Shown: positions 1 to 64,000 of the stretch, one piece after another
How the letters are laid out: each line of letters starts with the position of its first letter
Position numbering within the stretch: the stretch's first letter is position 1
From: Roseiarcus fermentans
GTDB lineage: Bacteria > Pseudomonadota > Alphaproteobacteria > Rhizobiales > Beijerinckiaceae
Length of the DNA: 64,000 nucleotides
Reading direction: 5' to 3'
Assembly: GCF_003315135.1 (NCBI RefSeq)
Contig: NZ_QNRK01000039.1
Span: forward strand, 1-64,000
Made by a program: the position numbers and the translations under genes
Notes under the pieces: model-generated
Told to the model about the DNA's origin: nothing
What the model saw: only the letters and a program-made list of their open reading frames with translations
Databases searched by the model: none

Positions 1-309
1 CTTCCGTCCGGCGCATCTCAGACCCCCCAAAGGGACCGACGCTACCGGACAGATCGTGCGCTACCTAAACCGGACATATCATGTGCTACCGACAGGCGCG
101 GCCTGCTTCGTTGCGGGACGAGACAATCGTTTCTACAATTGGAAGCGCGGGAGGAAGCGGTCTTCCGACCGGGGTCGCCCAAGGGGCAAGCCATTGCATA
201 TCCAAACGGGGAGTTCGCGCTTTGACGCGCGTCAACGCGACGGCGCGCGCATTTCGCCCCTCGCCGCTTCGTCAACGCATCGTTGCGCCGACGGTCGAAG
301 CCGTTTCGC
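1..309. other. Upstream region of the first kinase gene
   Basis: No convincing gene lies here. Three copies of GCTACC occur at 41, 60 and 85 near CCGGACA-like strings, which could be a chance cluster or a protein-binding region. No clear -35/-10 pair was found. Confidence 0.35.
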
Positions 310-3300
310 ATGACGGACAGCCTGCGCCAGTTCGTCGCGGAGGCTCCGAATGCGACGGCGATGTTCGACCGTGAGATGCAGTATCTGGCGGCGAGCCCGA
401 GGTGGCTCGCCTGGTTCGGCCACCCGGCCTGCCCGATGGGCCGCAGCCATTACCACGACTTTCCCGGCAACCCCGAGGGTCTCGCGGCCGCGCACCAGCG
501 CGGCCTCGCCGGCGCGACCGAGAGCGCCGACGACCTTCGCCCTCCCGGCGCCGACGGCCGCTCGCGGCCGGTCAGATGGCTCGTCCGCCCGTGGCGGGAC
601 GGAGAGGGGGCGATCGCCGGAATCGTCGTCGCCGGCGAGGACGTCGCCGACCGCGTCGTTTCGCAGGCGATGGCCGAGGATCTGGCGCGAGACGTGCGGT
701 GGGCGGAGCGCTGCCTCGAGCAGGCGCTCGACGCGATTCCCGAAGGATTCGCGATCTATGACGCCGACGAGCGCCTGCTCGTTTTCAACAAGGCCATGCG
801 GACGCTCTACCGGTTCGGCGACGGCGACATCCTCGCGGGCATGCGGTTCGAGGACCTCGTCCGCGCCGTGGCTGACCGGGGAATCTGCGACGAGGCGGCG
901 CGCGACCGGGAAGCGTACGTCCGCGAGCGGCTGGAGCGGCATCGCAACCCGTGCGGCGCCGTCGAGCGCCGGCTCGCCGACGGGCGGTGGCTGCTCAGCG
1001 AGGAGCGCCGCACCCCCGACGGCGGGACCGTCGTGATCCGCACCGACATCACCGACCTCAAGACCCGCGAGCGGGAACTGGCGCGGAGGAACGCGCTCCT
1101 CGAAGCCACCTTCCGGAACATGGGCGAAGGGATCGGGGTGTTCGACCCGGACCGTCGCCTGATGGTCGCCCACGATGTCGTCGTTCGCCTGCTCGACGTG
1201 CCGCCCGAGCTGGTTCAGCCCGGCGTCCTGCTGGAGGACGTTACGCGATATCGCGCCGAGCGCGGCGATTTCGGCGATGTCGACGTCGAGTCGCTCGTGA
1301 ACGGCCGGATCGAGGCGTTTCGCCAGCAAAAGCCCTGGCGGGTGACGACGCGGGGCCCCAAAGGACGCGTGATCGACACGCGGTTCGAGCCGATGCCCGG
1401 CGGCGGCGGCGTCTTGGTGTTCAGCGACGTCACCGAACGCGCCGACGCCGAAGCCGAGCTCGCCCGGCGCAATGCGCTGCTCGAGGCCACCTTCCAGACC
1501 ATGGGCGAAGGGATCGCGGTCTTCGGTCCCGATCTCAGGCTCTCGGCCTTCAACCGGAACGCGGCGCTGCTGGTCGGCCTGCCGCCGGAGCTGGTCCGGC
1601 CGGGGGCGTCTTTCGCCGACATTGCGCAATCCTGCTGGGAACGCGGCGTTTTCCGCGACAGCGACGGCGACGCGGAGTCGTTCGTTCGCGAATCGACCGA
1701 GCAATTCCGGGCGCAAATCCGGTGGAGCCGAATCCTGTTCATGAACGGGCGCCTGACGGAAGTCCGGTTCCGCCCGATGCCGGACGGCGGCGGGGTCTAC
1801 GTCTACAGCGACATCAGCGAGCGCGCGGCGTCGGAGGCGCGGATTCGGGAGGAAGAGGCGAAATTCCGCAGCCTGGTCGAACAGGACGTCGCGGGCGCGG
1901 TGATCGTCCGGGCCGACGGAACGATCGGCTATTGCAATCGCTGCTTCGCCGCCATGCTCGGGTTCGCGTCGTCGGAGGTCGTCGGCCGGCCGCTGCTCGA
2001 TTTCGTGCCCGAGGCCGAACAGCCGGTCGTCGTGCGCCGCCTGAGTTCGCAACTGTTCGGCGCCGGCGCGACGGTCCAGATCGCCTCGACCGTTCGCGCG
2101 CGCGACGGAAGCATCGTCGATGTGCTGGTCAACGCCTCGAAATCGATGTTCCAGGGCGAGCCGGCGTCGATCGCCGTGGTTCTCGACGTCACTGCGCGCA
2201 ATCGGGCCGAGCGCGACCTGTTGTCCGCCGCCGCGCTCCTCGCCGCGGTGCACGAGGCCTCGCCCGAGGGAATCCTGGCGGTCGATTTCCGATCGCGCAT
2301 CCTGTTCGCCAACCGGCGCTACGCCGAGATTTTCGCCATCCCCGCCGATTTGCTCGCGCGTGGAGACGACCAAGCCGTTCGCGCCTACGCCGTCGCGCAA
2401 TTGAGCGACGCGGAGGCGTTCTGGCGCGGCGCGCAGCACTACGACGACCATCCCGACGCGTCCGGGCGCGACGAAGTCGAATTCAGGGACGGCCGCGTGG
2501 TCGAGCGGACGACGGCGCCGTTCTACGGGTCCAATGGCGAGCGCCTGGGGCGGATCTGGTTCTTCCACGACATCACCCGGCGCCGCTCGATCGAGGACTC
2601 GCTGCGCGCCAGCGAGGAACGCTTCCGCATGCTGGTCGAGGAAGCGCCCGACGGGATTCTCCTTTACGACGCCGGCCAGAATCGTTTCATCGCCACGAAC
2701 GCCGCCGCCGAGCGGCTGTTCGGCGTCCCCCGGGACGCGCTGCTCGAACGGGGGCCGCTGCCGTTCCTCACGCCGCAGCAGCCGGACGGACTGCCGATCG
2801 AAGCCTCCTTTGCGCGAAACAACCGGTGGGCCCTCTCCGGCAGGGAGGTCACGCACGAGCGGTGGATCCGCCAGCCTTCGGGCGAACAGCGAATCACCCA
2901 CGTGACCCTGGTTCGCCTGCCGGGCAGCGCCCTCATTCGGGCGAGCATGGTCGACATCACCGAGCAGCGGGCGGCGGAGGCGAAACTGGCGGAGGTCCAG
3001 CGCGACCTGGTGAGCCGCCAGGAAGCCGTCCGGCAGCGGATCGCGCGGGAATTGCACGACAGCCTCGGTCAGTACCTGGCGGCGATCGCCATCAAGCTGG
3101 AACTGCTCGGCCGGACGACGCCGAACGTCGCCGCGATCGAGTCCGGCCTCGCCGACCTGAAGGAGCTGACGGCGACGGTCGGAGAGGAAGTCAGCCGCCT
3201 GGCATGGGAATTGCGCCCGATCGCGCTCGACGACATCGGCCTCGAACCGGCCATCCGCAACCTGGTCGACACCTGGGCCGGCCGGTCCGGGCTCGCGTTC

Positions 3301-3645
3301 GACTGTCACCTCGCCCTGAACGCGTCCCGGTTGCCGCCCCTCGTCGAGACCACCCTCTACCGGGTGTTGCAGGAAGCCATCACCAACGTCGTCAAGCACG
3401 CGAGGGCGAAGACGGTCGGCGTGATCGTCAAGGCGTCGCCCCGCGATGTGCTGATGATCATCGAAGACGACGGCGTGGGCCTCGATCTGGCGCAGAACGA
3501 CCCGGCGTCGACGACCCGCCTGGGCCTCCTCGGCATTCGCGAGCGACTCGCCGCCATCAGGGGAAGCTTGCAGATCGAGTCGAAGCCGGGCGCCGGGACG
3601 ACCCTGATCGTGCGCGCACGGTTCGACGCCGCAGCCGCCGCCTGA
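310..3645 (+). CDS. Multi-PAS sensor histidine kinase (HisKA_3/NarL type)
   Basis: This is a 1111-residue sensor kinase that should autophosphorylate on histidine and pass the phosphate to a NarL/FixJ-type response regulator. Seven PAS-like modules can be followed, several with the repeated opening LEATF..MGEGI, which points to internal duplication. The H-box (IARELHDSLGQ, His about 916) is the HisKA_3 form. It is followed by a HATPase_c domain with N-box EAITNVVKHA, a DDGVGL motif and GLLGIRERL. No transmembrane segment is evident, so the protein is probably cytosolic and senses small ligands or redox state through its PAS domains. The ATG at 310 is preferred to an in-frame TTG at 283. No response regulator gene lies beside it, so it is an orphan here. 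Confidence 0.9.
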   Translation: MTDSLRQFVAEAPNATAMFDREMQYLAASPRWLAWFGHPACPMGRSHYHDFPGNPEGLAAAHQRGLAGATESADDLRPPGADGRSRPVRWLVRPWRDGEGAIAGIVVAGEDVADRVVSQAMAEDLARDVRWAERCLEQALDAIPEGFAIYDADERLLVFNKAMRTLYRFGDGDILAGMRFEDLVRAVADRGICDEAARDREAYVRERLERHRNPCGAVERRLADGRWLLSEERRTPDGGTVVIRTDITDLKTRERELARRNALLEATFRNMGEGIGVFDPDRRLMVAHDVVVRLLDVPPELVQPGVLLEDVTRYRAERGDFGDVDVESLVNGRIEAFRQQKPWRVTTRGPKGRVIDTRFEPMPGGGGVLVFSDVTERADAEAELARRNALLEATFQTMGEGIAVFGPDLRLSAFNRNAALLVGLPPELVRPGASFADIAQSCWERGVFRDSDGDAESFVRESTEQFRAQIRWSRILFMNGRLTEVRFRPMPDGGGVYVYSDISERAASEARIREEEAKFRSLVEQDVAGAVIVRADGTIGYCNRCFAAMLGFASSEVVGRPLLDFVPEAEQPVVVRRLSSQLFGAGATVQIASTVRARDGSIVDVLVNASKSMFQGEPASIAVVLDVTARNRAERDLLSAAALLAAVHEASPEGILAVDFRSRILFANRRYAEIFAIPADLLARGDDQAVRAYAVAQLSDAEAFWRGAQHYDDHPDASGRDEVEFRDGRVVERTTAPFYGSNGERLGRIWFFHDITRRRSIEDSLRASEERFRMLVEEAPDGILLYDAGQNRFIATNAAAERLFGVPRDALLERGPLPFLTPQQPDGLPIEASFARNNRWALSGREVTHERWIRQPSGEQRITHVTLVRLPGSALIRASMVDITEQRAAEAKLAEVQRDLVSRQEAVRQRIARELHDSLGQYLAAIAIKLELLGRTTPNVAAIESGLADLKELTATVGEEVSRLAWELRPIALDDIGLEPAIRNLVDTWAGRSGLAFDCHLALNASRLPPLVETTLYRVLQEAITNVVKHARAKTVGVIVKASPRDVLMIIEDDGVGLDLAQNDPASTTRLGLLGIRERLAAIRGSLQIESKPGAGTTLIVRARFDAAAAA

Positions 3646-3702
3646 CCGCGCAGGCGCGCCCCGGCCCGGGCGGATTGAGAGACTGTCGCCGCTGCGGGCC
3701 CG

Positions 3703-4500
3703 TCATCCCCTTCGGGCTTCAATCCCCCGACAGATTGGATGGGCGGTCGGCGTCGCGCCGAAGGTGCGGCGAAATAGAGCGATGAACCCGCTGACGCTGC
3801 TGTAGCCCAGGTCGAGCGCAATGGACGTGACGGAATGACCCTCCGCCAGCATCTCCAGCGCGCGCAGCAGCCGAGCGCGCTGCCTCCAGTCCATAAAACT
3901 GAGGCCCGTTTCCTGCGGGAAGCGGCGGCTGAGCGTACGCGGCGTGCTGCACGCCCACGCAGCCCATTCCTCGATGGTGCGACCGTCCTCGGGATGTTCC
4001 AGAAGCGCCCGCGCGATCCGCTGAAGGCGCGGATCGCGCGGCATCGGCAAGCCGAGGGCCTCGGCTGGGAGCCGGCCGATTTCATCGACGATCAGGTCGG
4101 CGATGCGTTGGCGAGCCACATCCCATCGGTCGTCCTCCCAGGCGGCGGCGCGCAAGATTGCTTCGCGCAGCAGCGGGGGCGCGAACACCGTGCGAGGTCG
4201 TTCCGGCAGGTCCCGGCACGCCGCCGGGGCGACATAGACGCTCCAACCGGCGCCGGGACCGAAACTCTGGCCGCCATGGAGCTGGTGCGGCGGCAGCCAG
4301 ATCGCATGGCCCGATGGCACGACCCAGGCTTCGATATCCGTCAGGACGGTCACCACGCCACGGATGCAGCCGATCATCTGCCCGCGCGGATGACGATGGG
4401 CGGGCGTCGCGAACTCGGACTTGAGCGCGACGGAAAAGGCCGCGACGGTTGGCCCGTCCAGGTCATGGCCGATCAGGTCGGGCGGCTGACGATGAGGCAT
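3703..4500 (-). CDS. AraC family transcriptional regulator
   Basis: This 265-residue regulator has an N-terminal cupin-like sensing domain (HRHPRGQ near the start, then WLPPHQLHGG) and a C-terminal double helix-turn-helix (IALDLGYSSVSGFIALFRRTFG). This is the architecture of the AraC subfamily with a cupin sensor, which usually binds a small ligand and controls a neighbouring gene. It is divergent from the PPOX flavoprotein gene, 92 bases away, which makes that gene the most likely target. This target is an inference from position. The gene converges with the upstream multi-PAS kinase. Confidence 0.88.
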   Translation of the reverse strand: MPHRQPPDLIGHDLDGPTVAAFSVALKSEFATPAHRHPRGQMIGCIRGVVTVLTDIEAWVVPSGHAIWLPPHQLHGGQSFGPGAGWSVYVAPAACRDLPERPRTVFAPPLLREAILRAAAWEDDRWDVARQRIADLIVDEIGRLPAEALGLPMPRDPRLQRIARALLEHPEDGRTIEEWAAWACSTPRTLSRRFPQETGLSFMDWRQRARLLRALEMLAEGHSVTSIALDLGYSSVSGFIALFRRTFGATPTAHPICRGIEARRG

Positions 4501-4592
4501 GGCGTGTAACTGCTATTCAATGGCGGCAGTAGCTTAGCGCGGCCAAGGCGATCGCGCTAACCGCAGCGCCTGGTTCATCCGAGGCCCTTCCC

Positions 4593-5216
4593 ATGTCCAA
4601 CATCGCGTCCTCCGTAACCGGCGCAGATCTCGATCGACTCTATGCGCCCCCTTCCGAGGCGATCCAGCGCGCCGTGCTGCCGCATCTCGTCCCCTTTCAC
4701 GAGGCCTATATCGCCGCGGCGACCTTCCTGTGCCTCGCGAGCGGGAGCGCGCAAGGCCTTGACGCCTCGCCGCGCGGCGGCCCGGCAGGCTTCGTCAAAG
4801 TGGTCGACCCGCATCACGTCGCCTTCGCCGACTGGCCGGGAAATAACCGCATCGAGACGCTGCGCAATCTGCTTGCCGATGACCGGCTTGCGATGTTGTT
4901 TCTCTTCCCTGGGCTCGATGTTTTCCTCCGCATCAATGGCCGGGGCCGCGTCTTGACCGCCCCCGACCTGCTGGCCACGCTCAAGGAGGGCCAGAAGACG
5001 CCCAAGACAGCGATCCTGGTCGCGATCGAGCAGGTGCTGTTTCACTGCGGCAAGGCTATCAACCGGGCGCGGCTGTGGGACGAGACCTCGCGTATAGACC
5101 GGTCGCGCGTTCCATCCATCGGTCAGATGAAGACTGCACTGACGGGCGGGTCGCCGGCCGAGGCTGAGGTGGTGGACGCCCAGTACTGCGAGTCCGTCAG
5201 GAAAGATCTCTATTAG
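4593..5216 (+). CDS. Pyridoxamine 5'-phosphate oxidase-like FMN flavoprotein
   Basis: This 207-residue protein resembles the MSMEG_1061-type family of FMN-dependent PPOX-fold proteins. Typical features are HEAYIAAATFLCLASGS, the GGPAGFVKVVD strand, FADWPGNNRIETLRNLL (FMN phosphate-binding region) and a C-terminal segment around FHCGKAINRARLW. Members bind FMN or F420-like cofactors and reduce small molecules; the substrate is unknown. It is transcribed away from the AraC gene and ends 51 bases before the stop of the convergent Yip1-like gene. Confidence 0.82.
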   Translation: MSNIASSVTGADLDRLYAPPSEAIQRAVLPHLVPFHEAYIAAATFLCLASGSAQGLDASPRGGPAGFVKVVDPHHVAFADWPGNNRIETLRNLLADDRLAMLFLFPGLDVFLRINGRGRVLTAPDLLATLKEGQKTPKTAILVAIEQVLFHCGKAINRARLWDETSRIDRSRVPSIGQMKTALTGGSPAEAEVVDAQYCESVRKDLY

Positions 5217-5267
5217 CCGGTTGCTTCCCTGCCGATCGGCTCGCGGAGGCAATGCCGCCGGAAAAGG

Positions 5268-5831
5268 TCAGACGATCGGCCCGACGAACGCCGAGAGGAC
5301 GATCGACAGAATGACGGCCGAGACGACCGTGGCCAGCGCATACCCGAAGGTCCTGTCCGGCGGCGCCTTCATCAGGATCGGCAGCCCGAGCCAGAACACA
5401 TAGACGGCGTAGAGGAGGGCGAGGAGCCGCAGGAAGCCGAGGCCGGGAACGAGGACGAACACGCCCGCCACCCACGCCGGCGTCATCGAATAAACAACGA
5501 GTTTCAATGCGTTCTGCGGGTTCTTTTGCGTAGAGAAATTCGGCGCGAGGCCGTCGACGACGACCGCCATGATGTAGAGCGCGACGAAGGTCGCGAGGTA
5601 GTGGACGATTCCGCCGAACAGGCTCGCGAAGAAGCCGTGGTGGACGTGGTGGAGCCGCGGCCCCCAGCCGAACGCGCCGTGGCGCAGGAAGGCGCAGACC
5701 GGCGGGATCGCGGCGAGAAAGGCGGCGTAATTGGAAAACAGAAACCCCACGTCGCCCGGTTCCGGCTCGATTCGCCGCCACTCCGCGGCCGGCGATAGAA
5801 TCATGGCCCTGGCGCGCTCGAAGACATCCAT
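5268..5831 (-). CDS. Yip1 domain membrane protein
   Basis: This 187-residue inner-membrane protein starts with a short soluble stretch (MDVFERARAMILSPAAEWR) typical of bacterial Yip1-family proteins, in which a conserved tryptophan and glutamate precede the helices. About five hydrophobic segments follow, with an Asn-Ala-Leu-Lys motif between helices. The cellular role of bacterial Yip1 proteins is not established. It is convergent with the PPOX gene and divergent from msrQ, 177 bases away. Confidence 0.78.
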   Translation of the reverse strand: MDVFERARAMILSPAAEWRRIEPEPGDVGFLFSNYAAFLAAIPPVCAFLRHGAFGWGPRLHHVHHGFFASLFGGIVHYLATFVALYIMAVVVDGLAPNFSTQKNPQNALKLVVYSMTPAWVAGVFVLVPGLGFLRLLALLYAVYVFWLGLPILMKAPPDRTFGYALATVVSAVILSIVLSAFVGPIV

Positions 5832-6008
5832 GACGGCCCCCTTGCCGCGGCCGCAAAATGGTCCCTACGCCCCGCCGGCCGCCCGCGCGGGATTATAAGG
5901 CGCGTCGCCGCCCGGCGCCACGGGCGCCGCGGCGAAACAAACGCGCGCCCGCGTTCGTAAGGCTTCGGTGACGCTTGACCCGGCGCAATCCAACGATAGG
6001 CTTTTTCC

Positions 6009-6881
6009 ATGATCCGCCTGAACGCGCCCTGGACCGAACGCAACGGCCGCTTCGCGCCGCTGAAGGCGGTCGTCTTCGCCGGACTGTTCGTTCCGGCGGC
6101 GTGGATCGTCTGGCTGGCGGCGACCGGGGCGCTCGATCCGAAGGTCGTGACGGAGATGATCCATCGCACCGGGACGTGGGCGATCCGCTTTCTCCTGTTG
6201 TCGCTCCTTGTCACGCCGCTGATGCGCGCGGCGCGCTACCCCAAGTTCGTCGCCGTCCGGCGCATGGTCGGGGTGGCGGCCTTCGCCTACGCCTCGGCCC
6301 ATCTCGCGCTGTTCGTGGTCGACAAGCACTACAACCTCGCGGTCGTGGCGAGCGAGATCGCGCTGCGCTTCTATCTGACGATCGGCTTCGTCGCATGGCT
6401 GGGCCTCGCGGCGCTCGCCGCCACCTCGACCGACGCCATGATCAAGCGGCTGGGGACGAAATGGCGGACGCTCCACGCGCTCGTCTACGCCATCGGCGTC
6501 CTCGCGCTGCTGCACTTCATGATCCAGGCCAAGGCCGACGTGACCGAGCCGGTGATCATGATCGGGCTGTTCCTCGTCCTGATGTTGTTCCGCGCCGTGC
6601 TGAAGCGGGGAGCGCCGGCCTGGGCCGCGGCGCTCGCCGCCGCCGCGCTCGCGCCGCCGCTGACGGCGCTGATCGAGGCCGGCTGGTACGCGCTCGTCCG
6701 CCACATCCCGTTTCGGGAAGTCCTGGACGCCAATGTCGATCCGGACATGGCGTTCCGACCGTCGGCCTACGTCCTGGCGGGCGGCGCGGCGCTGCTGGCC
6801 GTTGCGGTCCTGCGCAGAAGTCCGGCGCCCAGGCGCGTCCCGGCGGCGGTCGCTCGTTCGGCGCCGTCGGGGGTCCGGTGA
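6009..6881 (+). CDS. msrQ: MsrQ-like haem-binding membrane protein (ferric reductase-like)
   Basis: MsrQ is the integral-membrane haem b partner that passes electrons to the periplasmic methionine sulfoxide reductase MsrP. The 290-residue protein has the ferric reductase-like helical bundle, with histidines in the expected helices (ASAHLALFV and the KWRTLHALVYAIGVLALLH region), the VRRMVGV cytosolic loop and a PFREVLDANVDPDMAFRPSAYVL tail region. It is longer than Escherichia coli MsrQ (about 210), as is common in alphaproteobacteria. No msrP gene is adjacent, so the partner must be elsewhere or the protein serves another reductase. Confidence 0.85.
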   Translation: MIRLNAPWTERNGRFAPLKAVVFAGLFVPAAWIVWLAATGALDPKVVTEMIHRTGTWAIRFLLLSLLVTPLMRAARYPKFVAVRRMVGVAAFAYASAHLALFVVDKHYNLAVVASEIALRFYLTIGFVAWLGLAALAATSTDAMIKRLGTKWRTLHALVYAIGVLALLHFMIQAKADVTEPVIMIGLFLVLMLFRAVLKRGAPAWAAALAAAALAPPLTALIEAGWYALVRHIPFREVLDANVDPDMAFRPSAYVLAGGAALLAVAVLRRSPAPRRVPAAVARSAPSGVR

Positions 6882-7021
6882 CGGCGCGCTTGCGCCGACG
6901 CCGTCAGGACCTCGGCGGAGGCGGCGAGCCGTCCACTCGATCGCCGCGACGGGGGCGCATCGGACCCCCCCCCCTTGTGGAAGCGCGCCCCGGTCCGCGG
7001 CGCCGATGCGCCGGTCGGCGG

Positions 7022-8617
7022 TCAGAACGTGATGGTGGTGCGCAGACCGATCACCAGTTCGTTCTTGATTGTCTGGTTCGGCGCATCCGGGTTGGCGAGG
7101 CCGGCCCCGGGGTTGACGATGTACTGGACGTCGGGCTGGACCTGCCACGCCGGCAGGATCTGCGCCTGGTAGGTGGCCTCGAGAAACGTCTCCGCCCCGC
7201 GCACGGGGGTGTAGACCGTCGGCTGGAAGACCTGCATCTGCCGGTCGTAATTCGATGCGCCGGCGCTCACCCGCGCCACGCCGAAGCCGAGGCCGAACAC
7301 GTCGTTGTCGCGCCCCGGCAGCGGATCGTGCAGGGTGAGGCCGCCGTTGATGGCGAAGCCGATCGGATTGCGGTCCTGAAGCGTTGTCATCTCCGCCCGC
7401 AGGAAGGCGCTGACGGAGCGGTTCGGGTCGCCCGCGCGCCAGATCATCTGATCCGCGGCGGCGTAGATCGAATAGTTGCCCTGCTTCTTCGCGGGAACCC
7501 CGTCGCTCGCGGGGTCGGCGAGCGGGACGCCCATATTGTCGGACTGTTGACTGTTGAAGTCCTCGCTGTCCCACCAGGCCCCGATCTTGTACGTGCCGGG
7601 AAGCGGGCCGTCGGCCGGCGTCTTTCCCGACGAATCGGCTGCGGGAACCGTATATTGCAACTCGGCGATCGCGAGCACGCCGGTGTTGAGCGGAAAACTC
7701 ACGCCGTTGGGATTGCTCAGCGGCGTGTTGGGGGAATTCAGCGGAATCGGGCTGCCGTTGAAGACGCCGGCCATGATGGTGACGGCGTCGGTCGGGCGCC
7801 CGCGAGCGCGGACGCCGAGGCCGGCGAGGGGATAGGCGGGTCCGCCGCCGGTCAGATTCGCCGACGGCAGCATCGGCCAGCCCATCACCGAGTTCAGGAA
7901 GTAGCCGGCATTCTGGCTCATCATGAATTCGTTGTCGAGGCTCTGCTCGCCGACCTTGACGTCGAATCGGGGGCCGAAATTCTGCTGCCACCAGAGCTCC
8001 CAGAGCCGGATCGAGGCGAAGGCCTCGAGACCGCTGACGGTCTGCAGGTTCATCAGATTGGAGGGGCTGAGGGCGCCGCCCCAGATGTGAAAGCCGCTGA
8101 CGCTGACGATGCCGCCGGGGAGACCGAACAGCGGCTTCGTATCGAGCTGAACTTGGGCGGTGGTGACGCCGTTGACCTCGAAACCCTGGCGGACGCCGCC
8201 GGTCAGGTTGCCGAACGTCTCCGCCTCCTCGGAGAGTTGTACGGAGATTCCGTATTTGCCGAGCGCGGGCCGCAATCCCCCGAGGTCGCCGAGCAGGTCG
8301 GCGTTCTGCCAGTCGCCGCTCAAGACGCCCCACGGACCCGGGCTCGCCGCAGGCGCCGAGGGGGTCGCGGTCGCCTCAGAGGCCTGGGCGCGGAAGCGCC
8401 GGTCGGGCGCCGCCTCAGCGGAAAGGGCGGGGAGGACCGGAAGGGAAGCGGACGCGTCCGCCGCCGGTATCCCGGTGGCCGGAAGCGTCGAGGCGCTGCC
8501 CGGCGTCGCATCCGCCGCCGGGGCGGCCTCCGCGGCGCTGGCGAGGAACGCCGCGGCGAATACCGGGAAAAGCGCCGCCGCTGCTCGCGAAACCGAAGAG
8601 GGGCGAGCGCCAGACAT
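7022..8617 (-). CDS. OprB-family carbohydrate-selective outer-membrane porin
   Basis: The predicted 531-residue precursor begins with a signal peptide ending near AAEA, followed by a low-complexity Ala/Pro/Ser linker of about 80 residues and then the OprB domain. Recognisable features are WGVLSGDWQNADLLGDLGG, the GISVQLSEEAETFGN strand, FDVKVGEQSLDNEFM, and a C-terminal strand ending in the outer-membrane signature phenylalanine (LRTTITF). OprB porins admit sugars across the outer membrane. The ATG at 8617 is chosen because the hydrophobic signal follows directly; the frame is open further upstream but without signal-like sequence. The long Pro/Ala linker may cross the periplasm or peptidoglycan. 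Confidence 0.9.
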   Translation of the reverse strand: MSGARPSSVSRAAAALFPVFAAAFLASAAEAAPAADATPGSASTLPATGIPAADASASLPVLPALSAEAAPDRRFRAQASEATATPSAPAASPGPWGVLSGDWQNADLLGDLGGLRPALGKYGISVQLSEEAETFGNLTGGVRQGFEVNGVTTAQVQLDTKPLFGLPGGIVSVSGFHIWGGALSPSNLMNLQTVSGLEAFASIRLWELWWQQNFGPRFDVKVGEQSLDNEFMMSQNAGYFLNSVMGWPMLPSANLTGGGPAYPLAGLGVRARGRPTDAVTIMAGVFNGSPIPLNSPNTPLSNPNGVSFPLNTGVLAIAELQYTVPAADSSGKTPADGPLPGTYKIGAWWDSEDFNSQQSDNMGVPLADPASDGVPAKKQGNYSIYAAADQMIWRAGDPNRSVSAFLRAEMTTLQDRNPIGFAINGGLTLHDPLPGRDNDVFGLGFGVARVSAGASNYDRQMQVFQPTVYTPVRGAETFLEATYQAQILPAWQVQPDVQYIVNPGAGLANPDAPNQTIKNELVIGLRTTITF

Positions 8618-9168
8618 CTGTCGTCGTAACAAGAACACCTCGAACTCCTGGGTCCGCCGGGCGAGCCGGGGGCGCGCAGGCGAAGTCGATTCGTTTCCGG
8701 GATAGTCCCCCCGCAAAACCGTCAGATGACAGTCCGCGGACGATGGAGAATCGAGACCGCTCCGCTCCGGGTCAAGTCGCCGCGCGCCGCCGAGTTGACC
8801 AGGTCGAGCCGACGCACGCCGCATCTCCGGCCGGCGACTTCGGCGATCATCAGCCCATCCTGCGCTCATCCGTGCCGGGATGCGCCAGGCGATGCCTTGG
8901 CCGAGCCGCTGGACTCCGTCGGGAGGGCGCGGCCATCGAGAGGGTCGAAGCGGACGAGGCTGCCGAGCGCCGCCCGAAATTACGAACTGGCGCGCGCCGA
9001 AGCGGCGCCGTAGGTCTGCGCGGTCAACCCGGCGCGCCGCCGCCACGACCATCATGGAACGCGCCCGACAGGGACGCATCCCACGCCGCAGCGGCGATGA
9101 CCGAAGGCCGACAGCGTCGAACGGGCCGCCCCACGGCGACCCGTTCTGACGTCCATCGGCGACGCATG
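8618..9168. other. 551-base gap upstream of the porin
   Basis: The stretch is GC-rich with several open frames on both strands, none with family resemblance or a good ribosome site. It presumably holds the porin promoter on the minus strand, but no clear motif was found. Confidence 0.3.
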
Positions 9169-9819
9169 CTACGCGGCGAGGGCGCCGCTCCGGCGCGACG
9201 ACCGATAGCTGGCGAAACCGAGGCCGGCGAAACCCGCAAGCAGCATCGCCCAGGTCGAGGGTTCGGGAACCGCAGTCGTGCTTCCCGTCTGCGTCGGGAC
9301 GACGATTGGCGAGCCGCCGTTCACGGTGTACTTAAGGTTCAAGGTGACCGAGGTGTTGACCTCCAGATTGGCGCCGGACCCGGTGTAAGTCGATGTGCCG
9401 CTGGTAGGCAAACTGGTGCTTCCCGTGACCACGATCGCATCGGTCCCGATCGTCGACTGAAACGTGCCGGAGTCGAAGGCGACCGTATACTGGCCGTCCA
9501 CAACCGGATTGGCCAGTCCGGCGACGGTGACCTCGAATTGGCCCGGGAGATCGTATGTCGTTCCGCTCACAGTCGCGATGAGCTCGGCGTTATAGTTGAA
9601 GAGAGAGCCGGTGTGGCCGACGAGGTCGAAGTCGCCGAACGCAAGGCTGATGGTTCCAAAGGCGCTTGAAAACGATGGGCTGAGGTTGACGATGCTGCCG
9701 GCAGGGAAAGGGTCGCCAGGGGTTGCGACCGCGGCGGCGGAAGCTGCAGACGCGGCGGCGGCGAAAGCCAACGCAATGACAATTTTCCGGCTGACCGGTC
9801 CAATCCATTGAGAATTCAT
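9169..9819 (-). CDS. PEP-CTERM sorting-domain protein
   Basis: This 216-residue secreted protein has an N-terminal signal peptide (hydrophobic stretch to about residue 30, Ala-rich cleavage region) and a classic C-terminal PEP-CTERM tail: the PEPSTWAM motif, a hydrophobic helix (LLAGFAGLGF), then a basic end (YRSSRRSG). The middle is Ser/Thr/Gly-rich beta-type sequence. Such proteins are processed by an exosortase and are linked to exopolysaccharide or biofilm matrix. No exosortase gene is in the window. The function of the exported part is unknown. Confidence 0.87.
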   Translation of the reverse strand: MNSQWIGPVSRKIVIALAFAAAASAASAAAVATPGDPFPAGSIVNLSPSFSSAFGTISLAFGDFDLVGHTGSLFNYNAELIATVSGTTYDLPGQFEVTVAGLANPVVDGQYTVAFDSGTFQSTIGTDAIVVTGSTSLPTSGTSTYTGSGANLEVNTSVTLNLKYTVNGGSPIVVPTQTGSTTAVPEPSTWAMLLAGFAGLGFASYRSSRRSGALAA

Positions 9820-9890
9820 GATGTTTCCCCTTAGATGGAAAATGACCTCAGTAATTTATCAAAACCGATGACCGCGTCAACATTGTAGAG

Positions 9891-10940
9891 TTATTCTTTC
9901 TTGCCGCCGAACAGGAACGGCGCGACGTCTTTGACGCCCGGCGGCTTCGTCACCGCGAACGGGGCGGGGCGGCAGACGGCGAGCGCCGACAGGCCGACGC
10001 GGGCGGTGAGCAGGCCGTTCAGCACGCCTTCGCCCATCTTGGCCGAAATGCGCGAGGCGATGCCGTGGCCGACGATCTGCTGGATCAGGCTGTCGCCGAC
10101 CGCCATGCCGCCGGTGATCGCGATATGGGCGCCGATCGAGCGGGCGAGTTTGACCAGGCCGAGCAGCCCCGGGCGGCCGCCGTAGATTTCCGCGATCCGC
10201 CGCACCAGCCGGATGATCTGGGCGATGACGAAGATCACGTCGAGGATCGCGCGCGGGCTGATGGCGGTGACGACCGACACCGCCTTGGCGGCCTTGGCGA
10301 TCTCCGCCTGGGCGCGCTCGTCGAGGGGCCTGAGGAGCGCGCGCTCGGCGACGTCGACGAGGTCGCGGCCGTCGATGATCGCGGCCGCGGCCTCCTGCAC
10401 CTGGGCGCGGGCGCGCGCGGTCTCCGGCCGGTCGCGATAGAGCGCGACCAGCCTCGAAACCAGCCGCCGCGCGGCGTCGCGGTCGTCGGCGGCGCGCGCC
10501 GCGGCGAAGGCGATGTGCATCTCGGCGATCTTCGTCTGGCGCGAGACGGCCAGAACCTCGCGGGCGATCAGGCCGACAAGCCCGATCGCGAACAGGGCCG
10601 CGAAGACGAGGCCGACGACGCCGAGCGTCTCGGCCTTGGCGAACAGCCCTTCGATCAGGTTGGTGGTCCACAGGCCGAGCGCCAGCGACACGAGGCCGCC
10701 GAGGCCGGTCCACACGATCGTCGTCAGCTTGAGTCGGAAACGCGCGAGGAGGCCGGATCTTTGCGCAGCCTCGACCTCGAGTTCGGCTTCGTCGACGCCG
10801 GGCGGGGCGCTCGCGGCCGGGATGGGATCGTTCTGCGACTGGATGAACGCGGCCGGGGCGAGCGGGACGGGGCCGTCGTCGACGGCGACGCGTGCGTCGT
10901 CGAGGCGGAAGGCGCGGGGGCGGGGAGGGCGCTCGGTCAT
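9891..10940 (-). CDS. YcjF-like membrane protein (TIGR01620/DUF697)
   Basis: This 349-residue inner-membrane protein belongs to the YcjF family. A soluble N-terminus of about 65 residues precedes two closely spaced helices (TTIVWTGLGGLVSLALGLW and GVVGLVFAALFAIGLVGLI). A DUF697 domain follows with SPRAILDVIFVIAQ, IAEIYGGRPGLLGLVKLARS and ITGGMAVGDSLIQQIVGHG. Its start overlaps the stop of the ycjX-like gene by four bases, so the two are one operon and probably act together at the membrane. Their role is unclear; in E. coli the pair belongs to stress-induced genes. Confidence 0.88.
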   Translation of the reverse strand: MTERPPRPRAFRLDDARVAVDDGPVPLAPAAFIQSQNDPIPAASAPPGVDEAELEVEAAQRSGLLARFRLKLTTIVWTGLGGLVSLALGLWTTNLIEGLFAKAETLGVVGLVFAALFAIGLVGLIAREVLAVSRQTKIAEMHIAFAAARAADDRDAARRLVSRLVALYRDRPETARARAQVQEAAAAIIDGRDLVDVAERALLRPLDERAQAEIAKAAKAVSVVTAISPRAILDVIFVIAQIIRLVRRIAEIYGGRPGLLGLVKLARSIGAHIAITGGMAVGDSLIQQIVGHGIASRISAKMGEGVLNGLLTARVGLSALAVCRPAPFAVTKPPGVKDVAPFLFGGKKE

Positions 10941-12394
10941 GCCAGTCGGTCGCCGATCAGGAATTGCAGGGCGCGGTCGAGCCGGATCTGCGGGGCGGGC
11001 TGCCCACGCTGGAGGAGCGGCGGTCGAAACCGAACGAAGCGCCAGTCGTTGTCCGCCTCGGGCAGCGCGATCGCGTCGCCCTCGAAGATCGCGGCCGGGT
11101 CCTCAGGCAGCTCGCCCGGAAACACCGCGGCTTCGGCGACGCCGTCGAAAATCTCGCCGCCGATCGTCTCGCCCTTCTGCGGCACGCCGATGATCGCCTC
11201 CAGCGTCTCGGAATGATGGCGGATCTCGGCCTCCCGCGTCGCCCGGATCGCGGCCATCGCGATCACGTCGATTTCCGCCCCCACCCCCTCCGCGCGCGCG
11301 ATCGCCTTGGCGGTGAGCAGGCGCAGGATCGCCTCGAGCCGGTCGTGGCTCGTGTGGTGCAGGTGGTCGGCCTTAGTGGCGGCGAACAGGATCTTGTCGA
11401 TGCGCGGGCGGAAGATCGAGGCGAGCGACGACGAGCGCCCGGCGCGGAAGGCGCCGAGCACCTCGCTGAGCGCGTTCTCGAGGTCGGCGAGCGCCGCCGG
11501 CCCCGAGTTCAGCGCGGTCAGCGCGTCGACCAGCACGATCTGGCGGTCGAGCCGGGCGAAATGGTCGCGAAAGAACGGCTTCACCACGAAGGTCTTGTAG
11601 GCCTCGTAGCGGCGCTCCATCATCGCGCCCATCGTGCCGGGCGCGATCATGTCGCCTTCGATCGGAACCGGCGCGAAGGTCAGCGCCGGCGAGCCTTCGA
11701 GGTCGCCGGGCATGAGAAAGCGCCCGGGGGGCAGGGTCGAGAGGGCGTAGACGCTCTCCCGCGCGCGGCGCAGGTAGGCGGTGAACCGTTCCGCGATGGC
11801 GCGCGCGCTGTCCTCGTTCGCCTCGGCGTGCGGATCGAGGCCGGCGATGGCGGCGCGCCAGTCGGCCGACAGCGGCGCCCGGGCGCGCGTCTCGCTGGCG
11901 ACCAGCGTTTCCTGCGCCCAGGTGGCGTAGGCCTTGTCGAGCAGCGGCAGGTCGAGCAGCCATTCGCCCGGATAGTCGACGAGATCGATGGCGAGGCTCG
12001 CGTCACGGCCGCCCCAGCGGTTGGCGCTCTCGAACTCGATCGTCAGACGGAGCTGCGAGATGCGCCGGGTCGAGCGCGGCCAGCAGCGGTCCGGTCCGGC
12101 GAGGCTCGCCATGTGGTCCTCGTAGGCGAAGCGCGGCACGGCGTCGTCGGGCTGCGGCTCGAGGCGGGCGCGCGCAATCCGCCCTTCGGCGGAGGCCGCG
12201 AGCACCGGAAGCCGCACGCCGGCGAGCAGATTGCTGACGAGCGCCGTCAGGAACACCGTCTTGCCGGAGCGGGAGAGGCCGGTCACGCCGAGGCGCAGGC
12301 CGCCGCCCGAGAAATAGTCGCCGAGCGAGCGGGCGATGAGCGCCGCCTCGAACGCGAGATCGGAGAGAAAAGACAAGACGCATCCGCGTTTCAA
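10937..12394 (-). CDS. YcjX-like P-loop GTPase (DUF463)
   Basis: The 485-residue protein has a Walker A motif at residues 39-46 (GLSRSGKT) near the N-terminus, as in YcjX proteins, and later conserved blocks: IDLVDYPGEWLLDLPLL, LTFAPVPIEGDMIAPGTMGAMMERRYEAY, and a QIVLVDALTALNSG region followed by ILFAATKADHLHH, which resembles a G4-like specificity motif. It is translationally coupled to the downstream ycjF-like gene. These membrane-associated P-loop proteins lack a firmly assigned function. Confidence 0.88.
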   Translation of the reverse strand: MKRGCVLSFLSDLAFEAALIARSLGDYFSGGGLRLGVTGLSRSGKTVFLTALVSNLLAGVRLPVLAASAEGRIARARLEPQPDDAVPRFAYEDHMASLAGPDRCWPRSTRRISQLRLTIEFESANRWGGRDASLAIDLVDYPGEWLLDLPLLDKAYATWAQETLVASETRARAPLSADWRAAIAGLDPHAEANEDSARAIAERFTAYLRRARESVYALSTLPPGRFLMPGDLEGSPALTFAPVPIEGDMIAPGTMGAMMERRYEAYKTFVVKPFFRDHFARLDRQIVLVDALTALNSGPAALADLENALSEVLGAFRAGRSSSLASIFRPRIDKILFAATKADHLHHTSHDRLEAILRLLTAKAIARAEGVGAEIDVIAMAAIRATREAEIRHHSETLEAIIGVPQKGETIGGEIFDGVAEAAVFPGELPEDPAAIFEGDAIALPEADNDWRFVRFRPPLLQRGQPAPQIRLDRALQFLIGDRLA

Positions 12395-12440
12395 GTGTCA
12401 GCCGCGCCTATGTAGGGCGCGCGCCGGGGTTTGGACAGGG

Positions 12441-12965
12441 TCAGTCCGTCTCGGCCTCGAGCTCCGCGGGGGTCAGGAACCGGGCGAGCAGTCCGCGCCC
12501 CGGATCGATGTCGTCCCACGCGGCGACGTCGAAATCGATCACCGCGACGGCGCAGGTCGGGAATTTGTACGCCAGGCGGCGCAACTCCGGATGGGCGCCG
12601 GTCCCGGCCAGACGGGCCGCGAGCTCGCCGATTCCCGGGTTGTGGCCGACGAGGCCGACGCAGTCGACCGAATCGGACAGGGCGCAGGCGCGGGCGAACA
12701 GCATGTCCTTCGTCGCGTCGTAGAGGCCGATCTCCTCCTGCAGCTCGACCCGGCGCGGCCAGTGCGCGGCAAAAATCTCGGCGGTCTGCTTGGTGCGCAA
12801 CGCGCCCGAGTGGATCAGCACCGCCGGCGCCGGCTCGCTCGCGACAAGAGCCGAGACGATTCGGCAGGCGTCCGCCCGCCCTCGACTGGTGAGGGCGCGC
12901 TCGTAATCGTCCTGGCCTACGCCGGGCTCGGCTTTGGCGTGACGGATCAGATACAGGCGGCGCAT
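12441..12965 (-). CDS. sixA: SixA-type histidine phosphatase family protein
   Basis: This 174-residue phosphatase is of the histidine phosphatase (RHG) superfamily. The catalytic motif LYLIRHAKAEPG lies at the N-terminus (His about 9), with the second arginine in HSGALRTKQTA and the second histidine in LVGHNPGIGELA. SixA enzymes remove phosphate from phosphohistidine, for example on HPt domains or PTS proteins. The start at 12965 puts the motif at the usual place; a longer frame from 13046 adds sequence without homologous look. The gene is divergent from the small secreted protein gene. Confidence 0.85.
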   Translation of the reverse strand: MRRLYLIRHAKAEPGVGQDDYERALTSRGRADACRIVSALVASEPAPAVLIHSGALRTKQTAEIFAAHWPRRVELQEEIGLYDATKDMLFARACALSDSVDCVGLVGHNPGIGELAARLAGTGAHPELRRLAYKFPTCAVAVIDFDVAAWDDIDPGRGLLARFLTPAELEAETD

Positions 12966-13149
12966 GGGCGGAGATTGCGACGGCGGTTTTTCATTCGTCA
13001 AGGCGGCAATATGCAGCAGGGGCGCGTGGTCGGGTGCGGACGACACCGGACCCCGGCCGGCGGGCGAATCCGAGTCGCTCCCGAAGAGGTCGCGTTCGCG
13101 GGGCGCGCCTGCTAGATTGCAGGCTGTGAAGTGCGGTCAGGAGCGTGTC

Positions 13150-13689
13150 ATGCGGCGTTTCGGGCTTTCGCTCGCAGTTCTCGTGGGCGCGGTCGCGGCG
13201 GCGGGCGCACAGCAGAACAGTCCGAACACGCCGCCGGGGGGCGGCGTCGAGCGCACCGGGCCACGAAGCGGGACCGCGCCGCAAGGCGGCGCCACGCCCC
13301 GGAGCGGCGGCGCGCCCGAGAGCGGCGGCGCGCCGCAGACCGGCGGGCTCAAGGGCGCCTTCGGCTCGCCCGAATCGGCCACCGGCGGCCTGCGGGGCGT
13401 CTACGGTCCGCCGGCGTCCGGCGTCGGCCAGCTGCGCGGCGTGTACGGGCCGCCCCAGTCGCCCGCGCCTGCGCCCCTCTCCTCGACGCTCGCCGGTTCG
13501 AGTTCCTCAAACTCGGGCAGCGTTCCCAACATCTCGTTGCCGGGCAAGGCGACGGAGGGCCAGACGCTGCCGGAAGGGTCCACGCCGAGTCCGATGCCCG
13601 ACCGGCCCGGCTACGGCCGCGCCATGGTCAACGACCGTCCCGCGATCATCGATCTGAACGACAACCGCATCGTGCAATTCACCGATTGA
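13150..13689 (+). CDS. Small secreted Gly/Pro-rich protein with repeats
   Basis: This 179-residue protein has a clear signal peptide (MRRFGLSLAVLVGAVAAAGA, cleavage about residue 20). The mature part is low-complexity: two Gly-Gly-Ala-Pro tracts, then near-repeats GGLKGAFGSPES, GGLRGVYGPPAS and GQLRGVYGPPQS. A more ordered tail contains GYGRAMVNDRPAIIDLNDNRIVQ, a type of ending seen in small periplasmic proteins of Hyphomicrobiales. No enzymatic motif is visible. A periplasmic or envelope-associated role is inferred. The ATG at 13150 begins the signal peptide. Confidence 0.72.
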   Translation: MRRFGLSLAVLVGAVAAAGAQQNSPNTPPGGGVERTGPRSGTAPQGGATPRSGGAPESGGAPQTGGLKGAFGSPESATGGLRGVYGPPASGVGQLRGVYGPPQSPAPAPLSSTLAGSSSSNSGSVPNISLPGKATEGQTLPEGSTPSPMPDRPGYGRAMVNDRPAIIDLNDNRIVQFTD

Positions 13690-13722
13690 CCGCATTTGGC
13701 GGCCGGACCGAGGGGACCTCCA

Positions 13723-15051
13723 TCAGGCGAAATCCTTCGCCGCCGCCTTGTGCTCGGCGATCAGCGCGCCGAGGTCGAGACCGACCACCGCGCCGTCGAC
13801 CACCCGCCAGGCGCCCGCGACCATCACCCGGTCCGCCCGATGGGCGCCGCACAGAACCAGCGCCGCCAGGGGATCGTGGGCGCCGGAAAAACGCGGCTCG
13901 TCGAGGGTGAAGAGCGCGAGGTCGGCCTCGCAGCCCTCGACGATGCGGCCGACGTCCGGGCGTCCGAGACAGCGCGCCGAGCCTTCCGTCGCCCAACGCA
14001 GCACGTCGAGATGCGTCACCCGGTCGGCGCCGTAGCGCAGCCGGCCGATCATCAGCGCGTGGCGCGCGGCCTCCATCATGTTCGACGAATCATTCGAGGC
14101 CGAACCGTCGACGCCGAGCCCGAGCGGCGCGCCCGCCGCCTCGAGTTCGCAGGTCCGGCAGATTCCCGAGGCCAGCACCATGTTGGAGGCGGCGCAATGG
14201 CAGACGCCCACTCCGGCGCGCCCGAGCCGCCCGATCTCCTCGGCGGTGAAGTGGATGCCGTGCGCGAGCCAGACCCGGCGCGACATCCATCCGGTCTCCT
14301 CCAGAAGGTCAACCGGTCTCAGGCCGTACATCCGCAAGCAGAACTGCTCCTCGTCGTCGGTCTCGCAAAGATGCGTGTGAAGCTGGCAGTCGTAACGTTC
14401 CGCGAGCCGGGCGCTCTCGGTCATCAGCCGCTTCGAGATCGAGAACGGCGAGCAGGGCGCGAGCGCGATGCGGATCATCGCGCCGTCCTTGGGGTCGTGG
14501 AACAGCTTCAGGACGCGCTCGCTGTCGGCGAGAATCGTGTCCTCGTCCTGAACCACGCTGTCGGGCGGCAGGCCGCCGTCCTTGGCCGACAGGTTCATCG
14601 AGCCGCGCGACACCGTCATCCGCACGCCCAGGCCGAGCGCTTCCTCGACCGCGATGTCGACCGCGTCCTCGAGCCCCGCCGGATAGAGGTAGTGATGGTC
14701 GGCCGCGGTCGTGCAACCCGACAGGAGAAGCTCGGTCAGCGCCATGCGCACGGCGAGGCGCAGATGCTTCGGCTTCAGCCGCGACCAGATCGGATAGAGC
14801 GCGACCAGCCAGGGAAAGAGCTTCTGGTTGATCGCGGCGGGATGGGCGCGGGTGAGCGTCTGGTAGAAGTGATGGTGGGCGTTGACGAGGCCGGGCAGCA
14901 CGACATGGCGCGAGGCGTCGAACACCGCGTCGACGCGCTCGGGGACCTGGCCCCGCCCGACCCGCCCGGCGATTGTCGTCCCCTCGACGATCACGCCGCG
15001 CTCAGCGCCGTCGGCGAAAATGGCGAGGGGGTCCTTGATCCAGGTGCGCAT
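13723..15051 (-). CDS. 8-oxoguanine deaminase-like amidohydrolase
   Basis: The 442-residue protein belongs to the amidohydrolase superfamily. The metal site GLVNAHHHFYQT begins the catalytic barrel, followed by QLHTHLCET, WLAHGIHFT, CHCAASNMVLASGICR and a GVDGSASNDSSNMM block. These match enzymes that hydrolyse 8-oxoguanine to urate (EC 3.5.4.32); closely related members act on other aminated heterocycles, so exact substrate is inferred. The cytosolic enzyme would clear oxidised guanine. It stands alone, convergent with the small secreted protein gene. Confidence 0.85.
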   Translation of the reverse strand: MRTWIKDPLAIFADGAERGVIVEGTTIAGRVGRGQVPERVDAVFDASRHVVLPGLVNAHHHFYQTLTRAHPAAINQKLFPWLVALYPIWSRLKPKHLRLAVRMALTELLLSGCTTAADHHYLYPAGLEDAVDIAVEEALGLGVRMTVSRGSMNLSAKDGGLPPDSVVQDEDTILADSERVLKLFHDPKDGAMIRIALAPCSPFSISKRLMTESARLAERYDCQLHTHLCETDDEEQFCLRMYGLRPVDLLEETGWMSRRVWLAHGIHFTAEEIGRLGRAGVGVCHCAASNMVLASGICRTCELEAAGAPLGLGVDGSASNDSSNMMEAARHALMIGRLRYGADRVTHLDVLRWATEGSARCLGRPDVGRIVEGCEADLALFTLDEPRFSGAHDPLAALVLCGAHRADRVMVAGAWRVVDGAVVGLDLGALIAEHKAAAKDFA

Positions 15052-15325
15052 GGCGTTCCGGTCGGTTTCGAGGAGCCCTGGCGCTCCGACGCGCGGCCCC
15101 GTTTCAATCGCCCTCGTGGCGCCATCGCAAGGGCGGCGTCAAGTTCCCGCCCGGCAGACCGGTGCCGAGACAAGCGAAAAGCAGCGCCGACGGAAGCGGT
15201 TTCACGCTCCGCTGGCTTGTGGTTATCGCTGTAAATTTTCTTCGCAATGACCTTGTCAGCTACGGAACAAATTGTCACAATCGTGTGATCGGCCTTGAGG
15301 TCAGCTACAGAACGAGGGGGATATT

Positions 15326-16717
15326 ATGCCGGCGGACGAAATTTACGATATCACGTTCAACAACGTTCAATTCACCAACCTCTCCTCGGGGGATCTAGCG
15401 TACCTTAACGGGACTATCGAGGTCGACTATACTAATCCGTCCATGACAGGCACGCTGACAGCGACGGTCAGCACTCCAGTCTCATCTCAGTCGTATGTTT
15501 TTTCGTCTTTTTCGTCGGATGTTCACTCAGTTGCCACGACGGCGTCGTCAACCTCCTATTCCACTGGCGTGCCGACCGGAGCTTTGAGCTTTTCATACAA
15601 CGGCGTAAGTCCGACGTTTCTGTACTCGGGCTCCGTCACCACGTATTCGCCGGTCAACGAGACCTTCGGGAGTCCGTCGGGTTCGCTGACCTCGACCCCC
15701 GTCTGCTTCGCCTCCGGGACGCTGATCCGCACGCCGCATGGCGACGTCCGGGTCGAGTCCCTGTCCGCCGGCGACATGGTGCTGACCGCGTCCGGCGAGC
15801 GCCGCCCGATCAAGTGGATGGGCCACCGCCGGTTCCGCCGCGACTTCGCGGGGCGCAAGCACGAAGTCGTCCGGATCGCGGCGCACGCCTTCGGGCCGGA
15901 CCGCCCCTCACAGGACCTCGTCGTCTCGCCCGGCCACGCGATCTGCCTCGACCTGATCGGCGAGGTGCTGATCCCGGCGATGCATCTGGTCAACGGCGCG
16001 ACGGTCACGCGCGAATGGCGCGACGTCGTCACGCTGTGGCACGTCGAACTCGACAGCCACGACGTCCTCGTCGCCAACGATCTCCCGGCCGAGAGCTACC
16101 TTGCGATGGGCAACCGCGGCTTCTTCGAGGAGGCCGGCGCGACTTTGGACTCGTTCGACGAGGGCAAGGACACGACGCATGCGGATTTTTGCCGGCCGGT
16201 CATCGCCAAGGGCCCGGGGCTGGCTTTCGTTCGCGAACGCCTGACGGAGCGCGCGCGGTCGTTCGGCTGGACGCCCTCCCACGACGACGACCTGCGCCTC
16301 GTCGTCGACGGCGAGATCCGCCGGCCGGCCGGGGCAAACACTGCCGAGACGTTCGTGTTTCCGGCCGAGGCGCTCGACATCAGACTTGTGTCGAACACCC
16401 ACGTCCCCAAAGATTTCGGCGTTCAGGACGGCAGAACGCTCGGCGTGCATCTGCTCGGGCTCGTGTTTTCCGCCGGCGGCGAGACACGCGAGATCGCGGT
16501 CGATGACCCGCGGCTCCGCGACGGCGTCCATGCCGTCGAGCCGAGCGGGCTCCGCTGGACGACCGGAGAGCTCGTTCTCGACCCGGAACTCTGGAAGGGA
16601 TTGTCCGGCGACGTCTCCCTCCGCCTGACCCGCCGGCGCGGCGGCCCCCGCAAGTGGATCGCCCCGGCCGCGGAACCGGCGCCCGCGGCCCGTCCGCGGC
16701 TGTACGCTGTCGGCTGA
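15326..16717 (+). CDS. Hint-domain protein with Ser/Thr-rich N-terminus
   Basis: This 463-residue protein has two parts. Residues 1 to about 127 are Ser/Thr/Tyr-rich, beta-type and encoded by visibly AT-richer DNA. From VCFASGTLIRTPHGD on, a Hint (hedgehog/intein-like) domain follows, with the nucleophilic cysteine at its first position, the VSPGHAICL histidine block and a LWHVELDSHDVLVANDLPAESYL segment. The C-terminal 150 residues match the usual tail of Hint_2 proteins. Hint domains can cleave themselves; many bacterial examples are exported. No classic signal peptide is seen. A ribosome site (GAGGGGG) precedes the ATG. Confidence 0.83.
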   Translation: MPADEIYDITFNNVQFTNLSSGDLAYLNGTIEVDYTNPSMTGTLTATVSTPVSSQSYVFSSFSSDVHSVATTASSTSYSTGVPTGALSFSYNGVSPTFLYSGSVTTYSPVNETFGSPSGSLTSTPVCFASGTLIRTPHGDVRVESLSAGDMVLTASGERRPIKWMGHRRFRRDFAGRKHEVVRIAAHAFGPDRPSQDLVVSPGHAICLDLIGEVLIPAMHLVNGATVTREWRDVVTLWHVELDSHDVLVANDLPAESYLAMGNRGFFEEAGATLDSFDEGKDTTHADFCRPVIAKGPGLAFVRERLTERARSFGWTPSHDDDLRLVVDGEIRRPAGANTAETFVFPAEALDIRLVSNTHVPKDFGVQDGRTLGVHLLGLVFSAGGETREIAVDDPRLRDGVHAVEPSGLRWTTGELVLDPELWKGLSGDVSLRLTRRRGGPRKWIAPAAEPAPAARPRLYAVG

Positions 16718-16754
16718 GTCGCGAACGGGATTTCGACCGCCGCGAAAGAGCCCG

Positions 16755-16778
16755 GAGCCGTCCCTTCCCGGACGGCTC
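16755..16778. terminator. Hairpin between convergent genes
   Basis: A perfect 9-bp stem (GAGCCGTCC with GGACGGCTC) and 6-base loop lie between the Hint gene and the convergent phosphatase gene. Only short T-runs follow on either side, so termination in both directions is plausible but not strong. Confidence 0.45.
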
Positions 16779-16817
16779 TGGTTTCCGCGCTCGCCCGCCG
16801 CTTTCGCGCCCCGCCGG

Positions 16818-17690
16818 TCAGCCGTGCGCCCGGCCCAGCATCGCGTTGGTCGGCCCGAGCGCGGTCAGCACCTTGACCTCCGATCCGCGGAACACGCCCA
16901 TCTTGGCGAGCCCGGTCTTGCCCGAGCCGGCGTCGAGGTTGAGCCGGAAGTCGCGGATCTGCGCCTCGTGCGAAGGATTCGGACGGGCGTCGTTGGGCGT
17001 GTGCCCGTGCACGACGAAATAGCCGCTGAAGCCGCCGGGGCCGGGCGAGGCGTCGAGGAACGGCCAGCGCACCCAGGCCCAGTGCCGGTCCTCCTCCATC
17101 TGGTCGAGCGGGGTGTTCCAGGGCAGGGCGAGGAAGCGTTCGAGGTCGACGGTCGGGTTGACGCCGGCGTGGACGAACAGGACCGCGTCCGAGCGCCAGT
17201 TCGCCCGCAAGCCCTCGAGCCAGGCGCGGATCCGCTCGGGAAGCGCGACGCGGATCATGGTCAGAAGCTCTTCCGGGTCGATCGGCCTGACCTCGAAATT
17301 CAGGAACTGCCGCACCACCGCGCCGCCGCCGTTGCGCAGCCAGTTGGCGAGCGCCGCGAGCGCGGCGTCCCACGGCGTGCGCGGATCGAGGGCGAGCCGC
17401 ATCATCGTCTCGTGGTTGCCCATGAGCCCGATCGCTTCGCTCGCGCCGACGCGCGCGCCCGCCGCGAGCGCGAGATCGACCGTCCCGAGGCTGTCGGGGC
17501 CGCGGTCGATCAGGTCGCCGAGGAAGACGAGCGCCCGCTTCTGCCGCCGCCGCGGCTCGCGCGCGGCCTCGTCGATCAGCGCGTGGAGAAGATCGGTGCG
17601 GCCGTGAATGTCGCCGATGGCGAACACTTCCGTGTCCGCAGCGACGGACCTCGGCAGGGCAAAAGTCTCGCGCTCGACGACGGCCGCCAT
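16818..17690 (-). CDS. Metallophosphoesterase (PPP-family serine/threonine phosphatase type)
   Basis: The 290-residue enzyme carries the calcineurin-like metal motifs in order: FAIGDIHGRTDLL, VFLGDLIDRGPDS, LMGNHETMM, then a later VHAGVNP and FVVHGHTPN. This matches bacterial PPP-family phosphatases that act on phosphoproteins or diadenosine polyphosphates. The ATG at 17690 gives the usual family length. It is divergent from the VWA gene, 66 bases away. Confidence 0.87.
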   Translation of the reverse strand: MAAVVERETFALPRSVAADTEVFAIGDIHGRTDLLHALIDEAAREPRRRQKRALVFLGDLIDRGPDSLGTVDLALAAGARVGASEAIGLMGNHETMMRLALDPRTPWDAALAALANWLRNGGGAVVRQFLNFEVRPIDPEELLTMIRVALPERIRAWLEGLRANWRSDAVLFVHAGVNPTVDLERFLALPWNTPLDQMEEDRHWAWVRWPFLDASPGPGGFSGYFVVHGHTPNDARPNPSHEAQIRDFRLNLDAGSGKTGLAKMGVFRGSEVKVLTALGPTNAMLGRAHG

Positions 17691-17756
17691 GACGTCCCCT
17701 ATCCCGGCCGCGCGCGGCATTGCAAGTCCAACGCGCCGCGCGCTAGCATCGGATCC

Positions 17757-18932
17757 ATGTTTCTCACCTTCTTCGCCAACCTGCGCCAGGCGCACGTCCC
17801 GGTCACGCCGCGCGAATATCTCGACGTCATGCGGGCGCTCGAGGGCGATCTCGCCGACCGGTCGGTCGACGAGTTCTATCGTCTCTCGCGCGCGCTCCTC
17901 GTCAAGGACGAGCGCAACCTCGACAAGTTCGACGTGGTGTTCGCCTCGACCTTCAAGGGGGTTCTCTCGCTCGCCGCGGCGGTCGAGGCGCAAGAGCTGC
18001 CGGAGGAATGGCTGCGGCGCATGGCCGAGCGCTTCCTCAGCCCCGAGGAGCGGGCCGAAATCGAAAAACTCGGCTTCGACAAGCTGATGGAGACGCTGCG
18101 CCAGCGCCTCGCCGAGCAGAAGGGGCGCCACCAGGGCGGCTCGAAGTGGATCGGCACCGGCGGCACGTCGCCGTTCGGCGCCTACGGCGACCACCCCGAG
18201 GGCGTGCGCATCGGCCAGGACAAGGGCCGGCGCGGCAGCGCGATCAAGGTGTGGGACAAGCGCGAGTTCCGCGACTTCGACGGCGACGCCGAACTGGGCC
18301 CACGCAACATCAAGCTCGCGCTCCGGCGCCTCAGGCGGTTCGCGCGCGAGGGCGCGGCCGAGGAGCTCGACCTCGACGGCACCATCCGCTCGACCGCCGA
18401 CCGCGGCTACATCGACGTCAAGCTCAGGCCCGAGCGGCGCAACGCCGTCAAGGTGCTGCTGTTCCTCGACGTCGGCGGCTCGATGGACTGGCACGTCGAG
18501 GCGGCCGAGCAGCTGTTCTCCGCAGCGCAGAGCCAGTTCAAGCGGCTCGAGCACTTCTATTTCCACAATTGCCTGTACGAGAGCGTATGGAAGAACAACC
18601 GCCGCCGTTACGAGGAGCGGATCGCCACCCGCGACCTCCTGAACGCCTACGGGCGCGACTATCGCGTCGTGTTCGTCGGCGACGCGTCGATGAGCCCGTA
18701 CGAGATCGTGTCGCCGGGCGGCTCGGTCGAGCACCTCAACCCCGAGCCCGGCCGGGTCTGGCTCGAACGCGCCTTCGCGACCTGGCCGCGCACGGTGTGG
18801 ATCAACCCGACCCCCGAGCCGCACTGGGCCTATTCGCAATCGACCCAGATCATCGCCGACATTCTGCAGCGGCGGATGTTTGCGCTGACGCCCGACGGGG
18901 TCGAGGCGGCGATGAAGGCGCTCGCGCACTGA
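17757..18932 (+). CDS. VWA domain protein (CoxE-like)
   Basis: This 391-residue protein resembles the CoxE-like VWA proteins that act with MoxR AAA+ ATPases in protein or metal-centre assembly. The N-terminal part (MFLTFFANLRQAHVPVTPRE) is typical. A linker with GGTSPFGAYG leads into the VWA domain, whose metal site is FLDVGGSMD, in which the first serine of the usual DxSxS is a glycine, a form I associate with this family. Such genes often sit next to a MoxR gene; here the likely partner lies about 10.8 kb downstream at 29737. Confidence 0.85.
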   Translation: MFLTFFANLRQAHVPVTPREYLDVMRALEGDLADRSVDEFYRLSRALLVKDERNLDKFDVVFASTFKGVLSLAAAVEAQELPEEWLRRMAERFLSPEERAEIEKLGFDKLMETLRQRLAEQKGRHQGGSKWIGTGGTSPFGAYGDHPEGVRIGQDKGRRGSAIKVWDKREFRDFDGDAELGPRNIKLALRRLRRFAREGAAEELDLDGTIRSTADRGYIDVKLRPERRNAVKVLLFLDVGGSMDWHVEAAEQLFSAAQSQFKRLEHFYFHNCLYESVWKNNRRRYEERIATRDLLNAYGRDYRVVFVGDASMSPYEIVSPGGSVEHLNPEPGRVWLERAFATWPRTVWINPTPEPHWAYSQSTQIIADILQRRMFALTPDGVEAAMKALAH

Positions 18933-19081
18933 CCGCGGCCCGGGCCGGTTTTGTGGGTTTTCAAAGGCTTGCGCGGGAATTTTCGGGCGACTGGCGACTG
19001 CAACGCCCGAGCCGGCGCCGGGCGCGTACGCTTCTTAGACGCGACCCCAAGGATTTCAACGCCTCGAACGCCAAAACCTGT

Positions 19082-19301
19082 CACGTGGTAACTCCCAAGC
19101 CGGCAGCGAACAGCGCCGTCATCGCGAGCGAAGCGAAGCGATCCAGGGCCGCTGGGCCGCTGTCGCGCCCTCTGGTCGTCCCGCCGCCCTTCGTTGCGAG
19201 CAGAAGACGGAGCGATTTTTTTCCGCCGTAAGCAACCGGCGGCATAGGTTGCTTCGTCGCTTTGCTCCTCGCAAAGACGGGGTTGGGAGTTACGTCACGT
19301 G
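19082..19301. repeat. MITE-like element with terminal inverted repeats
   Basis: The left end (19082-19098, CACGTGGTAACTCCCAA) is the reverse complement of the right end (19283-19301), apart from a 2-base difference. The interior holds GTCATCGCGAGCGAAGCG and a CTCCTCGCAAAGACGGGG motif. The same end sequence GTGACGTAACTCCCAA recurs at 63847. No coding capacity is seen, so it resembles a non-autonomous palindromic element. Confidence 0.65.
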
Positions 19302-19312
19302 GCAACACCCCC

Positions 19313-19390
19313 GTCATCGCGAGGAGCGACCCCCGGACTTGGATCCAGACTTGGATCCGGGGGGACGTGGCGATCCAGGCGGGCGGGGCC
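19313..19390. repeat. Copy of dispersed GTCATCGCGAGGAGCGA repeat
   Basis: A GTCATCGCGAGGAGCGACC start is followed by a CCCCGG/CCGGGGGG inverted pair enclosing a direct repeat of ACTTGGATCC, and then GGCGATCCAGG. This is the same layout as the copy at 63867. Confidence 0.6.
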
Positions 19391-19596
19391 AAGGTCTGCC
19401 GTATGCCCCGCGTCGCCGCGCTTCAACGTCGGCGCAGGCGGCCCCTGGATCGCCGCGTCGCCCTTCGGGCTCCTCGCGAGGACGGCGGGCAGCGTCATCG
19501 CCCCCGCCTCGGCGTCGACGACCGCCGTCATTCCAAGGTGCGCCTAGGCTTGGCAGTTACGTTCGCCTGTCGGCCTTGGCTGTCACGGTGGGCGCC

Positions 19597-19627
19597 GTCA
19601 TTGCGAGCCGAAGGCGGAGCAATCCAC
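19597..19627. repeat. Short copy of the dispersed repeat
   Basis: GTCATTGCGAGCCGAAGG is followed directly by CGGAGCAATCCAC, a compact version of the family with the internal part missing. Confidence 0.55.
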
Positions 19628-20090
19628 ACGGCTTTGACGCTGTTTTGGCCCGTGCATCGCTACGTCGCTTGGCTCCTCTCGATGACGGCGAGGAGGCGAC
19701 CTGGTCCGCCTGCGACGCTCGGGTTCATGCGCACGATGCGCAGAATCCCGTCGGCGCGCGGCGCGTCGCGCCCGCGGCCCCCGTGTCGCGAGCGTCCCGG
19801 AAGATGAACATCTCAAACAGCCGTCCGGCCTGTCCGTATTCCTGTCGAAGGACGCCGACCCCAACATCTGCACGTTAGCACAGTTTTCGGTTTTACGGAA
19901 GAAATTGCCGCGCCTCCTGCGTCCACCGGCGTCCAATCCCGCGGCCGTCCTCCCATCGGGCGGCTCGCCGGACGGCGGAGCCGGGACGGAGGAGGATGGC
20001 GATGAACCTGCTCGCGACGGTCAACAGATTTGACCAACATGGCGCCGCAGTTCACTGTCGCGGTCGGTTCGCGTCTTCCGAAAGCGCCCG

Positions 20091-20550
20091 ATGGATCAGC
20101 CGGCCCAGAACGCTCACGTCTCCGGCAATGACAACATCGTCGTCCAGGCGAGCGGGAGCGTCGTCACGATCACGACTGGCCTTGAACCCTATCTGCGCCT
20201 GACCCAGTACGAGAAGCGGACAAAGCTCGCGGCGCGGAACGATTCCGAGGCCGGGCTCCTCAGCGCCTACCGCGCCGACGTGGTCCCGCTGCTCGGTCGC
20301 GACGGCGCTCGGGCCGATCTGCGGGCGTGGCTCGACGCGGAGGCGCCGGTCTCCATCCGCGTGCTTGTCGGCGCGGGCGGGCGCGGCAAGACTCGGCTGG
20401 CGCTGGAGCTCGCGCGCGCTGTCGCGAAGGACGGCTGGCTCGCGGGTTTTGTCCCGGCGGACGAGCTCGACCGATTTCGCGCCCAGCACGGCGTCGAGCC
20501 GTGGCGCTGGGACAGGCCGGTCCTGGTCATCCTCGACTATTCCGCGAGCG
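20091..20550 (+). pseudogene. STAND-type P-loop NTPase fragment with N-terminal RHIM-like motif
   Basis: About 153 residues remain of an ATP-binding STAND-like protein. Residues 13-23 (NDNIVVQASGS) resemble the RHIM-like amyloid signalling motifs (VQxxG type) found at the N-termini of such NTPases. A LLSAYRADVVPLLGR block leads to a Walker A at 94-101 (GAGGRGKT) and a Walker B-like VLVILDY at 144-150. Sequence resembling the family stops at LDYSAS, where intact members continue for hundreds of residues. The reading frame then runs on into a second gene remnant. A signalling role in defence or regulated cell death is inferred for the parent protein; this copy lacks sensor and effector parts. 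Confidence 0.6.
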
Positions 20551-20567
20551 AGAAAGGACCAACGCCC

Positions 20568-20957
20568 ATGGACCCCGCCGCGCTCGCCGCCGCCGCTGTC
20601 GCCACGCCCCCACCTGCTCGACTTCGGCAAGGACGTCGCGGCGCACGCCGCCGCCGAGGGCATTTGGGTCTGGATCAAGGGCCGGCTGAAAAGCCCCGCC
20701 GGCGCGGAGGCGGTCGGCGACGCCGAGCGCGACCCGAAGGACGCCGCCAACGCCATGGCGCTGCAGGCGCAATTGATCCCATGGCGCTGCAGGCGCAATT
20801 GATCAAGGCGCTGAAGGCCGACCCCGAGGCGGCCAACGCGCTCGAAGCCCTGCTGAGGGCAGGCGGCGCGGCGCTGACGGCGCAGACGGCGACCGTGACC
20901 GGCGACGCCAACAAGGTCGGGCAGGCGAGCGGGGGGAGTTCTGTCGCGATCGGGTGA
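20568..20957 (+). pseudogene. Frameshifted small adaptor-like protein with C-terminal RHIM-like motif
   Basis: The gene begins MDPAALAAAAVA after a GAAAGGACC ribosome-site-like run. Near 20605-20615 the homologous frame shifts by one base to give LLDFGKDVAAHAAAEGIWV and then GRLKSPAGAEAVGDAERD. A 26-bp tandem duplication at 20753-20804 returns it to the first frame, giving IKALKADPEAANALEALL and ending GDANKVGQASGGSSVAIG. The tail shares N-x-V-x-Q-A-S-G with the N-terminus of the upstream NTPase fragment. The restored protein would have about 120 residues, helical with an amyloid-like tail, as in small partners encoded beside STAND NTPases. As it stands, the middle third is read out of frame. 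Confidence 0.58.
20753..20804 (+). repeat. Perfect 26-bp tandem duplication
   Basis: Two identical 26-base units (20753-20778 and 20779-20804) encode the MALQAQLI region. Because 26 is not a multiple of three, the duplication changes frame and offsets the earlier one-base shift. Confidence 0.95.
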
Positions 20958-20965
20958 CATATGTT

Positions 20966-21417
20966 CCTTCCCCAGCTTTGCTCTACGGCATGCCCAAATC
21001 TCTCGGGTCGCGCACCCCTTCCCCAGCTTTGCTCTACGGCATGCACACACCTCGTATATCGGCGGAACTTCAAGCGACGGGAGCGTCCCCGCCCCCCTTG
21101 TGGGGGCGGGACAGGGTGGGGGGTCTCTCGGACCTTTCCGTTCGGCGGCTGGAAAAGCGCTCACCGTCGAGGTTCGGCGTGACCCCCCTCCTCGTTCCTC
21201 CCCCACAAGGGGGGAGGAGGCGCACGCGTCGACGGTTGCCCCGGCTGGGCGAGTTGTGCGCAGGCGGTAGAGCTTTGCTGGGGAAGGTGGCTCGAAGGGC
21301 CGGATGGGGTGTAGGCTGCTGCATCGCCATCGACGGATTGCACGACCGTCTCAGCCTCGCCGCGCCGTCAGACTCCTGCTTTCCACACCCCATCCGGCGC
21401 TGCGCGCCACCTTCCCC
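20966..21417. repeat. Cluster of direct and inverted repeats
   Basis: A 28-base direct repeat (CCTTCCCCAGCTTTGCTC...) lies at 20966-20993 and 21017-21044, with an inverted relative at 21267-21287. Two strong hairpins occur at 21088-21110 (CCCGCCCCC/GGGGGCGGG) and 21197-21217 (CCTCCCCC/GGGGGGAGG). A 33-base inverted pair spans 21280-21312 and 21385-21417, ending in ACACCCCATCCGG. No protein is encoded. These look like nested palindromic intergenic elements. Confidence 0.8.
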
Positions 21418-21465
21418 AACATTCGTTGGGGAAGGGGTGAACGCCCGGCCCGGCGGGCCCCGAAC

Positions 21466-21888
21466 TCACCGCACCACCAGCACCGAGCACTGCGCGTGGC
21501 GGACGATGGTCTTGGCGTTCGAACCGAGCAGGTAGTCGCTCATCACCGGACGGTGCGAGCCGACGACGATCAGGTCGGCGCCCCATTCGGTCGCCTCCTC
21601 GAGGAGCTCGTGGTAGATGCCGCCGGCGCGCGCGGCGACGCTCTTGCGGTCGGCCGGCAGGTCGACCCCGGCGACGAGTTCGTTGAGCTGCTCCAGCGCC
21701 CGCTTGGTCTGTTCCGCGTCGAAGTCGGCCGGCACGTATTCCATGAAGGTCGCCGGCACCACCGGCTGGACGTTGACCAGCCGCAGGGACCCGCCCCACG
21801 CCTTGGCGAGCTCCAGCGCCTCGGAGAGGCCCTTGGGCGCAGCCGACGTTTCCCCGAGGTCGACCGCGAGAACGATGCGCTTGTACAT
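21466..21888 (-). CDS. Universal stress protein (UspA family)
   Basis: This 140-residue cytosolic protein has the Usp fold: MYKRIVLAVDLGE at the first strand, and the ATP-binding type GSHRPVMSDYLLGSNAKTIVRHAQCSVLVVR near the end (G-2x-G-9x-G-S/T-like spacing with SDYLLGS). The ATG at 21888 is preceded by GGAGGGTGGTC, a strong ribosome site. Usp proteins support survival under stress by unclear mechanisms. It is divergent from dksA, 210 bases apart. Confidence 0.88.
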   Translation of the reverse strand: MYKRIVLAVDLGETSAAPKGLSEALELAKAWGGSLRLVNVQPVVPATFMEYVPADFDAEQTKRALEQLNELVAGVDLPADRKSVAARAGGIYHELLEEATEWGADLIVVGSHRPVMSDYLLGSNAKTIVRHAQCSVLVVR

Positions 21889-22098
21889 GACCACCCTCCG
21901 TTTCCGATCCCGCGTCCGGGGCCGACTCCTCGGCGCAACGTAATCCCGCGCGGGCGTCTGGCAAGCGGCCTGCGGCAATATGCTCCGCCGGAGGCGCCCT
22001 GTTTACGGGCGTGCGGCGGCCGTCAGACGATAGTCGTTGTTCCTTCGCCCCGGGGTCGCTATAAGGCCGCGAAAATCCACTGGAGACAGGGATCACGG

Positions 22099-22515
22099 AT
22101 GAACGATTTCGGCTCTGAGAGCTACAAGCCGTCGGACGCGGAACCGTTCATGAACGAGCGACAGCGCGAATATTTCCGGCGCAAGCTGATCGCGTGGCGG
22201 GAGTCGATCCTCGCCGAAAGCCGCGACACGCTGAACGCGCTCCAGCACGAGAGCGAGAACCACCCCGACATCGCCGACCGGGCGTCGTCGGAGACCGACC
22301 GCGCGATCGAGCTTCGCGCCCGCGACCGCCAGCGCAAGCTGATCTCCAAGATCGAGAGCGCGCTGTCGCGGATCGAGGAGGGCTCGTACGGCTATTGCGT
22401 CGAGACCGGCGATCCGATCTCGTTGCGCCGTCTCGACGCCCGCCCGATCGCCACCCTGTCGGTCGAGGCGCAGGAGCGCCACGAGCGGCGCGAGAAGATC
22501 TACCGGGACGACTGA
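22099..22515 (+). CDS. dksA: RNA polymerase-binding transcription factor DksA
   Basis: DksA enters the RNA polymerase secondary channel and, with ppGpp, retunes transcription in the stringent response. The 138-residue protein has the coiled-coil region (SILAESRDTLNALQ) with the tip residues in the SENHPDIADRASSETDR loop and the C-terminal zinc-finger-like domain. That finger keeps only one cysteine (YGYCVETGDPISLRRLDARP), the reduced form seen in alphaproteobacteria, rather than four. The ATG at 22099 fits the family length. Confidence 0.93.
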   Translation: MNDFGSESYKPSDAEPFMNERQREYFRRKLIAWRESILAESRDTLNALQHESENHPDIADRASSETDRAIELRARDRQRKLISKIESALSRIEEGSYGYCVETGDPISLRRLDARPIATLSVEAQERHERREKIYRDD

Positions 22516-22672
22516 CCCCCGCGGCGCCCTCGCTGGGCGCCGGTCGGCGGGCAGAAACGCCGCCGTTTGCGAGCCGAATGCGACGCCGTCCATGGCGCCG
22601 GGCCGTCGCGGCGGGCTTTGCGCCATCGGCCCGGGCCCGGGCCGCTCCCGCCCACGACGGCGGGCGCTCGCC

Positions 22673-24022
22673 TCAGCTCAGCTTTTCCCGTCCGAGCAGC
22701 TTCGCCATTTCGGCCTCGAGCGAATCGAGGCCGGCGAACGGATCGTCCGACTTCGGCGCCGGTTTGGCCGCCGCTTCGGCCTGCGGCGCCTGCCTGTCCG
22801 CCGGCGCGCCGGGCGGCGGCGGCGGCGCGGGCGCAGGCCGCGTCTCGACCCTCGCCGCCGGCTTCGGCTCCTGCGGCGGGGGCGCCTCCGCGCGAGGCGG
22901 CTGCGGAGCCGGATGCTGGGGCGCAGGCGGATCGGTTCGCGGCGGGGGCGCGACGGCGGCGGGCGGCGGCGCGGGGGCGACCGGCGGCTCCGGCGCGCGC
23001 GGCGCCGGCGGGGCGCCTTCCGGAACCATCGGCTCCGTCTTGACGGCGGGCGGCGGCGCGGCCGCGTGGGGGGCGGGGGCGGATTCGGCGGCGCGCGCAG
23101 GCTGCGGCGCGGCCGCCTGAGGGGCCGGGGCGGCCGGGGCCGGGTGAGGCGCGGCCGGGGCCGGGGCCGGGTGAGGCGCGGGCGCCGCCGGCTGCGGCCT
23201 TTCCGGCGCGCGGACGACATTCGCCCGGCTCAACGGCGCGATCGGCGGCGGCATCCCGCGGCGCACCGTAGGGGCGGGCCGGACAACGGCGGCGACCTGC
23301 GGCGCCTCGGGCGGCGGGCCTGTGACGGCGGCCGATTCGGGCGTCGCGTGCGCCTGAAGCGCGGCCGGAGCGGCGGCGGCCGGCGCCGTCGCAGGAGCAG
23401 CCGCAGGGGAAGCCGCAGGAGCAGGGGAAGCCGCAGGGGCAGGGGAAGCCGCGGGGGCAGGGGAGGCCGCAGGGGCGGGAGGAACCGCAGGCGGGGCCTT
23501 GACCGGTTGCGGCTGAGCGGCGGGCGGCGGCGGCTCCCTGACCGCCGCGGGACGAATCGGGATCGCGCGCTGCGGCTCGGCGGCGGCGGGAATCGGCGCC
23601 GGCGGCGTCTTGGCGGCCGCGGGCGGGACGGCGACGGGTCCCGGGGCGGGCGGCGGCGCGGCCGGCTCCGCCTGCCGGCGCGGCGGCTGCGAAGCCGCCG
23701 CCACGCCCGGTTCGCGCGCCTGCGCGAAGGCGCGGTTGATCTGACCCTCGAGCAGGACGTCGTTCGGCCCGCCGATCATGATCAGGTGCTCGACGTTGTC
23801 GCGCCGGACGAGAACCAGCTGCCGCTGCCCGTCGAGGCTGAAGGCGTCGACCAGCCCGAGCCTCGGCTGGCGCGTCCGGCCTCCGGGGACGCGCAGACGA
23901 TGGGCGAAGGCGATCCGGTAGACGATCGCGAGCGCCACCAGGATGGCGATCCCGCAGGCCGCCAGAAGTCCGATCTGAGCGACCCGGTTGTCGCCGAACG
24001 GAAGGTCATTCAACCACTGCAT
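22673..24022 (-). CDS. FliO-like membrane protein with Pro/Ala-rich tail
   Basis: The 449-residue protein has one transmembrane segment (about residues 15-38, IGLLAACGIAILVALAIVYR) followed by a FliO-like domain (RLGLVDAFSLDGQRQLVLVRRDNVEHLIMIGGPNDVLLE region). FliO helps assemble the flagellar export gate. The remaining 320 residues are Pro/Ala-rich low complexity and end in a short conserved-looking helix (DPFAGLDSLEAEMAKLLGR). No flagellar genes are nearby. The protein is often found beside cckA-like genes in this group, so a role outside flagella is possible. The ATG at 24022 puts the helix at the N-terminus; it is divergent from cckA. Confidence 0.75.
   Translation of the reverse strand: MQWLNDLPFGDNRVAQIGLLAACGIAILVALAIVYRIAFAHRLRVPGGRTRQPRLGLVDAFSLDGQRQLVLVRRDNVEHLIMIGGPNDVLLEGQINRAFAQAREPGVAAASQPPRRQAEPAAPPPAPGPVAVPPAAAKTPPAPIPAAAEPQRAIPIRPAAVREPPPPAAQPQPVKAPPAVPPAPAASPAPAASPAPAASPAPAASPAAAPATAPAAAAPAALQAHATPESAAVTGPPPEAPQVAAVVRPAPTVRRGMPPPIAPLSRANVVRAPERPQPAAPAPHPAPAPAAPHPAPAAPAPQAAAPQPARAAESAPAPHAAAPPPAVKTEPMVPEGAPPAPRAPEPPVAPAPPPAAVAPPPRTDPPAPQHPAPQPPRAEAPPPQEPKPAARVETRPAPAPPPPPGAPADRQAPQAEAAAKPAPKSDDPFAGLDSLEAEMAKLLGREKLS
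23412..23483 (-). repeat. 18-bp tandem repeat encoding PAPAAS
   Basis: Four nearly identical 18-base units lie in the Pro/Ala tail of the FliO-like gene and encode repeated Pro-Ala-Pro-Ala-Ala-Ser. The repeats preserve frame and could vary in number. Confidence 0.85.
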
Positions 24023-24368
24023 GCTGAATCCCGCGCCCGCGCCGCCGCCCGCGCATGCCAAAGCTCACCGTCCTGCGCGTCCGCGGTCTCCGCCGGGCCG
24101 TCGCGCCAGAACGCGTCGCTTCGCACTGCATGGACCGCCCCGGGCGTTTGAACTCGCCCGAGAGACCGGCGCATCTCGGCTCCGGATGGAACCAAGCGCA
24201 AACCATAACAAAACAAGGCGGCAATGAAAACTGTGCCGCGCGCCGCATTTACGCCCTGATCGTCACGGCCCGCGCCAAGACATCGGTCGGAACGCATGGT
24301 AGCAAGAGGGCGTGTTGGAAAACGACTCGGCGCGCGCGCGCCGCGCCTGCTTGGGGTCCAGTCAGACC
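24023..24368. other. Divergent promoter region of fliO-like gene and cckA
   Basis: The 346-base gap has an AT-richer core around 24195-24235 (CATAACAAAACAAGGCGGC) that is the best place for promoters. No CtrA-type TTAA-N7-TTAA site was found. Confidence 0.35.
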
Positions 24369-26876
24369 ATGAATTCGACGCCGCCCCCGCCTGTGGTGGA
24401 CCGGATCGAGCGGACGGCGAATCCGATCGTGCTCGGCGCGCTGGCGCTGGCGCTTGCGGTCGTGGCGGCTTCGGCCTGGTTCGGATCGAACGGCCTCGCC
24501 GCGGCCGTGCTGACCGGGGCGTTCGCAGCGCTGGCGCTTGTCGGCGCGCTGGGGATTCTCCTGTTCGCCTTCGGCCGGATCGGCTTCCCGCCCGGCGGCG
24601 GCCGCTCCGACACCGCCAAGGCGATCGCCGATTCGAGTCCGGACGGGATTATGGTGACGGACCGGCAGTCGCGCATCCTGTACGCCAACGCCGCCTACCG
24701 CGCCCTGTCGGGCGGGGGCGAGATCAGGCCGGTCGAGCGGGCGTTCGCCGGTTCGCCCGACGTGTCGGAATCGGTCTATCGGCTGTCCCAGGCCGCCAAG
24801 GCCGGCAAACAGGCGAGCGAGGACCTGCGGCTCGCTCCGCCGCCCTCGGGCGAGGGTCCGGTCGCATGGTATCGCATCCGGGTGCGGCAGATCGGAGGCG
24901 TCGCCCGCGAGGCCGCCACGGTGTGGACCGTCTCGGACGAGACCCGCGAGCACGACCGCCACGAAACCTTCTTCCAGGACCTCCAGCACGCCATCGACTA
25001 TCTCGACCACGCGCCCGCCGGCTTCTTCTCGGCCGAGCCGGACGGCGCGATCGTCCACATGAACGCGACGCTGGCGGAGTGGCTCGACTACGACCTCGCT
25101 CAGTTCGGGCTCGGCCAGCTCAGGGTCGGCGACATCATCGCCGGCGACGGCGGCGCGATGCTCACCACCATGTCGGGCCGGCCCGGCGAGGTCAAAACCC
25201 AGTCGTTCGACGTCGATCTCAGGCCGCGCCTGGGCCGGGTCATGCCGGCGCGCATCCATCACAAGGTCGCCTTCTCGAGCGACGGCGCGCCGGGGCCGTC
25301 GCGCTCGCTGGTGATCAGCCGCGCGCCGGGCGAGGTGAAGGGCGAAGAGGACCTGCGCGCCGCCGAGGTCCGGCTCGCCCGCATTTTCAATTCGACTCCG
25401 GTGGCGATCGCCGAGGTCGGCGCCGACGGCGCGCTCTTGCGACCCAACGCCGCCTTCGCCCGGCTCGCCCCGGCGGCGCTGAGGGCGGCCGACGGCCGGC
25501 CGTCGGTGTTCCGGCTGGTGGTGGAGCGCGACCGCGCGGCGCTCGGCGCGGCGCTCGCGGCCGCCGCCGCGGGCAAGGGCGGGATCGAGCCGCTCGACGT
25601 CTCGATCGAGGGCCAGGAGCCGGCGCGCTCGGCGCGGCTGTTCGTCTCCGCCGCCGACCCCGCGAGCGACGAGGGCGCGAGCGCGATCGTGTTCGCGCTC
25701 GACACCACCGAGCAGCGCGCGCTGCAGGAGAATCTCGCCCAAAGCCAGAAGATGCAGGCGATCGGCCAACTCGCCGGCGGCGTCGCGCACGACTTCAACA
25801 ACGTGCTCACCGCGATCATCGGCTATTCCGACCTCCTGCTCGCCAACCACCGCCCGACCGACCCGTCCTTCCAGGACATCATGCAGATCAAGCAGAACGC
25901 CAATCGGGCGGCCGGCCTCGTGCGACAGCTCCTCGCTTTCTCGCGCCGGCAGACGCTGCGGCCGCAGACGCTGCAGCTCAACGACGTCCTGTCGGAACTG
26001 CAGATGCTGCTGCGCCGCCTGGTCGGCGAGCCGGTCGCGCTCGAAGTCGTCCACAGCCGCGACCTGTGGCTGGTCAAGGCCGACATCAACCAGTTCGAGC
26101 AGGTCATCCTCAACCTGGTGGTCAACGCCCGCGACGCCATGCCCGAGGGCGGCAAGATCACGTTGCGCACCCGCAACGTCCACGCCTCCGAATGCGCGCG
26201 CTTCAAGGACGCGGGCGTCGCGCCCGCCGATTATGTGCTCGTCGAAGTGGAAGACACCGGGCATGGCGTGCCGGCCGACGTCCGCGACAAGATCTTCGAG
26301 CCGTTCTTCACCACCAAGGAGGTCGGCAAGGGCACCGGGCTCGGCCTGTCGATGGTCTACGGCATCGTCAAGCAGACCGGCGGCTACGTGTTTTTCGACA
26401 GCGAGCCGGGCCGGGGCGCGATCTTCCGCATCCTGCTGCCGCGCCTGGTCGAGGCGGAGGTCGAGGCCCCGGCGAAGACGGAGCCGGCCAAGCCCGCGGC
26501 CGACCTGACCGGGCGCGGCGCCATCCTGCTGGTCGAGGACGAGGAGGCGGTGCGCGCCTTCGCCTCGCGCGCGCTGACCTCGCGCGGCTACACGGTGCTC
26601 GAGGCCGAGACGGGGCTCGAGGCGCTGAAGGTGGTCGAGGAAGCGGGCGTCGCCATCGACCTGATCGTCTCCGACGTGATCATGCCCGAGATGGACGGGC
26701 CGACCATGCTGACCGAACTGCGCCAGCGCGGCGTCGACGCCAAGGTGGTGTTCGTCAGCGGCTACGCCGACGACGCCTTCGCCCGCAACCTGCCCGGCAA
26801 GCAGGAGTTCGTCTTCCTGCCGAAGCCCTTCACGCTCAAGCAGCTGGTCGAGACGGTGAAGGCGACGATGGGGTAG
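24369..26876 (+). CDS. cckA: Cell-cycle hybrid histidine kinase CckA
   Basis: CckA starts the phosphorelay that controls CtrA, the alphaproteobacterial cell-cycle regulator, acting through the phosphotransferase ChpT. The 835-residue protein has two transmembrane helices (about residues 17-66) and PAS-like domains around 80-190, 215-300 and 340-460. The HisKA box is [15 protein letters not shown] (His 474). The HATPase_c domain has [19 protein letters not shown] and [14 protein letters not shown] receiver domain follows with Asp 769 in [14 protein letters not shown]. The ATG at 24369 is preferred over an upstream in-frame TTG. Length and order match CckA closely. Confidence 0.93.
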
Positions 26877-26970
26877 GGGGCCGGCGCCCGACGCGTCCCG
26901 CGCGCGAAGGAGGCGGAGGCGGTCGGCCTGCGCGACCCGGAGGGCCGGGTTTCGCCCCGAACAGTTCGGA

Positions 26971-29169
26971 CTAGGGCGCGATGTCCCGCTTGGGGAACGT
27001 CAGCACGTTCTGGTTCGGGGCGTCCCTGGCGAAGGCCTCCGCGATGGCGCGCGCCAGGTCCTCCTGATGGAACGGTTTGGCAAGGCTCACCTGATCCCCC
27101 ATGTCCGGGAGCCGCTCGGAGGGTTCGCTCGCCAGAATCGTCCTCAGGGTCGGCCGCATGCCCATGACCATCTCGACGAGCGCGGCCCCGGTCATTCCCG
27201 GCATCGCCTGATCCGTGATGAGCAGATCGACGGAGGCCTCACGCGCCAGGATTTCGAGCGCTTGCCGGCCTGATCCGGCCCGCTGGACCTTGTGCCCGAG
27301 GTCCTCGATCATCGCCGACAGGTTCACGAGAACGAGCGCGTCGTCGTCGACCGCAAGCACGGTCAGGGGTCCCGATCTTCCGCCGACACCGCGTGAGCTC
27401 TCCGGCGCGCTGGCGGCCTTGCCCTGCCTCTGTTCGATCGGGAACCAGAGCTCCACGGTCGTGCCCTTGCCCTGGACGCTGGCGAGAGCGAGCGCGCCGC
27501 CCGATCTGGTCACGATGCTGTGGACCATGGGCAGGCCGAGGCCGGAGCCCTTGCTCGTCCCCCTGGTGGTGAAGAACGGTTCGACGGCCCGCGCCAGGGT
27601 CGTCTGGTCCATCCCCTCGCCGGGGTCGATCACGCTCAGGCAGGCATAGTCGCCCGCCGCGAGGTTGGTGCGGTGGCCCGGCGGGACGTGTTCCTCCCGG
27701 ATCGCGATCGTCACTGCGCCGCCGCGGGGCATCGCCTCGCGCGCGTTCAACACGAGATTGATCAGGGCGAGTTCGATCTGTCGGGGATCGCTGAGGATCG
27801 TGTTCAGGGTGGGCGCCATCTCGGTATCGATGGTCATCGAGGGTCCGAGGCAAGACTGAAGCAGATCGATCATTTCGCCGACGAGCGACGGCAGATCGAT
27901 CGACTCCGATCTGAGCTCGTGGCGTTGCGAAAGGGAAAGCATTCGCTTGGTCAGCGCCGCCGCTCTCACAGTCCCGAGAACGGCGTTGTCGATCAGGCCG
28001 CTGCTGGGATGATCCTTTGGCAGGCGCTTGCGGACGAGTTCCAGGCTGGCGCGTACGACGGAAAGCTGATTGTTGAAATCGGTGGCGATGCCCCCGGTCA
28101 CCTGGCCGATGGCCTCCATCTTCTGCGACTGGAACAGCGCCGCCTGGGCCAGCTCGACCGCGCGCTGGGCTTCGACTTCCGCGGTGATGTCGCGGGTGAT
28201 CTTGGCGAAGCCGCGCAGCGCGCCGTCAGGGGCGCGGATCGGATCGACGGCCACGCTGGCCCAAAACCGCCTGCCATCCTTCCGGATGCGCCATCCTTCG
28301 CTCGCGAACCGTCCCTCGGCGGTCGCGGTGTCGAGCGCCCTTCGCGGCTCGCCGCGGGCGATATCCTCCGCCGTGTAGAACACGGAGAAGGGCTTGCCGA
28401 TGATTTCCGACGCCGCGTACCCTTTGAAACGCTCGGCGCCGGGGTTCCAGCTCAACACGATGCCGTTGGGATCCAGCATGTAGATTGCATAGTCCGTGAC
28501 CGCCTCCAGCAACAGGCGAGCCTGTTCGTCTTGCGTCATCGAGGGTCCGGGTGTGTCGATACTGGTCATGGCGTCCATTGCTTTCATCGGGTCGGTTCGA
28601 TCGGACTGGTGATAGAGAAAGGTGTGAGCGGCTGCGGCTGCGAGCGATGCATCGAAGCGGGCAAACCCGCTCGCCCGGCTGCCGAGGGCTGGATCGGTCC
28701 ATGCGGCGGCCCTGTACGAAGCGCCGTCGGGAACCGAGCGCTCCGCCCGATGATCGAGGTCGGGATCGAGCCGGCCGGGCCCGGGCGCATCGCCTGTCGC
28801 GGCCGGCTCCGACGCCTCCGTTCCGATGGGCTTCGAGCCGCCGGGCGCGCTCCTGATCGCGGCGACGAGCTCCTGAAAGTTGACGTCGTCATTCGCCGGC
28901 GGCGCGGCGGAAGCCAGCGCCGGCTCCGGCGACGCTTGCGCCGTTTGGTCCTGCGGCGTCACGGCGATGGACGCTTGCCGCTGGCCCGTTCTGCGCGCGA
29001 TGGCGTCCTTGACCGCACGCCAGGAACGGGCCGCCGAAAAATCGTTCGCCCCGCGCTCCTTGCGGCGAGCGGCGTCATACCCCGCGTTTCCGAGCTCCCG
29101 GACCAGCGCCTCGGCCTCCGATTCGATCCACGCCGTCCTTTGGCGTCGCCGGCCTGAGGACCAAAACAT
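26971..29169 (-). CDS. PAS hybrid kinase-like protein lacking the phospho-histidine
   Basis: This 732-residue protein has an N-terminal region of about 250 residues with an Arg/Ala-rich start (WIESEAEALVRELGNAGYDA). A PAS domain follows (AVTDYAIYMLDPNGIVLSWN... then KITRDIT). The dimerisation domain reads MEAIGQVTGGIATDFNN, where the usual histidine of GGIAHDFNN is Thr 363 (codon ACC, complement of 28081-28083). The ATPase domain looks complete (LINLVLNAREAMP, DPGEGM, GSGLGLPMVHS). A receiver domain keeps Asp 653 (LLITDQAMPGMTG). It should bind ATP but cannot autophosphorylate in the normal way. GGGGAA precedes the chosen ATG. Confidence 0.88.
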   Translation of the reverse strand: MFWSSGRRRQRTAWIESEAEALVRELGNAGYDAARRKERGANDFSAARSWRAVKDAIARRTGQRQASIAVTPQDQTAQASPEPALASAAPPANDDVNFQELVAAIRSAPGGSKPIGTEASEPAATGDAPGPGRLDPDLDHRAERSVPDGASYRAAAWTDPALGSRASGFARFDASLAAAAAHTFLYHQSDRTDPMKAMDAMTSIDTPGPSMTQDEQARLLLEAVTDYAIYMLDPNGIVLSWNPGAERFKGYAASEIIGKPFSVFYTAEDIARGEPRRALDTATAEGRFASEGWRIRKDGRRFWASVAVDPIRAPDGALRGFAKITRDITAEVEAQRAVELAQAALFQSQKMEAIGQVTGGIATDFNNQLSVVRASLELVRKRLPKDHPSSGLIDNAVLGTVRAAALTKRMLSLSQRHELRSESIDLPSLVGEMIDLLQSCLGPSMTIDTEMAPTLNTILSDPRQIELALINLVLNAREAMPRGGAVTIAIREEHVPPGHRTNLAAGDYACLSVIDPGEGMDQTTLARAVEPFFTTRGTSKGSGLGLPMVHSIVTRSGGALALASVQGKGTTVELWFPIEQRQGKAASAPESSRGVGGRSGPLTVLAVDDDALVLVNLSAMIEDLGHKVQRAGSGRQALEILAREASVDLLITDQAMPGMTGAALVEMVMGMRPTLRTILASEPSERLPDMGDQVSLAKPFHQEDLARAIAEAFARDAPNQNVLTFPKRDIAP

Positions 29170-29736
29170 GCGAAATTCCCCTGAAGCACAAACGTGCTGT
29201 GATAAAGTTGTAATTTTCGCAATATTCGTAATACACCACGGATTACACGAGTCAACCAATATTAACGTTGATAATTGATTTTTATGCTGCTCACATGTAA
29301 GTTTATGAACGTAACATTATTTGTAGATTATGCTTAGATTGCATTTTAGTCTGATCACGCAGGCTGTTGACTTACCGACACCAAGTCATCAAAGCGCCTG
29401 TATTATAAAAGTCTGTGGCCGCTGAACCCTCCGGCGCGGACCAGGTTGCAGCTTGCGCAAGACTCGCGGCCGGGTTGCCCCGTCGGGTTTGCGGGGGCCT
29501 GCTTTCGACGACGGGGCGCCGGGAGGGTGGCGACGCGTCGGGTATCGCCGCGTCAGGCCGCCCGGGGCTGGCCGCTCCGCCTTCCGAGCCGGCGCCGACG
29601 GTTCGTCCTCGACCTCCGGGCGCGGCGCGGACCGTGCACGAACCTGACCGAACCGCGCGCCCTTGATCGTTGCGGGCAAAGGCGCGAGAAAGCCTGAGGG
29701 GCCGGCGCCCCAGAAATTTCCCGGCAAGGATGCAGC
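29170..29736. other. Gap with a strongly AT-rich 200-base segment
   Basis: Bases about 29190-29410 are far richer in A and T than the surroundings and carry the kinase promoter candidate. Bases 29411-29736 are GC-rich again with no convincing gene. The MoxR gene has the ribosome site AAGGATG just upstream of its ATG. Confidence 0.5.
29228..29255 (-). promoter_or_regulatory. Candidate promoter for the histidine-less kinase gene
   Basis: On the minus strand TTGACT (29255-29250) and TATTAC (29233-29228) are 16 bases apart, in AT-rich DNA about 60 bases before the kinase ATG. This resembles a housekeeping sigma factor site. Confidence 0.45.
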
Positions 29737-30579
<843 letters not shown>

Positions 30580-30680
30580 CAGCGCGGCGCGGCTCCTTCC
30601 ATGGCTTCGCCGCGCCGTGCTAGGAGGCCGCTCCCGTTCGTCCGTCTCCCCGAGGAGCGCGCCTTGTCCTTCGCCGTCCG

Positions 30681-31430
30681 ATGACCCTCACGCTCCTCGT
30701 TCTGTTCCTCGCCTCGATCTGGGCCGGAACGCAGAACGCGCTCGCGGGCGGCGGGTCGTTCATCACCCTGCCGTCGCTGATGCTGACCGGCATGGACGCG
30801 CGCGCCGCCAACATCACCTCGTGCGTGGCGCTGTTCCCGTCGCAGATCGTCATGGGCGTGACCGGGCGCGCCGACGCGCAGAGCCCGCCCGGCCTGAAGT
30901 TCACGACGCTGCTCGTCATCAGCCTGGTCGGCGGCGCGATCGGGGCCGTGGTGCTGCTCATGACCCCGCCCTCGGTGTTCGCCCGCCTCGTGCCCTGGCT
31001 GGTGCTGTTCGCGACCGTGCTGTTCGCCTGGGGCAGTTTCTTCCGCAAACCCCCGAAGCCGGGCGAGGCCAATCACCTCTCGCCTTGGGGCGAGGCGGTC
31101 ACGCAATTCTGCATCGCCGTCTACGGCGGCTATTTCGGCGGCGGCATCGGCCTGTTGATGATGGCGTCGCTGACCATGGCCGGCCTCGCCGTGCGCAACG
31201 CCGGGGCGACCAAGAACGTGCTCGCGGGGGTGATGAACGCTTCCGCTGTGGCGATCTTCGTCTTCTCCCCCGACGTCCACTGGCTCCAGGCCGCGATCAC
31301 CGCGGTGGGCGCCTCGATCGGCGGCTGGGCCGGCGCGGTGATGCTCAGGACCGTGAACGAGAAGCTGCTCAAGCTCGGCGTGGTCGCGATCGGCCTGCTG
31401 CTGACGGTCGGGCTGTTCTGGAGGGCGTGA
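30681..31430 (+). CDS. TauE/SafE family sulfite/organosulfonate exporter-like protein
   Basis: The 249-residue inner-membrane protein shows about eight hydrophobic segments and the family's two-fold repeat: AGTQNALAGGGSFITLPSLML in the first half, and YGGYFGGGIGLLMMASL with NAGATKNVLAGVMN in the second. Members export sulfite, sulfoacetate or related anions; the substrate cannot be told from sequence. Confidence 0.87.
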   Translation: MTLTLLVLFLASIWAGTQNALAGGGSFITLPSLMLTGMDARAANITSCVALFPSQIVMGVTGRADAQSPPGLKFTTLLVISLVGGAIGAVVLLMTPPSVFARLVPWLVLFATVLFAWGSFFRKPPKPGEANHLSPWGEAVTQFCIAVYGGYFGGGIGLLMMASLTMAGLAVRNAGATKNVLAGVMNASAVAIFVFSPDVHWLQAAITAVGASIGGWAGAVMLRTVNEKLLKLGVVAIGLLLTVGLFWRA

Positions 31431-31873
31431 GCGGGCGCCGGTCGCGGCGCGGGGTGCGTCAAACCGCCGCTACGCAATATTCCCCGGTTGTCTCCCGTCG
31501 GCGGATCATGTCCAACTGTGAGGGCGATGCCGGCCGGTGATCAGCGGAGCGCCGAGGGCCCCTTTGCTTCGGGAGAAACTAGCTGGCGTCGCCCCCGACC
31601 GCTTCCTATTCCCTGACAGTTCCCTGACAGCGATTTCGAGAACTTTCGCCTCCGCTTTGCGAGCCCAGCGAGGCCCTTGCAGCCAAGGCGGGCGCCGAAG
31701 AACGCCGCGCCCTGGGTCGCCCTGTCGTCCTTCCGGCTCCTCGCGATGATGGCGCAGGCTGTCCTCGGGCGGCGGCGATCATCGAGTCGTGATCGCCTGC
31801 GACGACGTGGAGTCTTGAGATTGTCGCGTTCGCGGGCAAGGACAGGGGATCGCCGTCAATAAGGTCCGTCGTC
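31431..31873. other. 443-base intergenic gap
   Basis: No gene is supported. An 11-base unit TTCCCTGACAG is repeated in tandem at 31609-31630. Bases around 31695-31755 resemble degenerate dispersed-repeat sequence (CTGTCGTCCTTCCGGCTCC followed by TCGCGATGATGG). Confidence 0.45.
31609..31630. repeat. Tandem 11-bp repeat
   Basis: TTCCCTGACAG occurs twice, back to back, with no coding context. Confidence 0.8.
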
Positions 31874-32443
31874 ATGAAAAGCTACACCCCGGCGCAATTC
31901 ATCGCCGTCTACAATCCGGCCTTCCGCACACTCCACTGGCTGATGGCGCTGCTGATCTTGATCGGGCTCGGGCTCGGGGTCTGGGCGTCGCAATTGCCGA
32001 AGGGCGATCTGCGCAGCGAGATCCTGTTCGTTCACAAGTCGTTCGGCGTCGCCGTGCTGGCGCTGGTCGTGATCCGGATTTTGGCGCGGCTCGTGCTCGG
32101 CCTGCCGGCCTATCCGGCGCCGCTGGGTCGGCTCACCGAGATCGCCGCCGGCGGCGCGCATGCGGCGCTCTACGTGCTCATGATCGCCTTGCCGATCAGC
32201 GGCTGGGTCATGTCGGGCTTCGCTGGCCGCGAGGTGTCGTTCTTCGGCCTGTACACGCTGCCGCAGCTCGTCTCCGAGAACAAGGAGCTGGCGGGGCGGG
32301 CGGCGCTCGCCCACGAAGTCCTCGCCTGGGCGATCGGCGTCGTGATCGCCGTGCATCTGCTGGCGGTGGTGTGGCACGTCGTCGTCAAGCGCGACGCGGT
32401 GCTGACCCGGATGTGGCCGCGCTGGACCCCGGCCAGGACGTGA
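31874..32443 (+). CDS. Cytochrome b561-type membrane protein
   Basis: This 189-residue protein has four transmembrane helices with the haem-ligating histidines expected for the CybB-like family: FRTLHWLMALLILIG in helix 1, ILFVHKSFGVAVLAL in helix 2, and ALAHEVLAWAIGVVIAVHLLAVVWH near the end. It would move electrons between quinol and a periplasmic or haem acceptor. It stands alone on the strand; the next gene is convergent. Confidence 0.87.
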   Translation: MKSYTPAQFIAVYNPAFRTLHWLMALLILIGLGLGVWASQLPKGDLRSEILFVHKSFGVAVLALVVIRILARLVLGLPAYPAPLGRLTEIAAGGAHAALYVLMIALPISGWVMSGFAGREVSFFGLYTLPQLVSENKELAGRAALAHEVLAWAIGVVIAVHLLAVVWHVVVKRDAVLTRMWPRWTPART

Positions 32444-32677
32444 GCCGATCGCCCTCTCCGGCTCAGCCGGGGAAGGCGGTGGCGCTCGGCAGACTGCCCT
32501 CCCGGATCGGGAGGGACGGGCCAGATGGCTCCAGCCCCCGGCTGCACACGCGCTTCTCCGCCCGCTGACGAAGCCGCTGCCCGATCTGCGTAACCGCGGC
32601 GAACAGGGCGCGATCCGCTTTCAGGACGCGTGTCGAGCGCGCCGGCGGGGTCAGCGACCCCGCGGTGCGCCGGGCCA

Positions 32678-34111
32678 TTACCCGATCAGCGCCCGCACGG
32701 TCTCCACGAGGCGGGCGACATCCACCCGGTAGGCGAAGGTCGAGTCCTTCACATGCCGCGGCGCGGTCAGGAGCGCCTCTTCCGTCTGCGGCTGGAACAG
32801 CACCACGTGCTCGAGCTCGAGCATCGCCGCCAGATGCGCCGACCACGGGTCGTGCTGGCCCTCGGCGATGATCTCGACCACCCGGGTTCCGGGGCGGCAG
32901 AACATCACGTTCGCCATCGCCGCCCCGAACTCGGTGACGACGATCTCCGCCCCGGCGAAGGTCAGCGCCTGCTCGTCGAAGCTCAGCTTTTCCGGCTGGA
33001 TCGCGGCGAAGCCGAGCGGCGTCAGCGCCTCGATCACCTCGGCCCGGTTCAGGAGATTGCGGCTGTTGGCGAGGCTGCGGCAAATGAGCACGCGCCTGGG
33101 CGTCTCCAGCCCCGGAACGGCCTTGCGCACGTTCGCCAGGATCGCGCCAAAGGCCTCGCGGTGCTGCGGGTGGACGTTCTGGCTGCTGACGCCGCTCATG
33201 CGGTTGCTGACGATCGCGTGCTCGACGACGACCGGGCGGGGCCGGATTTCCTCGATCAGGCCGACGGGGACGTCGAGGCGGGCGATCAGCGCCCGCTGCC
33301 ACGGTTTCAGGGTCCATGTCAGCATCGGGGCGCCGATCCGCGCGCCGAGGTGAATCAGCGGGACCATGTCGAGCAGGTAATGGCCGTAGTTCGGCTGCTC
33401 GGAATTGGCGATCAGCAGGCGTTCGCCCACGATCCTCGGGGCGCCCGCGAGCCGCTCCGGGAAGAACAGCGGCCGCGCCGTCCCGTCCGGGCCGGGAAGG
33501 TCGACGATCTCCTTGACCGAAGTCAGAAAGCCCGGCTGGAACGGCCCGAGGAACGAGTGACGCCAGACGAGGCCGTCCTTCGAGATCAGGAGCCCGAGCT
33601 TGGGGAACCAGAACGGTTCGACCAGATGCTCGAGCGTCATCGCCGGCGCGTCGACCGTGTGCGGGACGTAGTGCATCGCCTCGGAGGTGGTCGAATTGAC
33701 GCTGAGCGGGTGAAGCTTGGTCGGATAGCGGCAGGACTCGACCACCGTGCACTGCGCCAGCGGCGGCGGCAGCCGCGCCTCGAACGGAACGAGCGCAAGC
33801 GCCGTCGTCTCGTCGACCGACACCGGCAGGCCTCCGGTCGCGCCCGCGGCCCGCGCCCGACGCAGCTTGGCGCCCAGCGTCTTCAGCGGCAGCCGCACGG
33901 CCTTGCGCCAGAGCCCGTGCAGCGACCGGCTGAGACGCACGCCCGTCGCGTTCTCGAGCTTGCCCGATGTCGTTCTGAAACCCAAGGACGCCGCCCGTTT
34001 CGGCGGGCGAAAGCCGCCCGCGCATCGCGCCGGTCTATGCCCGAAGGCGGCTGCGGCCTCAAGGCGAACCGCGGCGGGCCTGCGAATACCGGTGGATGCC
34101 GTTGAGTTCAT
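32678..34111 (-). CDS. Glycosyltransferase family 61 (DUF563) protein
   Basis: The 477-residue protein has the DUF563/GT61 core: SEQPNYGHYLLDMVPLIHL, VVVEHAIVSN, RVLICRSLANSRNLLN, and near the end FAGAEIVVTEFGAAMANVMF with a CRPGTRVVEI strand. GT61 enzymes transfer sugars such as xylose or arabinose in glycans; acceptor and donor here are unknown. A surface-polysaccharide role is inferred. About the first 60 residues look unconserved, so a later start is possible. It is divergent from the nuclease gene, 38 bases apart. Confidence 0.8.
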   Translation of the reverse strand: MNSTASTGIRRPAAVRLEAAAAFGHRPARCAGGFRPPKRAASLGFRTTSGKLENATGVRLSRSLHGLWRKAVRLPLKTLGAKLRRARAAGATGGLPVSVDETTALALVPFEARLPPPLAQCTVVESCRYPTKLHPLSVNSTTSEAMHYVPHTVDAPAMTLEHLVEPFWFPKLGLLISKDGLVWRHSFLGPFQPGFLTSVKEIVDLPGPDGTARPLFFPERLAGAPRIVGERLLIANSEQPNYGHYLLDMVPLIHLGARIGAPMLTWTLKPWQRALIARLDVPVGLIEEIRPRPVVVEHAIVSNRMSGVSSQNVHPQHREAFGAILANVRKAVPGLETPRRVLICRSLANSRNLLNRAEVIEALTPLGFAAIQPEKLSFDEQALTFAGAEIVVTEFGAAMANVMFCRPGTRVVEIIAEGQHDPWSAHLAAMLELEHVVLFQPQTEEALLTAPRHVKDSTFAYRVDVARLVETVRALIG

Positions 34112-34149
34112 GGTTTGTTCGATGGGGTCTGGTGGGATAGCATGCCGCC

Positions 34150-35415
34150 ATGCCGTTCCGATTCGTTCATGCCGCCGACATTCACCTCGACTCGCCGCTG
34201 CGCACGCTGGCGCTGCGCGAGGCGGCGCTGGCGGAGCTCGTCGGCGGCGCCACCCGGCGCGCCTTCGTTGCGATCGTCGACCTCTGCCTCGCCGAGAGGG
34301 TCGACGCGCTGCTGATCGCGGGCGACCTCTACGACGGCGATCAGACGTCGATGAAGACGGCGCGCTTCCTCGCCGATCAGTTGCGCCGGCTGCACGAGGC
34401 CGGGATTTCCTCCTACGTCATTCGCGGCAACCACGACGCCGAATCGCGCATCACCCGCGAGCTGGTCCTGCCGGATTCGGTGAAGGTGTTCGGCGGCCGA
34501 GCCGACGTCGTCCTCCATGCCGCCGGCGCGCTCGACGTCGCCATCCACGGGATCAGCTTCGCCCAGAAGCACGCTCCCGAAAGTCTTCTGACGAAGTTCC
34601 GCGAGCCGCGGCCGGGCGCGGTCAACATCGGCCTCCTGCACACGAGCCTCGGCGGCTCGGCCGCGCACGACCGCTACGCGCCCTGCGCGCCGGCCGACCT
34701 GCATGGCAGCGGCTTCGCCTATTGGGCGCTCGGCCACGTCCACCAGCGCTCGGTCGAGCAGGGCAGGGCGACGATCGTCATGCCGGGCAATCCGCAGGGG
34801 CGCGACATCAACGAGGCGGGGCCGAAATCGGCGACGCTGGTCACCATCGACGACGGCGGCGCGATCGCGGTCGAAGAGCGGCCGACCGCGATCGCCGAGT
34901 TCCGGCGCGTCGCCGTCGATCTCGCCGGCGCCGGCGACTGGCGCGCGGCGGTCGGGCGGATCGAGCGGGCGCTCGAGGCGGCGCGCGCGGCGACGTCGAG
35001 CGAGCACCTCGTCGCCCGCCTGATCCTGGAGGGCGCGACGCCGCTCGCCTGGCGGCTGCGCAGCGACGCCGATCTGATCGAGGAGGAGGCGCGCCGAATC
35101 GGCGCCGATCTCGGGGGCGCCTGGCTCGACACAATCGAGATTCGCTGCCGCGAGCCGCTCGCCGGGGCCGGCGGCGGCGCCGATCCGGTCGCCGAGCTGA
35201 GGCTCTTGATGGAAACCGAGGTCGCCGGGTCGAAGGCTTTTCGCGACGAGCTTCAGTCGATCGCGGAGGACCTGCGCGGGCATCTGCCGCCGGGTGCGCG
35301 CGAAGATCTGTTCGGCGCCGACGCCGAAGGCTTCGCCGAAGCGCTCGGCGTCATCGCGCGCGAGGGCGCCGACGACGTGCTGGCGTTTCTGCGCGCAGCC
35401 GACAGGGAGGCGTAG
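34150..35415 (+). CDS. YhaO-like DNA repair exonuclease (metallophosphoesterase)
   Basis: The 421-residue enzyme resembles YhaO/SbcD/Mre11 nucleases. The phosphoesterase motifs are HAADIHLDSPL (Asp 10, His 12), IAGDLYDGDQ, VIRGNHDAES, GLLHTSLGG and WALGHVHQRSV. A capping region and a helical C-terminus follow. It lies four bases ahead of the SMC-like gene, and the two should form a nuclease-ATPase complex that processes DNA ends, by analogy with SbcCD and Bacillus YhaNO. Confidence 0.88.
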   Translation: MPFRFVHAADIHLDSPLRTLALREAALAELVGGATRRAFVAIVDLCLAERVDALLIAGDLYDGDQTSMKTARFLADQLRRLHEAGISSYVIRGNHDAESRITRELVLPDSVKVFGGRADVVLHAAGALDVAIHGISFAQKHAPESLLTKFREPRPGAVNIGLLHTSLGGSAAHDRYAPCAPADLHGSGFAYWALGHVHQRSVEQGRATIVMPGNPQGRDINEAGPKSATLVTIDDGGAIAVEERPTAIAEFRRVAVDLAGAGDWRAAVGRIERALEAARAATSSEHLVARLILEGATPLAWRLRSDADLIEEEARRIGADLGGAWLDTIEIRCREPLAGAGGGADPVAELRLLMETEVAGSKAFRDELQSIAEDLRGHLPPGAREDLFGADAEGFAEALGVIAREGADDVLAFLRAADREA

Positions 35416-35418
35416 CGC

Positions 35419-38400
35419 ATGAGGATCGAGCGGCTCGATCTCGTCCGGTACGGCCGGTTCAGCGACTATCCCATCGATTTCGGCGCGCGGCCGGAGCGCG
35501 GGCCGGACTTCCACGTCATCTACGGGCTGAACGAAGCGGGAAAGTCGACTGTCGCCGCGGCGATTCTCGACCTGCTGTTCGGCATCGAGGATCGCTCGGC
35601 CTACGGCGCGGCCAAGGGCAAGGCGAGCGTGCCGAACTGGCACGCCTACAATTCCATGCGGATCGGCGCCCGGCTCGACCTGAACGGGACGGCCGTCGAG
35701 GTCGCGCGCCTGAAGCGCGACAGGGCGAGCCTGGTCGACAAGGACAACCTCGCCTTCGACGAGGCGGTCCTGCGGGCCGAACTCGGCGGGGTCGACCGCG
35801 AGGCGTTCCGGATGATGTTCTCGCTCGACGACGAGAGCCTGGAAAAGGGCGGCGAGGCGATCCTGGAGAGCAAGGGCGACCTCGGCCGGCTGTTGTTCTC
35901 GGCGAGCGCCGGCCTGTCGGAGATGAGCGGCCGGCTGGATCGGCTCCGCGACCAGGCGGAAAAATTCTACAAGCCGCGCGGCAAGATCACCGAGCTCGCG
36001 GAGAAGAAGCGGGCGCTCGATTCGCTCAGGGAGGAGCGCGACCGGCTCGACACCGCCGCCTCGGCCTACGCCGATCTTCTCGCGAGGCGGGACGAAGCGA
36101 AGGCGGCCCACGACGCGGCGGTGCGCACGCTCGGGGCGCGGCGGTCGCGCGCCGAGGCGATCCGCCGGCTGCTCGCGGCGCTGCCCCGGCTCGCCGCGCT
36201 CGCCGAGGCCGAGCGCCGGCTCGCGCCGCTCGCCGGCCTGCCGACGCCGCCGCCCGGATGGCCCGAGGCGCTCGGCCGCCTTCAGGCCGAGGCGATCCGC
36301 CTCGTCGCGCGCCGGGAGAGCGCGGACACGGCGGTGAAGGGGCTCGAGGCGGAGCTCGAACGAATCGGCGACGATCCGGAGGCGGTCGCGCTTCTTCCCC
36401 GGGTCGAGGGCTGGCGAAGCTTGCGCAGCCGCTGGGACACGGCGCGGGACATTCCCGTCCGCCGCAACGAGCTCACGGCGCGGCAGGCGGTCGTGGCCGA
36501 CATCCTGCGCCGTCTCGGACGCGAGGGCGAGGCGGCGCCGAAGGCCCTGCTGCTGCCGGCGCGCACGGTCGGGGCGCTGGAGGACCTGATCGCCGCGCGC
36601 TCGGGGGTCGAGTCGAAACGCGCGTCCGCGCGCGGGACGCTGGAGGCTGCGAAGGCCGCGCTCGCCGAAGCGGTCGAGGCCGCGCCGCCGGCCGAGGCCG
36701 GCTCGGCCCGGACCGAGATGCTCGAGCGCCGCCTCGCCGCGGCGCGCCGCGACGCGAGCGGCGCGCGCCTCGCCGCGGCGCGCGAGGAGCTGGAGTCGGC
36801 AGGGCGCAAAGTGGTCGCCGCGATGGCGGCGCTGAAGCCGTGGTCCGGCCACCCGGAGGCGCTCGCCGAGGCCGCCGTTCCCTCGGCGGCGGAAGCCGCG
36901 GGCTTGCGGACCCGCGAGGCGGAGATCCGCGCCCGCCGACGCGCCGCCGCCGACGCCTTCGCCCAGAAGTCGGCCGAAGTCCTGCGGCTCGAGGCCGAAG
37001 CCGCGGCGGCCGGCGCCGGCGATCTCGTCGGCGACGCCGCGGCCTCGGACCTGCGCGCCGCGCGCGACGACGCCTGGCGCCGCCACCGAGGCGCGCTCTC
37101 GGCCGACACCGCCGACGCCTTCGAGGGCGCGATGCGGCGCGACGACGCCGCCTCCGCCGCCCGGCTCGCCCATGCGCGCGAACTCGCGTCTCTACGCGAG
37201 CGGGCGGTGATCCTCGCCGGCGTTCGGGTCGACCGCGCCCGGGCGCAGGCCGACGTCGAGGCGGCGGAGAAAGATGAGACCGCGCTTGCGCACGAGATCG
37301 CCGGCCTGATGCCCGCAGCCGCGCCCGCCGGCCGCGACGCCCTCGGCTTTCTCGACGCCTGGCGGACCAAGCGGGACGAGGCGCTGGCGCTCGTCCTCCA
37401 CGCGCAGGCGGCGAAGGAGACGGTGCGCAGGGTCGCCGACGACGCCGAGCGGGCGCGTAAGGCGCTCGGCGAGGGCCTCGCGGCGGCGGGCGTCGCCCAC
37501 GACGCCGACGCGGGGATGGCGGCCCTGATCGACAGCGCGGAGGCCGCGGTCGCGGCGGCGGCCCGGGCCGAGGCGCTGCACGCCAAAGTCCGGGAGCGCC
37601 GGGCCGAGGTGTTGCGCGCCGAGAGCCGGCTCGCGACCGCCGAGGAGGACGACGCGCGCTGGCGCCGCGCCTGGCGGGACGCCTGCGCGGAGTCCTGGCT
37701 GGCCGAGGGGCCGGCGCCGCCGACGGTCGGCGCGATGCGCCAGACGTTGAAGGCGTTGGAGGAGCTCCGGGCGGGGCTGAAGGACTGCGCCGATCTCGAG
37801 CATCGCATCGCGGCGATGGCGCGCGACCGCGCGGCCTTCGCCGACGAGGTCGCGGCGGTGGGCGAGGCGCTGGGTTTCCCTCCCGACGAGGACGCCTCGC
37901 GGCTCGCCGACGCCGTCGTCGCGCGCGCCACGGCCGCGCAGGACGCGCGCCGGCGCCGGACGGAGCGCGCCGAAGCGCTCGTCGCCGCCCGGACAACGCT
38001 CGACGAAATCGGCGCGGCGCTCGCCGTCAACCGCAGGCTCGAACAGGAGATGACCAGTTTTTTCGGCGTCGCGACGCTGCCGGACGTCGCTGCGAAGCTC
38101 GACGATTGCAAGCGGCGCGAGGCGCTGCGTGAGGAGCTCGCCAACGAGAGCCGCGCCATCGTCGCCTCGGGGGTGGCGGGCTCGTTCGACGCCGCACGCG
38201 CCGCCCTCGAGGCCGCCGACCGCACGAGTCTGGAGCAGGAACTCGCCGATTGCGACGCGCGCGCGCCTCAGGAGGAGGCGGCGCACGCGGAGCGTTTCGC
38301 CGCGCTGACCGAGGCGGAGCGGGCGCTCGCGGCCGTCGGCGGCGACGACGCCGTCGCCCGGATCGAGGAGAAGCGGCGCACCATCCTCGAGGAGATCAAG

Positions 38401-38889
38401 GACGGCGCCCGGCGCTATCTCGCGCTGCGCGCCGGCGTGGCCGCGGCGGACCAGGCGCTGAAGCTCTATCGCGACCGGCATCGCGGCGCGATGATGGAGC
38501 GCGCCTCGCAGGCGTTCTGCGAGATCAGCCGCGGCGCCTATCGCGGCCTCTCGACCCAGCCGGAGGGGCAGAGCGAGACGCTGATCGCGCTCGGCGCCGA
38601 CGGCGGCTCGAAATCGGCCGGGCAACTGTCGAAGGGCGCGCGCTTCCAGCTCTATCTCGCGCTGCGGGTGGCGGGCTTCCACGAACTCGCGCGGTCGCGC
38701 CGCCCGGCCCCGTTCGTCGCCGACGACATCATGGAGACCTTCGACGACTTCCGCGCCGAGGAGGCGCTGAAGCTGTTCGCCGACATGGGGACCGTCGGGC
38801 AGGTGATCTATCTCACCCACCATGGGCGCCTCGCCGAGATCGCGCAAAAGATTTGCCCGACGGCGAGGCTGCACGAGCTGAAGGCCTGA
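35419..38889 (+). CDS. YhaN-like SMC/RecN-type AAA ATPase
   Basis: This 1156-residue protein has a Walker A at 36-44 (GLNEAGKST) and YhaN features such as DLLFGIEDRSAYG and MMFSLDDESL. Long Ala/Arg/Glu-rich coiled coils with an internal hinge-like break follow, and the end carries a signature (LSKGARFQLYLALR) and Walker B (PFVADDIMETFDD), then IYLTHHGRLAEIA. The folded ATPase head is therefore made from both ends, as in SMC and SbcC proteins. The spacing to the YhaO-like gene indicates one operon and complex. The coiled coils have very high alanine content. Confidence 0.88.
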   Translation: MRIERLDLVRYGRFSDYPIDFGARPERGPDFHVIYGLNEAGKSTVAAAILDLLFGIEDRSAYGAAKGKASVPNWHAYNSMRIGARLDLNGTAVEVARLKRDRASLVDKDNLAFDEAVLRAELGGVDREAFRMMFSLDDESLEKGGEAILESKGDLGRLLFSASAGLSEMSGRLDRLRDQAEKFYKPRGKITELAEKKRALDSLREERDRLDTAASAYADLLARRDEAKAAHDAAVRTLGARRSRAEAIRRLLAALPRLAALAEAERRLAPLAGLPTPPPGWPEALGRLQAEAIRLVARRESADTAVKGLEAELERIGDDPEAVALLPRVEGWRSLRSRWDTARDIPVRRNELTARQAVVADILRRLGREGEAAPKALLLPARTVGALEDLIAARSGVESKRASARGTLEAAKAALAEAVEAAPPAEAGSARTEMLERRLAAARRDASGARLAAAREELESAGRKVVAAMAALKPWSGHPEALAEAAVPSAAEAAGLRTREAEIRARRRAAADAFAQKSAEVLRLEAEAAAAGAGDLVGDAAASDLRAARDDAWRRHRGALSADTADAFEGAMRRDDAASAARLAHARELASLRERAVILAGVRVDRARAQADVEAAEKDETALAHEIAGLMPAAAPAGRDALGFLDAWRTKRDEALALVLHAQAAKETVRRVADDAERARKALGEGLAAAGVAHDADAGMAALIDSAEAAVAAAARAEALHAKVRERRAEVLRAESRLATAEEDDARWRRAWRDACAESWLAEGPAPPTVGAMRQTLKALEELRAGLKDCADLEHRIAAMARDRAAFADEVAAVGEALGFPPDEDASRLADAVVARATAAQDARRRRTERAEALVAARTTLDEIGAALAVNRRLEQEMTSFFGVATLPDVAAKLDDCKRREALREELANESRAIVASGVAGSFDAARAALEAADRTSLEQELADCDARAPQEEAAHAERFAALTEAERALAAVGGDDAVARIEEKRRTILEEIKDGARRYLALRAGVAAADQALKLYRDRHRGAMMERASQAFCEISRGAYRGLSTQPEGQSETLIALGADGGSKSAGQLSKGARFQLYLALRVAGFHELARSRRPAPFVADDIMETFDDFRAEEALKLFADMGTVGQVIYLTHHGRLAEIAQKICPTARLHELKA

Positions 38890-38914
38890 CGACGCAAGGA
38901 CGGCGGGACTCGAG

Positions 38915-39000
38915 GCCGTCATGGCGAGCGCAGCGACGCCATCCATAAGCGCCGCTGTGTCCGCGGCTGGATGGCTTCGCCTTCGGCTCGCAAGGACGGC
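38915..39000. repeat. Palindromic dispersed repeat copy
   Basis: The left arm GCCGTCATGGCGAGCGCAGC...CATCCA is roughly the reverse complement of the right arm TGGATGGCTTCGCCTTCGGC...GGACGGC. A partial third arm (GTCATGGCGAGCGCAGCGGC) follows at 39015. It belongs to the family seen at 19 and 63.9 kb. Confidence 0.7.
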
Positions 39001-39047
39001 GGGGCTTGACCACCGTCATGGCGAGCGCAGCGGCGAAGCGGGAGCGC

Positions 39048-39482
39048 TCACATCGCCTTTTCGACCTGGCCGCGGATCTCGCCCGGCTTGTGCTCCGCGG
39101 TGTGGATGTTGAAATACAGCATGCCGTCCGTCAGGTCCTTGGCCTGCTCGGCGGTCAGGACGGCCGAGCCCTTCATCGGGCTCGCGAGCGGCGGCTTCTG
39201 CGCAACCTCGATCGGCGCGGGCTTGCCGGCCGGCGCCGGCCCGTGGAAATGAGCTGCGATCGCCGGGCCGGTGAGGCCGGAATAGTCGACCGTCCAGGCG
39301 AGTGTCCGGGTCGCCGTGTCGTAGGTCGCCGTCAGCGTCCCGGTCCCTTTGCTGTCGGTCGGCGGGGTTTCCGCCGGACCCGAGAGGACGGCCTTGAAGG
39401 TCATCGTCTCGGCGTTCGCCGCGGCGATCGAAAGCCCGAGCGTTGCGGCCGCGAGAGCCGCCGCGATGTGAGATGCGCGCAT
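39048..39482 (-). CDS. CHRD domain secreted protein
   Basis: This 144-residue protein has a signal peptide (to about residue 24, IAAANA) and one CHRD domain: AVLSGPAETPPTDSKGTG, YSGLTGPAIAAHFHGPA, and the closing YFNIHTAEHKPGEIRGQV. CHRD domains occur in chordin and many bacterial exported proteins; no biochemical activity is established. A periplasmic location is predicted. Confidence 0.88.
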   Translation of the reverse strand: MRASHIAAALAAATLGLSIAAANAETMTFKAVLSGPAETPPTDSKGTGTLTATYDTATRTLAWTVDYSGLTGPAIAAHFHGPAPAGKPAPIEVAQKPPLASPMKGSAVLTAEQAKDLTDGMLYFNIHTAEHKPGEIRGQVEKAM

Positions 39483-39661
39483 GATAGTCTCCTTCTCGAT
39501 GCGTCCGACGGCGCATGGGACACACGCCTGACGGCGATTTTGCGGCTTCCGTGCGTCTCGCCGAGGCGCTGATCATACGAGCCGGCGATCGCCGGCGCGC
39601 GACCGTTCGATCTGCAAGAATTTTTCTGCTATATCGGCGGCTGGCCGAGCGAGGGTTTGAC

Positions 39662-39883
39662 GTGTCCGACCTGCCCGAGAACATTGATCTGCGTTGGATA
39701 GGCCTCAAGCTTCTATCGCTGGAGACAGACGTTCGCGACCTCAAGACGGACGTGCGACACCTGCGCGACGATCTGGACGTCGTGGTCATGCGCGCTATCC
39801 GCATCGACAACACGCTGACCTCTCTCCGCGACGAAATGAGGGCCCTCACGAGCCGCGTGCATGCGCTCGAACAGGGTGGCTGA
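39662..39883 (+). CDS. Small coiled-coil protein of unknown function
   Basis: The 73-residue product begins with a GTG codon 7 bases after GCGAGGG and reads SDLPENIDLRWIGLKLL, then a heptad-rich coiled coil (LETDVRDLKTDVRHLRDDL and later LRDEMRALTSRVHALEQ). This DLPENIDLxW-type start is frequent in short coiled-coil proteins of Hyphomicrobiales. A longer frame from 39515 exists but its extra residues lack this character. No function can be given. Confidence 0.6.
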   Translation: MSDLPENIDLRWIGLKLLSLETDVRDLKTDVRHLRDDLDVVVMRAIRIDNTLTSLRDEMRALTSRVHALEQGG

Positions 39884-39972
39884 GGCGGCCCGAGCCACTC
39901 GATCGGGCAGCACGATCGGAGGTGGCCCGTCATTGTCCGCGCGGCCACCTCCGCGAGCCTGCTGCTTCAGTT

Positions 39973-40239
39973 TCACCCGAACCGCTGGCGCGACCGTTCT
40001 CGCGCCTTGGCCGCCTCGGTCTCCCGGTCGCGCGGCGGCCCCGCGGCGTGGAGCGACGACACCAGCCGGCGCGTCGCCTCGGCCACCTCGTCGACCGCGC
40101 GGGCGAAGGCCGCCGCGTTGGCCTGCGAGGGCCGCGACGAGCCGCTGACCTTGCGAACGAACTGCAGCGCCGCCGCCCGGATCTCCTCCTCGGTCGCGGG
40201 CGGCTCGAAGTTGAACAGCGGGCGAATCGATCGGCACAT
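39973..40239 (-). CDS. DUF2277 domain protein
   Basis: The 88-residue protein opens with MCRSIRPLFNFEPPATEEEI, the hallmark of DUF2277, and continues RAAALQFVRKVSGSSRPSQ and a helical AFARAVDEVAEATRRL stretch. The conserved Cys-Arg start could bind a metal or nucleotide, which is only a guess. It is cotranscribed with the SIMPL-domain gene upstream (29 bases apart). Confidence 0.88.
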   Translation of the reverse strand: MCRSIRPLFNFEPPATEEEIRAAALQFVRKVSGSSRPSQANAAAFARAVDEVAEATRRLVSSLHAAGPPRDRETEAAKARERSRQRFG

Positions 40240-40268
40240 CTGGCGGTCTCCGGGCGATGCAAGGACGG

Positions 40269-40991
40269 CTAGTCGGTCAGCTCGAAGCGCGCCGTCACCG
40301 CCGCGGTGAGCCTGTCCCGCCCGGCCTCGATCGGAGTCGAAACGGCCTTGGCGGCGGCGTACATGCGCGGCTGGAACGGGCTCGGCTGTCCGCCGGCGCC
40401 TTCGCTGAGCTGCATCAGCCGGCCGACCTTCGCGCCGCCGGCGGCGGCGTAGATCTCGGCCTTGCGGCGCGCGTCGGCGACCGCCAGCGGCCGCGCCTTG
40501 TCCAGCAGCGCGCTCGCGTCGTTTTCGCCGAAGACGACGCCGTTCAGGGCGTTGGCTCCGCCGGCGACGGCCTTGTCGAGCAGGGGACCGAGGCGCGCCA
40601 GGTCGCGGACCGTCACCGTCACCATGTTTCCGACGCTGTAGCCGACGATCGCGGGCGGCGCGACGGCGCCCGGCGGCGGATTGGCGAAATTGGGCGAGAC
40701 CGACAGGCTCGACGTTTGAATGTCGGCCGCAGCCACGCCCTCGCCCTTGAGCGCCGCGATCAGATCCGTGGTCGCCCGAGCGTTGGCGGCCATGGCCTGG
40801 CCCGCGTCCTTGCCCGTCGTGGTGACGCCGAGCGTGACCAGGGCGAAGTCGGGCGTCGCTTCGACGCTCGCTTCGCCCGTCACCTCGATCGAGCGGCTCG
40901 GGCCGACGGCGGCCTGAGACTGGGCGGCGGCGGTCGCCGCGCCCGCGGCGATCAGGGCCGCGGCCCCGGCGAGAAGGGTCAGACATCTCAT
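40269..40991 (-). CDS. SIMPL (DUF541) domain periplasmic protein
   Basis: The 240-residue precursor has a signal peptide (MRCLTLLAGAAALIAAGAAT) and a SIMPL domain: SRSIEVTGEASVEATPDFAL at the start, TTDLIAALKGEGVAAADIQT, and ARPLAVADARRKAEIYAAA with a C-terminal ERFELTD-like strand. Members bind to envelope stress factors or aid resistance to reactive species in various bacteria; the role here is unknown. GAGGAGCC is a good ribosome site before the ATG at 40991. Confidence 0.88.
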   Translation of the reverse strand: MRCLTLLAGAAALIAAGAATAAAQSQAAVGPSRSIEVTGEASVEATPDFALVTLGVTTTGKDAGQAMAANARATTDLIAALKGEGVAAADIQTSSLSVSPNFANPPPGAVAPPAIVGYSVGNMVTVTVRDLARLGPLLDKAVAGGANALNGVVFGENDASALLDKARPLAVADARRKAEIYAAAGGAKVGRLMQLSEGAGGQPSPFQPRMYAAAKAVSTPIEAGRDRLTAAVTARFELTD

Positions 40992-41032
40992 GATGGCTCC
41001 TCGATGATCCGCCGGGGGACGGCGCGCCGCCT

Positions 41033-41512
41033 TCAATCCGCGGCCTCGTCGGTCCTCTGCCGGTAGCGGAAGTCGCAATGGCTCGCCCCGCCCATGATCG
41101 TCTGCGTCCGTGTCAATTCGATGCGCGGATCGAAACCCTCGCAGAACGCGCCATCGCGGTCGCACGACAGGACGTCGCCGAGGCTGCCGAGCCCCATGGC
41201 GCGATAGGTCTCGGCGTAGCGGCAGCGCGTGACGTTGAAATCGAAGCGCCCCGGCTCGTCGCGCAGCACCTCGACCTCGAGCGCGTCGTCCTTGGTCCAG
41301 AGCGGGAACACCGCCTTGAAGGCGTCGAGATCGGCGCCGCCCGGACTCTGCGCCGCCATCGCGGCGCCGGCCGAAACCGCGGCGCGGCGGATCGCCTTGC
41401 GCAGGATTGTTCGCGCCTGCTCCTCGCCGACGGCCTCGCGCAGCTCGTCGTAGATGGGCGCGATGATGTCCGCTTCGATCCTGCGCCGGGCGAGGATGCC
41501 GAGTTCGGTCAT
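41033..41512 (-). CDS. L-2-amino-thiazoline-4-carboxylate hydrolase-like protein
   Basis: This 159-residue protein resembles the ATC hydrolase family: an N-terminal helix set with LREAVGEEQARTILRKAIRRAA, then FDFNVTRCRYAETYRAMG, LSCDRDGAFCEGFDPRIEL and a final GASHCDFRYR. Conserved cysteines (CRYAE, SCDRDGAFC, HCDFR) look like metal ligands. In pseudomonads the enzyme opens a thiazoline ring in cysteine synthesis; many family members elsewhere have other or unknown substrates. Confidence 0.8.
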   Translation of the reverse strand: MTELGILARRRIEADIIAPIYDELREAVGEEQARTILRKAIRRAAVSAGAAMAAQSPGGADLDAFKAVFPLWTKDDALEVEVLRDEPGRFDFNVTRCRYAETYRAMGLGSLGDVLSCDRDGAFCEGFDPRIELTRTQTIMGGASHCDFRYRQRTDEAAD

Positions 41513-41750
41513 GGGGCGAGCGCCTCTCGTAGGCAGGCGGCGCGCGCCGCCGGCTGTGCGGAAAAAGTTGCCTGTCGATCAGACAGGCGGCGAAAAGGGG
41601 GCATGGCGCCCGAAGCGGATAAGCCTCTCAACCTGCATCCCTGCGGCCGAACGGCGGTCGCCATTTCCCGAGCTGCTGAGATTGACCGATCGTCGCCCGA
41701 ATCCACGCCGACCCGCGCCAAAACGAACTGGGCTCACCGCTGCGTTGCCG

Positions 41751-42275
41751 TCAGTCGCCGCCAAATTGGTCGGCAATGTCTTGGTGACCGGGTTCAATGA
41801 CCTTCCACGGGCCAATACCCTTGGGCGTGATGAACCAGTCAATCAGGACGGCCGGGACCGTTCCCTCGTTGGCGCCGGACATGGCCATGCCGGGCGGCAT
41901 ATAGTAACAGCTCCCCGCAGATTTGGTGACAGGGGCTGAATCTTGCATGTACAGCGTCATCGCACCTTCCAATACGCAGGTCGATCCGCCGTAGGGGTGG
42001 GTGTGGATCGGGGCCCGCGTTCCGGCAGGACGGACTCCCTTGATGATCAGCTCCTCCTCTCCTTGTGCGGTAACCGCTCTTAGCATCACATTTTGCTCGG
42101 TTAATCGGGTTACCTGGCCGGGAGGCACGCTGTCATTGATGGTGCTGGCTGAGGCTGGGCCTTCCTTGGCTGCTGACGAGGACATGGACGATTCGCCATA
42201 GGCGCTCGCGGCCATCATGGCGCCGACGAGGACCACGGGTACGGCGATGTTTCGAACGACTCCGAATCCGATCAT
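41751..42275 (-). CDS. Exported cupin-domain protein
   Basis: This 174-residue protein has an N-terminal hydrophobic signal (VRNIAVPVVLVGAMMAASAYG) and a single cupin barrel: APIHTHPYGGSTCVLEGAM carries the metal-type HxH and E, and GSCYYMPPGMAMSG is the second motif. Base composition is somewhat less GC-biased than neighbours. A periplasmic metal- or ligand-binding role is possible; no substrate can be named. Confidence 0.78.
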   Translation of the reverse strand: MIGFGVVRNIAVPVVLVGAMMAASAYGESSMSSSAAKEGPASASTINDSVPPGQVTRLTEQNVMLRAVTAQGEEELIIKGVRPAGTRAPIHTHPYGGSTCVLEGAMTLYMQDSAPVTKSAGSCYYMPPGMAMSGANEGTVPAVLIDWFITPKGIGPWKVIEPGHQDIADQFGGD

Positions 42276-42512
42276 CTTTGCACCACCAAACGCTCAGCGC
42301 GTCCCAAGGCCCTGACCACCGGGCGTCGGGTGGACGATAACGTCGCTTCAAGCGTCGGGCAATATCGCGGTCCCTCGGCGGCCGTCCGCGCAGGCGTCAT
42401 ACGGCGGTCACGCGGCGCGGGCCTTGTCGCGAGCGCCGCGCAGCGGTAACGCTCGATCACGGAAGCGGGCGGACGTTGCGCGGCTCGCGGCAGGCAGGTT
42501 GGGGAGAGGCTC

Positions 42513-43733
42513 GTGGCGGCGCTCGTTCGTTGGTTGATGATCGTCGCGCTCGCCTCTTTCGCCATGGCGAACGCGGTTTCGGCGCAAACCGGCGGCGGCG
42601 CCAAGGTCGCAGTTCCCTCCGGCGTGAGCTATGAGCGGATCGACCATTGGGACGCAGCCAGGCTCAATTCCATCCTGAGCGACGACGCGCCGGCGTTCTT
42701 CGGCGTCCACGTGGCCTCTGCGCCGGCGCAGAACGGCGTGACGCTGTACCGGGTCACGTACCCGTCCGTCATCCCCGAGCGCGGAAACCGGCCGACCGTC
42801 GCGACCGGCCTCCTGGCCGTTCCCGACACGGGCGGGACAGTCTTTCCGACGCTCTCCTACCAGCACGGCACGGTCTACGGAAAGGACGAGGTCCCCTCGT
42901 TTCCGGACAAGTCCGCGGAGACCCGGCTCGCGCTCGCCGTGTTCGGCGGGCAGGGCTACATCGTGATCGGCGCGGACTATTTCGGCATGGGGCCGTCGAG
43001 CGAACCGGAAGGCTACGTGGTCAAGGCGAGTCAGAGCCAGGCGCCGTTCGACATGCTGTTGGCGAGCCGGGCCGTGCTCGACCATCTGGGCGTGTCGAGC
43101 GCAAAGCTGTTTCTCGGCGGCTGGTCGCAGGGCGGGTTCGTGACCATGGCGCTCCTGGAGAAGCTCGAGGCGTCGGGCGTCCCGGTCGCGGCGGCGGCGA
43201 CCGCTTCGGCGCCGGTCGACGGCTTTGCGCTGATCAGCGGCGCGCTCGACTTTCCGCGCAAGACCGACGCGCCGTGGCTCACCACCATCGTCATCCTCTC
43301 GGCCTTCTCGTTCGAGAATTACTACGGCGTTCCCGGGCTGGCGCATTCGATCATCAACGACGCGGCGTATGAAGCGTCCCGCAAGCTCTACGAGCGGGAG
43401 GCGGTCGCCGTCGCCGACATCCCGACCGACCTGCGCAAGCTGGTGCGGCCGGACTATTTCGATCCGCAGTTCTTCGCGGCCTCCGCCTACGGGCGGTTGC
43501 TGGCCGAGAAGACCCACGCCTATCGCTGGGTGGTGAGGACCCCGGTGCGCAACTACTACGGCGAGGCGGACGAAGCGATCCCGACCGATCTCGGACGCCT
43601 CGCGATGACGTACCAGCACGCGATCGGCGCCGGAAACACGGCTGTCGAGGCGATCTCGACCGGCCAAACCAGCCATCGCGGCACCTACGCGACCGCGGCG
43701 CCGCTGTGGAAGGCGTGGTTCGACGGGCGGTAG
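42513..43733 (+). CDS. Secreted alpha/beta-hydrolase (lipase/esterase-like)
   Basis: The 406-residue protein has a signal peptide (VRWLMIVALASFAMANAVSA) and an alpha/beta-hydrolase fold of the secretory-lipase type. The strand LSYQHGTVYGKDEVPS, the VIGADYFGMGPS segment and the nucleophile elbow GGWSQGG (Ser 205) are visible; a late His in GQTSHRGTYA is the probable catalytic histidine. Translation starts at GTG. Its last 59 residues have a diverged copy at 44534. The natural ester is unknown. Confidence 0.82.
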   Translation: MAALVRWLMIVALASFAMANAVSAQTGGGAKVAVPSGVSYERIDHWDAARLNSILSDDAPAFFGVHVASAPAQNGVTLYRVTYPSVIPERGNRPTVATGLLAVPDTGGTVFPTLSYQHGTVYGKDEVPSFPDKSAETRLALAVFGGQGYIVIGADYFGMGPSSEPEGYVVKASQSQAPFDMLLASRAVLDHLGVSSAKLFLGGWSQGGFVTMALLEKLEASGVPVAAAATASAPVDGFALISGALDFPRKTDAPWLTTIVILSAFSFENYYGVPGLAHSIINDAAYEASRKLYEREAVAVADIPTDLRKLVRPDYFDPQFFAASAYGRLLAEKTHAYRWVVRTPVRNYYGEADEAIPTDLGRLAMTYQHAIGAGNTAVEAISTGQTSHRGTYATAAPLWKAWFDGR

Positions 43734-43754
43734 CGCCCGGCGGATCCGGCCGGC

Positions 43755-44537
43755 ATGTGGTTAACTCCGTTCTTGCGTCAGCCGGACGTCCTGGTGATGG
43801 CGACGTTCGTCCTCGTCGTCGCAGGCTGTGCCGCGGCCGCGCCGCACATCGGCGGCGCGCTCCTTCGCCTGCCGCGCAGCGCGGAGCGCGACGCGTCGGC
43901 GTTCGAAGGCTACAAGATCGTCTTTTCGACCTTCGGCGTCATGCTCGCGTTCCTGCTGGCGCAGGCGGCGATGGCGCATCGCGAGGTCCAGTCGAACATC
44001 GTGAAGGAGGCGGCGGCCCTCTCGGAGGCCGACCGCGCCCTGCTGCGGTTGGGGACGCCGGATTTCGCCGCCGTCCGGCCGGGACTCGCCAGCTATGGCG
44101 CGCTGATCGTCGACGACGAATGGCGCGCGCAGTCGATCGGCGGCCGCAGCGCCGCCGCAACTGCGGCGTTCGCCGGCGTTTCCGACAGGGTTCGCGCGCT
44201 CGGCCCCGACGACACGCGCCGGCAGGCGCTCTACAACGCGTTGCTGCGTAGCCTGGACGAACTGGAAGGCCTGCGCGAGGCGCGGCTCGCGGCGAGCGCC
44301 GGGGCTCTGCCAACGTCGCTCTGGACGGCCGTCATCGGGTTGATGATTATCGCCTTCGCGGTGGCGGCGTTCGCCGACCGCAGCTTCAACCGTTCCGTCT
44401 CCCTGGCCGCCATCGCCGCGGCCATCGGACTGCTGCTGTCGCTGGTCGTCATCGTCGACCTGCCGTTCATCGGCGAGCACAGCGTCAGCGTGGCCCCGAT
44501 TCAGAGAGCGCTGGAGGTCAACGCCGCCCGGAAATGA
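43755..44537 (+). CDS. DUF4239 (bestrophin-like) membrane protein
   Basis: This 260-residue protein has an N-terminal transmembrane helix, a second helix around VFSTFGVMLAFLLAQAA, a soluble helical middle (VQSNIVKEAAALSEADRALLRL) and two closely spaced helices near the C-terminus (LWTAVIGLMIIAFAVAAFA, AAIGLLLSLVVIVDLP). This is the DUF4239 layout, annotated as bestrophin-like. Ion-channel function is unproven. It starts 21 bases after the hydrolase stop and its stop overlaps the hydrolase-tail copy by four bases. Confidence 0.8.
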   Translation: MWLTPFLRQPDVLVMATFVLVVAGCAAAAPHIGGALLRLPRSAERDASAFEGYKIVFSTFGVMLAFLLAQAAMAHREVQSNIVKEAAALSEADRALLRLGTPDFAAVRPGLASYGALIVDDEWRAQSIGGRSAAATAAFAGVSDRVRALGPDDTRRQALYNALLRSLDELEGLREARLAASAGALPTSLWTAVIGLMIIAFAVAAFADRSFNRSVSLAAIAAAIGLLLSLVVIVDLPFIGEHSVSVAPIQRALEVNAARK

Positions 44538-44746
44538 GCGGGCCGCGCGGCCACTATTATGGAGAGGCGGACGAAGCGATTCCGACGGGACTCGGCCGCT
44601 TCGCGGTGACCTTCCAGCACGCGATCGGTGGCGGAGACACGGTTGTCGAGGCGATCTCGACCGGCCAAACCAGCGACCGCGGCGCCGACGCGACCGCCGC
44701 GCCGCTGTGGACGGCGTGGTTCGACGGATTTGCGGCGCAGAAATAG
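44534..44746 (+). pseudogene. Duplicated C-terminal fragment of the alpha/beta-hydrolase
   Basis: This 70-codon frame matches the end of the hydrolase at 42513: residues 7-65 align with its residues 347-405 without gaps, identical at 47 of 59 positions (YYGEADEAIPT, VEAISTGQTS, TAAPLW.AWFDG). It lacks the nucleophile and fold, and the supposed catalytic histidine (QTSHRG) is Asp here (QTSDRG). It is a leftover of a duplication whose other part was lost. The frame is open with an ATGA overlap at DUF4239, so it may still be translated. Confidence 0.85.
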
Positions 44747-44900
44747 CGGTCAGCGCGTCGGCCAGCGCGAAGCCTTCCTTTCGCGCGATGTCGGCGAGGC
44801 GCCTGTCGAACGTCACGACTTCCAGGGAGGGCGGCCGGCGCTCGCCAGCGACAAAGGCGGCGACGAGTTGGAGCGCGTCCGCCGCCCGCTGGGCGTCGGA
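44747..44900 (-). pseudogene. C-terminal half of a VapC (PIN-domain) toxin
   Basis: The minus strand reads SDAQRAADALQLVAAFVAGE, then a PSLEVVTFDRRLADIARKEGF stretch, which is the C-terminal half of a PIN-domain VapC ribonuclease, including two of the acidic active-site residues (AADAL and VTFD). A stop codon lies directly before the serine codon, at 44901-44903, and no start is available. The fragment runs into the hydrolase-tail copy at its end. The missing N-terminal half lies at 45972-46210. Confidence 0.75.
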
Positions 44901-45971
44901 TCAGTGACTTGGCACCTTGATTTGGTCGCTCGGGTGATACACGAGGTGATACCCTGTCCGTCGTCTTCTATGCTAGCGTCATATTCTAAGTGAGCAGAAG
45001 TATATCCAAGTCCGGAGCGGCGTCTATTTTTCACGGGACCGACCGTGAGAGTATTAATGGACGGATGGTAGGGCTAGAGGAGCGAAGACCAAACTCGGAT
45101 CTCGGTGCCGCTGGTTCAAATGGCAGCACGAGGAGTGAGGTCTGCTTCATTTCTAAAGCTTCCACCATCTTTCAATCTCGCCTATCTGACTTGTTGTAAT
45201 TAGTATTCGCATTGGCAGTGGGCCTGCAGTTAGGGTCATCTCTGGGTTAACCCCAAGTCTAGGTTGACCAAGTACTTTTCGGCCAATATCAGACCGTCTC
45301 AATCGTTGAAGCGTCCTACCAATCAGTGATATCCTTATATTATAAAATAACCCGCGCATTCCTGAACGGCTATATTGAAAATAAGCCGAATCAAAACTGC
45401 TGTATGCAGGATGCCTCACTAGTAGACGTAATACGTCGCGAGGCGTGTACGGACCGATACCGGCATTTTCTTCTTCAAGTCGACTTAGCCTCTCATTTAT
45501 CTCGCCAATCATCGCCCGCCAGCTGGCTATCAATTCTCGGTGGTGCCGGCGTGATTCTTTCTTCTGTTCAATACCCCACTGAACCCAAGGAGCCACAAAG
45601 GTACTCACTCCCCCGCCAACAGCGCCGCTTGTGAAGGCAACTAGTGTCTGCGGGACCGCACCCCACCATTCCAATAAAAGCTGAAAAATGTTCACTTCGA
45701 AAACACAACACGCTGTTCGCGTGCCCTCGACAGAGTTTGCTCCGGTCAGTCTCAAGATACGCTGACGGGCAGAATGGAGCCACGATTTTCGGTCGCAGAA
45801 ATGCGAGGCGCGTTTGGTCAGGGAGCTTGAAACAAATCTCAAGTTCGTCTGCCCCGGTGACGACTGGCAGTCCGCAGGCCGGACTGGCTCGCTCGATCCA
45901 CGGCGACCTGCTCAACCTCGTTCACGCACTGTCGGAGCACGATGCGTCCCGGCGCGTCCCCTAGCCTGCAA
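44901..45971. other. AT-rich insert separating the vapC halves
   Basis: About 1.07 kb is visibly less GC-rich than its surroundings and interrupts the vapC reading. It contains one probable gene on the minus strand and no recognisable transposase or integrase. Its exact ends are uncertain; the left edge is at or near 44901. A near repeat GGTGATAC occurs twice close to the left edge (about 44932 and 44947). Confidence 0.5.
45153..45695 (-). CDS. Hypothetical membrane-anchored protein on the AT-rich insert
   Basis: From a GTG at 45695 the frame gives 180 residues: one membrane segment (VPQTLVAFTSGAVGGGVSTFVAPWV), then a charged helical region (EQKKESRRHHRELIASWR, INERLSRLEEENAG) and a soluble part. 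An alternative longer start at 45842 adds residues without homologous look. I do not recognise the family. Membrane anchor plus charged cytosolic helix is reminiscent of small accessory proteins on mobile DNA. The AT-rich composition suggests recent acquisition. Confidence 0.45.
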   Translation of the reverse strand: MNIFQLLLEWWGAVPQTLVAFTSGAVGGGVSTFVAPWVQWGIEQKKESRRHHRELIASWRAMIGEINERLSRLEEENAGIGPYTPRDVLRLLVRHPAYSSFDSAYFQYSRSGMRGLFYNIRISLIGRTLQRLRRSDIGRKVLGQPRLGVNPEMTLTAGPLPMRILITTSQIGEIERWWKL

Positions 45972-46210
45972 TCAGCACAGCCGGTCCGGTGTGCCAGATG
46001 GTATTGACCGTCCTCGGCACGGTGGCTGAGATGGAGCTTGGCTCAATGCCAGCGTGCCGGAATCGACGCCACGCTTAGCGCCAAAGCGCACAGACCTCTT
46101 GGGGTGACCCCGCAACCACCGGGGTCGCGCGCAAGGAGGGCGGTCACGAGTTCCGTTCCAGCCTCCTCGACGAGCAGCGGAACGATCGCCGACGCGTCCC
46201 AGAACTTCAT
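45972..46210 (-). pseudogene. N-terminal half of a VapC (PIN-domain) toxin, frameshifted
   Basis: From the ATG at 46210 the frame reads MKFWDASAIVPLLVEEAG, the canonical VapC start with the first catalytic aspartate (Asp 5), and continues to a premature stop at 46043. Sequence resembling the next part of VapC (GVDSGTLALSQA) is in another frame down to about 45972, so at least one frameshift lies inside. The start overlaps the antitoxin stop by four bases, the normal toxin-antitoxin coupling. Together with the fragment at 44747 the halves total about 133 codons, the usual VapC length. Confidence 0.72.
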
Positions 46211-46506
46211 CGACTCTCACGGCGCTCGGCGATCACCATATCGACCGCCGATTCGCCCGGATCGGCGCGAGGCGGCCGCTCGGCGAGAAACGACAGCGGC
46301 AGGGCGCCGCGCGCCGGCCTCGCGAGCCCTTCGCGGACCAACCGGGCGATCCTCCCGGCGTCCGCGCCGTCGTCGCTCTCGAGCGCCGCCTCGAGTCTGG
46401 CCACCGGCCGTCCGCGATCGGCGATCAAGACCGGCGAGCCGTCCTCGAGGCCGTCGATCAGCGCGCTCAGGTTGTTCTTGGCTTCGGTGATGCTGGCCGT
46501 TTTCAT
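46207..46506 (-). CDS. Phd/YefM-type antitoxin
   Basis: The 99-residue protein has the Phd/YefM start: MKTASITEAKNNLSALIDGL, followed by SPVLIADRGRPVARLE. The C-terminal 50 residues (ARPARGALPLSFLAERPP) form the toxin-neutralising tail. Such antitoxins repress their own promoter, which would lie in the divergent 131-base gap to kdsA. The cognate VapC is broken, so it is an orphan antitoxin. Confidence 0.85.
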   Translation of the reverse strand: MKTASITEAKNNLSALIDGLEDGSPVLIADRGRPVARLEAALESDDGADAGRIARLVREGLARPARGALPLSFLAERPPRADPGESAVDMVIAERRESR

Positions 46507-46637
46507 CAAGCTAAAATAGCCGTCTCGCCGGAGGCGTTCAAGGCCGTCACGCGATCGGGAACGGCGCGGACGGAGTTCCTTGCCAAGTCCGCGCCCTTGC
46601 CGCAAAGAGCGCGCGAACCGAGACAGGACGGCAATCC

Positions 46638-47495
46638 TTGCGCAACAACGCCATCGTTCAGGTCGGCCGCGGACCGCTCGCGGCCACATTCGGCGCGAAC
46701 CTTCCGCTCGCGCTGATCGCCGGGCCCTGCCAGATGGAGAGCCGCGCCCATGCGCTCGAGACCGCCGAGGCGCTGAAGGAGATCGCGGCGCGGCGGAAAA
46801 TCGGGCTCGTGTACAAGTCGTCGTTCGACAAGGCGAACCGCACCTCGGGCGCCGGCGCTCGCGGCCTCGGTCTCGCGGCCGCGCTGCCGGTGTTCGCGGA
46901 GATCCGCGACAGCCTCGGCCTGCCGGTGATCACCGACGTGCACGAGAGCGCCCAGTGCGCTCCGGTCGCCGAGGCGGTCGACGCGTTGCAGATCCCGGCC
47001 TTCCTGTGCCGGCAGACCGACCTCCTGGTGGCGGCCGCGCGCACCGGCCGCGCGGTCAACGTCAAGAAAGGGCAGTTTCTCGCGCCCTGGGACATGAAGA
47101 ACGTGGTGATGAAGCTCGACGCCGCCGGCGCCGGCGACGTGCTCGTGACCGAGCGCGGCGTCAGCTTCGGCTACAACACGCTGGTCGCCGACATGCGCTC
47201 GCTGCCGATCATGGCGGCCGAGACCGGCGCGCCGGTCGTGTTCGACGCGACCCACTCGGTGCAGCAGCCGGGCGGGCGGGGATCGTCGTCGGGCGGGCAG
47301 CGCGAGTTCGTGGCCGTTCTGGCGCGCGCCGCCGTCGCGGTCGGCGTCGCGGGCGTGTTCATCGAGACGCATCCGGATCCCGACCACGCGCCCTCCGACG
47401 GGCCGAACATGGTGGCGCTGAACGACTTCGAGGCGCTGGTCGCCGAACTCCAGGACTACGACCGCGTGACGAAGCGCCGCGCCCGGCCAGTGTAA
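46638..47495 (+). CDS. kdsA: 3-deoxy-8-phosphooctulonate synthase (KdsA)
   Basis: KdsA (EC 2.5.1.55) joins phosphoenolpyruvate and arabinose 5-phosphate to make Kdo 8-phosphate for lipid A core. The 285-residue protein shows the family blocks [62 protein letters not shown] and [19 protein letters not shown] cysteine in the early AGPCQME motif fits the family. Translation most likely starts at TTG (46638), because no ATG or GTG lies between it and the first conserved strand. It is divergent from the antitoxin gene. Confidence 0.95.
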
Positions 47496-47564
47496 ACAGA
47501 CCTTGTCATATGACGGTCGCCTGCGCGAGATAATCCGGACACGTCGCCGTCAGAAATCCTGCTC

Positions 47565-48464
47565 ATGGACAAATATCTCTTCAGCTACGCCACGGAACGC
47601 GACCCGCCCCTGAAGCGCAGCGTGATCCGGCTCGTCGAGAAGGCGACCGGTCAGCCGACGCTCAAGCGGATGTATCTCGACAACCAGCAGCACCCGCGCC
47701 CGAACGAAAATTTCTTTCAGGCCGCCGTGCGCAAGCTCGCGCTCGACGTCCGCTACGACGCCGACGCGCTGGCGGGGATCCCGAGGACCGGGCCGGTCGT
47801 GGTGATCGCCAACCACCCCTACGGCGTGCTCGACGGCATCGTGATCTCCTGGCTGGTCAGCAAGGTGCGCTCCGACTTCCTCGTGCTGACGAACGCCGTC
47901 CTGATGCGCGCCCCCGAGGTCAACGGCTACATTTTGCCGGTGGACTTCAGCGAGACGGAGGAGGCGACGAAGACCAACCTCGCCTCGCGCGCGGCGGCGC
48001 GCGCGCAGCTCGAGAGGGGCGGCGTGGTCGTGGTCTTCCCGGCCGGCGCGGTCTCGACCGCCCCCGACAAGCTCGGCCTGAAGCCGGCGGTGGACTGGCG
48101 CTGGCAGCCGTTCGTCGCCCAGCTGATCCAGCGGTCGAAGGCGCCGGTGGTGCCGATCTGGTTCTCGGGCCAGAACAGCCGCCTGTTCCAGATCGCCAGC
48201 CACCTCAGCTCCACGCTGCGCCTGTCGCTGATCTTCCACGAGGTGCGCGCCCGGATCGGCACCGCGCTGCCGGTGGTGATCGGCGCTCCGATCGCGTTCG
48301 CCGACCTGCCGCCGATCAAGGACCGCCAGGCGCTCGCCGACCATCTGCGGGAGCGCGTCTACGCGCTCGCCAAGCTCGCCCCCACGATAACGAAAAAGCT
48401 CAATCCCGCCCAGCGGTTGCTGAGGCCGGTGAAGGCGGCGCTGAAGGCGCAGCGGGCGGCCTGA
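47565..48464 (+). CDS. Lysophospholipid acyltransferase family protein
   Basis: This 299-residue protein has the PlsC-like signature: VVVIANHPYGVLDGIVISWL with the catalytic H-x4-D (NHPYGVLD), and GGVVVVFPAGAVST as the substrate-binding block. Such enzymes acylate lysophosphatidate, lysophospholipids or ornithine lipids. The first 75 residues (ERDPPLKRSVIRLVEKATGQ) are typical of the OlsA/hemolysin-like branch. It follows kdsA by 69 bases, and the two may share transcripts for envelope biogenesis. Confidence 0.85.
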   Translation: MDKYLFSYATERDPPLKRSVIRLVEKATGQPTLKRMYLDNQQHPRPNENFFQAAVRKLALDVRYDADALAGIPRTGPVVVIANHPYGVLDGIVISWLVSKVRSDFLVLTNAVLMRAPEVNGYILPVDFSETEEATKTNLASRAAARAQLERGGVVVVFPAGAVSTAPDKLGLKPAVDWRWQPFVAQLIQRSKAPVVPIWFSGQNSRLFQIASHLSSTLRLSLIFHEVRARIGTALPVVIGAPIAFADLPPIKDRQALADHLRERVYALAKLAPTITKKLNPAQRLLRPVKAALKAQRAA

Positions 48465-48526
48465 GCCTTCGGTCGGGCGGCGTCTCGCCGCCGGGAAGCG
48501 CGCAGGACGCGAGCCCGCCCACGGCG

Positions 48527-49126
48527 TCAATGCGCCTTGGATTGTCCGCGCATCCGCTCGGCGTTTTCCAGGCTGATGCTCTGGATGTCGCCGAGCAGCG
48601 TCAGGTGCTCCTTGATCATGCCCCGGGCGAGCTTGGCGACGTTCGTCTCGTCGAGGTCGTCGGGCGCGCGGAGATACGCCTCCTGGATGTCGAGCAGCTT
48701 GTTGTGGCCCTCGATCTGGGCGCGCAGGTATTCCCGGTCGAACGTCCGGCCGGCGGCCATCTGACGCAGTTTCTCGACTTCAGCGCGCCCCGCGGCGTCG
48801 AGCGTCTGCATCACGTCGGAGTCGCTCGGCGACGGGACGGCCCCGCTCGGCCTGCCGCCGTTCCGGATCGCCCCGAGGATCGAGGCGATGGTCTCCTGCT
48901 CGGCGATCTCGAACCCGGCGAACTGCTTGAGCGGCGGCGCATAGACCCTGGGCTCGGCGATCCGGCTCAGCATCAGGCTCAGAGATCCCACCGCCAGCGT
49001 GTCCGTGATGTGGGTCTGGCGCGCGGCCGACAGTTGCGCCGGCGCGTCCTGCGCGAGCGCGGATGGGACGAGGACGGGCGCTGCGGCGAAGCTCGCGATC
49101 GAGGTCAGGATCAGACGACGATTCAT
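48527..49126 (-). CDS. DUF4142 exported protein
   Basis: The 199-residue precursor has a signal peptide (MNRRLILTSIASFAAAPVLVPSALA) and a helical DUF4142 bundle with FAGFEIAEQETIASILG and REYLRAQIEGHNKLLDIQEAYL. DUF4142 proteins are ferritin-like periplasmic proteins whose function is not established. It is convergent with the acyltransferase gene. Confidence 0.85.
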   Translation of the reverse strand: MNRRLILTSIASFAAAPVLVPSALAQDAPAQLSAARQTHITDTLAVGSLSLMLSRIAEPRVYAPPLKQFAGFEIAEQETIASILGAIRNGGRPSGAVPSPSDSDVMQTLDAAGRAEVEKLRQMAAGRTFDREYLRAQIEGHNKLLDIQEAYLRAPDDLDETNVAKLARGMIKEHLTLLGDIQSISLENAERMRGQSKAH

Positions 49127-49205
49127 GGGAGGCCTCCGGAGACGCTCGCGCCGGGACGGCGCGGCGCTCTCCCAACGTTTCCCGGAGGCGCGCGGTTCCG
49201 GACGC

Positions 49206-49670
49206 TCAGCCGCGCCCGCGGTAGGGCGCGACGCCCTGATCGGGGAGCCAGACTCCCGCCGGAGGCTTGCCGCTCTGCCAGAACACGTCGATCGGAATGC
49301 CGCCGCGCGGATACCAGTAGCCGCCGATCCGGAGCCAGCGCGGCTTCAGGGTCGCGACGAGGTCCTTGCCGATCCGGACCGTGCAGTCTTCGTGGAAGGC
49401 GCCGTGGTGGCGGAAGCTGAGGAGGTAGAGCTTCAGCGACTTCGACTCGACGATCCATTTGTCGGGGACGTAGTCGATCACCAGATGGGCGAAGTCCGGC
49501 TGGCCGGTCATCGGGCAGATGGACGTGAATTCGGGGGTGACGAAGCGGACCACGAAGTCCGAATCGTCGTGCGGGTTGGGCGCCCGGTCGAGGATCGCGA
49601 TGTCGGGCTCGTCCGGAATCGTCGACGTCTTGCCCAGATGGGCGAATTCGGGTTTGGGCTTCTTGGTCAT
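49206..49670 (-). CDS. queF: NADPH-dependent 7-cyano-7-deazaguanine reductase QueF (type I)
   Basis: QueF (EC 1.7.1.13) reduces preQ0 to preQ1 in queuosine synthesis. The 154-residue size is the short unimodular type. Visible are [15 protein letters not shown] (nucleophile Cys 52 and Asp 59) and [22 protein letters not shown], the NADPH/substrate-binding block. The ATG at 49670 gives the usual N-terminus; an upstream in-frame start at 49706 adds only a short extension. Other queuosine genes are not in the window. Confidence 0.95.
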
Positions 49671-49802
49671 GGGCGGCGCAATATCGGGCGCGCCCGCCGG
49701 ACGCAAGGCGCGAACGCCGCGCCCGGTCCGGTTCTCCCCGCCGGAAACGGCGCGACGGGACGCAAAACCTGCGGAGTCCTGGCCGATCGCCCGCGAGGCC
49801 GG

Positions 49803-51002
49803 TTACGCCGTCCCGTCCCGAGGCTGGCCCAATCGGCGCTCCGACGCGAGGGCGCCGGCCTTGCGGCCGGGGAGACGCGCCGCCTGTCGCTCCGCGAAGG
49901 TCGCCACGGCGGCGCCGAGAGCGATCGCGGGCCGCTCGACCGCAACGTAGGTGCACGACGTCACGAGGACGACGACGACGGCGACGCCCGGAAGGAGAGC
50001 GGGCAGGGCGATCGTCGGAACCCTGTCCAGCAGCGCCCTGCAGTCGACGAACAGGATCGACAGAAAAATGGCGTGCACCAGATAGATCCCATACGAGCAT
50101 TCGCCGAGAACGAGCGACGGCCGCAAGGCGAGGACGCCGAAGAACGAGTTTCCCGCGGCCACGCAGGCGAAGAAAAACGCGAACAAGGGAAGCGCCGCCT
50201 CGTACGGCGTCCTGAACAGGATCATCCCGGCGGCCAACGCCGCCAGAGCGAGCGCCGCCGCGGCCGGCGTCTGCAAGACCTCCCTTATCGCCTGCCGCTC
50301 TTGCAACTCATACGCCAGCATCCCGACTGAAAACAACGGAATGAACATGGACATTCTGGGTGCGGCGGCGCGCAGGACGATGGCGACGACGAGGAGACCA
50401 AGCGGGATCGACCAAGTCGGGAGTCGGCCGCGGAACTCCATGGCCGTCGCGCAGAGCGGGATGACGAGCAGATAGAACAGCCATTCGTAGTGAAGCGACC
50501 AGAGCACGTAGCCGTTGATCCGGCCGCTGTTCGGATATCCGAGAAGGTCGACCTCCTGTTTTGCCGTGATCCACTTCAGGGCGCCCGACGCATAATTGGC
50601 GTCGAGCCCGTGGCCGGTTCGCAGCACGATCACGGCGGTCACGAGGACGACCGAGACCGCGACCATCGGCAGGATGCGAAACGCCCGGCGGATGTAGAGT
50701 CGCAGCCAGTTTCCCCTGAACAGGCCGCGGCGGATGGTCGGATAGAACAGGAGGCCGGTAATCATGAAGAACAGGCCGACCGCTGCCGCCCCGAACTGGT
50801 TGACCAGATTGATGTCGGTTCCCCCCCAGGGCCGGCCCAGCCGCGTCGCCAGCGTCCACATGATGAAATGATGAAGCAGAACCGACAGCGCCAGATACCC
50901 GCGCAGACCATCGATGCTGCCCATGCGGTTCCGGCTCGGAGGCAGCGGAAACTGGCCACGACCGAGGTATGATACAGTGACGAGGCAAAGCAAGACCGCC
51001 AC
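49803..51002 (-). CDS. Acyltransferase 3 (OafA-like) membrane protein
   Basis: The 399-residue (or slightly longer) protein has about ten transmembrane helices and the acyltransferase-3 features: SIDGLRGYLALSVLLHHFIMW with the essential histidine, RRAFRILPMV, a WSLHYEWLFYLLVIPL region and GECSYGIYLVHAIFLS. These enzymes O-acetylate surface or extracellular sugars. The GTG at 51002 falls inside the first helix; upstream codons (NLIVEIVFGF) complete the helix and may start at a rare CTG, so the true start is uncertain. Confidence 0.87.
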   Translation of the reverse strand: MAVLLCLVTVSYLGRGQFPLPPSRNRMGSIDGLRGYLALSVLLHHFIMWTLATRLGRPWGGTDINLVNQFGAAAVGLFFMITGLLFYPTIRRGLFRGNWLRLYIRRAFRILPMVAVSVVLVTAVIVLRTGHGLDANYASGALKWITAKQEVDLLGYPNSGRINGYVLWSLHYEWLFYLLVIPLCATAMEFRGRLPTWSIPLGLLVVAIVLRAAAPRMSMFIPLFSVGMLAYELQERQAIREVLQTPAAAALALAALAAGMILFRTPYEAALPLFAFFFACVAAGNSFFGVLALRPSLVLGECSYGIYLVHAIFLSILFVDCRALLDRVPTIALPALLPGVAVVVVLVTSCTYVAVERPAIALGAAVATFAERQAARLPGRKAGALASERRLGQPRDGTA

Positions 51003-51535
51003 GAAACCAAAGACGATCTCGACAATTAGATTAGAACTCAGTGCTCACATCCAAATCAATTATGTTGCAGGATAAGCTTGAGTCGGGTCTATTTTGTTCG
51101 TCCAAGGAGACGTTTGCGATTGGACGCCATCAACCCTTTGACCGCCCGGCGCCCGGCAAGCCCAGCGGCGGCGCTCCGACCGGACGAGCGGTCGACGACG
51201 CGAGCCGGAGTCAAAACCGCCGGTCGCAAGGCGATGACAGATCAAGGCGCTCGCGCACCAAAGAAGATCGCCGACGTCAGCCTCCGAACCGGGTTAGAGA
51301 ATCCAGTCTGAATCTGCAAGTCGTGGTGTAAACAATAGCAACCGGCTCATTTATTTTATCACAAATATCTCAGAGATCAATTGTTATCAACCTCTGTAAA
51401 CATAAACGGAGATTTTTTATTGTTGAGTTCTTTTTTAGAATCAGTGGGATGCTGGCCGCTCCGAAGTCGACCGCGCTTTTGGAGCTAGGGGTTATTTTGG
51501 AGACCGGCTGCTTCGGTTGATAGACGGAGCCAACG
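51003..51535. other. 533-base gap, AT-rich toward its end
   Basis: From about 51330 to 51430 the sequence is unusually AT-rich (CATTTATTTTATCACAAAT...). A weak plus-strand frame at 51041-51331 has no homologous look. The IS3-remnant start codon has GGAG at the expected distance. Nothing else can be supported. Confidence 0.4.
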
Positions 51536-52085
51536 ATGACGAAGAAGACGGGACGGCGGATCGAGGCCTGGCTGAAGGCGAAGCTCGCGCTGGAGGCGCT
51601 GCCGGAGCAGCCGACGGTCACCGACCTTGCGCCGCGCTACGAGGTTCCTCCGAACCAGACTTACGCCTGGAAGAAGCAGCTTCAGGATCAGGCGGCGCGC
51701 CTTCGACTTGGCGTGGGGAAGGACGCGTGCGCGCGAGATCGAGCGGCTGCACGCAAAGATCGGGCAGCCCGCGGTCGAGCGGGATTGTTTAGCGCGGGAG
51801 GTCCGGAAGCTGAGCGCGCCGGACCGCCACAGCGATGCTCGACCGCGCCGACGAGGCGCTGTCGGTCCGGCGGCAATGCGCGCTTCGGCGCCTGCCGCGC
51901 TCGGGCGTCTACCGGGCGGCGAAGACCGCCAACGACAACGACGCCGCGCTGACGCGCCGGATCGACGAGAGGCTCACCGCCTGGCCGTTCATCGGCTCGC
52001 GCCGGATGACGGCGACGCTGCGGGCCGAGGGCTCGCCCTTGAAACGCAAGCGCGTGCAGCGGCTGATGCGCGCCTCATGGGGACC
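51536..52085 (+). mobile_element. IS3-family insertion sequence remnant
   Basis: The first part reads as an IS3 OrfA transposase: LKAKLALEALPEQPTVTDLA and VPPNQTYAWKKQLQDQAAR. Around 51697 the homologous frame shifts by one base and continues FDLAWGRTRAREIERLHAK and LAREVRKLSAPDR. OrfB then begins at 51835: MLDRADEALSVRRQCALRRL, followed by SRRMTATLRAEGSPLKRKR. The similarity stops near VQRLMR at about 52080, before the catalytic DDE core. It is a truncated, inactive copy with no right end visible. The frameshift in OrfA separates this from normal programmed frameshifting. Confidence 0.78.
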
Positions 52086-52171
52086 ACGCGCCGGCGAGCG
52101 ATCGGGACTTCGTCGAGCGCGACAGCGTCGCCGGGTCGCAGCGCCGCACGGATCACGCCGGACCGACCCCG

Positions 52172-52402
52172 CTACTTGATCGGCCCGCTCCCGAACTCGG
52201 CCGACACGGAGCCGCTGAGCTTCACGCAGACGCCGTTTGCGGCGAGCACGCCGACCAGGCCGCCGACGTTGCATTTCCGCTGGGCCTGCGCGCTTTCCGG
52301 CGTCTTCGCCTTCCTGGCCTGCGACGGCAGTTCCGCGGCGTGTATCGGGGCAAAAGCAGACAGCGCGAGCGCGACGATGAGGAAAGCGCGAATCGGGGCC
52401 AT
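52172..52402 (-). CDS. Small exported protein with porin-like C-terminal motif
   Basis: The 76-residue precursor has a signal peptide (MAPIRAFLIVALALSAFAPIHA) and a short mature part ending KCNVGGLVGVLAANGVCVKL and SGSVSAEFGSG. The Cys...Gly-Val-Cys-Val-Lys-Leu-Ser-Gly order resembles the beginning of rhizobial porins just after their signal, but the barrel is absent. GGGAGGAG lies at a good distance before the ATG. It could be a small outer-membrane or periplasmic peptide or a porin fragment that remains expressed. Confidence 0.6.
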   Translation of the reverse strand: MAPIRAFLIVALALSAFAPIHAAELPSQARKAKTPESAQAQRKCNVGGLVGVLAANGVCVKLSGSVSAEFGSGPIK

Positions 52403-52526
52403 GACGGCTCCTCCCTTCGGACACAAGGCCGGATTATGCAGTTTGGCGCGCCACAATGTCCACTTGCGTCTCACGGCGCCATCCCGCAGGAATAGGCGTC
52501 GGCGGATGAGGGGAGCGGCGCAGACT

Positions 52527-55500
52527 ATGGACATGACGCCCGCTGTCGATGAGCGCCGGTCGGCGCGGGTCTGGTCGGCCCTGGTCGGCGCAGCGCTCGT
52601 GGCGGTCGGAATTTATTGCGCGGCGGCCTGGAGCCAGGCGCTGCCGGCGGCGGTCGCCGGCGCCGGCGGGCTCGCGCTGTTGCGCCGGGCGCGCGCGGAG
52701 CGGCCTTATTCGCATGCGCTGATCGCGGTCGACGCGCTCGCCTTCGCGGCCTTCGCGCTGTTGCGCAACGACGGACTCGGCTTCTGGCAACTGCCGGGGC
52801 CCTGGCTCGACGTGCTCCGTTTCAATCTGCCCTCGGCGACGATCGCGCTGCTGCTCTATTCCGCGGCCTCGGCGATGGCGCTGATCGCCGGTTTCCGCGG
52901 CCTGCGGGTGGTCGAGGCGCTGAGCCTGATCGCGATTCCGTTCCTGTTCAACCTCCTCGTCGTCGTGGGGGCCGACTGGCACATGGCCGAGATCGGCGCC
53001 CTCGTGACCTTCCACGCCGCCCTACCGTTCCCGGTCGAGGTCGCGATCGGGCGGGGGCTGACGCTGTGGCTGCTGGGCGAGGCGATGCTGGCGCTGATCG
53101 TCGTCGTGAGCCTCAACCACCCGCCGCGATCGCTGCGGGTGGTGGCGCTGTTCGCGCTGAGCGGCGCCTATGCCGCGGTCACGCCGCTGATCGCCAACGC
53201 CGCGCAGCTCGTCGCCACTCCGGTGATTTCGATCGTCTTCTCGAGCCTCTGCGCCGCGCTGGCGCAGGGCGGCCTGTGGGCGGCCGTGTACCTCATGACC
53301 GGGGTGGCGCTCGACTGGCTCGCCGGGCGGCCGCCGCGCTGGGACGCGGCCTGGGACCACTGGCGCACCGGCGTGGTGAAGGGCGCGATCTACGGCGCCC
53401 TGTTCATGGCGTTCATTCTGATCGCCGCGCTCGTCCTGCGCATCCCCGGCGCGACCGGGTTCATGGGCGCCTTCGCCCTCCTGGTCGGGCCGGCGCTCGG
53501 CGCGGCGCTGTTCCCGCTCGCCAAGACCGTCGTCGGCAGCGCCGACGGCACGCCGCCGTTCTTCGGCCGCCTGCGGGCCGCCTACCTCGACCGCCGCAGC
53601 TGGGTTCGCGGCGCGGTCGCCGGCCTCGGCCTTGGCCTCGCCTACGCGTTCGACCTCGCCGCCTCCGACGGCGGCGCGCGCTTCCTGGCGATGGCCGCCG
53701 TCGGCGCGCTCGCCTACGCCGGCGTCGACATCGGCTTCGACCTCTACGCGGTGCGGGCCGGAGCGCGCACCCGGCTGCAGAGCTGGCGTCTCTACGCGCT
53801 CGGCGCGGGCCTCGGCGCGCTCGTCGCCGGCGCGCTCGGCTGGTACTTCGATTCGGCCCAGCTTCAGGTGGTGATCGCCAAATTCTGGGCCTACGCCGAC
53901 GTCAACTACCGCCAGAGCGGCCGGCAGCTCGGCGATTTCGTCACCTATCCGATCTTCAACAAATACGGCTCGATCAACCTCGGCGAGGTGGCGGGCGGGG
54001 TGCGGCTGTTCTGGGCGGAGTCGGTGGCGGGCGTCATCAACTGGTCGCTGGCGGCGCCTTTGTTCTCGATCAACTACGTCCTGCTCGACGCCCTGCTCCA
54101 GCGCAGCCTGCGCCCGATCAAGGGGCTCGTCAGCCCCAAGGGGGTCGAAGGCGTGGTCGCGCAGGGGGTGCGGGTGCTGCGCTGGGGCCTGTGGATGGCG
54201 CCGATCATCAACTCGTTCCTGCGCCAGGCGCACGATCCGAGCTGGTACAATCAGGACGGAGCGGTCCGGACGGCGGTCGTCATCGGCGCCGACGCGACCC
54301 AGACGCCCGAGGCGTTCCGGCGCTTCAGCCTCGTTCTGTTCCTCGGGTTGCTCGCCTACGACTGGCTGCGCATCCTGATCTGGTTCGACCACATGGGCCT
54401 CAGGGTCGCGAGCCTCGTCAACCTGTCCTTCCTCGGCGGCGACCGGGCCGACGAGGCCGCGGCCCGTTTCGTCGGCCACAACGCCCGCACCCGCGCCATT
54501 CCGGACGGCATCCGACGGTTCGGCACCTGGGCCCCGCTGCTGATCCCGTTCTACATTCCGCGCGGCGCGGAGTGGGACTTCGCCTGGACCGGCGCGGAGA
54601 AGCTCGCCCGCGGCGGCCCGATGCCCGAGCCGATCCGCACCCTCGGCCTCGCCTACGCCGGCGCGCTCGCGCTGTTCGCCGTCGGCGCCGGGGCCGTCAT
54701 CGTCCGCGCGGGGCGCAACACCGGCAAGCCCGCGCCGTGGCTCGCGAGCGCGCCGCGAGAGCTCGCCCGCAACCCGCGCTCCTACGTCTTCACCAACGGC
54801 GCGGTCGGGGTGGAGATGTTCCGCGACGGCCGCGGCGCGGCCTTCGTCATGGGCGCCGAGCGCGGCGGCGGCGGCATCGACCTGATCCGGCGCCCGCTCG
54901 ATCCGCTGCAGGCGCGCGGACATTTCTTCTATGTTTCGGAAGAGGGCGAGGCGCCCTGGTCGATCGGTTTCGAGCCGTGCCGGCGCGCCGGCGACTATTC
55001 GATCGAGGAGCCGGGCTTCCATCGCCTCGTCGTCGCGCACGCGCTCAACGGGATCGAAGCGCGGATGGAGATCGCGCCGGACGCCGGCCAGGCGGCGATC
55101 CTGAGCTGGAAAATCCGCCTGACCGACCGGTCGGGCAAGGGCCGCCGGCTGCGGCTGACGAGCTTCTGCGAGATCGCCGGCCACGAGACGGAAGCCTACG
55201 CGCGCGATCTCGATTTCGCCGGGATGCACGTCGAGACGATTTTCGTCCGCGCCCTGAACGCCATCCTCGCGCGCAACCGGCTGCTGCGCTCGGCGCGGGC
55301 GGATCGCGGCGAGACGGCGTTCTTCGCGGTCAAGCCCGGGGCGAACGCGGAACTGGTCGGCTACGAGGATTCGCGCACCCGCTTTCTCGGCGAAGGCTCG
55401 CTCAGCCGCCCGACCGGGTGCGAGCCGTGGCGGTGGCGAAAGCTCGACGACGAAGGCAAGCTCTGGACCTTCGATCCCGCAGCGAGCTTCACCGTCGAGA

Positions 55501-57965
55501 CGACGCTGGACGCCAACGGCTCGGCCGAGGTCGAGTTCATCATGGGCCGTTCGGACAACGCCGTGTGGGCGAGCGACCTGATCGCGGCCCGCCTCGGCCT
55601 TCCGCCGATCGCCAGGCGCGACCTCGAGACGCGGGTCTACGAGACCCGCGCGGTCGAGCCGACGCACGCCCTGCCGAGCCGCTGGCCGTTCGCGATCTCC
55701 GACGACGGCAGGCGCCTCGAGCTCACCCACCGCACGCCGCGCCCGTGGGCGCACGTGATGGCCAACGAACTCGGCATGTCGACGATGGCGTCGAACGACG
55801 GCGAGATCTTCTCCGCCTTCGCCAACGCGCGCCAGAACGGCCTCAGCGCCTTTCGCTTCGACAGCGCCACGGTGGTGCAGCCGGGGCAGGTGATCTACCT
55901 GCGCGACCTCGACGCGCAGGAGACGGATTCGCCGGTTTTCGTCCCCTTCCAGCGCGCGGACGCGACCTACCGAGTGGCCTACGAGCCCGGCGTCGCGACG
56001 TTCCTCAAGACGCGCGGCGACATGACGATGGAGATGGTCGTCTTCGCGCCGCCGGACCGGCCGTGCGACGTCCGCATCCTGACCCTGCGCAACGATGGCG
56101 ACGGCGTGAAGCGCCTGCGCATCGTGCCGTTCTTCGACATCGCCCTCGAGGAGAGCCCAAACGAAAGCGTCGGAAAAATCCGCGACGAGACGGTCGGGGC
56201 GACGCTCGTGTTCCAGAACCGGTCGAACGATTTCGAACGCGGCTTCGCCTTTGCGGCGACCAGCCTCGACGGGGCCGCGACCGAAACCGTGCGGACGCGG
56301 TTCTTCGGCGGCCCGGGGCGCGACATCCATACGCCGGCGATGGTCGAGACCGGCGCGCCCGACGGCGCCGCGCCCGACGACGGGCGGCGGGTCGCGGCGT
56401 TCTGCGGCGAGATCGCCATTGCGCCGAAGGGCGAGGCGAAGCTCGTCGTCGTGTTCGGGCAGGCGAGGAGCCGCGACGAGGCGCTGGCCGCGGCGCGGCG
56501 CGTCTCGGTCGCGGAGGCGGAGGCCGACCTCGCCGCGACCCGCGCCTCCTGGGCCGCCCGCCTCGGCAAGGTCGAGATCCGCACCAACCGGCCCGACTTC
56601 GACCGCCTGGTCAACACCTGGCTGCCCTACCAGCTCTACGCCTCGCGCCTGTGGGGCCGGGTCGGCCCGAATCAGCGCGGCGGCGCGACCGGCTTTCGCG
56701 ACCAGCTTCAGGACGTGCTGCCGCTCGCGCTGATCGAGCCGCGCCTCACCCGGGCGCAGATCGTGCTGCACGCGAGCCAGCAGTTCCTCGAAGGCGACGT
56801 CCTGAAGTGGTGGCACCGCGCGCCGAACGGCGGCACCGGCCTCGGCCAGCGCACCAAGGCGAGCGATCCGCACCTGTGGCTGCCCTACGTGCTGGCGCGC
56901 TACGTCCGCGAGACCGGCGACGCGAGCGTGCTCGACGAGGTGACGCCCTTCCTCGAAGCCGACGCCGTGCCGGACGACCAGGAGACCTGGATCGTCATCC
57001 CGCGCGCCTCGCGCGAGACCGCCACCGTCTACGAGCACGCGCGCCTCGCGATTCGCTTCACCCTCGCGCATCTGGGCGAGAACGGCCTGCCGCTGCTCAG
57101 AGCCGGCGACTGGAACGACGGAATCGACGTGCTCGGGCGGCTCGAGATCGGCACCAGCGTGTGGATGGGCTTCTTCCTCGCCAGCGTCCTCGACGGCTTT
57201 GCGCCGCTCGCGCGCGGCAGGGGGGACGAGGCCTTCGCCGTCGTGTGCGAGGAGGCGCTCGCGGGGCAGCGCGCCGCGGTCGACGTCGGCTGGCGGGGCG
57301 ACCACTACGCGCTCGACTTCGCCGACGACGGCGAGGCGCTGGACCAGCCGAATGCGATGACCAGCGGCTGGGCCGCCTGGTCGGGCGCCTGCGACGACGC
57401 GCGCGCGCTCGCGGCGCTCGAAGGGGGCTTGAAGGGCGTCGAGCGGCCGGATCGCGTGCTGTTGCTCGAGACGCCGTTCTACGAGCACTCGCGCCCCTAT
57501 CCCGGGCGAATCGCCGATTATCCGCCGGGGGTGCGGGAAAACGGCGGCCAGTACAGCCACGGCGCGTCGTGGATCGTCGACGGCTTCGTGCGGCTGGCGA
57601 TCAACGCCCGGGCGCGCGGCGAAGCCGACCGGGCCGCCGCGCTGTTCGCCCGGGCGTTCGAGATCTTCGAAAAAATCTCGCCGCTGAAAAAGACCGACCC
57701 GGAAAGCCTCGCGGTCTACGGCCTCGTTCCGATCCAGCAGCCGGCCGACATCTACGACGGGTGGGGCCACGGCGGCCGGGGAGGGTGGTCGTGGTACACC
57801 GGGTCGGCGGCGCGGATGCTCTCGGCCGCGTGGTCCATGCTCGGACTCGTCGAGACGAGCGGCGAACCCGGCGTGCGCGACGACCTGTTCGAGGCCAAGG
57901 GGCCGATCCGGGTGGAATCGATCCGGATCGGCGACCGGACCTGGAGGCGCGACACCGCCGGCTGA
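52527..57965 (+). CDS. Membrane-anchored GH94-like glycoside phosphorylase/hydrolase
   Basis: This 1812-residue protein has roughly 740 N-terminal residues with many transmembrane helices, then two beta-sandwich regions like those in the phosphorylase part of cyclic beta-1,2-glucan synthase NdvB ([31 protein letters not shown]). The (alpha/alpha)6 catalytic domain has [48 protein letters not shown] and [13 protein letters not shown], with Asp 1531 as the probable general acid. No GT84 synthase module is visible. It would phosphorolyse or trim beta-glucan at the membrane; substrate is unknown. The ATG at 52527 follows GGGGAG. Confidence 0.82.
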
Positions 57966-58156
57966 CTGGGCGCGCCGCGCCGGATTCCCATTGTTATTTC
58001 GTAGGGTGCGACGATTGGCGCCCTCTACTTTTTGACCGCGAGCGGCTCAAAAAAGCGGCGCTTTGTGCGTTGCGGCACGGCACGCTTTCTGGCAAGAGGC
58101 GCGATAACAAGCCGCGCGCCTGTTCGCTCGCCACAAATCCCAGGGGGCCATACGCC

Positions 58157-60283
58157 ATGTTGTTAGGGTTAGTCATTCTCTGTGGACTGCTGTCCATCGT
58201 ATACGGCGTGTATACGGTGAGAAGCATCATGGCCGCCGACGCGGGCTCCGCGCGCATGCAGGAAATCTCGGGCGCGGTCGCCGAAGGCGCGCAGGCCTAT
58301 CTGCGCCGGCAGTACCTCACCATCGCCGCGGTCGGCGTCGTCGTGTTCGTCGGCCTCGGCTTCCTGCTGTCCTGGACGGTCGCGACCGGCTTCGCCATCG
58401 GCGCGATCCTGTCGGGCGCGGCCGGCTTCATCGGCATGAACGTGTCGGTGCGCGCCAACGTCCGCACCGCGCAGGCGGCGACGCAGTCGCTCGCCAGCGG
58501 CCTCGACATCGCCTTCCGCTCGGGCGCGGTCACCGGCCTTCTGGTGGCGGGCCTGGCGCTGCTCGGCGTCGCCGGCTACTTCACCTATCTGACGGCGTTC
58601 GCCGGCCTCGCTCCGTCGAGCCGCACTGTCATCGACGCGCTGGTGGCGCTCGGCTTCGGCGCCTCGCTGATCTCGATCTTCGCCCGTCTCGGCGGCGGCA
58701 TCTTCACCAAGGGCGCCGACGTCGGCGCGGACCTCGTCGGCAAGGTCGAGGCCGGCATTCCCGAAGACGATCCGCGCAACCCGGCGACCATCGCCGACAA
58801 CGTCGGCGACAACGTCGGCGACTGCGCCGGCATGGCCGCCGACCTGTTCGAGACCTACGCGGTGACGGTCGTCGCCACCATGGTGCTCGCCTCGATCTAC
58901 TTCGAGGGCACGAACATGCTGTGGTCGACCATGCTCTATCCGCTGACGATCTGCGCGGCCTGCATCGTCACCTCGATCGCCGGCACCTTCTTCGTCAAGC
59001 TCGGCGCCGACAATAACATCATGGGCGCGCTCTACCGCGGCCTGATCGCCACCGGCGCGCTCTCGATCGTCGGCCTCGCCATCGCCACCACCTTTCTCGG
59101 CTGGGGCGCGGTCGGAACCGTCGCCGGCAAGGCGATCATGGGCTACAACCTGTTCGCCTGCGGCCTGATCGGCCTCGTCGTCACTGGCCTCATCGTGGTG
59201 ATCACCGAGTACTATACCGGCACCGGCAAGCGCCCGGTCGTCTCGATCGCCCAGGCGTCCGTCACCGGCCACGGCACCAACGTGATCCAGGGCCTCGCGG
59301 TGTCGCTCGAATCGACGGCGCTTCCGGCGCTGGTGATCGTGGCGGCGATCGTCTCGACCTACCAGCTCGCGGGCCTGTTCGGCACCGCGATCGCGGTCAC
59401 CACCATGCTCGGCCTCGCCGGCATGATCGTCGCGCTCGACGCCTTCGGCCCGGTCACCGACAACGCCGGCGGCATCGCCGAAATGGCCGGCCTGCCGAAG
59501 GAAGTGCGCAAGTCGACCGATGCGCTCGACGCGGTCGGCAACACCACCAAGGCCGTCACCAAGGGCTATGCGATCGGCTCGGCCGGCCTCGGCGCGCTGG
59601 TGCTGTTCGCCGCCTACACCAACGACATCACCCACTTCACCCAGACGGGGGCGCCCTACTTCCAGAACATGGGCGCGGTGTCGTTCGACCTGTCGAACCC
59701 CTACGTCGTCGCCGGCCTGATCTTCGGCGGCATGATCCCCTACCTGTTCGGCGGCATCGCGATGACCGCGGTCGGCCGGGCGGCGGGATCGGTGGTGGTC
59801 GAAGTGCGCCGGCAGTTCAAGGAGATGCCCGGCATCATGCAGGGCACCCAGCGTCCGGACTACGGCCGCGCGGTCGACATGCTGACCAAGGCGGCGATCC
59901 GGGAAATGATCATTCCCTCGCTGCTGCCGGTGCTGGCGCCCTTCATCGTGTACTTCGGCGTGCTGTGGATCTCGGGCTCGAAGGCGGCCGCCTTCGCAGC
60001 CCTCGGCGCCTCGCTCCTCGGCGTGATCGTCAACGGCCTGTTCGTCGCCATCTCGATGACCTCGGGCGGCGGCGCGTGGGACAACGCCAAGAAGAGCTTC
60101 GAAGACGGCTTCGTCGACAAGGACGGCGTCCAGCACTTCAAGGGCTCCGACGCGCACAAGGCGTCGGTGACCGGCGACACCGTCGGCGACCCCTACAAGG
60201 ACACCGCCGGCCCGGCCGTGAACCCGGCGATCAAGATCACCAACATCGTCGCCCTGCTGCTGCTCGCGATCCTCGCGCACTGA
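58157..60283 (+). CDS. hppA: K+-independent H+-translocating inorganic pyrophosphatase
   Basis: HppA (EC 7.1.3.1) couples pyrophosphate hydrolysis to proton pumping across the membrane. The 708-residue protein has about 16 helices and the catalytic loops: [40 protein letters not shown] and a late [10 protein letters not shown]. The [16 protein letters not shown] motif has Lys where potassium-dependent enzymes have Ala, which marks the potassium-independent H+ type. A CAGGGGG ribosome site precedes the ATG, and a strong terminator follows. Confidence 0.95.
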
Positions 60284-60308
60284 AGGCGGACGTCTGCGAA
60301 ACGGGAAG

Positions 60309-60341
60309 GGGCGGGGCTTCGGCGCCGCCCTTTTTCTTTTT
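60309..60341 (+). terminator. Rho-independent terminator after hppA
   Basis: A stem GGGCGGGGC / GCGCCGCCC with one mismatch closes a TTCG tetraloop and is followed by TTTTTCTTTTT. It lies 26 bases after the hppA stop. Confidence 0.88.
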
Positions 60342-61012
60342 ATGGCGCCGTCGGACCGTCGATCGGTCCTCCATCAAACGGACGACGAGTTTGGCGCGCG
60401 GCGCGAATGCGTCCGCATATCCGAGCAGACCCGCCGACGATCGCGCCGCCCCCGAGGACGGCGGTCTCGCCTATTCTCGGAGCCTTGCGCGGCGGCGCCG
60501 AACGCGAGGTCTGGGCGGTTCGCCTCGCGACTCCGATCGGCGATGCAGACCCGATCACGGAAACGAGGACGAGCGGCGGGCGAGGATGTCCGTCACGCTC
60601 ATGCGACCGGCTGAGACGGCGAAAACCGTGGACGTGACGGTTCGCTCGGACGACGCAGCCGCGGCCGCCCTCTGAGATCGAGGATAAGAGGTGAGAACGG
60701 CCAGTCCCGACCGACCGGCTTCCGCGCAAGGAAGCGTAGCGGATCGCCGCCGCCGCCGCGAAGCGGCGCGCCTTTGCTGCGGCGCAGCAAGATTGCGCCG
60801 GGCTAGCCATGAGCCCGTGTATTGACGAGAATTCACGTTCCTGGAATGGGCCGCTGATCTCATTTCCCGTTGCGCGCCCGCGCTCAACGCGTTCCCGTGT
60901 CGCGCCAATACGTTTTCGATTGCTCTTTCGCCGCCGACTAAGCGATATAGCGATCTCCACTCGAAACCGCTGACAGCGACAACGACGAGCGGGGTCAAGG
61001 GAGGAGCGTCGA
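60342..61012. other. 671-base gap before the sugar ABC operon
   Basis: No gene is supported. A 29-codon frame at 60586-60675 (MSVTLMRPAETAK...) is too short and isolated to call. A CG-rich direct/inverted patch occurs near 60735-60795. The operon promoter is probably in the last 200 bases, but no site was recognised. Confidence 0.35.
60998..61006 (+). promoter_or_regulatory. Strong ribosome-binding site deciding a TTG start
   Basis: AGGGAGGAG ends 6 bases before the TTG at 61013 and 18 bases before the next in-frame ATG at 61025. The spacing favours initiation at TTG. Confidence 0.7.
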
Positions 61013-61792
61013 TTGAGCGCAGTCATGGCCCATGCGAGCGGCGCTGAGAGCGCCGCGGTCCTGCAACTGGAAGGCGTCAGCAAGGATTTCGGGGCGATCC
61101 GCGCCCTGTCCGAGATCGATCTGGTCGTCAACGCCGGCGACGTCGTCGGTCTGATGGGCGACAACGGCGCCGGCAAATCGACGCTGGTCAAGATCATCGC
61201 CGGAAATTTCCATCCGACCCATGGAAAGATCCGTTTCGACGGGCAGGAGCATCGTTTCGACCGTCCGCTCGACGCGCGCAGCGTCGGCATCGAAGTGGTC
61301 TACCAGGATCTCGCCCTCTCGAACAACGTCAGCGCGGCGGCCAATGTCTTCCTCGGCCGCGAGCTGACCCGCCGCGTCGGCCCGTTCCGGTTCCTCGATC
61401 ATCGCGGCATGAACGCGCGCGCGCTCGAGTTGTTCGGCGAGCTCAAGTCCGAGACGCGGCCGAAGGATCTGGTGAAGTCGATGTCGGGCGGGCAGCGCCA
61501 GGCGGTGGCGATCGCCCGCACCCGCCTCTCGAACGCGAAACTCATTTTGATGGACGAGCCCACGGCTGCGATCTCGGTGCGTCAGGTCGCCGAGGTGCTC
61601 GACCTCATCCGGCGTCTGCGCGACCAGGGCGTGGCGGTGATGCTGATCTCGCACCGCATGCCGGACGTGTTCGCGGTCTGCGATCGCGTCATCGTCCTGC
61701 GCCGCGGCCACAAGCGGGCGGACAAGCCCATCAACCAGTCGAGCCCTGAAGAAGTCACCGCGCTGATCACCGGCGCTCTCGAATCGGCGTGA
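61013..61792 (+). CDS. Sugar ABC transporter ATP-binding protein (FrcA type)
   Basis: This 259-residue ATPase has a single nucleotide-binding domain, as in FrcA, unlike the double-domain RbsA/XylG. Walker A is GDNGAGKST, the signature MSGGQRQAVAIART, Walker B LILMDEPTAAIS, and the H-loop VMLISHRM. It powers uptake by the permease and binding protein encoded directly downstream (13 and 72 bases of spacing). The operon belongs to the CUT2 class for monosaccharides; fructose, ribose or another sugar is possible. Confidence 0.92.
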   Translation: MSAVMAHASGAESAAVLQLEGVSKDFGAIRALSEIDLVVNAGDVVGLMGDNGAGKSTLVKIIAGNFHPTHGKIRFDGQEHRFDRPLDARSVGIEVVYQDLALSNNVSAAANVFLGRELTRRVGPFRFLDHRGMNARALELFGELKSETRPKDLVKSMSGGQRQAVAIARTRLSNAKLILMDEPTAAISVRQVAEVLDLIRRLRDQGVAVMLISHRMPDVFAVCDRVIVLRRGHKRADKPINQSSPEEVTALITGALESA

Positions 61793-61805
61793 GGACCTTT
61801 CGCAA

Positions 61806-62840
61806 GTGACCCAGAACGTTGCCGGGCCTCTCTCGTTTTCGAACGTCGGTCGTGACCGATGGTGGAAGCGCGGCGCCTTCGCGTCGCAGACCGCCTATGT
61901 GGCGATCGCCTTCGTCCTCATCACCGTGCTCGTCTCGATCTTCGCGCACAACTTCCTGTCGACCGGCAACCTGCTGAACACGTCCAAGAACTTCAGCTAC
62001 ATTGCGATCGTCGCGCTCGGCTCCACGCTCGTCATCATCACCGGCGGGATCGACCTTTCGGTCGGCTCGGTGATGGCGCTGGTGGCGGTCATGACCGCGA
62101 TGCTGATGAAGACCTTCGCGACGACGTGGCTGGCCGGGATTCCCTACGCGGGAATCACGCTCGCGGTGGTCTGCGGCCTCGGCGTCGCGGCGCTGGCGGG
62201 CCTCGTCAACGGCCTGCTGATTTCGAAGATCCGGCTCTCGCCGTTCGTCACCACGCTGGGCATGCTGTCGATCTGCCGCGGCATGACCTACGTGATCACG
62301 CAGGGGCGCGGGCAGGCGCCGGCCGGCCCGCAGGTCGACACCTTCTACGCGCTCACCGACGGCAAGCTGTTCGGTCTGCCGGTTCCGCTCATCTATCTGC
62401 TCGTGCTCGCCGCGATCATGGGGGTCGCGCTGCGCCACTCGCGCTGGGGACGCTGGGTCTTCGTGCTCGGCGGCAACGAAAAGGCGGCGCAGCTCACCGG
62501 CGTGCCGGTCGACCGCGTCAAGATCTCGGTCTACGTGCTCTGCGCGCTCAGCGCCGGCTTCGCCGGAATCCTCATCACCGGCTGGCTGGGATCGGCCCCC
62601 GCCAATCTCGCGACCGGCTACGAACTGAAGATCATCGCCGCCTCCGTCATCGGCGGCGCCGACCTCGCCGGCGGCGTCGGCGGGCCGGTCGGCGCGGTGA
62701 TCGGGTCGGCGCTGATCGAGGTGATCCGCAACGGCCTCGCGCTGTTCGGCGCCGACACCTACTGGGAACAGGTGTTCGTCGGCACGATCATCATCCTGGC
62801 GGTGCTGGTCGACCACATCCGCACCCGCGAGGCCGAATAG
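61806..62840 (+). CDS. Sugar ABC transporter permease (RbsC/FrcC type)
   Basis: The 344-residue inner-membrane protein has 8-10 helices and the CUT2 permease marks: VIITGGIDLSVGSVMALV near the start of the domain, GLVNGLLISKIRLSPFVTTLGM, RWVFVLGGNEKAAQLTGV (ATPase-coupling loop) and IIAASVIGGADLAGGVGG. Translation starts at GTG. It should form a homodimeric channel with two copies of the ATPase. Confidence 0.93.
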   Translation: MTQNVAGPLSFSNVGRDRWWKRGAFASQTAYVAIAFVLITVLVSIFAHNFLSTGNLLNTSKNFSYIAIVALGSTLVIITGGIDLSVGSVMALVAVMTAMLMKTFATTWLAGIPYAGITLAVVCGLGVAALAGLVNGLLISKIRLSPFVTTLGMLSICRGMTYVITQGRGQAPAGPQVDTFYALTDGKLFGLPVPLIYLLVLAAIMGVALRHSRWGRWVFVLGGNEKAAQLTGVPVDRVKISVYVLCALSAGFAGILITGWLGSAPANLATGYELKIIAASVIGGADLAGGVGGPVGAVIGSALIEVIRNGLALFGADTYWEQVFVGTIIILAVLVDHIRTREAE

Positions 62841-62912
62841 CCGCCAATTTCGGCGCGGGAAGGTCCGTTCGCGCCGTTTTCAGACACCAAGGACCGTTGG
62901 AGGAAGACCCGC

Positions 62913-63836
62913 ATGAAGACGTTGCTCATGGGCGCCGTCGGCGCCCTCGCGCTGATCGGCGCCGCCCAAGCCGCCGAGATGAAATTCGCGCTCATTCCCA
63001 AGGGCATGGACAATCCCTATTTCGACCTGTCGCGCGACGGCTGCATGGCCGAGGCCAAGAAACTGGGCGTCACCTGCATCTACAAGGGCCCCGCGACCCA
63101 CGAGCCGGCCACCGAAGTGCAGATCATGCAGGATTTCGTGACGCAGGGCGTCGACGGAATCGCGATTTCGGTCGCCGACGCCGATTCGGTGACCGGGGTC
63201 ATCAAGCAGGCGCGCGACGCCAACATCCCCGTCATCACCTTCGACGCCGACGCGCCGAACTCCGCCCGGCAGGCCTATATCGGCACCGACAACAAGGCCA
63301 TGGGCCGCGAACTCGGCCAGCAACTGATCAAGGCGCATCCGAAAGCCGGCACGTTCGCCACCCAGTCCGGCGGCCCGGCGGCCCAGAATCTCAACGAGCG
63401 CCTCGCGGGCCTCTACGAGGTGCTGAAGGGAGCGGGCTGGACCGAAGTCAAGGGATCGCCCGCCTTCTGCAACGACGACGCCGCGCTCGCCGCGCAGCAG
63501 CTCACCGACTTCTATACCGCCAATCCCGACATCTCGGCGATCATCCCCGTCGGCGGCTGGGCGCTGTTCGCGCCGAAGGCGTACCAGAACTTCGTCAATA
63601 CGGTGCGCGAGAAGCGTAAGGACATGCCGCTGGTGATGCCCGATACGCTGCCGGTCGAACTGCAGACGCTGAAGGACGGCTACGCCGACGTGCTGGTCGG
63701 CCAGCGGCCTTACGAGATGGGTGAAAAGGCGATGGACGCCCTGCTCAAGCTCAAGAAGGGCGAGAAGGTCGACCCGGTCACGATCGTCGGTCTCGACGTC
63801 GTCACCAAGGACAATGTCGACAAGTTCCTGAAGTGA
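62913..63836 (+). CDS. Sugar ABC transporter periplasmic binding protein
   Basis: The 307-residue precursor has a signal peptide (MKTLLMGAVGALALIGAAQA) cleaved near residue 20. The mature protein shows the type I periplasmic fold: MKFALIPKGMDNPYFDLSRD, MQDFVTQGVDGIAISVADAD, VITFDADAPNSARQAYIGTD, and a late VGQRPYEMGEKAMDALL. It captures the sugar for the permease. A GGAGG ribosome site precedes the ATG. The ligand cannot be fixed from sequence. Confidence 0.92.
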   Translation: MKTLLMGAVGALALIGAAQAAEMKFALIPKGMDNPYFDLSRDGCMAEAKKLGVTCIYKGPATHEPATEVQIMQDFVTQGVDGIAISVADADSVTGVIKQARDANIPVITFDADAPNSARQAYIGTDNKAMGRELGQQLIKAHPKAGTFATQSGGPAAQNLNERLAGLYEVLKGAGWTEVKGSPAFCNDDAALAAQQLTDFYTANPDISAIIPVGGWALFAPKAYQNFVNTVREKRKDMPLVMPDTLPVELQTLKDGYADVLVGQRPYEMGEKAMDALLKLKKGEKVDPVTIVGLDVVTKDNVDKFLK

Positions 63837-63846
63837 CGTCTTCGCC

Positions 63847-64000
63847 GTGACGTAACTCCCAACCCCGTCATTGCGAGGAGCAACCCCCGGGTCGAAGAGC
63901 CCGGGGGGACGAAGCAATCCACGCCGCCGCTTGCGCCTTTGGTGAGGATTGCTCCGCCTTCTGCGGGTCGTCCAGGGGCCACAACAGCGACCCAGCGGCT
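63847..64000. repeat. Dispersed repeat copy after the ABC operon (cut by window end)
   Basis: GTGACGTAACTCCCAA at 63847-63862 repeats the terminal sequence of the element at 19082-19301. It is followed by GTCATTGCGAGGAGCAACC, a CCCCCGGG/CCCGGGGGG inverted pair, GACGAAGCAATCCACG, and an inverted GGATTGCTCCGCCTTC. The right end lies beyond the window. Confidence 0.7.

Follow-up and report, generated by a model that had tools for sequence, protein, structure and literature searches.

A decayed NTPase and partner gene pair with matching ends in Roseiarcus fermentans, and its relatives in Alphaproteobacteria

Introduction

Can a reading frame that runs open through parts of two genes be a new protein, or is it what remains of an older pair? 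This question is raised by a locus of Roseiarcus fermentans (contig NZ_QNRK01000039.1, positions 1 to 64,000, hereafter the window), in which a forward-strand frame at 20091-20957 stays open from ATG to TGA over 288 codons, as the initial annotation had indicated. That annotation proposed two readings of the chimera: a dying pair of an NTPase and an adaptor that meet through matching ends, or a minimal fusion retained with amyloid-like ends. The first is well supported by the separate genes found in relatives and by a re-pairing test of the ends (6/720). The locus is a pseudogenised two-gene unit, consisting of a STAND-like P-loop TPR NTPase and a predicted-helical small protein whose outer ends share a motif. 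We consider it very probable overall that a broken pair lies here within an insertion, and that the working pair would act in an NLR/BELL-like mode. NLR/BELL pairs with BASS motifs were reportedly described by Dyrka et al. in 2020, in J Mol Biol 432:6005. The features discussed below are collected in Table 1.

Table 1. Features of the locus, in coordinates of the window.
Feature	Position	Strand	Basis or remark
VWA-type gene (name by eye)	17757-18932	+	left flank
Insertion between VWA-type gene and universal stress protein gene	18933-21465		synteny
NTPase N-terminal remnant: end motif, P-loop GAGGRGKT, Walker B-like VLVILDY	20091-20549	+	identity to S129
NTPase-side end motif AQNAHVSGNDNIVVQASGSVVTI	20103-20171	+	matches partner end, 5/20,000 shuffles as good
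Deletion junction	20543-20552	+	blastn pieces 295-761 and 3375 onward of the S129 locus (L026) join; sequences compared
Small helical partner remnant, with its own ATG and upstream AAAGGA	20568-20957	+	family-profile matches
C-run with one-base length difference, shifts frame	20604-20611	+	alignment with S129 DNA
Partner helical core, out of frame	20611-20778	+	codon-position GC
Tandem duplication, 26 bp x2, perfect	20753-20804	+	one copy in S129
Partner-side end motif AQTATVTGDANKVGQASGGSSVAI	20880-20951	+	matches NTPase end
Universal stress protein gene (name by eye), convergent	21466-21888	-	right flank

Results

An open two-gene form in a related bacterium

A pattern-based scan of one genome per species, covering 84,980 species, returned two matches. 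The close one was Methylocapsa sp. S129 (72% over residues 1-156); the other, from an Octadecabacter MAG (32%), was dropped because the start of its frame is peptidase-like by eye. The S129 genome was assigned to the genus of the window because its partner protein was found at 100% in genome G300. In S129 each of the two genes has an open frame of its own: the P-loop NTPase (1024 aa, ten TPR_10 stretches) is followed after 22 bp by the gene of a 125-aa helical partner. This pair sits elsewhere in the genome, near a contig end and adjoining a transporter-like gene. A single-sequence model of the S129 partner (pLDDT 60) predicts six helices and a disordered tail, and had no match in the PDB at E<=0.001; the fold model of the S129 NTPase was unusable (pLDDT 39).

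We searched both parts of the chimera separately, a check suggested by the initial annotation, and each has homologs. The NTPase remnant shares 73% amino acid identity with residues 1-153 of the S129 NTPase over 152 aligned codons. Its synonymous divergence from S129 (dS 0.86) is close to the values of the genes on either side (0.72 and 0.93), which places the window and S129 copies about as far apart as the species. For pN/pS we obtained 0.30 in the NTPase piece, 0.59 and 0.50 in the two partner pieces, and 0.31 and 0.37 in the same neighbouring genes. Searched separately against a family profile built from the partner proteins of four relatives, the two partner pieces scored 37.0 and 39.0 bits, and shuffled controls reached at most 5.1; Pfam gave no match above cut-off for the partner.

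In the profile search the NTPase stayed below every curated STAND cut-off; its Walker A motif GAGGRGKT is present. The part in the window scored 21.7 bits with AAA_16 (cut-off 32.6; E 3e-4) and 13 bits with nSTAND3 (cut-off 27.2), the S129 NTPase 21.0 bits with AAA_16 (cut-off 32.6), and a Rhizobium relative 23.8 bits with nSTAND_NTPase5 (cut-off 34). PADLOC models matched neither S129 protein at E up to 1, and gave only three weak matches to the window NTPase piece (best E 0.018).

No second copy of the NTPase was found in the assembly of R. fermentans, where the search gave one distant match, and the partner search returned the window locus only. The same genome holds a distant P-loop NTPase of like kind, in a 668-aa frame (G000:C2:219097-219300, reverse strand). 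Of 18 distant NTPase loci (L008-L025), 17 were inspected over up to 160 residues ahead of the match, and by eye none carries a similar end motif. Plasmid matches to the S129 partner or to the end piece of the window were not found.

Three lesions and a frame that stays open

Blastn aligned window positions 20086-20549 with S129 295-761, and 20543-20639 with S129 from 3375; as these pieces join at the junction in the window, about 2.6 kb is missing (L026, approximately 762-3374). The lost segment comprises the remainder of the NTPase domain after Walker B, the TPRs and the NTPase stop codon, whereby the two genes were joined. The NTPase therefore does not stop just after Walker B, as had been thought: it is cut by the deletion and its own stop is absent. 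The start codon of the partner and the intergenic spacer survive.

Both frame changes proposed from the sequence proved correct. The C-run near 20610 differs in length from S129 DNA by one base, and the perfect 26-bp duplication (copies 20753-20778 and 20779-20804) is a single unit in S129; it returns the final 59 partner codons to frame. Between the two, about 56 codons are read off-frame, and residues 173-230 of the chimera are 76% R/G/A/P. The off-frame stretch still carries the codon-position GC signature of the old frame (0.75/0.46/0.95 in the original frame, 0.95/0.75/0.46 as currently read). The opposite strand is open as well, with a 384-aa frame at 20052-21206.

An insertion absent from relatives

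The remnant occupies an insertion of about 2.5 kb that is absent from 7/7 relatives scorable by synteny. The VWA-type gene was found in nine of ten other genus members and the universal stress protein gene in all ten; in the seven with both genes on one contig these lie 11-167 nt apart (tblastn hit ends), and in the window 2.5 kb apart.

Dispersed repeats, their units roughly 205 and 250 bp long, lie to the left of the remnant (19088-19293 and 19308-19561). The segment 18933-20085 has 79 matches in its own genome (query included), mostly at 87-97% identity, and these repeats are likely a REP/MITE-type family. Between the remnant and the stress protein gene are two imperfect inverted repeats, at 21075-21231 (58-nt arms, 78%) and 21276-21421 (37-nt arms, 89%). 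No Rfam family reached the gathering score in 18500-22600, and no tRNA was found in the window.

Matching ends

The N-x-V-x-Q-A-S-G pattern noted earlier at both ends is real and belongs to a longer stretch than had been described, with 11/18 identical residues between AQNAHVSGNDNIVVQASG and AQTATVTGDANKVGQASG. Aligned locally, the two ends reach a best score of 44, a value equalled in the shuffles of the partner end only at the rate given in Table 1; the match of the partner-side end of the window to the NTPase end of S129 was equalled in 0/20,000 shuffles. At the DNA level, identity between the 56-nt stretches at 20101-20156 and 20878-20933 is 73%, and the 39 identities of the ungapped 54-nt match were reached in 0/2,000 codon shuffles, the best of which had 38. 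We also observed that the motif-coding stretches 20103-20156 and 20880-20933 are 72% identical over 54 nt in the window, and 56% in S129; gene conversion between these end stretches is a possibility.

In the pairs of four alphaproteobacterial relatives and of the window, shuffles as good numbered, out of 10,000, one for G797, none for G771, ten for G493, none for G744 and two for the window. The ends of the S129 pair match poorly (1,775/20,000 shuffles as good, 883/10,000 in a second run; not significant), as do those of the Rhizobium pair (734/10,000; not significant). When the ends of six pairs (window, S129, G797, G771, G493 and G744) were re-paired, the summed score of the true partners was reached by 6/720 re-pairings, the true pairing included, and the own partner was the best of its row in just 3/6 pairs. 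The paired ends are distinct: QASG marks those of the window, QIVGS those of G744 and NIxVQA..STVxIT those of G797.

The label "RHIM-like" given to these motifs did not hold. The RHIM core is G-(I,V)-Q-(I,V)-G according to PMC7885112, and it is absent at 4/4 ends tested, those of the window and of S129; we rejected membership on these core residues. Like the RHIM, BASS3 and fungal PP motifs, the motif of the window is short and glutamine-centred with flanking N, V and G, but it has Q-A-S-G instead and lacks the RHIM core. The published BASS3 peptide ORT49035 has this core, and the BASS3-like AEB69175 does not.

The common ends may instead be a docking tag, or a shared Gly/Asn-rich tail, without being amyloid signalling motifs. 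The absence of the RHIM core leans that way, and docking and templating are not separable by motif matching alone. The archaeal peptide AEB69175, likewise without the core, is reported to aggregate in PMC8086366, so the missing core is no argument against amyloid. Moreover, the match is ordered rather than compositional, as the shuffles indicate, and the layout is the same as that of cyanobacterial pairs and of the BASS pairs described in PMC7889193. We regard a docking tag or shared tail as unlikely, yet as an account that keeps some weight, and prefer ends that would meet as signalling motifs.

A family of pairs in Alphaproteobacteria

NTPase matches at E<=1e-10 were present in ten of 385 genomes of Alphaproteobacteria, and in five of the ten, R. 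fermentans included, the match extends into the N-terminal motif region. The regions were fetched for six of the nine others. Intact neighbours, which the initial annotation had suggested looking for, do exist: as in S129, the NTPase and partner genes of G493 and G797 are both open and adjacent. In G771 (L087, G771:C101:97500-104000) the partner is open and directly downstream of the NTPase, the last ~100 residues of which are in another frame (L087 ~4200-4597). In G744 the contig ends after the NTPase and the partner, found by a profile built without G744, stands at the start of another contig, so that we infer adjacency. The NTPase of G670 is cut at 308 aa (L086, G670:C191:12000-19000, reverse strand 4497-5423) with no partner found, and is a second decayed copy in the class. 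The N-terminus of the relative in G658 differs. Judging by the copies in the window, G670 and G771, pairs of this type seem also to be readily lost.

Across the 385 genomes, the four-partner profile found members in five (G493, G771, G797, R. fermentans and G744), all among the ten NTPase genomes; this search found no partner in the other five. The partner of S129 is homologous to those of G797 (E 6e-13) and G771 (E 1e-15). Candidates in G304 (E 0.005) and G462 (E 7.8e-4) were dropped, having no NTPase match in the fetched stretch and not rising above the noise of the family profile. A single pattern scan over viral contigs (43 stretches) yielded no confirmed partner. Among the literature matches listed, no description of such pairs in Alphaproteobacteria was found.

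Comparison with known systems

According to PMC7889193, PMC8086366 and PMC9815663, NLR/BELL systems with BASS motifs consist of neighbouring genes, the NTPase receptor bearing the motif N-terminally and a small helical protein bearing it C-terminally; PMC7889193 reports them mainly from Actinobacteria and Cyanobacteria. The pairs of our relatives resemble them in gene adjacency (S129, G797 and G493, where both genes are open, and G771, whose NTPase changes frame near its C-terminus) and in the placement of the motif at the NTPase N-terminus and partner C-terminus, the S129 ends being not significant. They differ in host group, here Alphaproteobacteria, and in motif, here without the RHIM core, and the window copy is broken.

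The alphaproteobacterial partner profile also scored against Bell-like plasmid proteins of Acaryochloris (21.2 bits), Nostoc (18.2), Tolypothrix (16.8) and Arthrobacter (14.0), with a best shuffle of 5.1, of which the scores for Gordonia (7.8) and Sphaerospermopsis (5.8) were not clear. The name Bell for these plasmid proteins is putative. The S129 partner alone matched a Bell-like profile at 22% probability (hhalign). Downstream of a related NTPase (34% over 906 columns) on a conjugative Rhizobium plasmid, a small protein is encoded. It matched, at 90% probability, a profile built from seven small Bell-like proteins: four of cyanobacterial and two of actinobacterial origin, and one encoded on that same plasmid. 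Plasmid pRlX3 of Rhizobium ruizarguesonis (L028, 1-8753) bears two such NTPase and small-protein pairs side by side. A Bell-like gene of G099 (L070, 5194-5676) lies near phage terminase- and portal-like ORFs (names by eye).

A large P-loop neighbour stands at four of the seven plasmid Bell-like loci: with WD40 in Acaryochloris, with TPR in Arthrobacter, and unannotated in Nostoc and Sphaerospermopsis. The pair test covered four of the seven loci, the Gordonia, Tolypothrix and Rhodococcus ones being left out. Ends matched with scores of 78 in Acaryochloris (0/5,000 shuffles as good), 62 in Sphaerospermopsis (0/5,000) and 40 in Nostoc (19/5,000); the match was missing in Rhizobium pair B, Arthrobacter and the second Acaryochloris pair, and weak in Rhizobium pair A (388/5,000).

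Two other systems resemble the NTPase. LypABC of Caulobacter crescentus is described in PMC13236601 as a CARD-NLR-like multi-gene lysis system. Like the S129-type NTPase, its NLR-like protein is alphaproteobacterial and combines a Walker-type ATPase domain with TPR-like repeats, but its partners are trypsin-like peptidases and its contacts CARD-like, in a comparison made by description only; the word "amyloid" is absent from the main text of that paper. The TPR-annotated NTPases of Streptomyces plasmids are related in their NTPase domain, at 33-40% over 103-131 query residues for the three records with this layout. There the small neighbour, annotated trypco2, precedes the NTPase, unlike the downstream partner here.

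Discussion

How the working pair may act

Modelled on NLR/BELL and fungal HET-S-type systems, the working pair would sense some signal through its TPR region, upon which the NTPase would oligomerise and cluster its N-terminal ends. The clustered ends could then template the same fold in the C-terminal tail of the partner, whose helical bundle would be the effector, probably at the membrane as proposed for NLR/BELL. The predicted six helices and tail of the S129 partner fit this scheme without proving it. A role of the pair in defence may be inferred from these parallels, and phage as the target would be a guess. It is plausible, though somewhat short of probable, that Alphaproteobacteria carry NLR/BELL-type pairs with an amyloid signalling class of their own (of the type G-x-x-N-x-x-x-Q-[AIV]-x-G), the ends co-evolving pair by pair, and that the window pair is dying by deletion and fusion.

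Is the broken frame real, and is it kept?

The lesions could be wholly or partly sequencing or assembly errors, with a better copy in the strain. One of them lies in a homopolymer run, another is an exact tandem repeat, and the assembly consists of 90 contigs; error at the C-run and the duplication is possible. Against this, the ends of the deletion lie outside the part of S129 that codes for the TPRs, no second copy of either gene was found in the assembly, and three independent errors within 870 bp would be unlikely. We therefore take error, as an explanation of the locus, to be very improbable, and read the lesions as genuine decay.

The fused frame is most likely debris and not a new protein, because a related bacterium has two separate open genes. 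Neither is an open frame costly to obtain: when 3,382 stretches of 56 codons, taken from the S129 NTPase and five genes of the window, were read with this shift, 76% were free of stops. Simulated neutral decay of the S129 locus, with a single deletion, a single-base insertion and a single duplication in ranges chosen by the analyst, left the frame open to its end in 19.8% of 20,000 runs, so selection need not be invoked; by this simulation, that all changes in the window end in frame is mildly unusual (about 20%). Among ten other genus members a sound partner match was found in S129 alone, as a separate gene, a further weak match having been discarded, and the genus search, in which some assemblies are only 79-91% complete, found no fused form.

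A selected minimal fusion, in which the 288-aa product with NTPase end, P-loop and partner end would serve as a decoy or self-assembling regulator, has in its favour the frame open from start to stop, the preserved ends and P-loop, the pN/pS of 0.30 of the NTPase fragment and the closer DNA likeness of its end stretches than in S129, but the partner's helical core in its middle is scrambled and retains the old codon signature, that pN/pS against S129 probably for the most part predates decay, and we reject such selection as unnecessary and hold the idea to be the most improbable of all.

What the family offers

The window copy has lost its sensor, most of its NTPase and the core of its effector, and so most likely does nothing. 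The locus is an ordinary pseudogene, and its worth lies in the family to which it belongs. The broken copy by itself teaches little; the family provides natural pairs with distinct matching ends. With these, one may ask whether signalling between NLR proteins and their partners through templated ends extends past the groups from which it is mainly known, and how the specificity of each pair arises.
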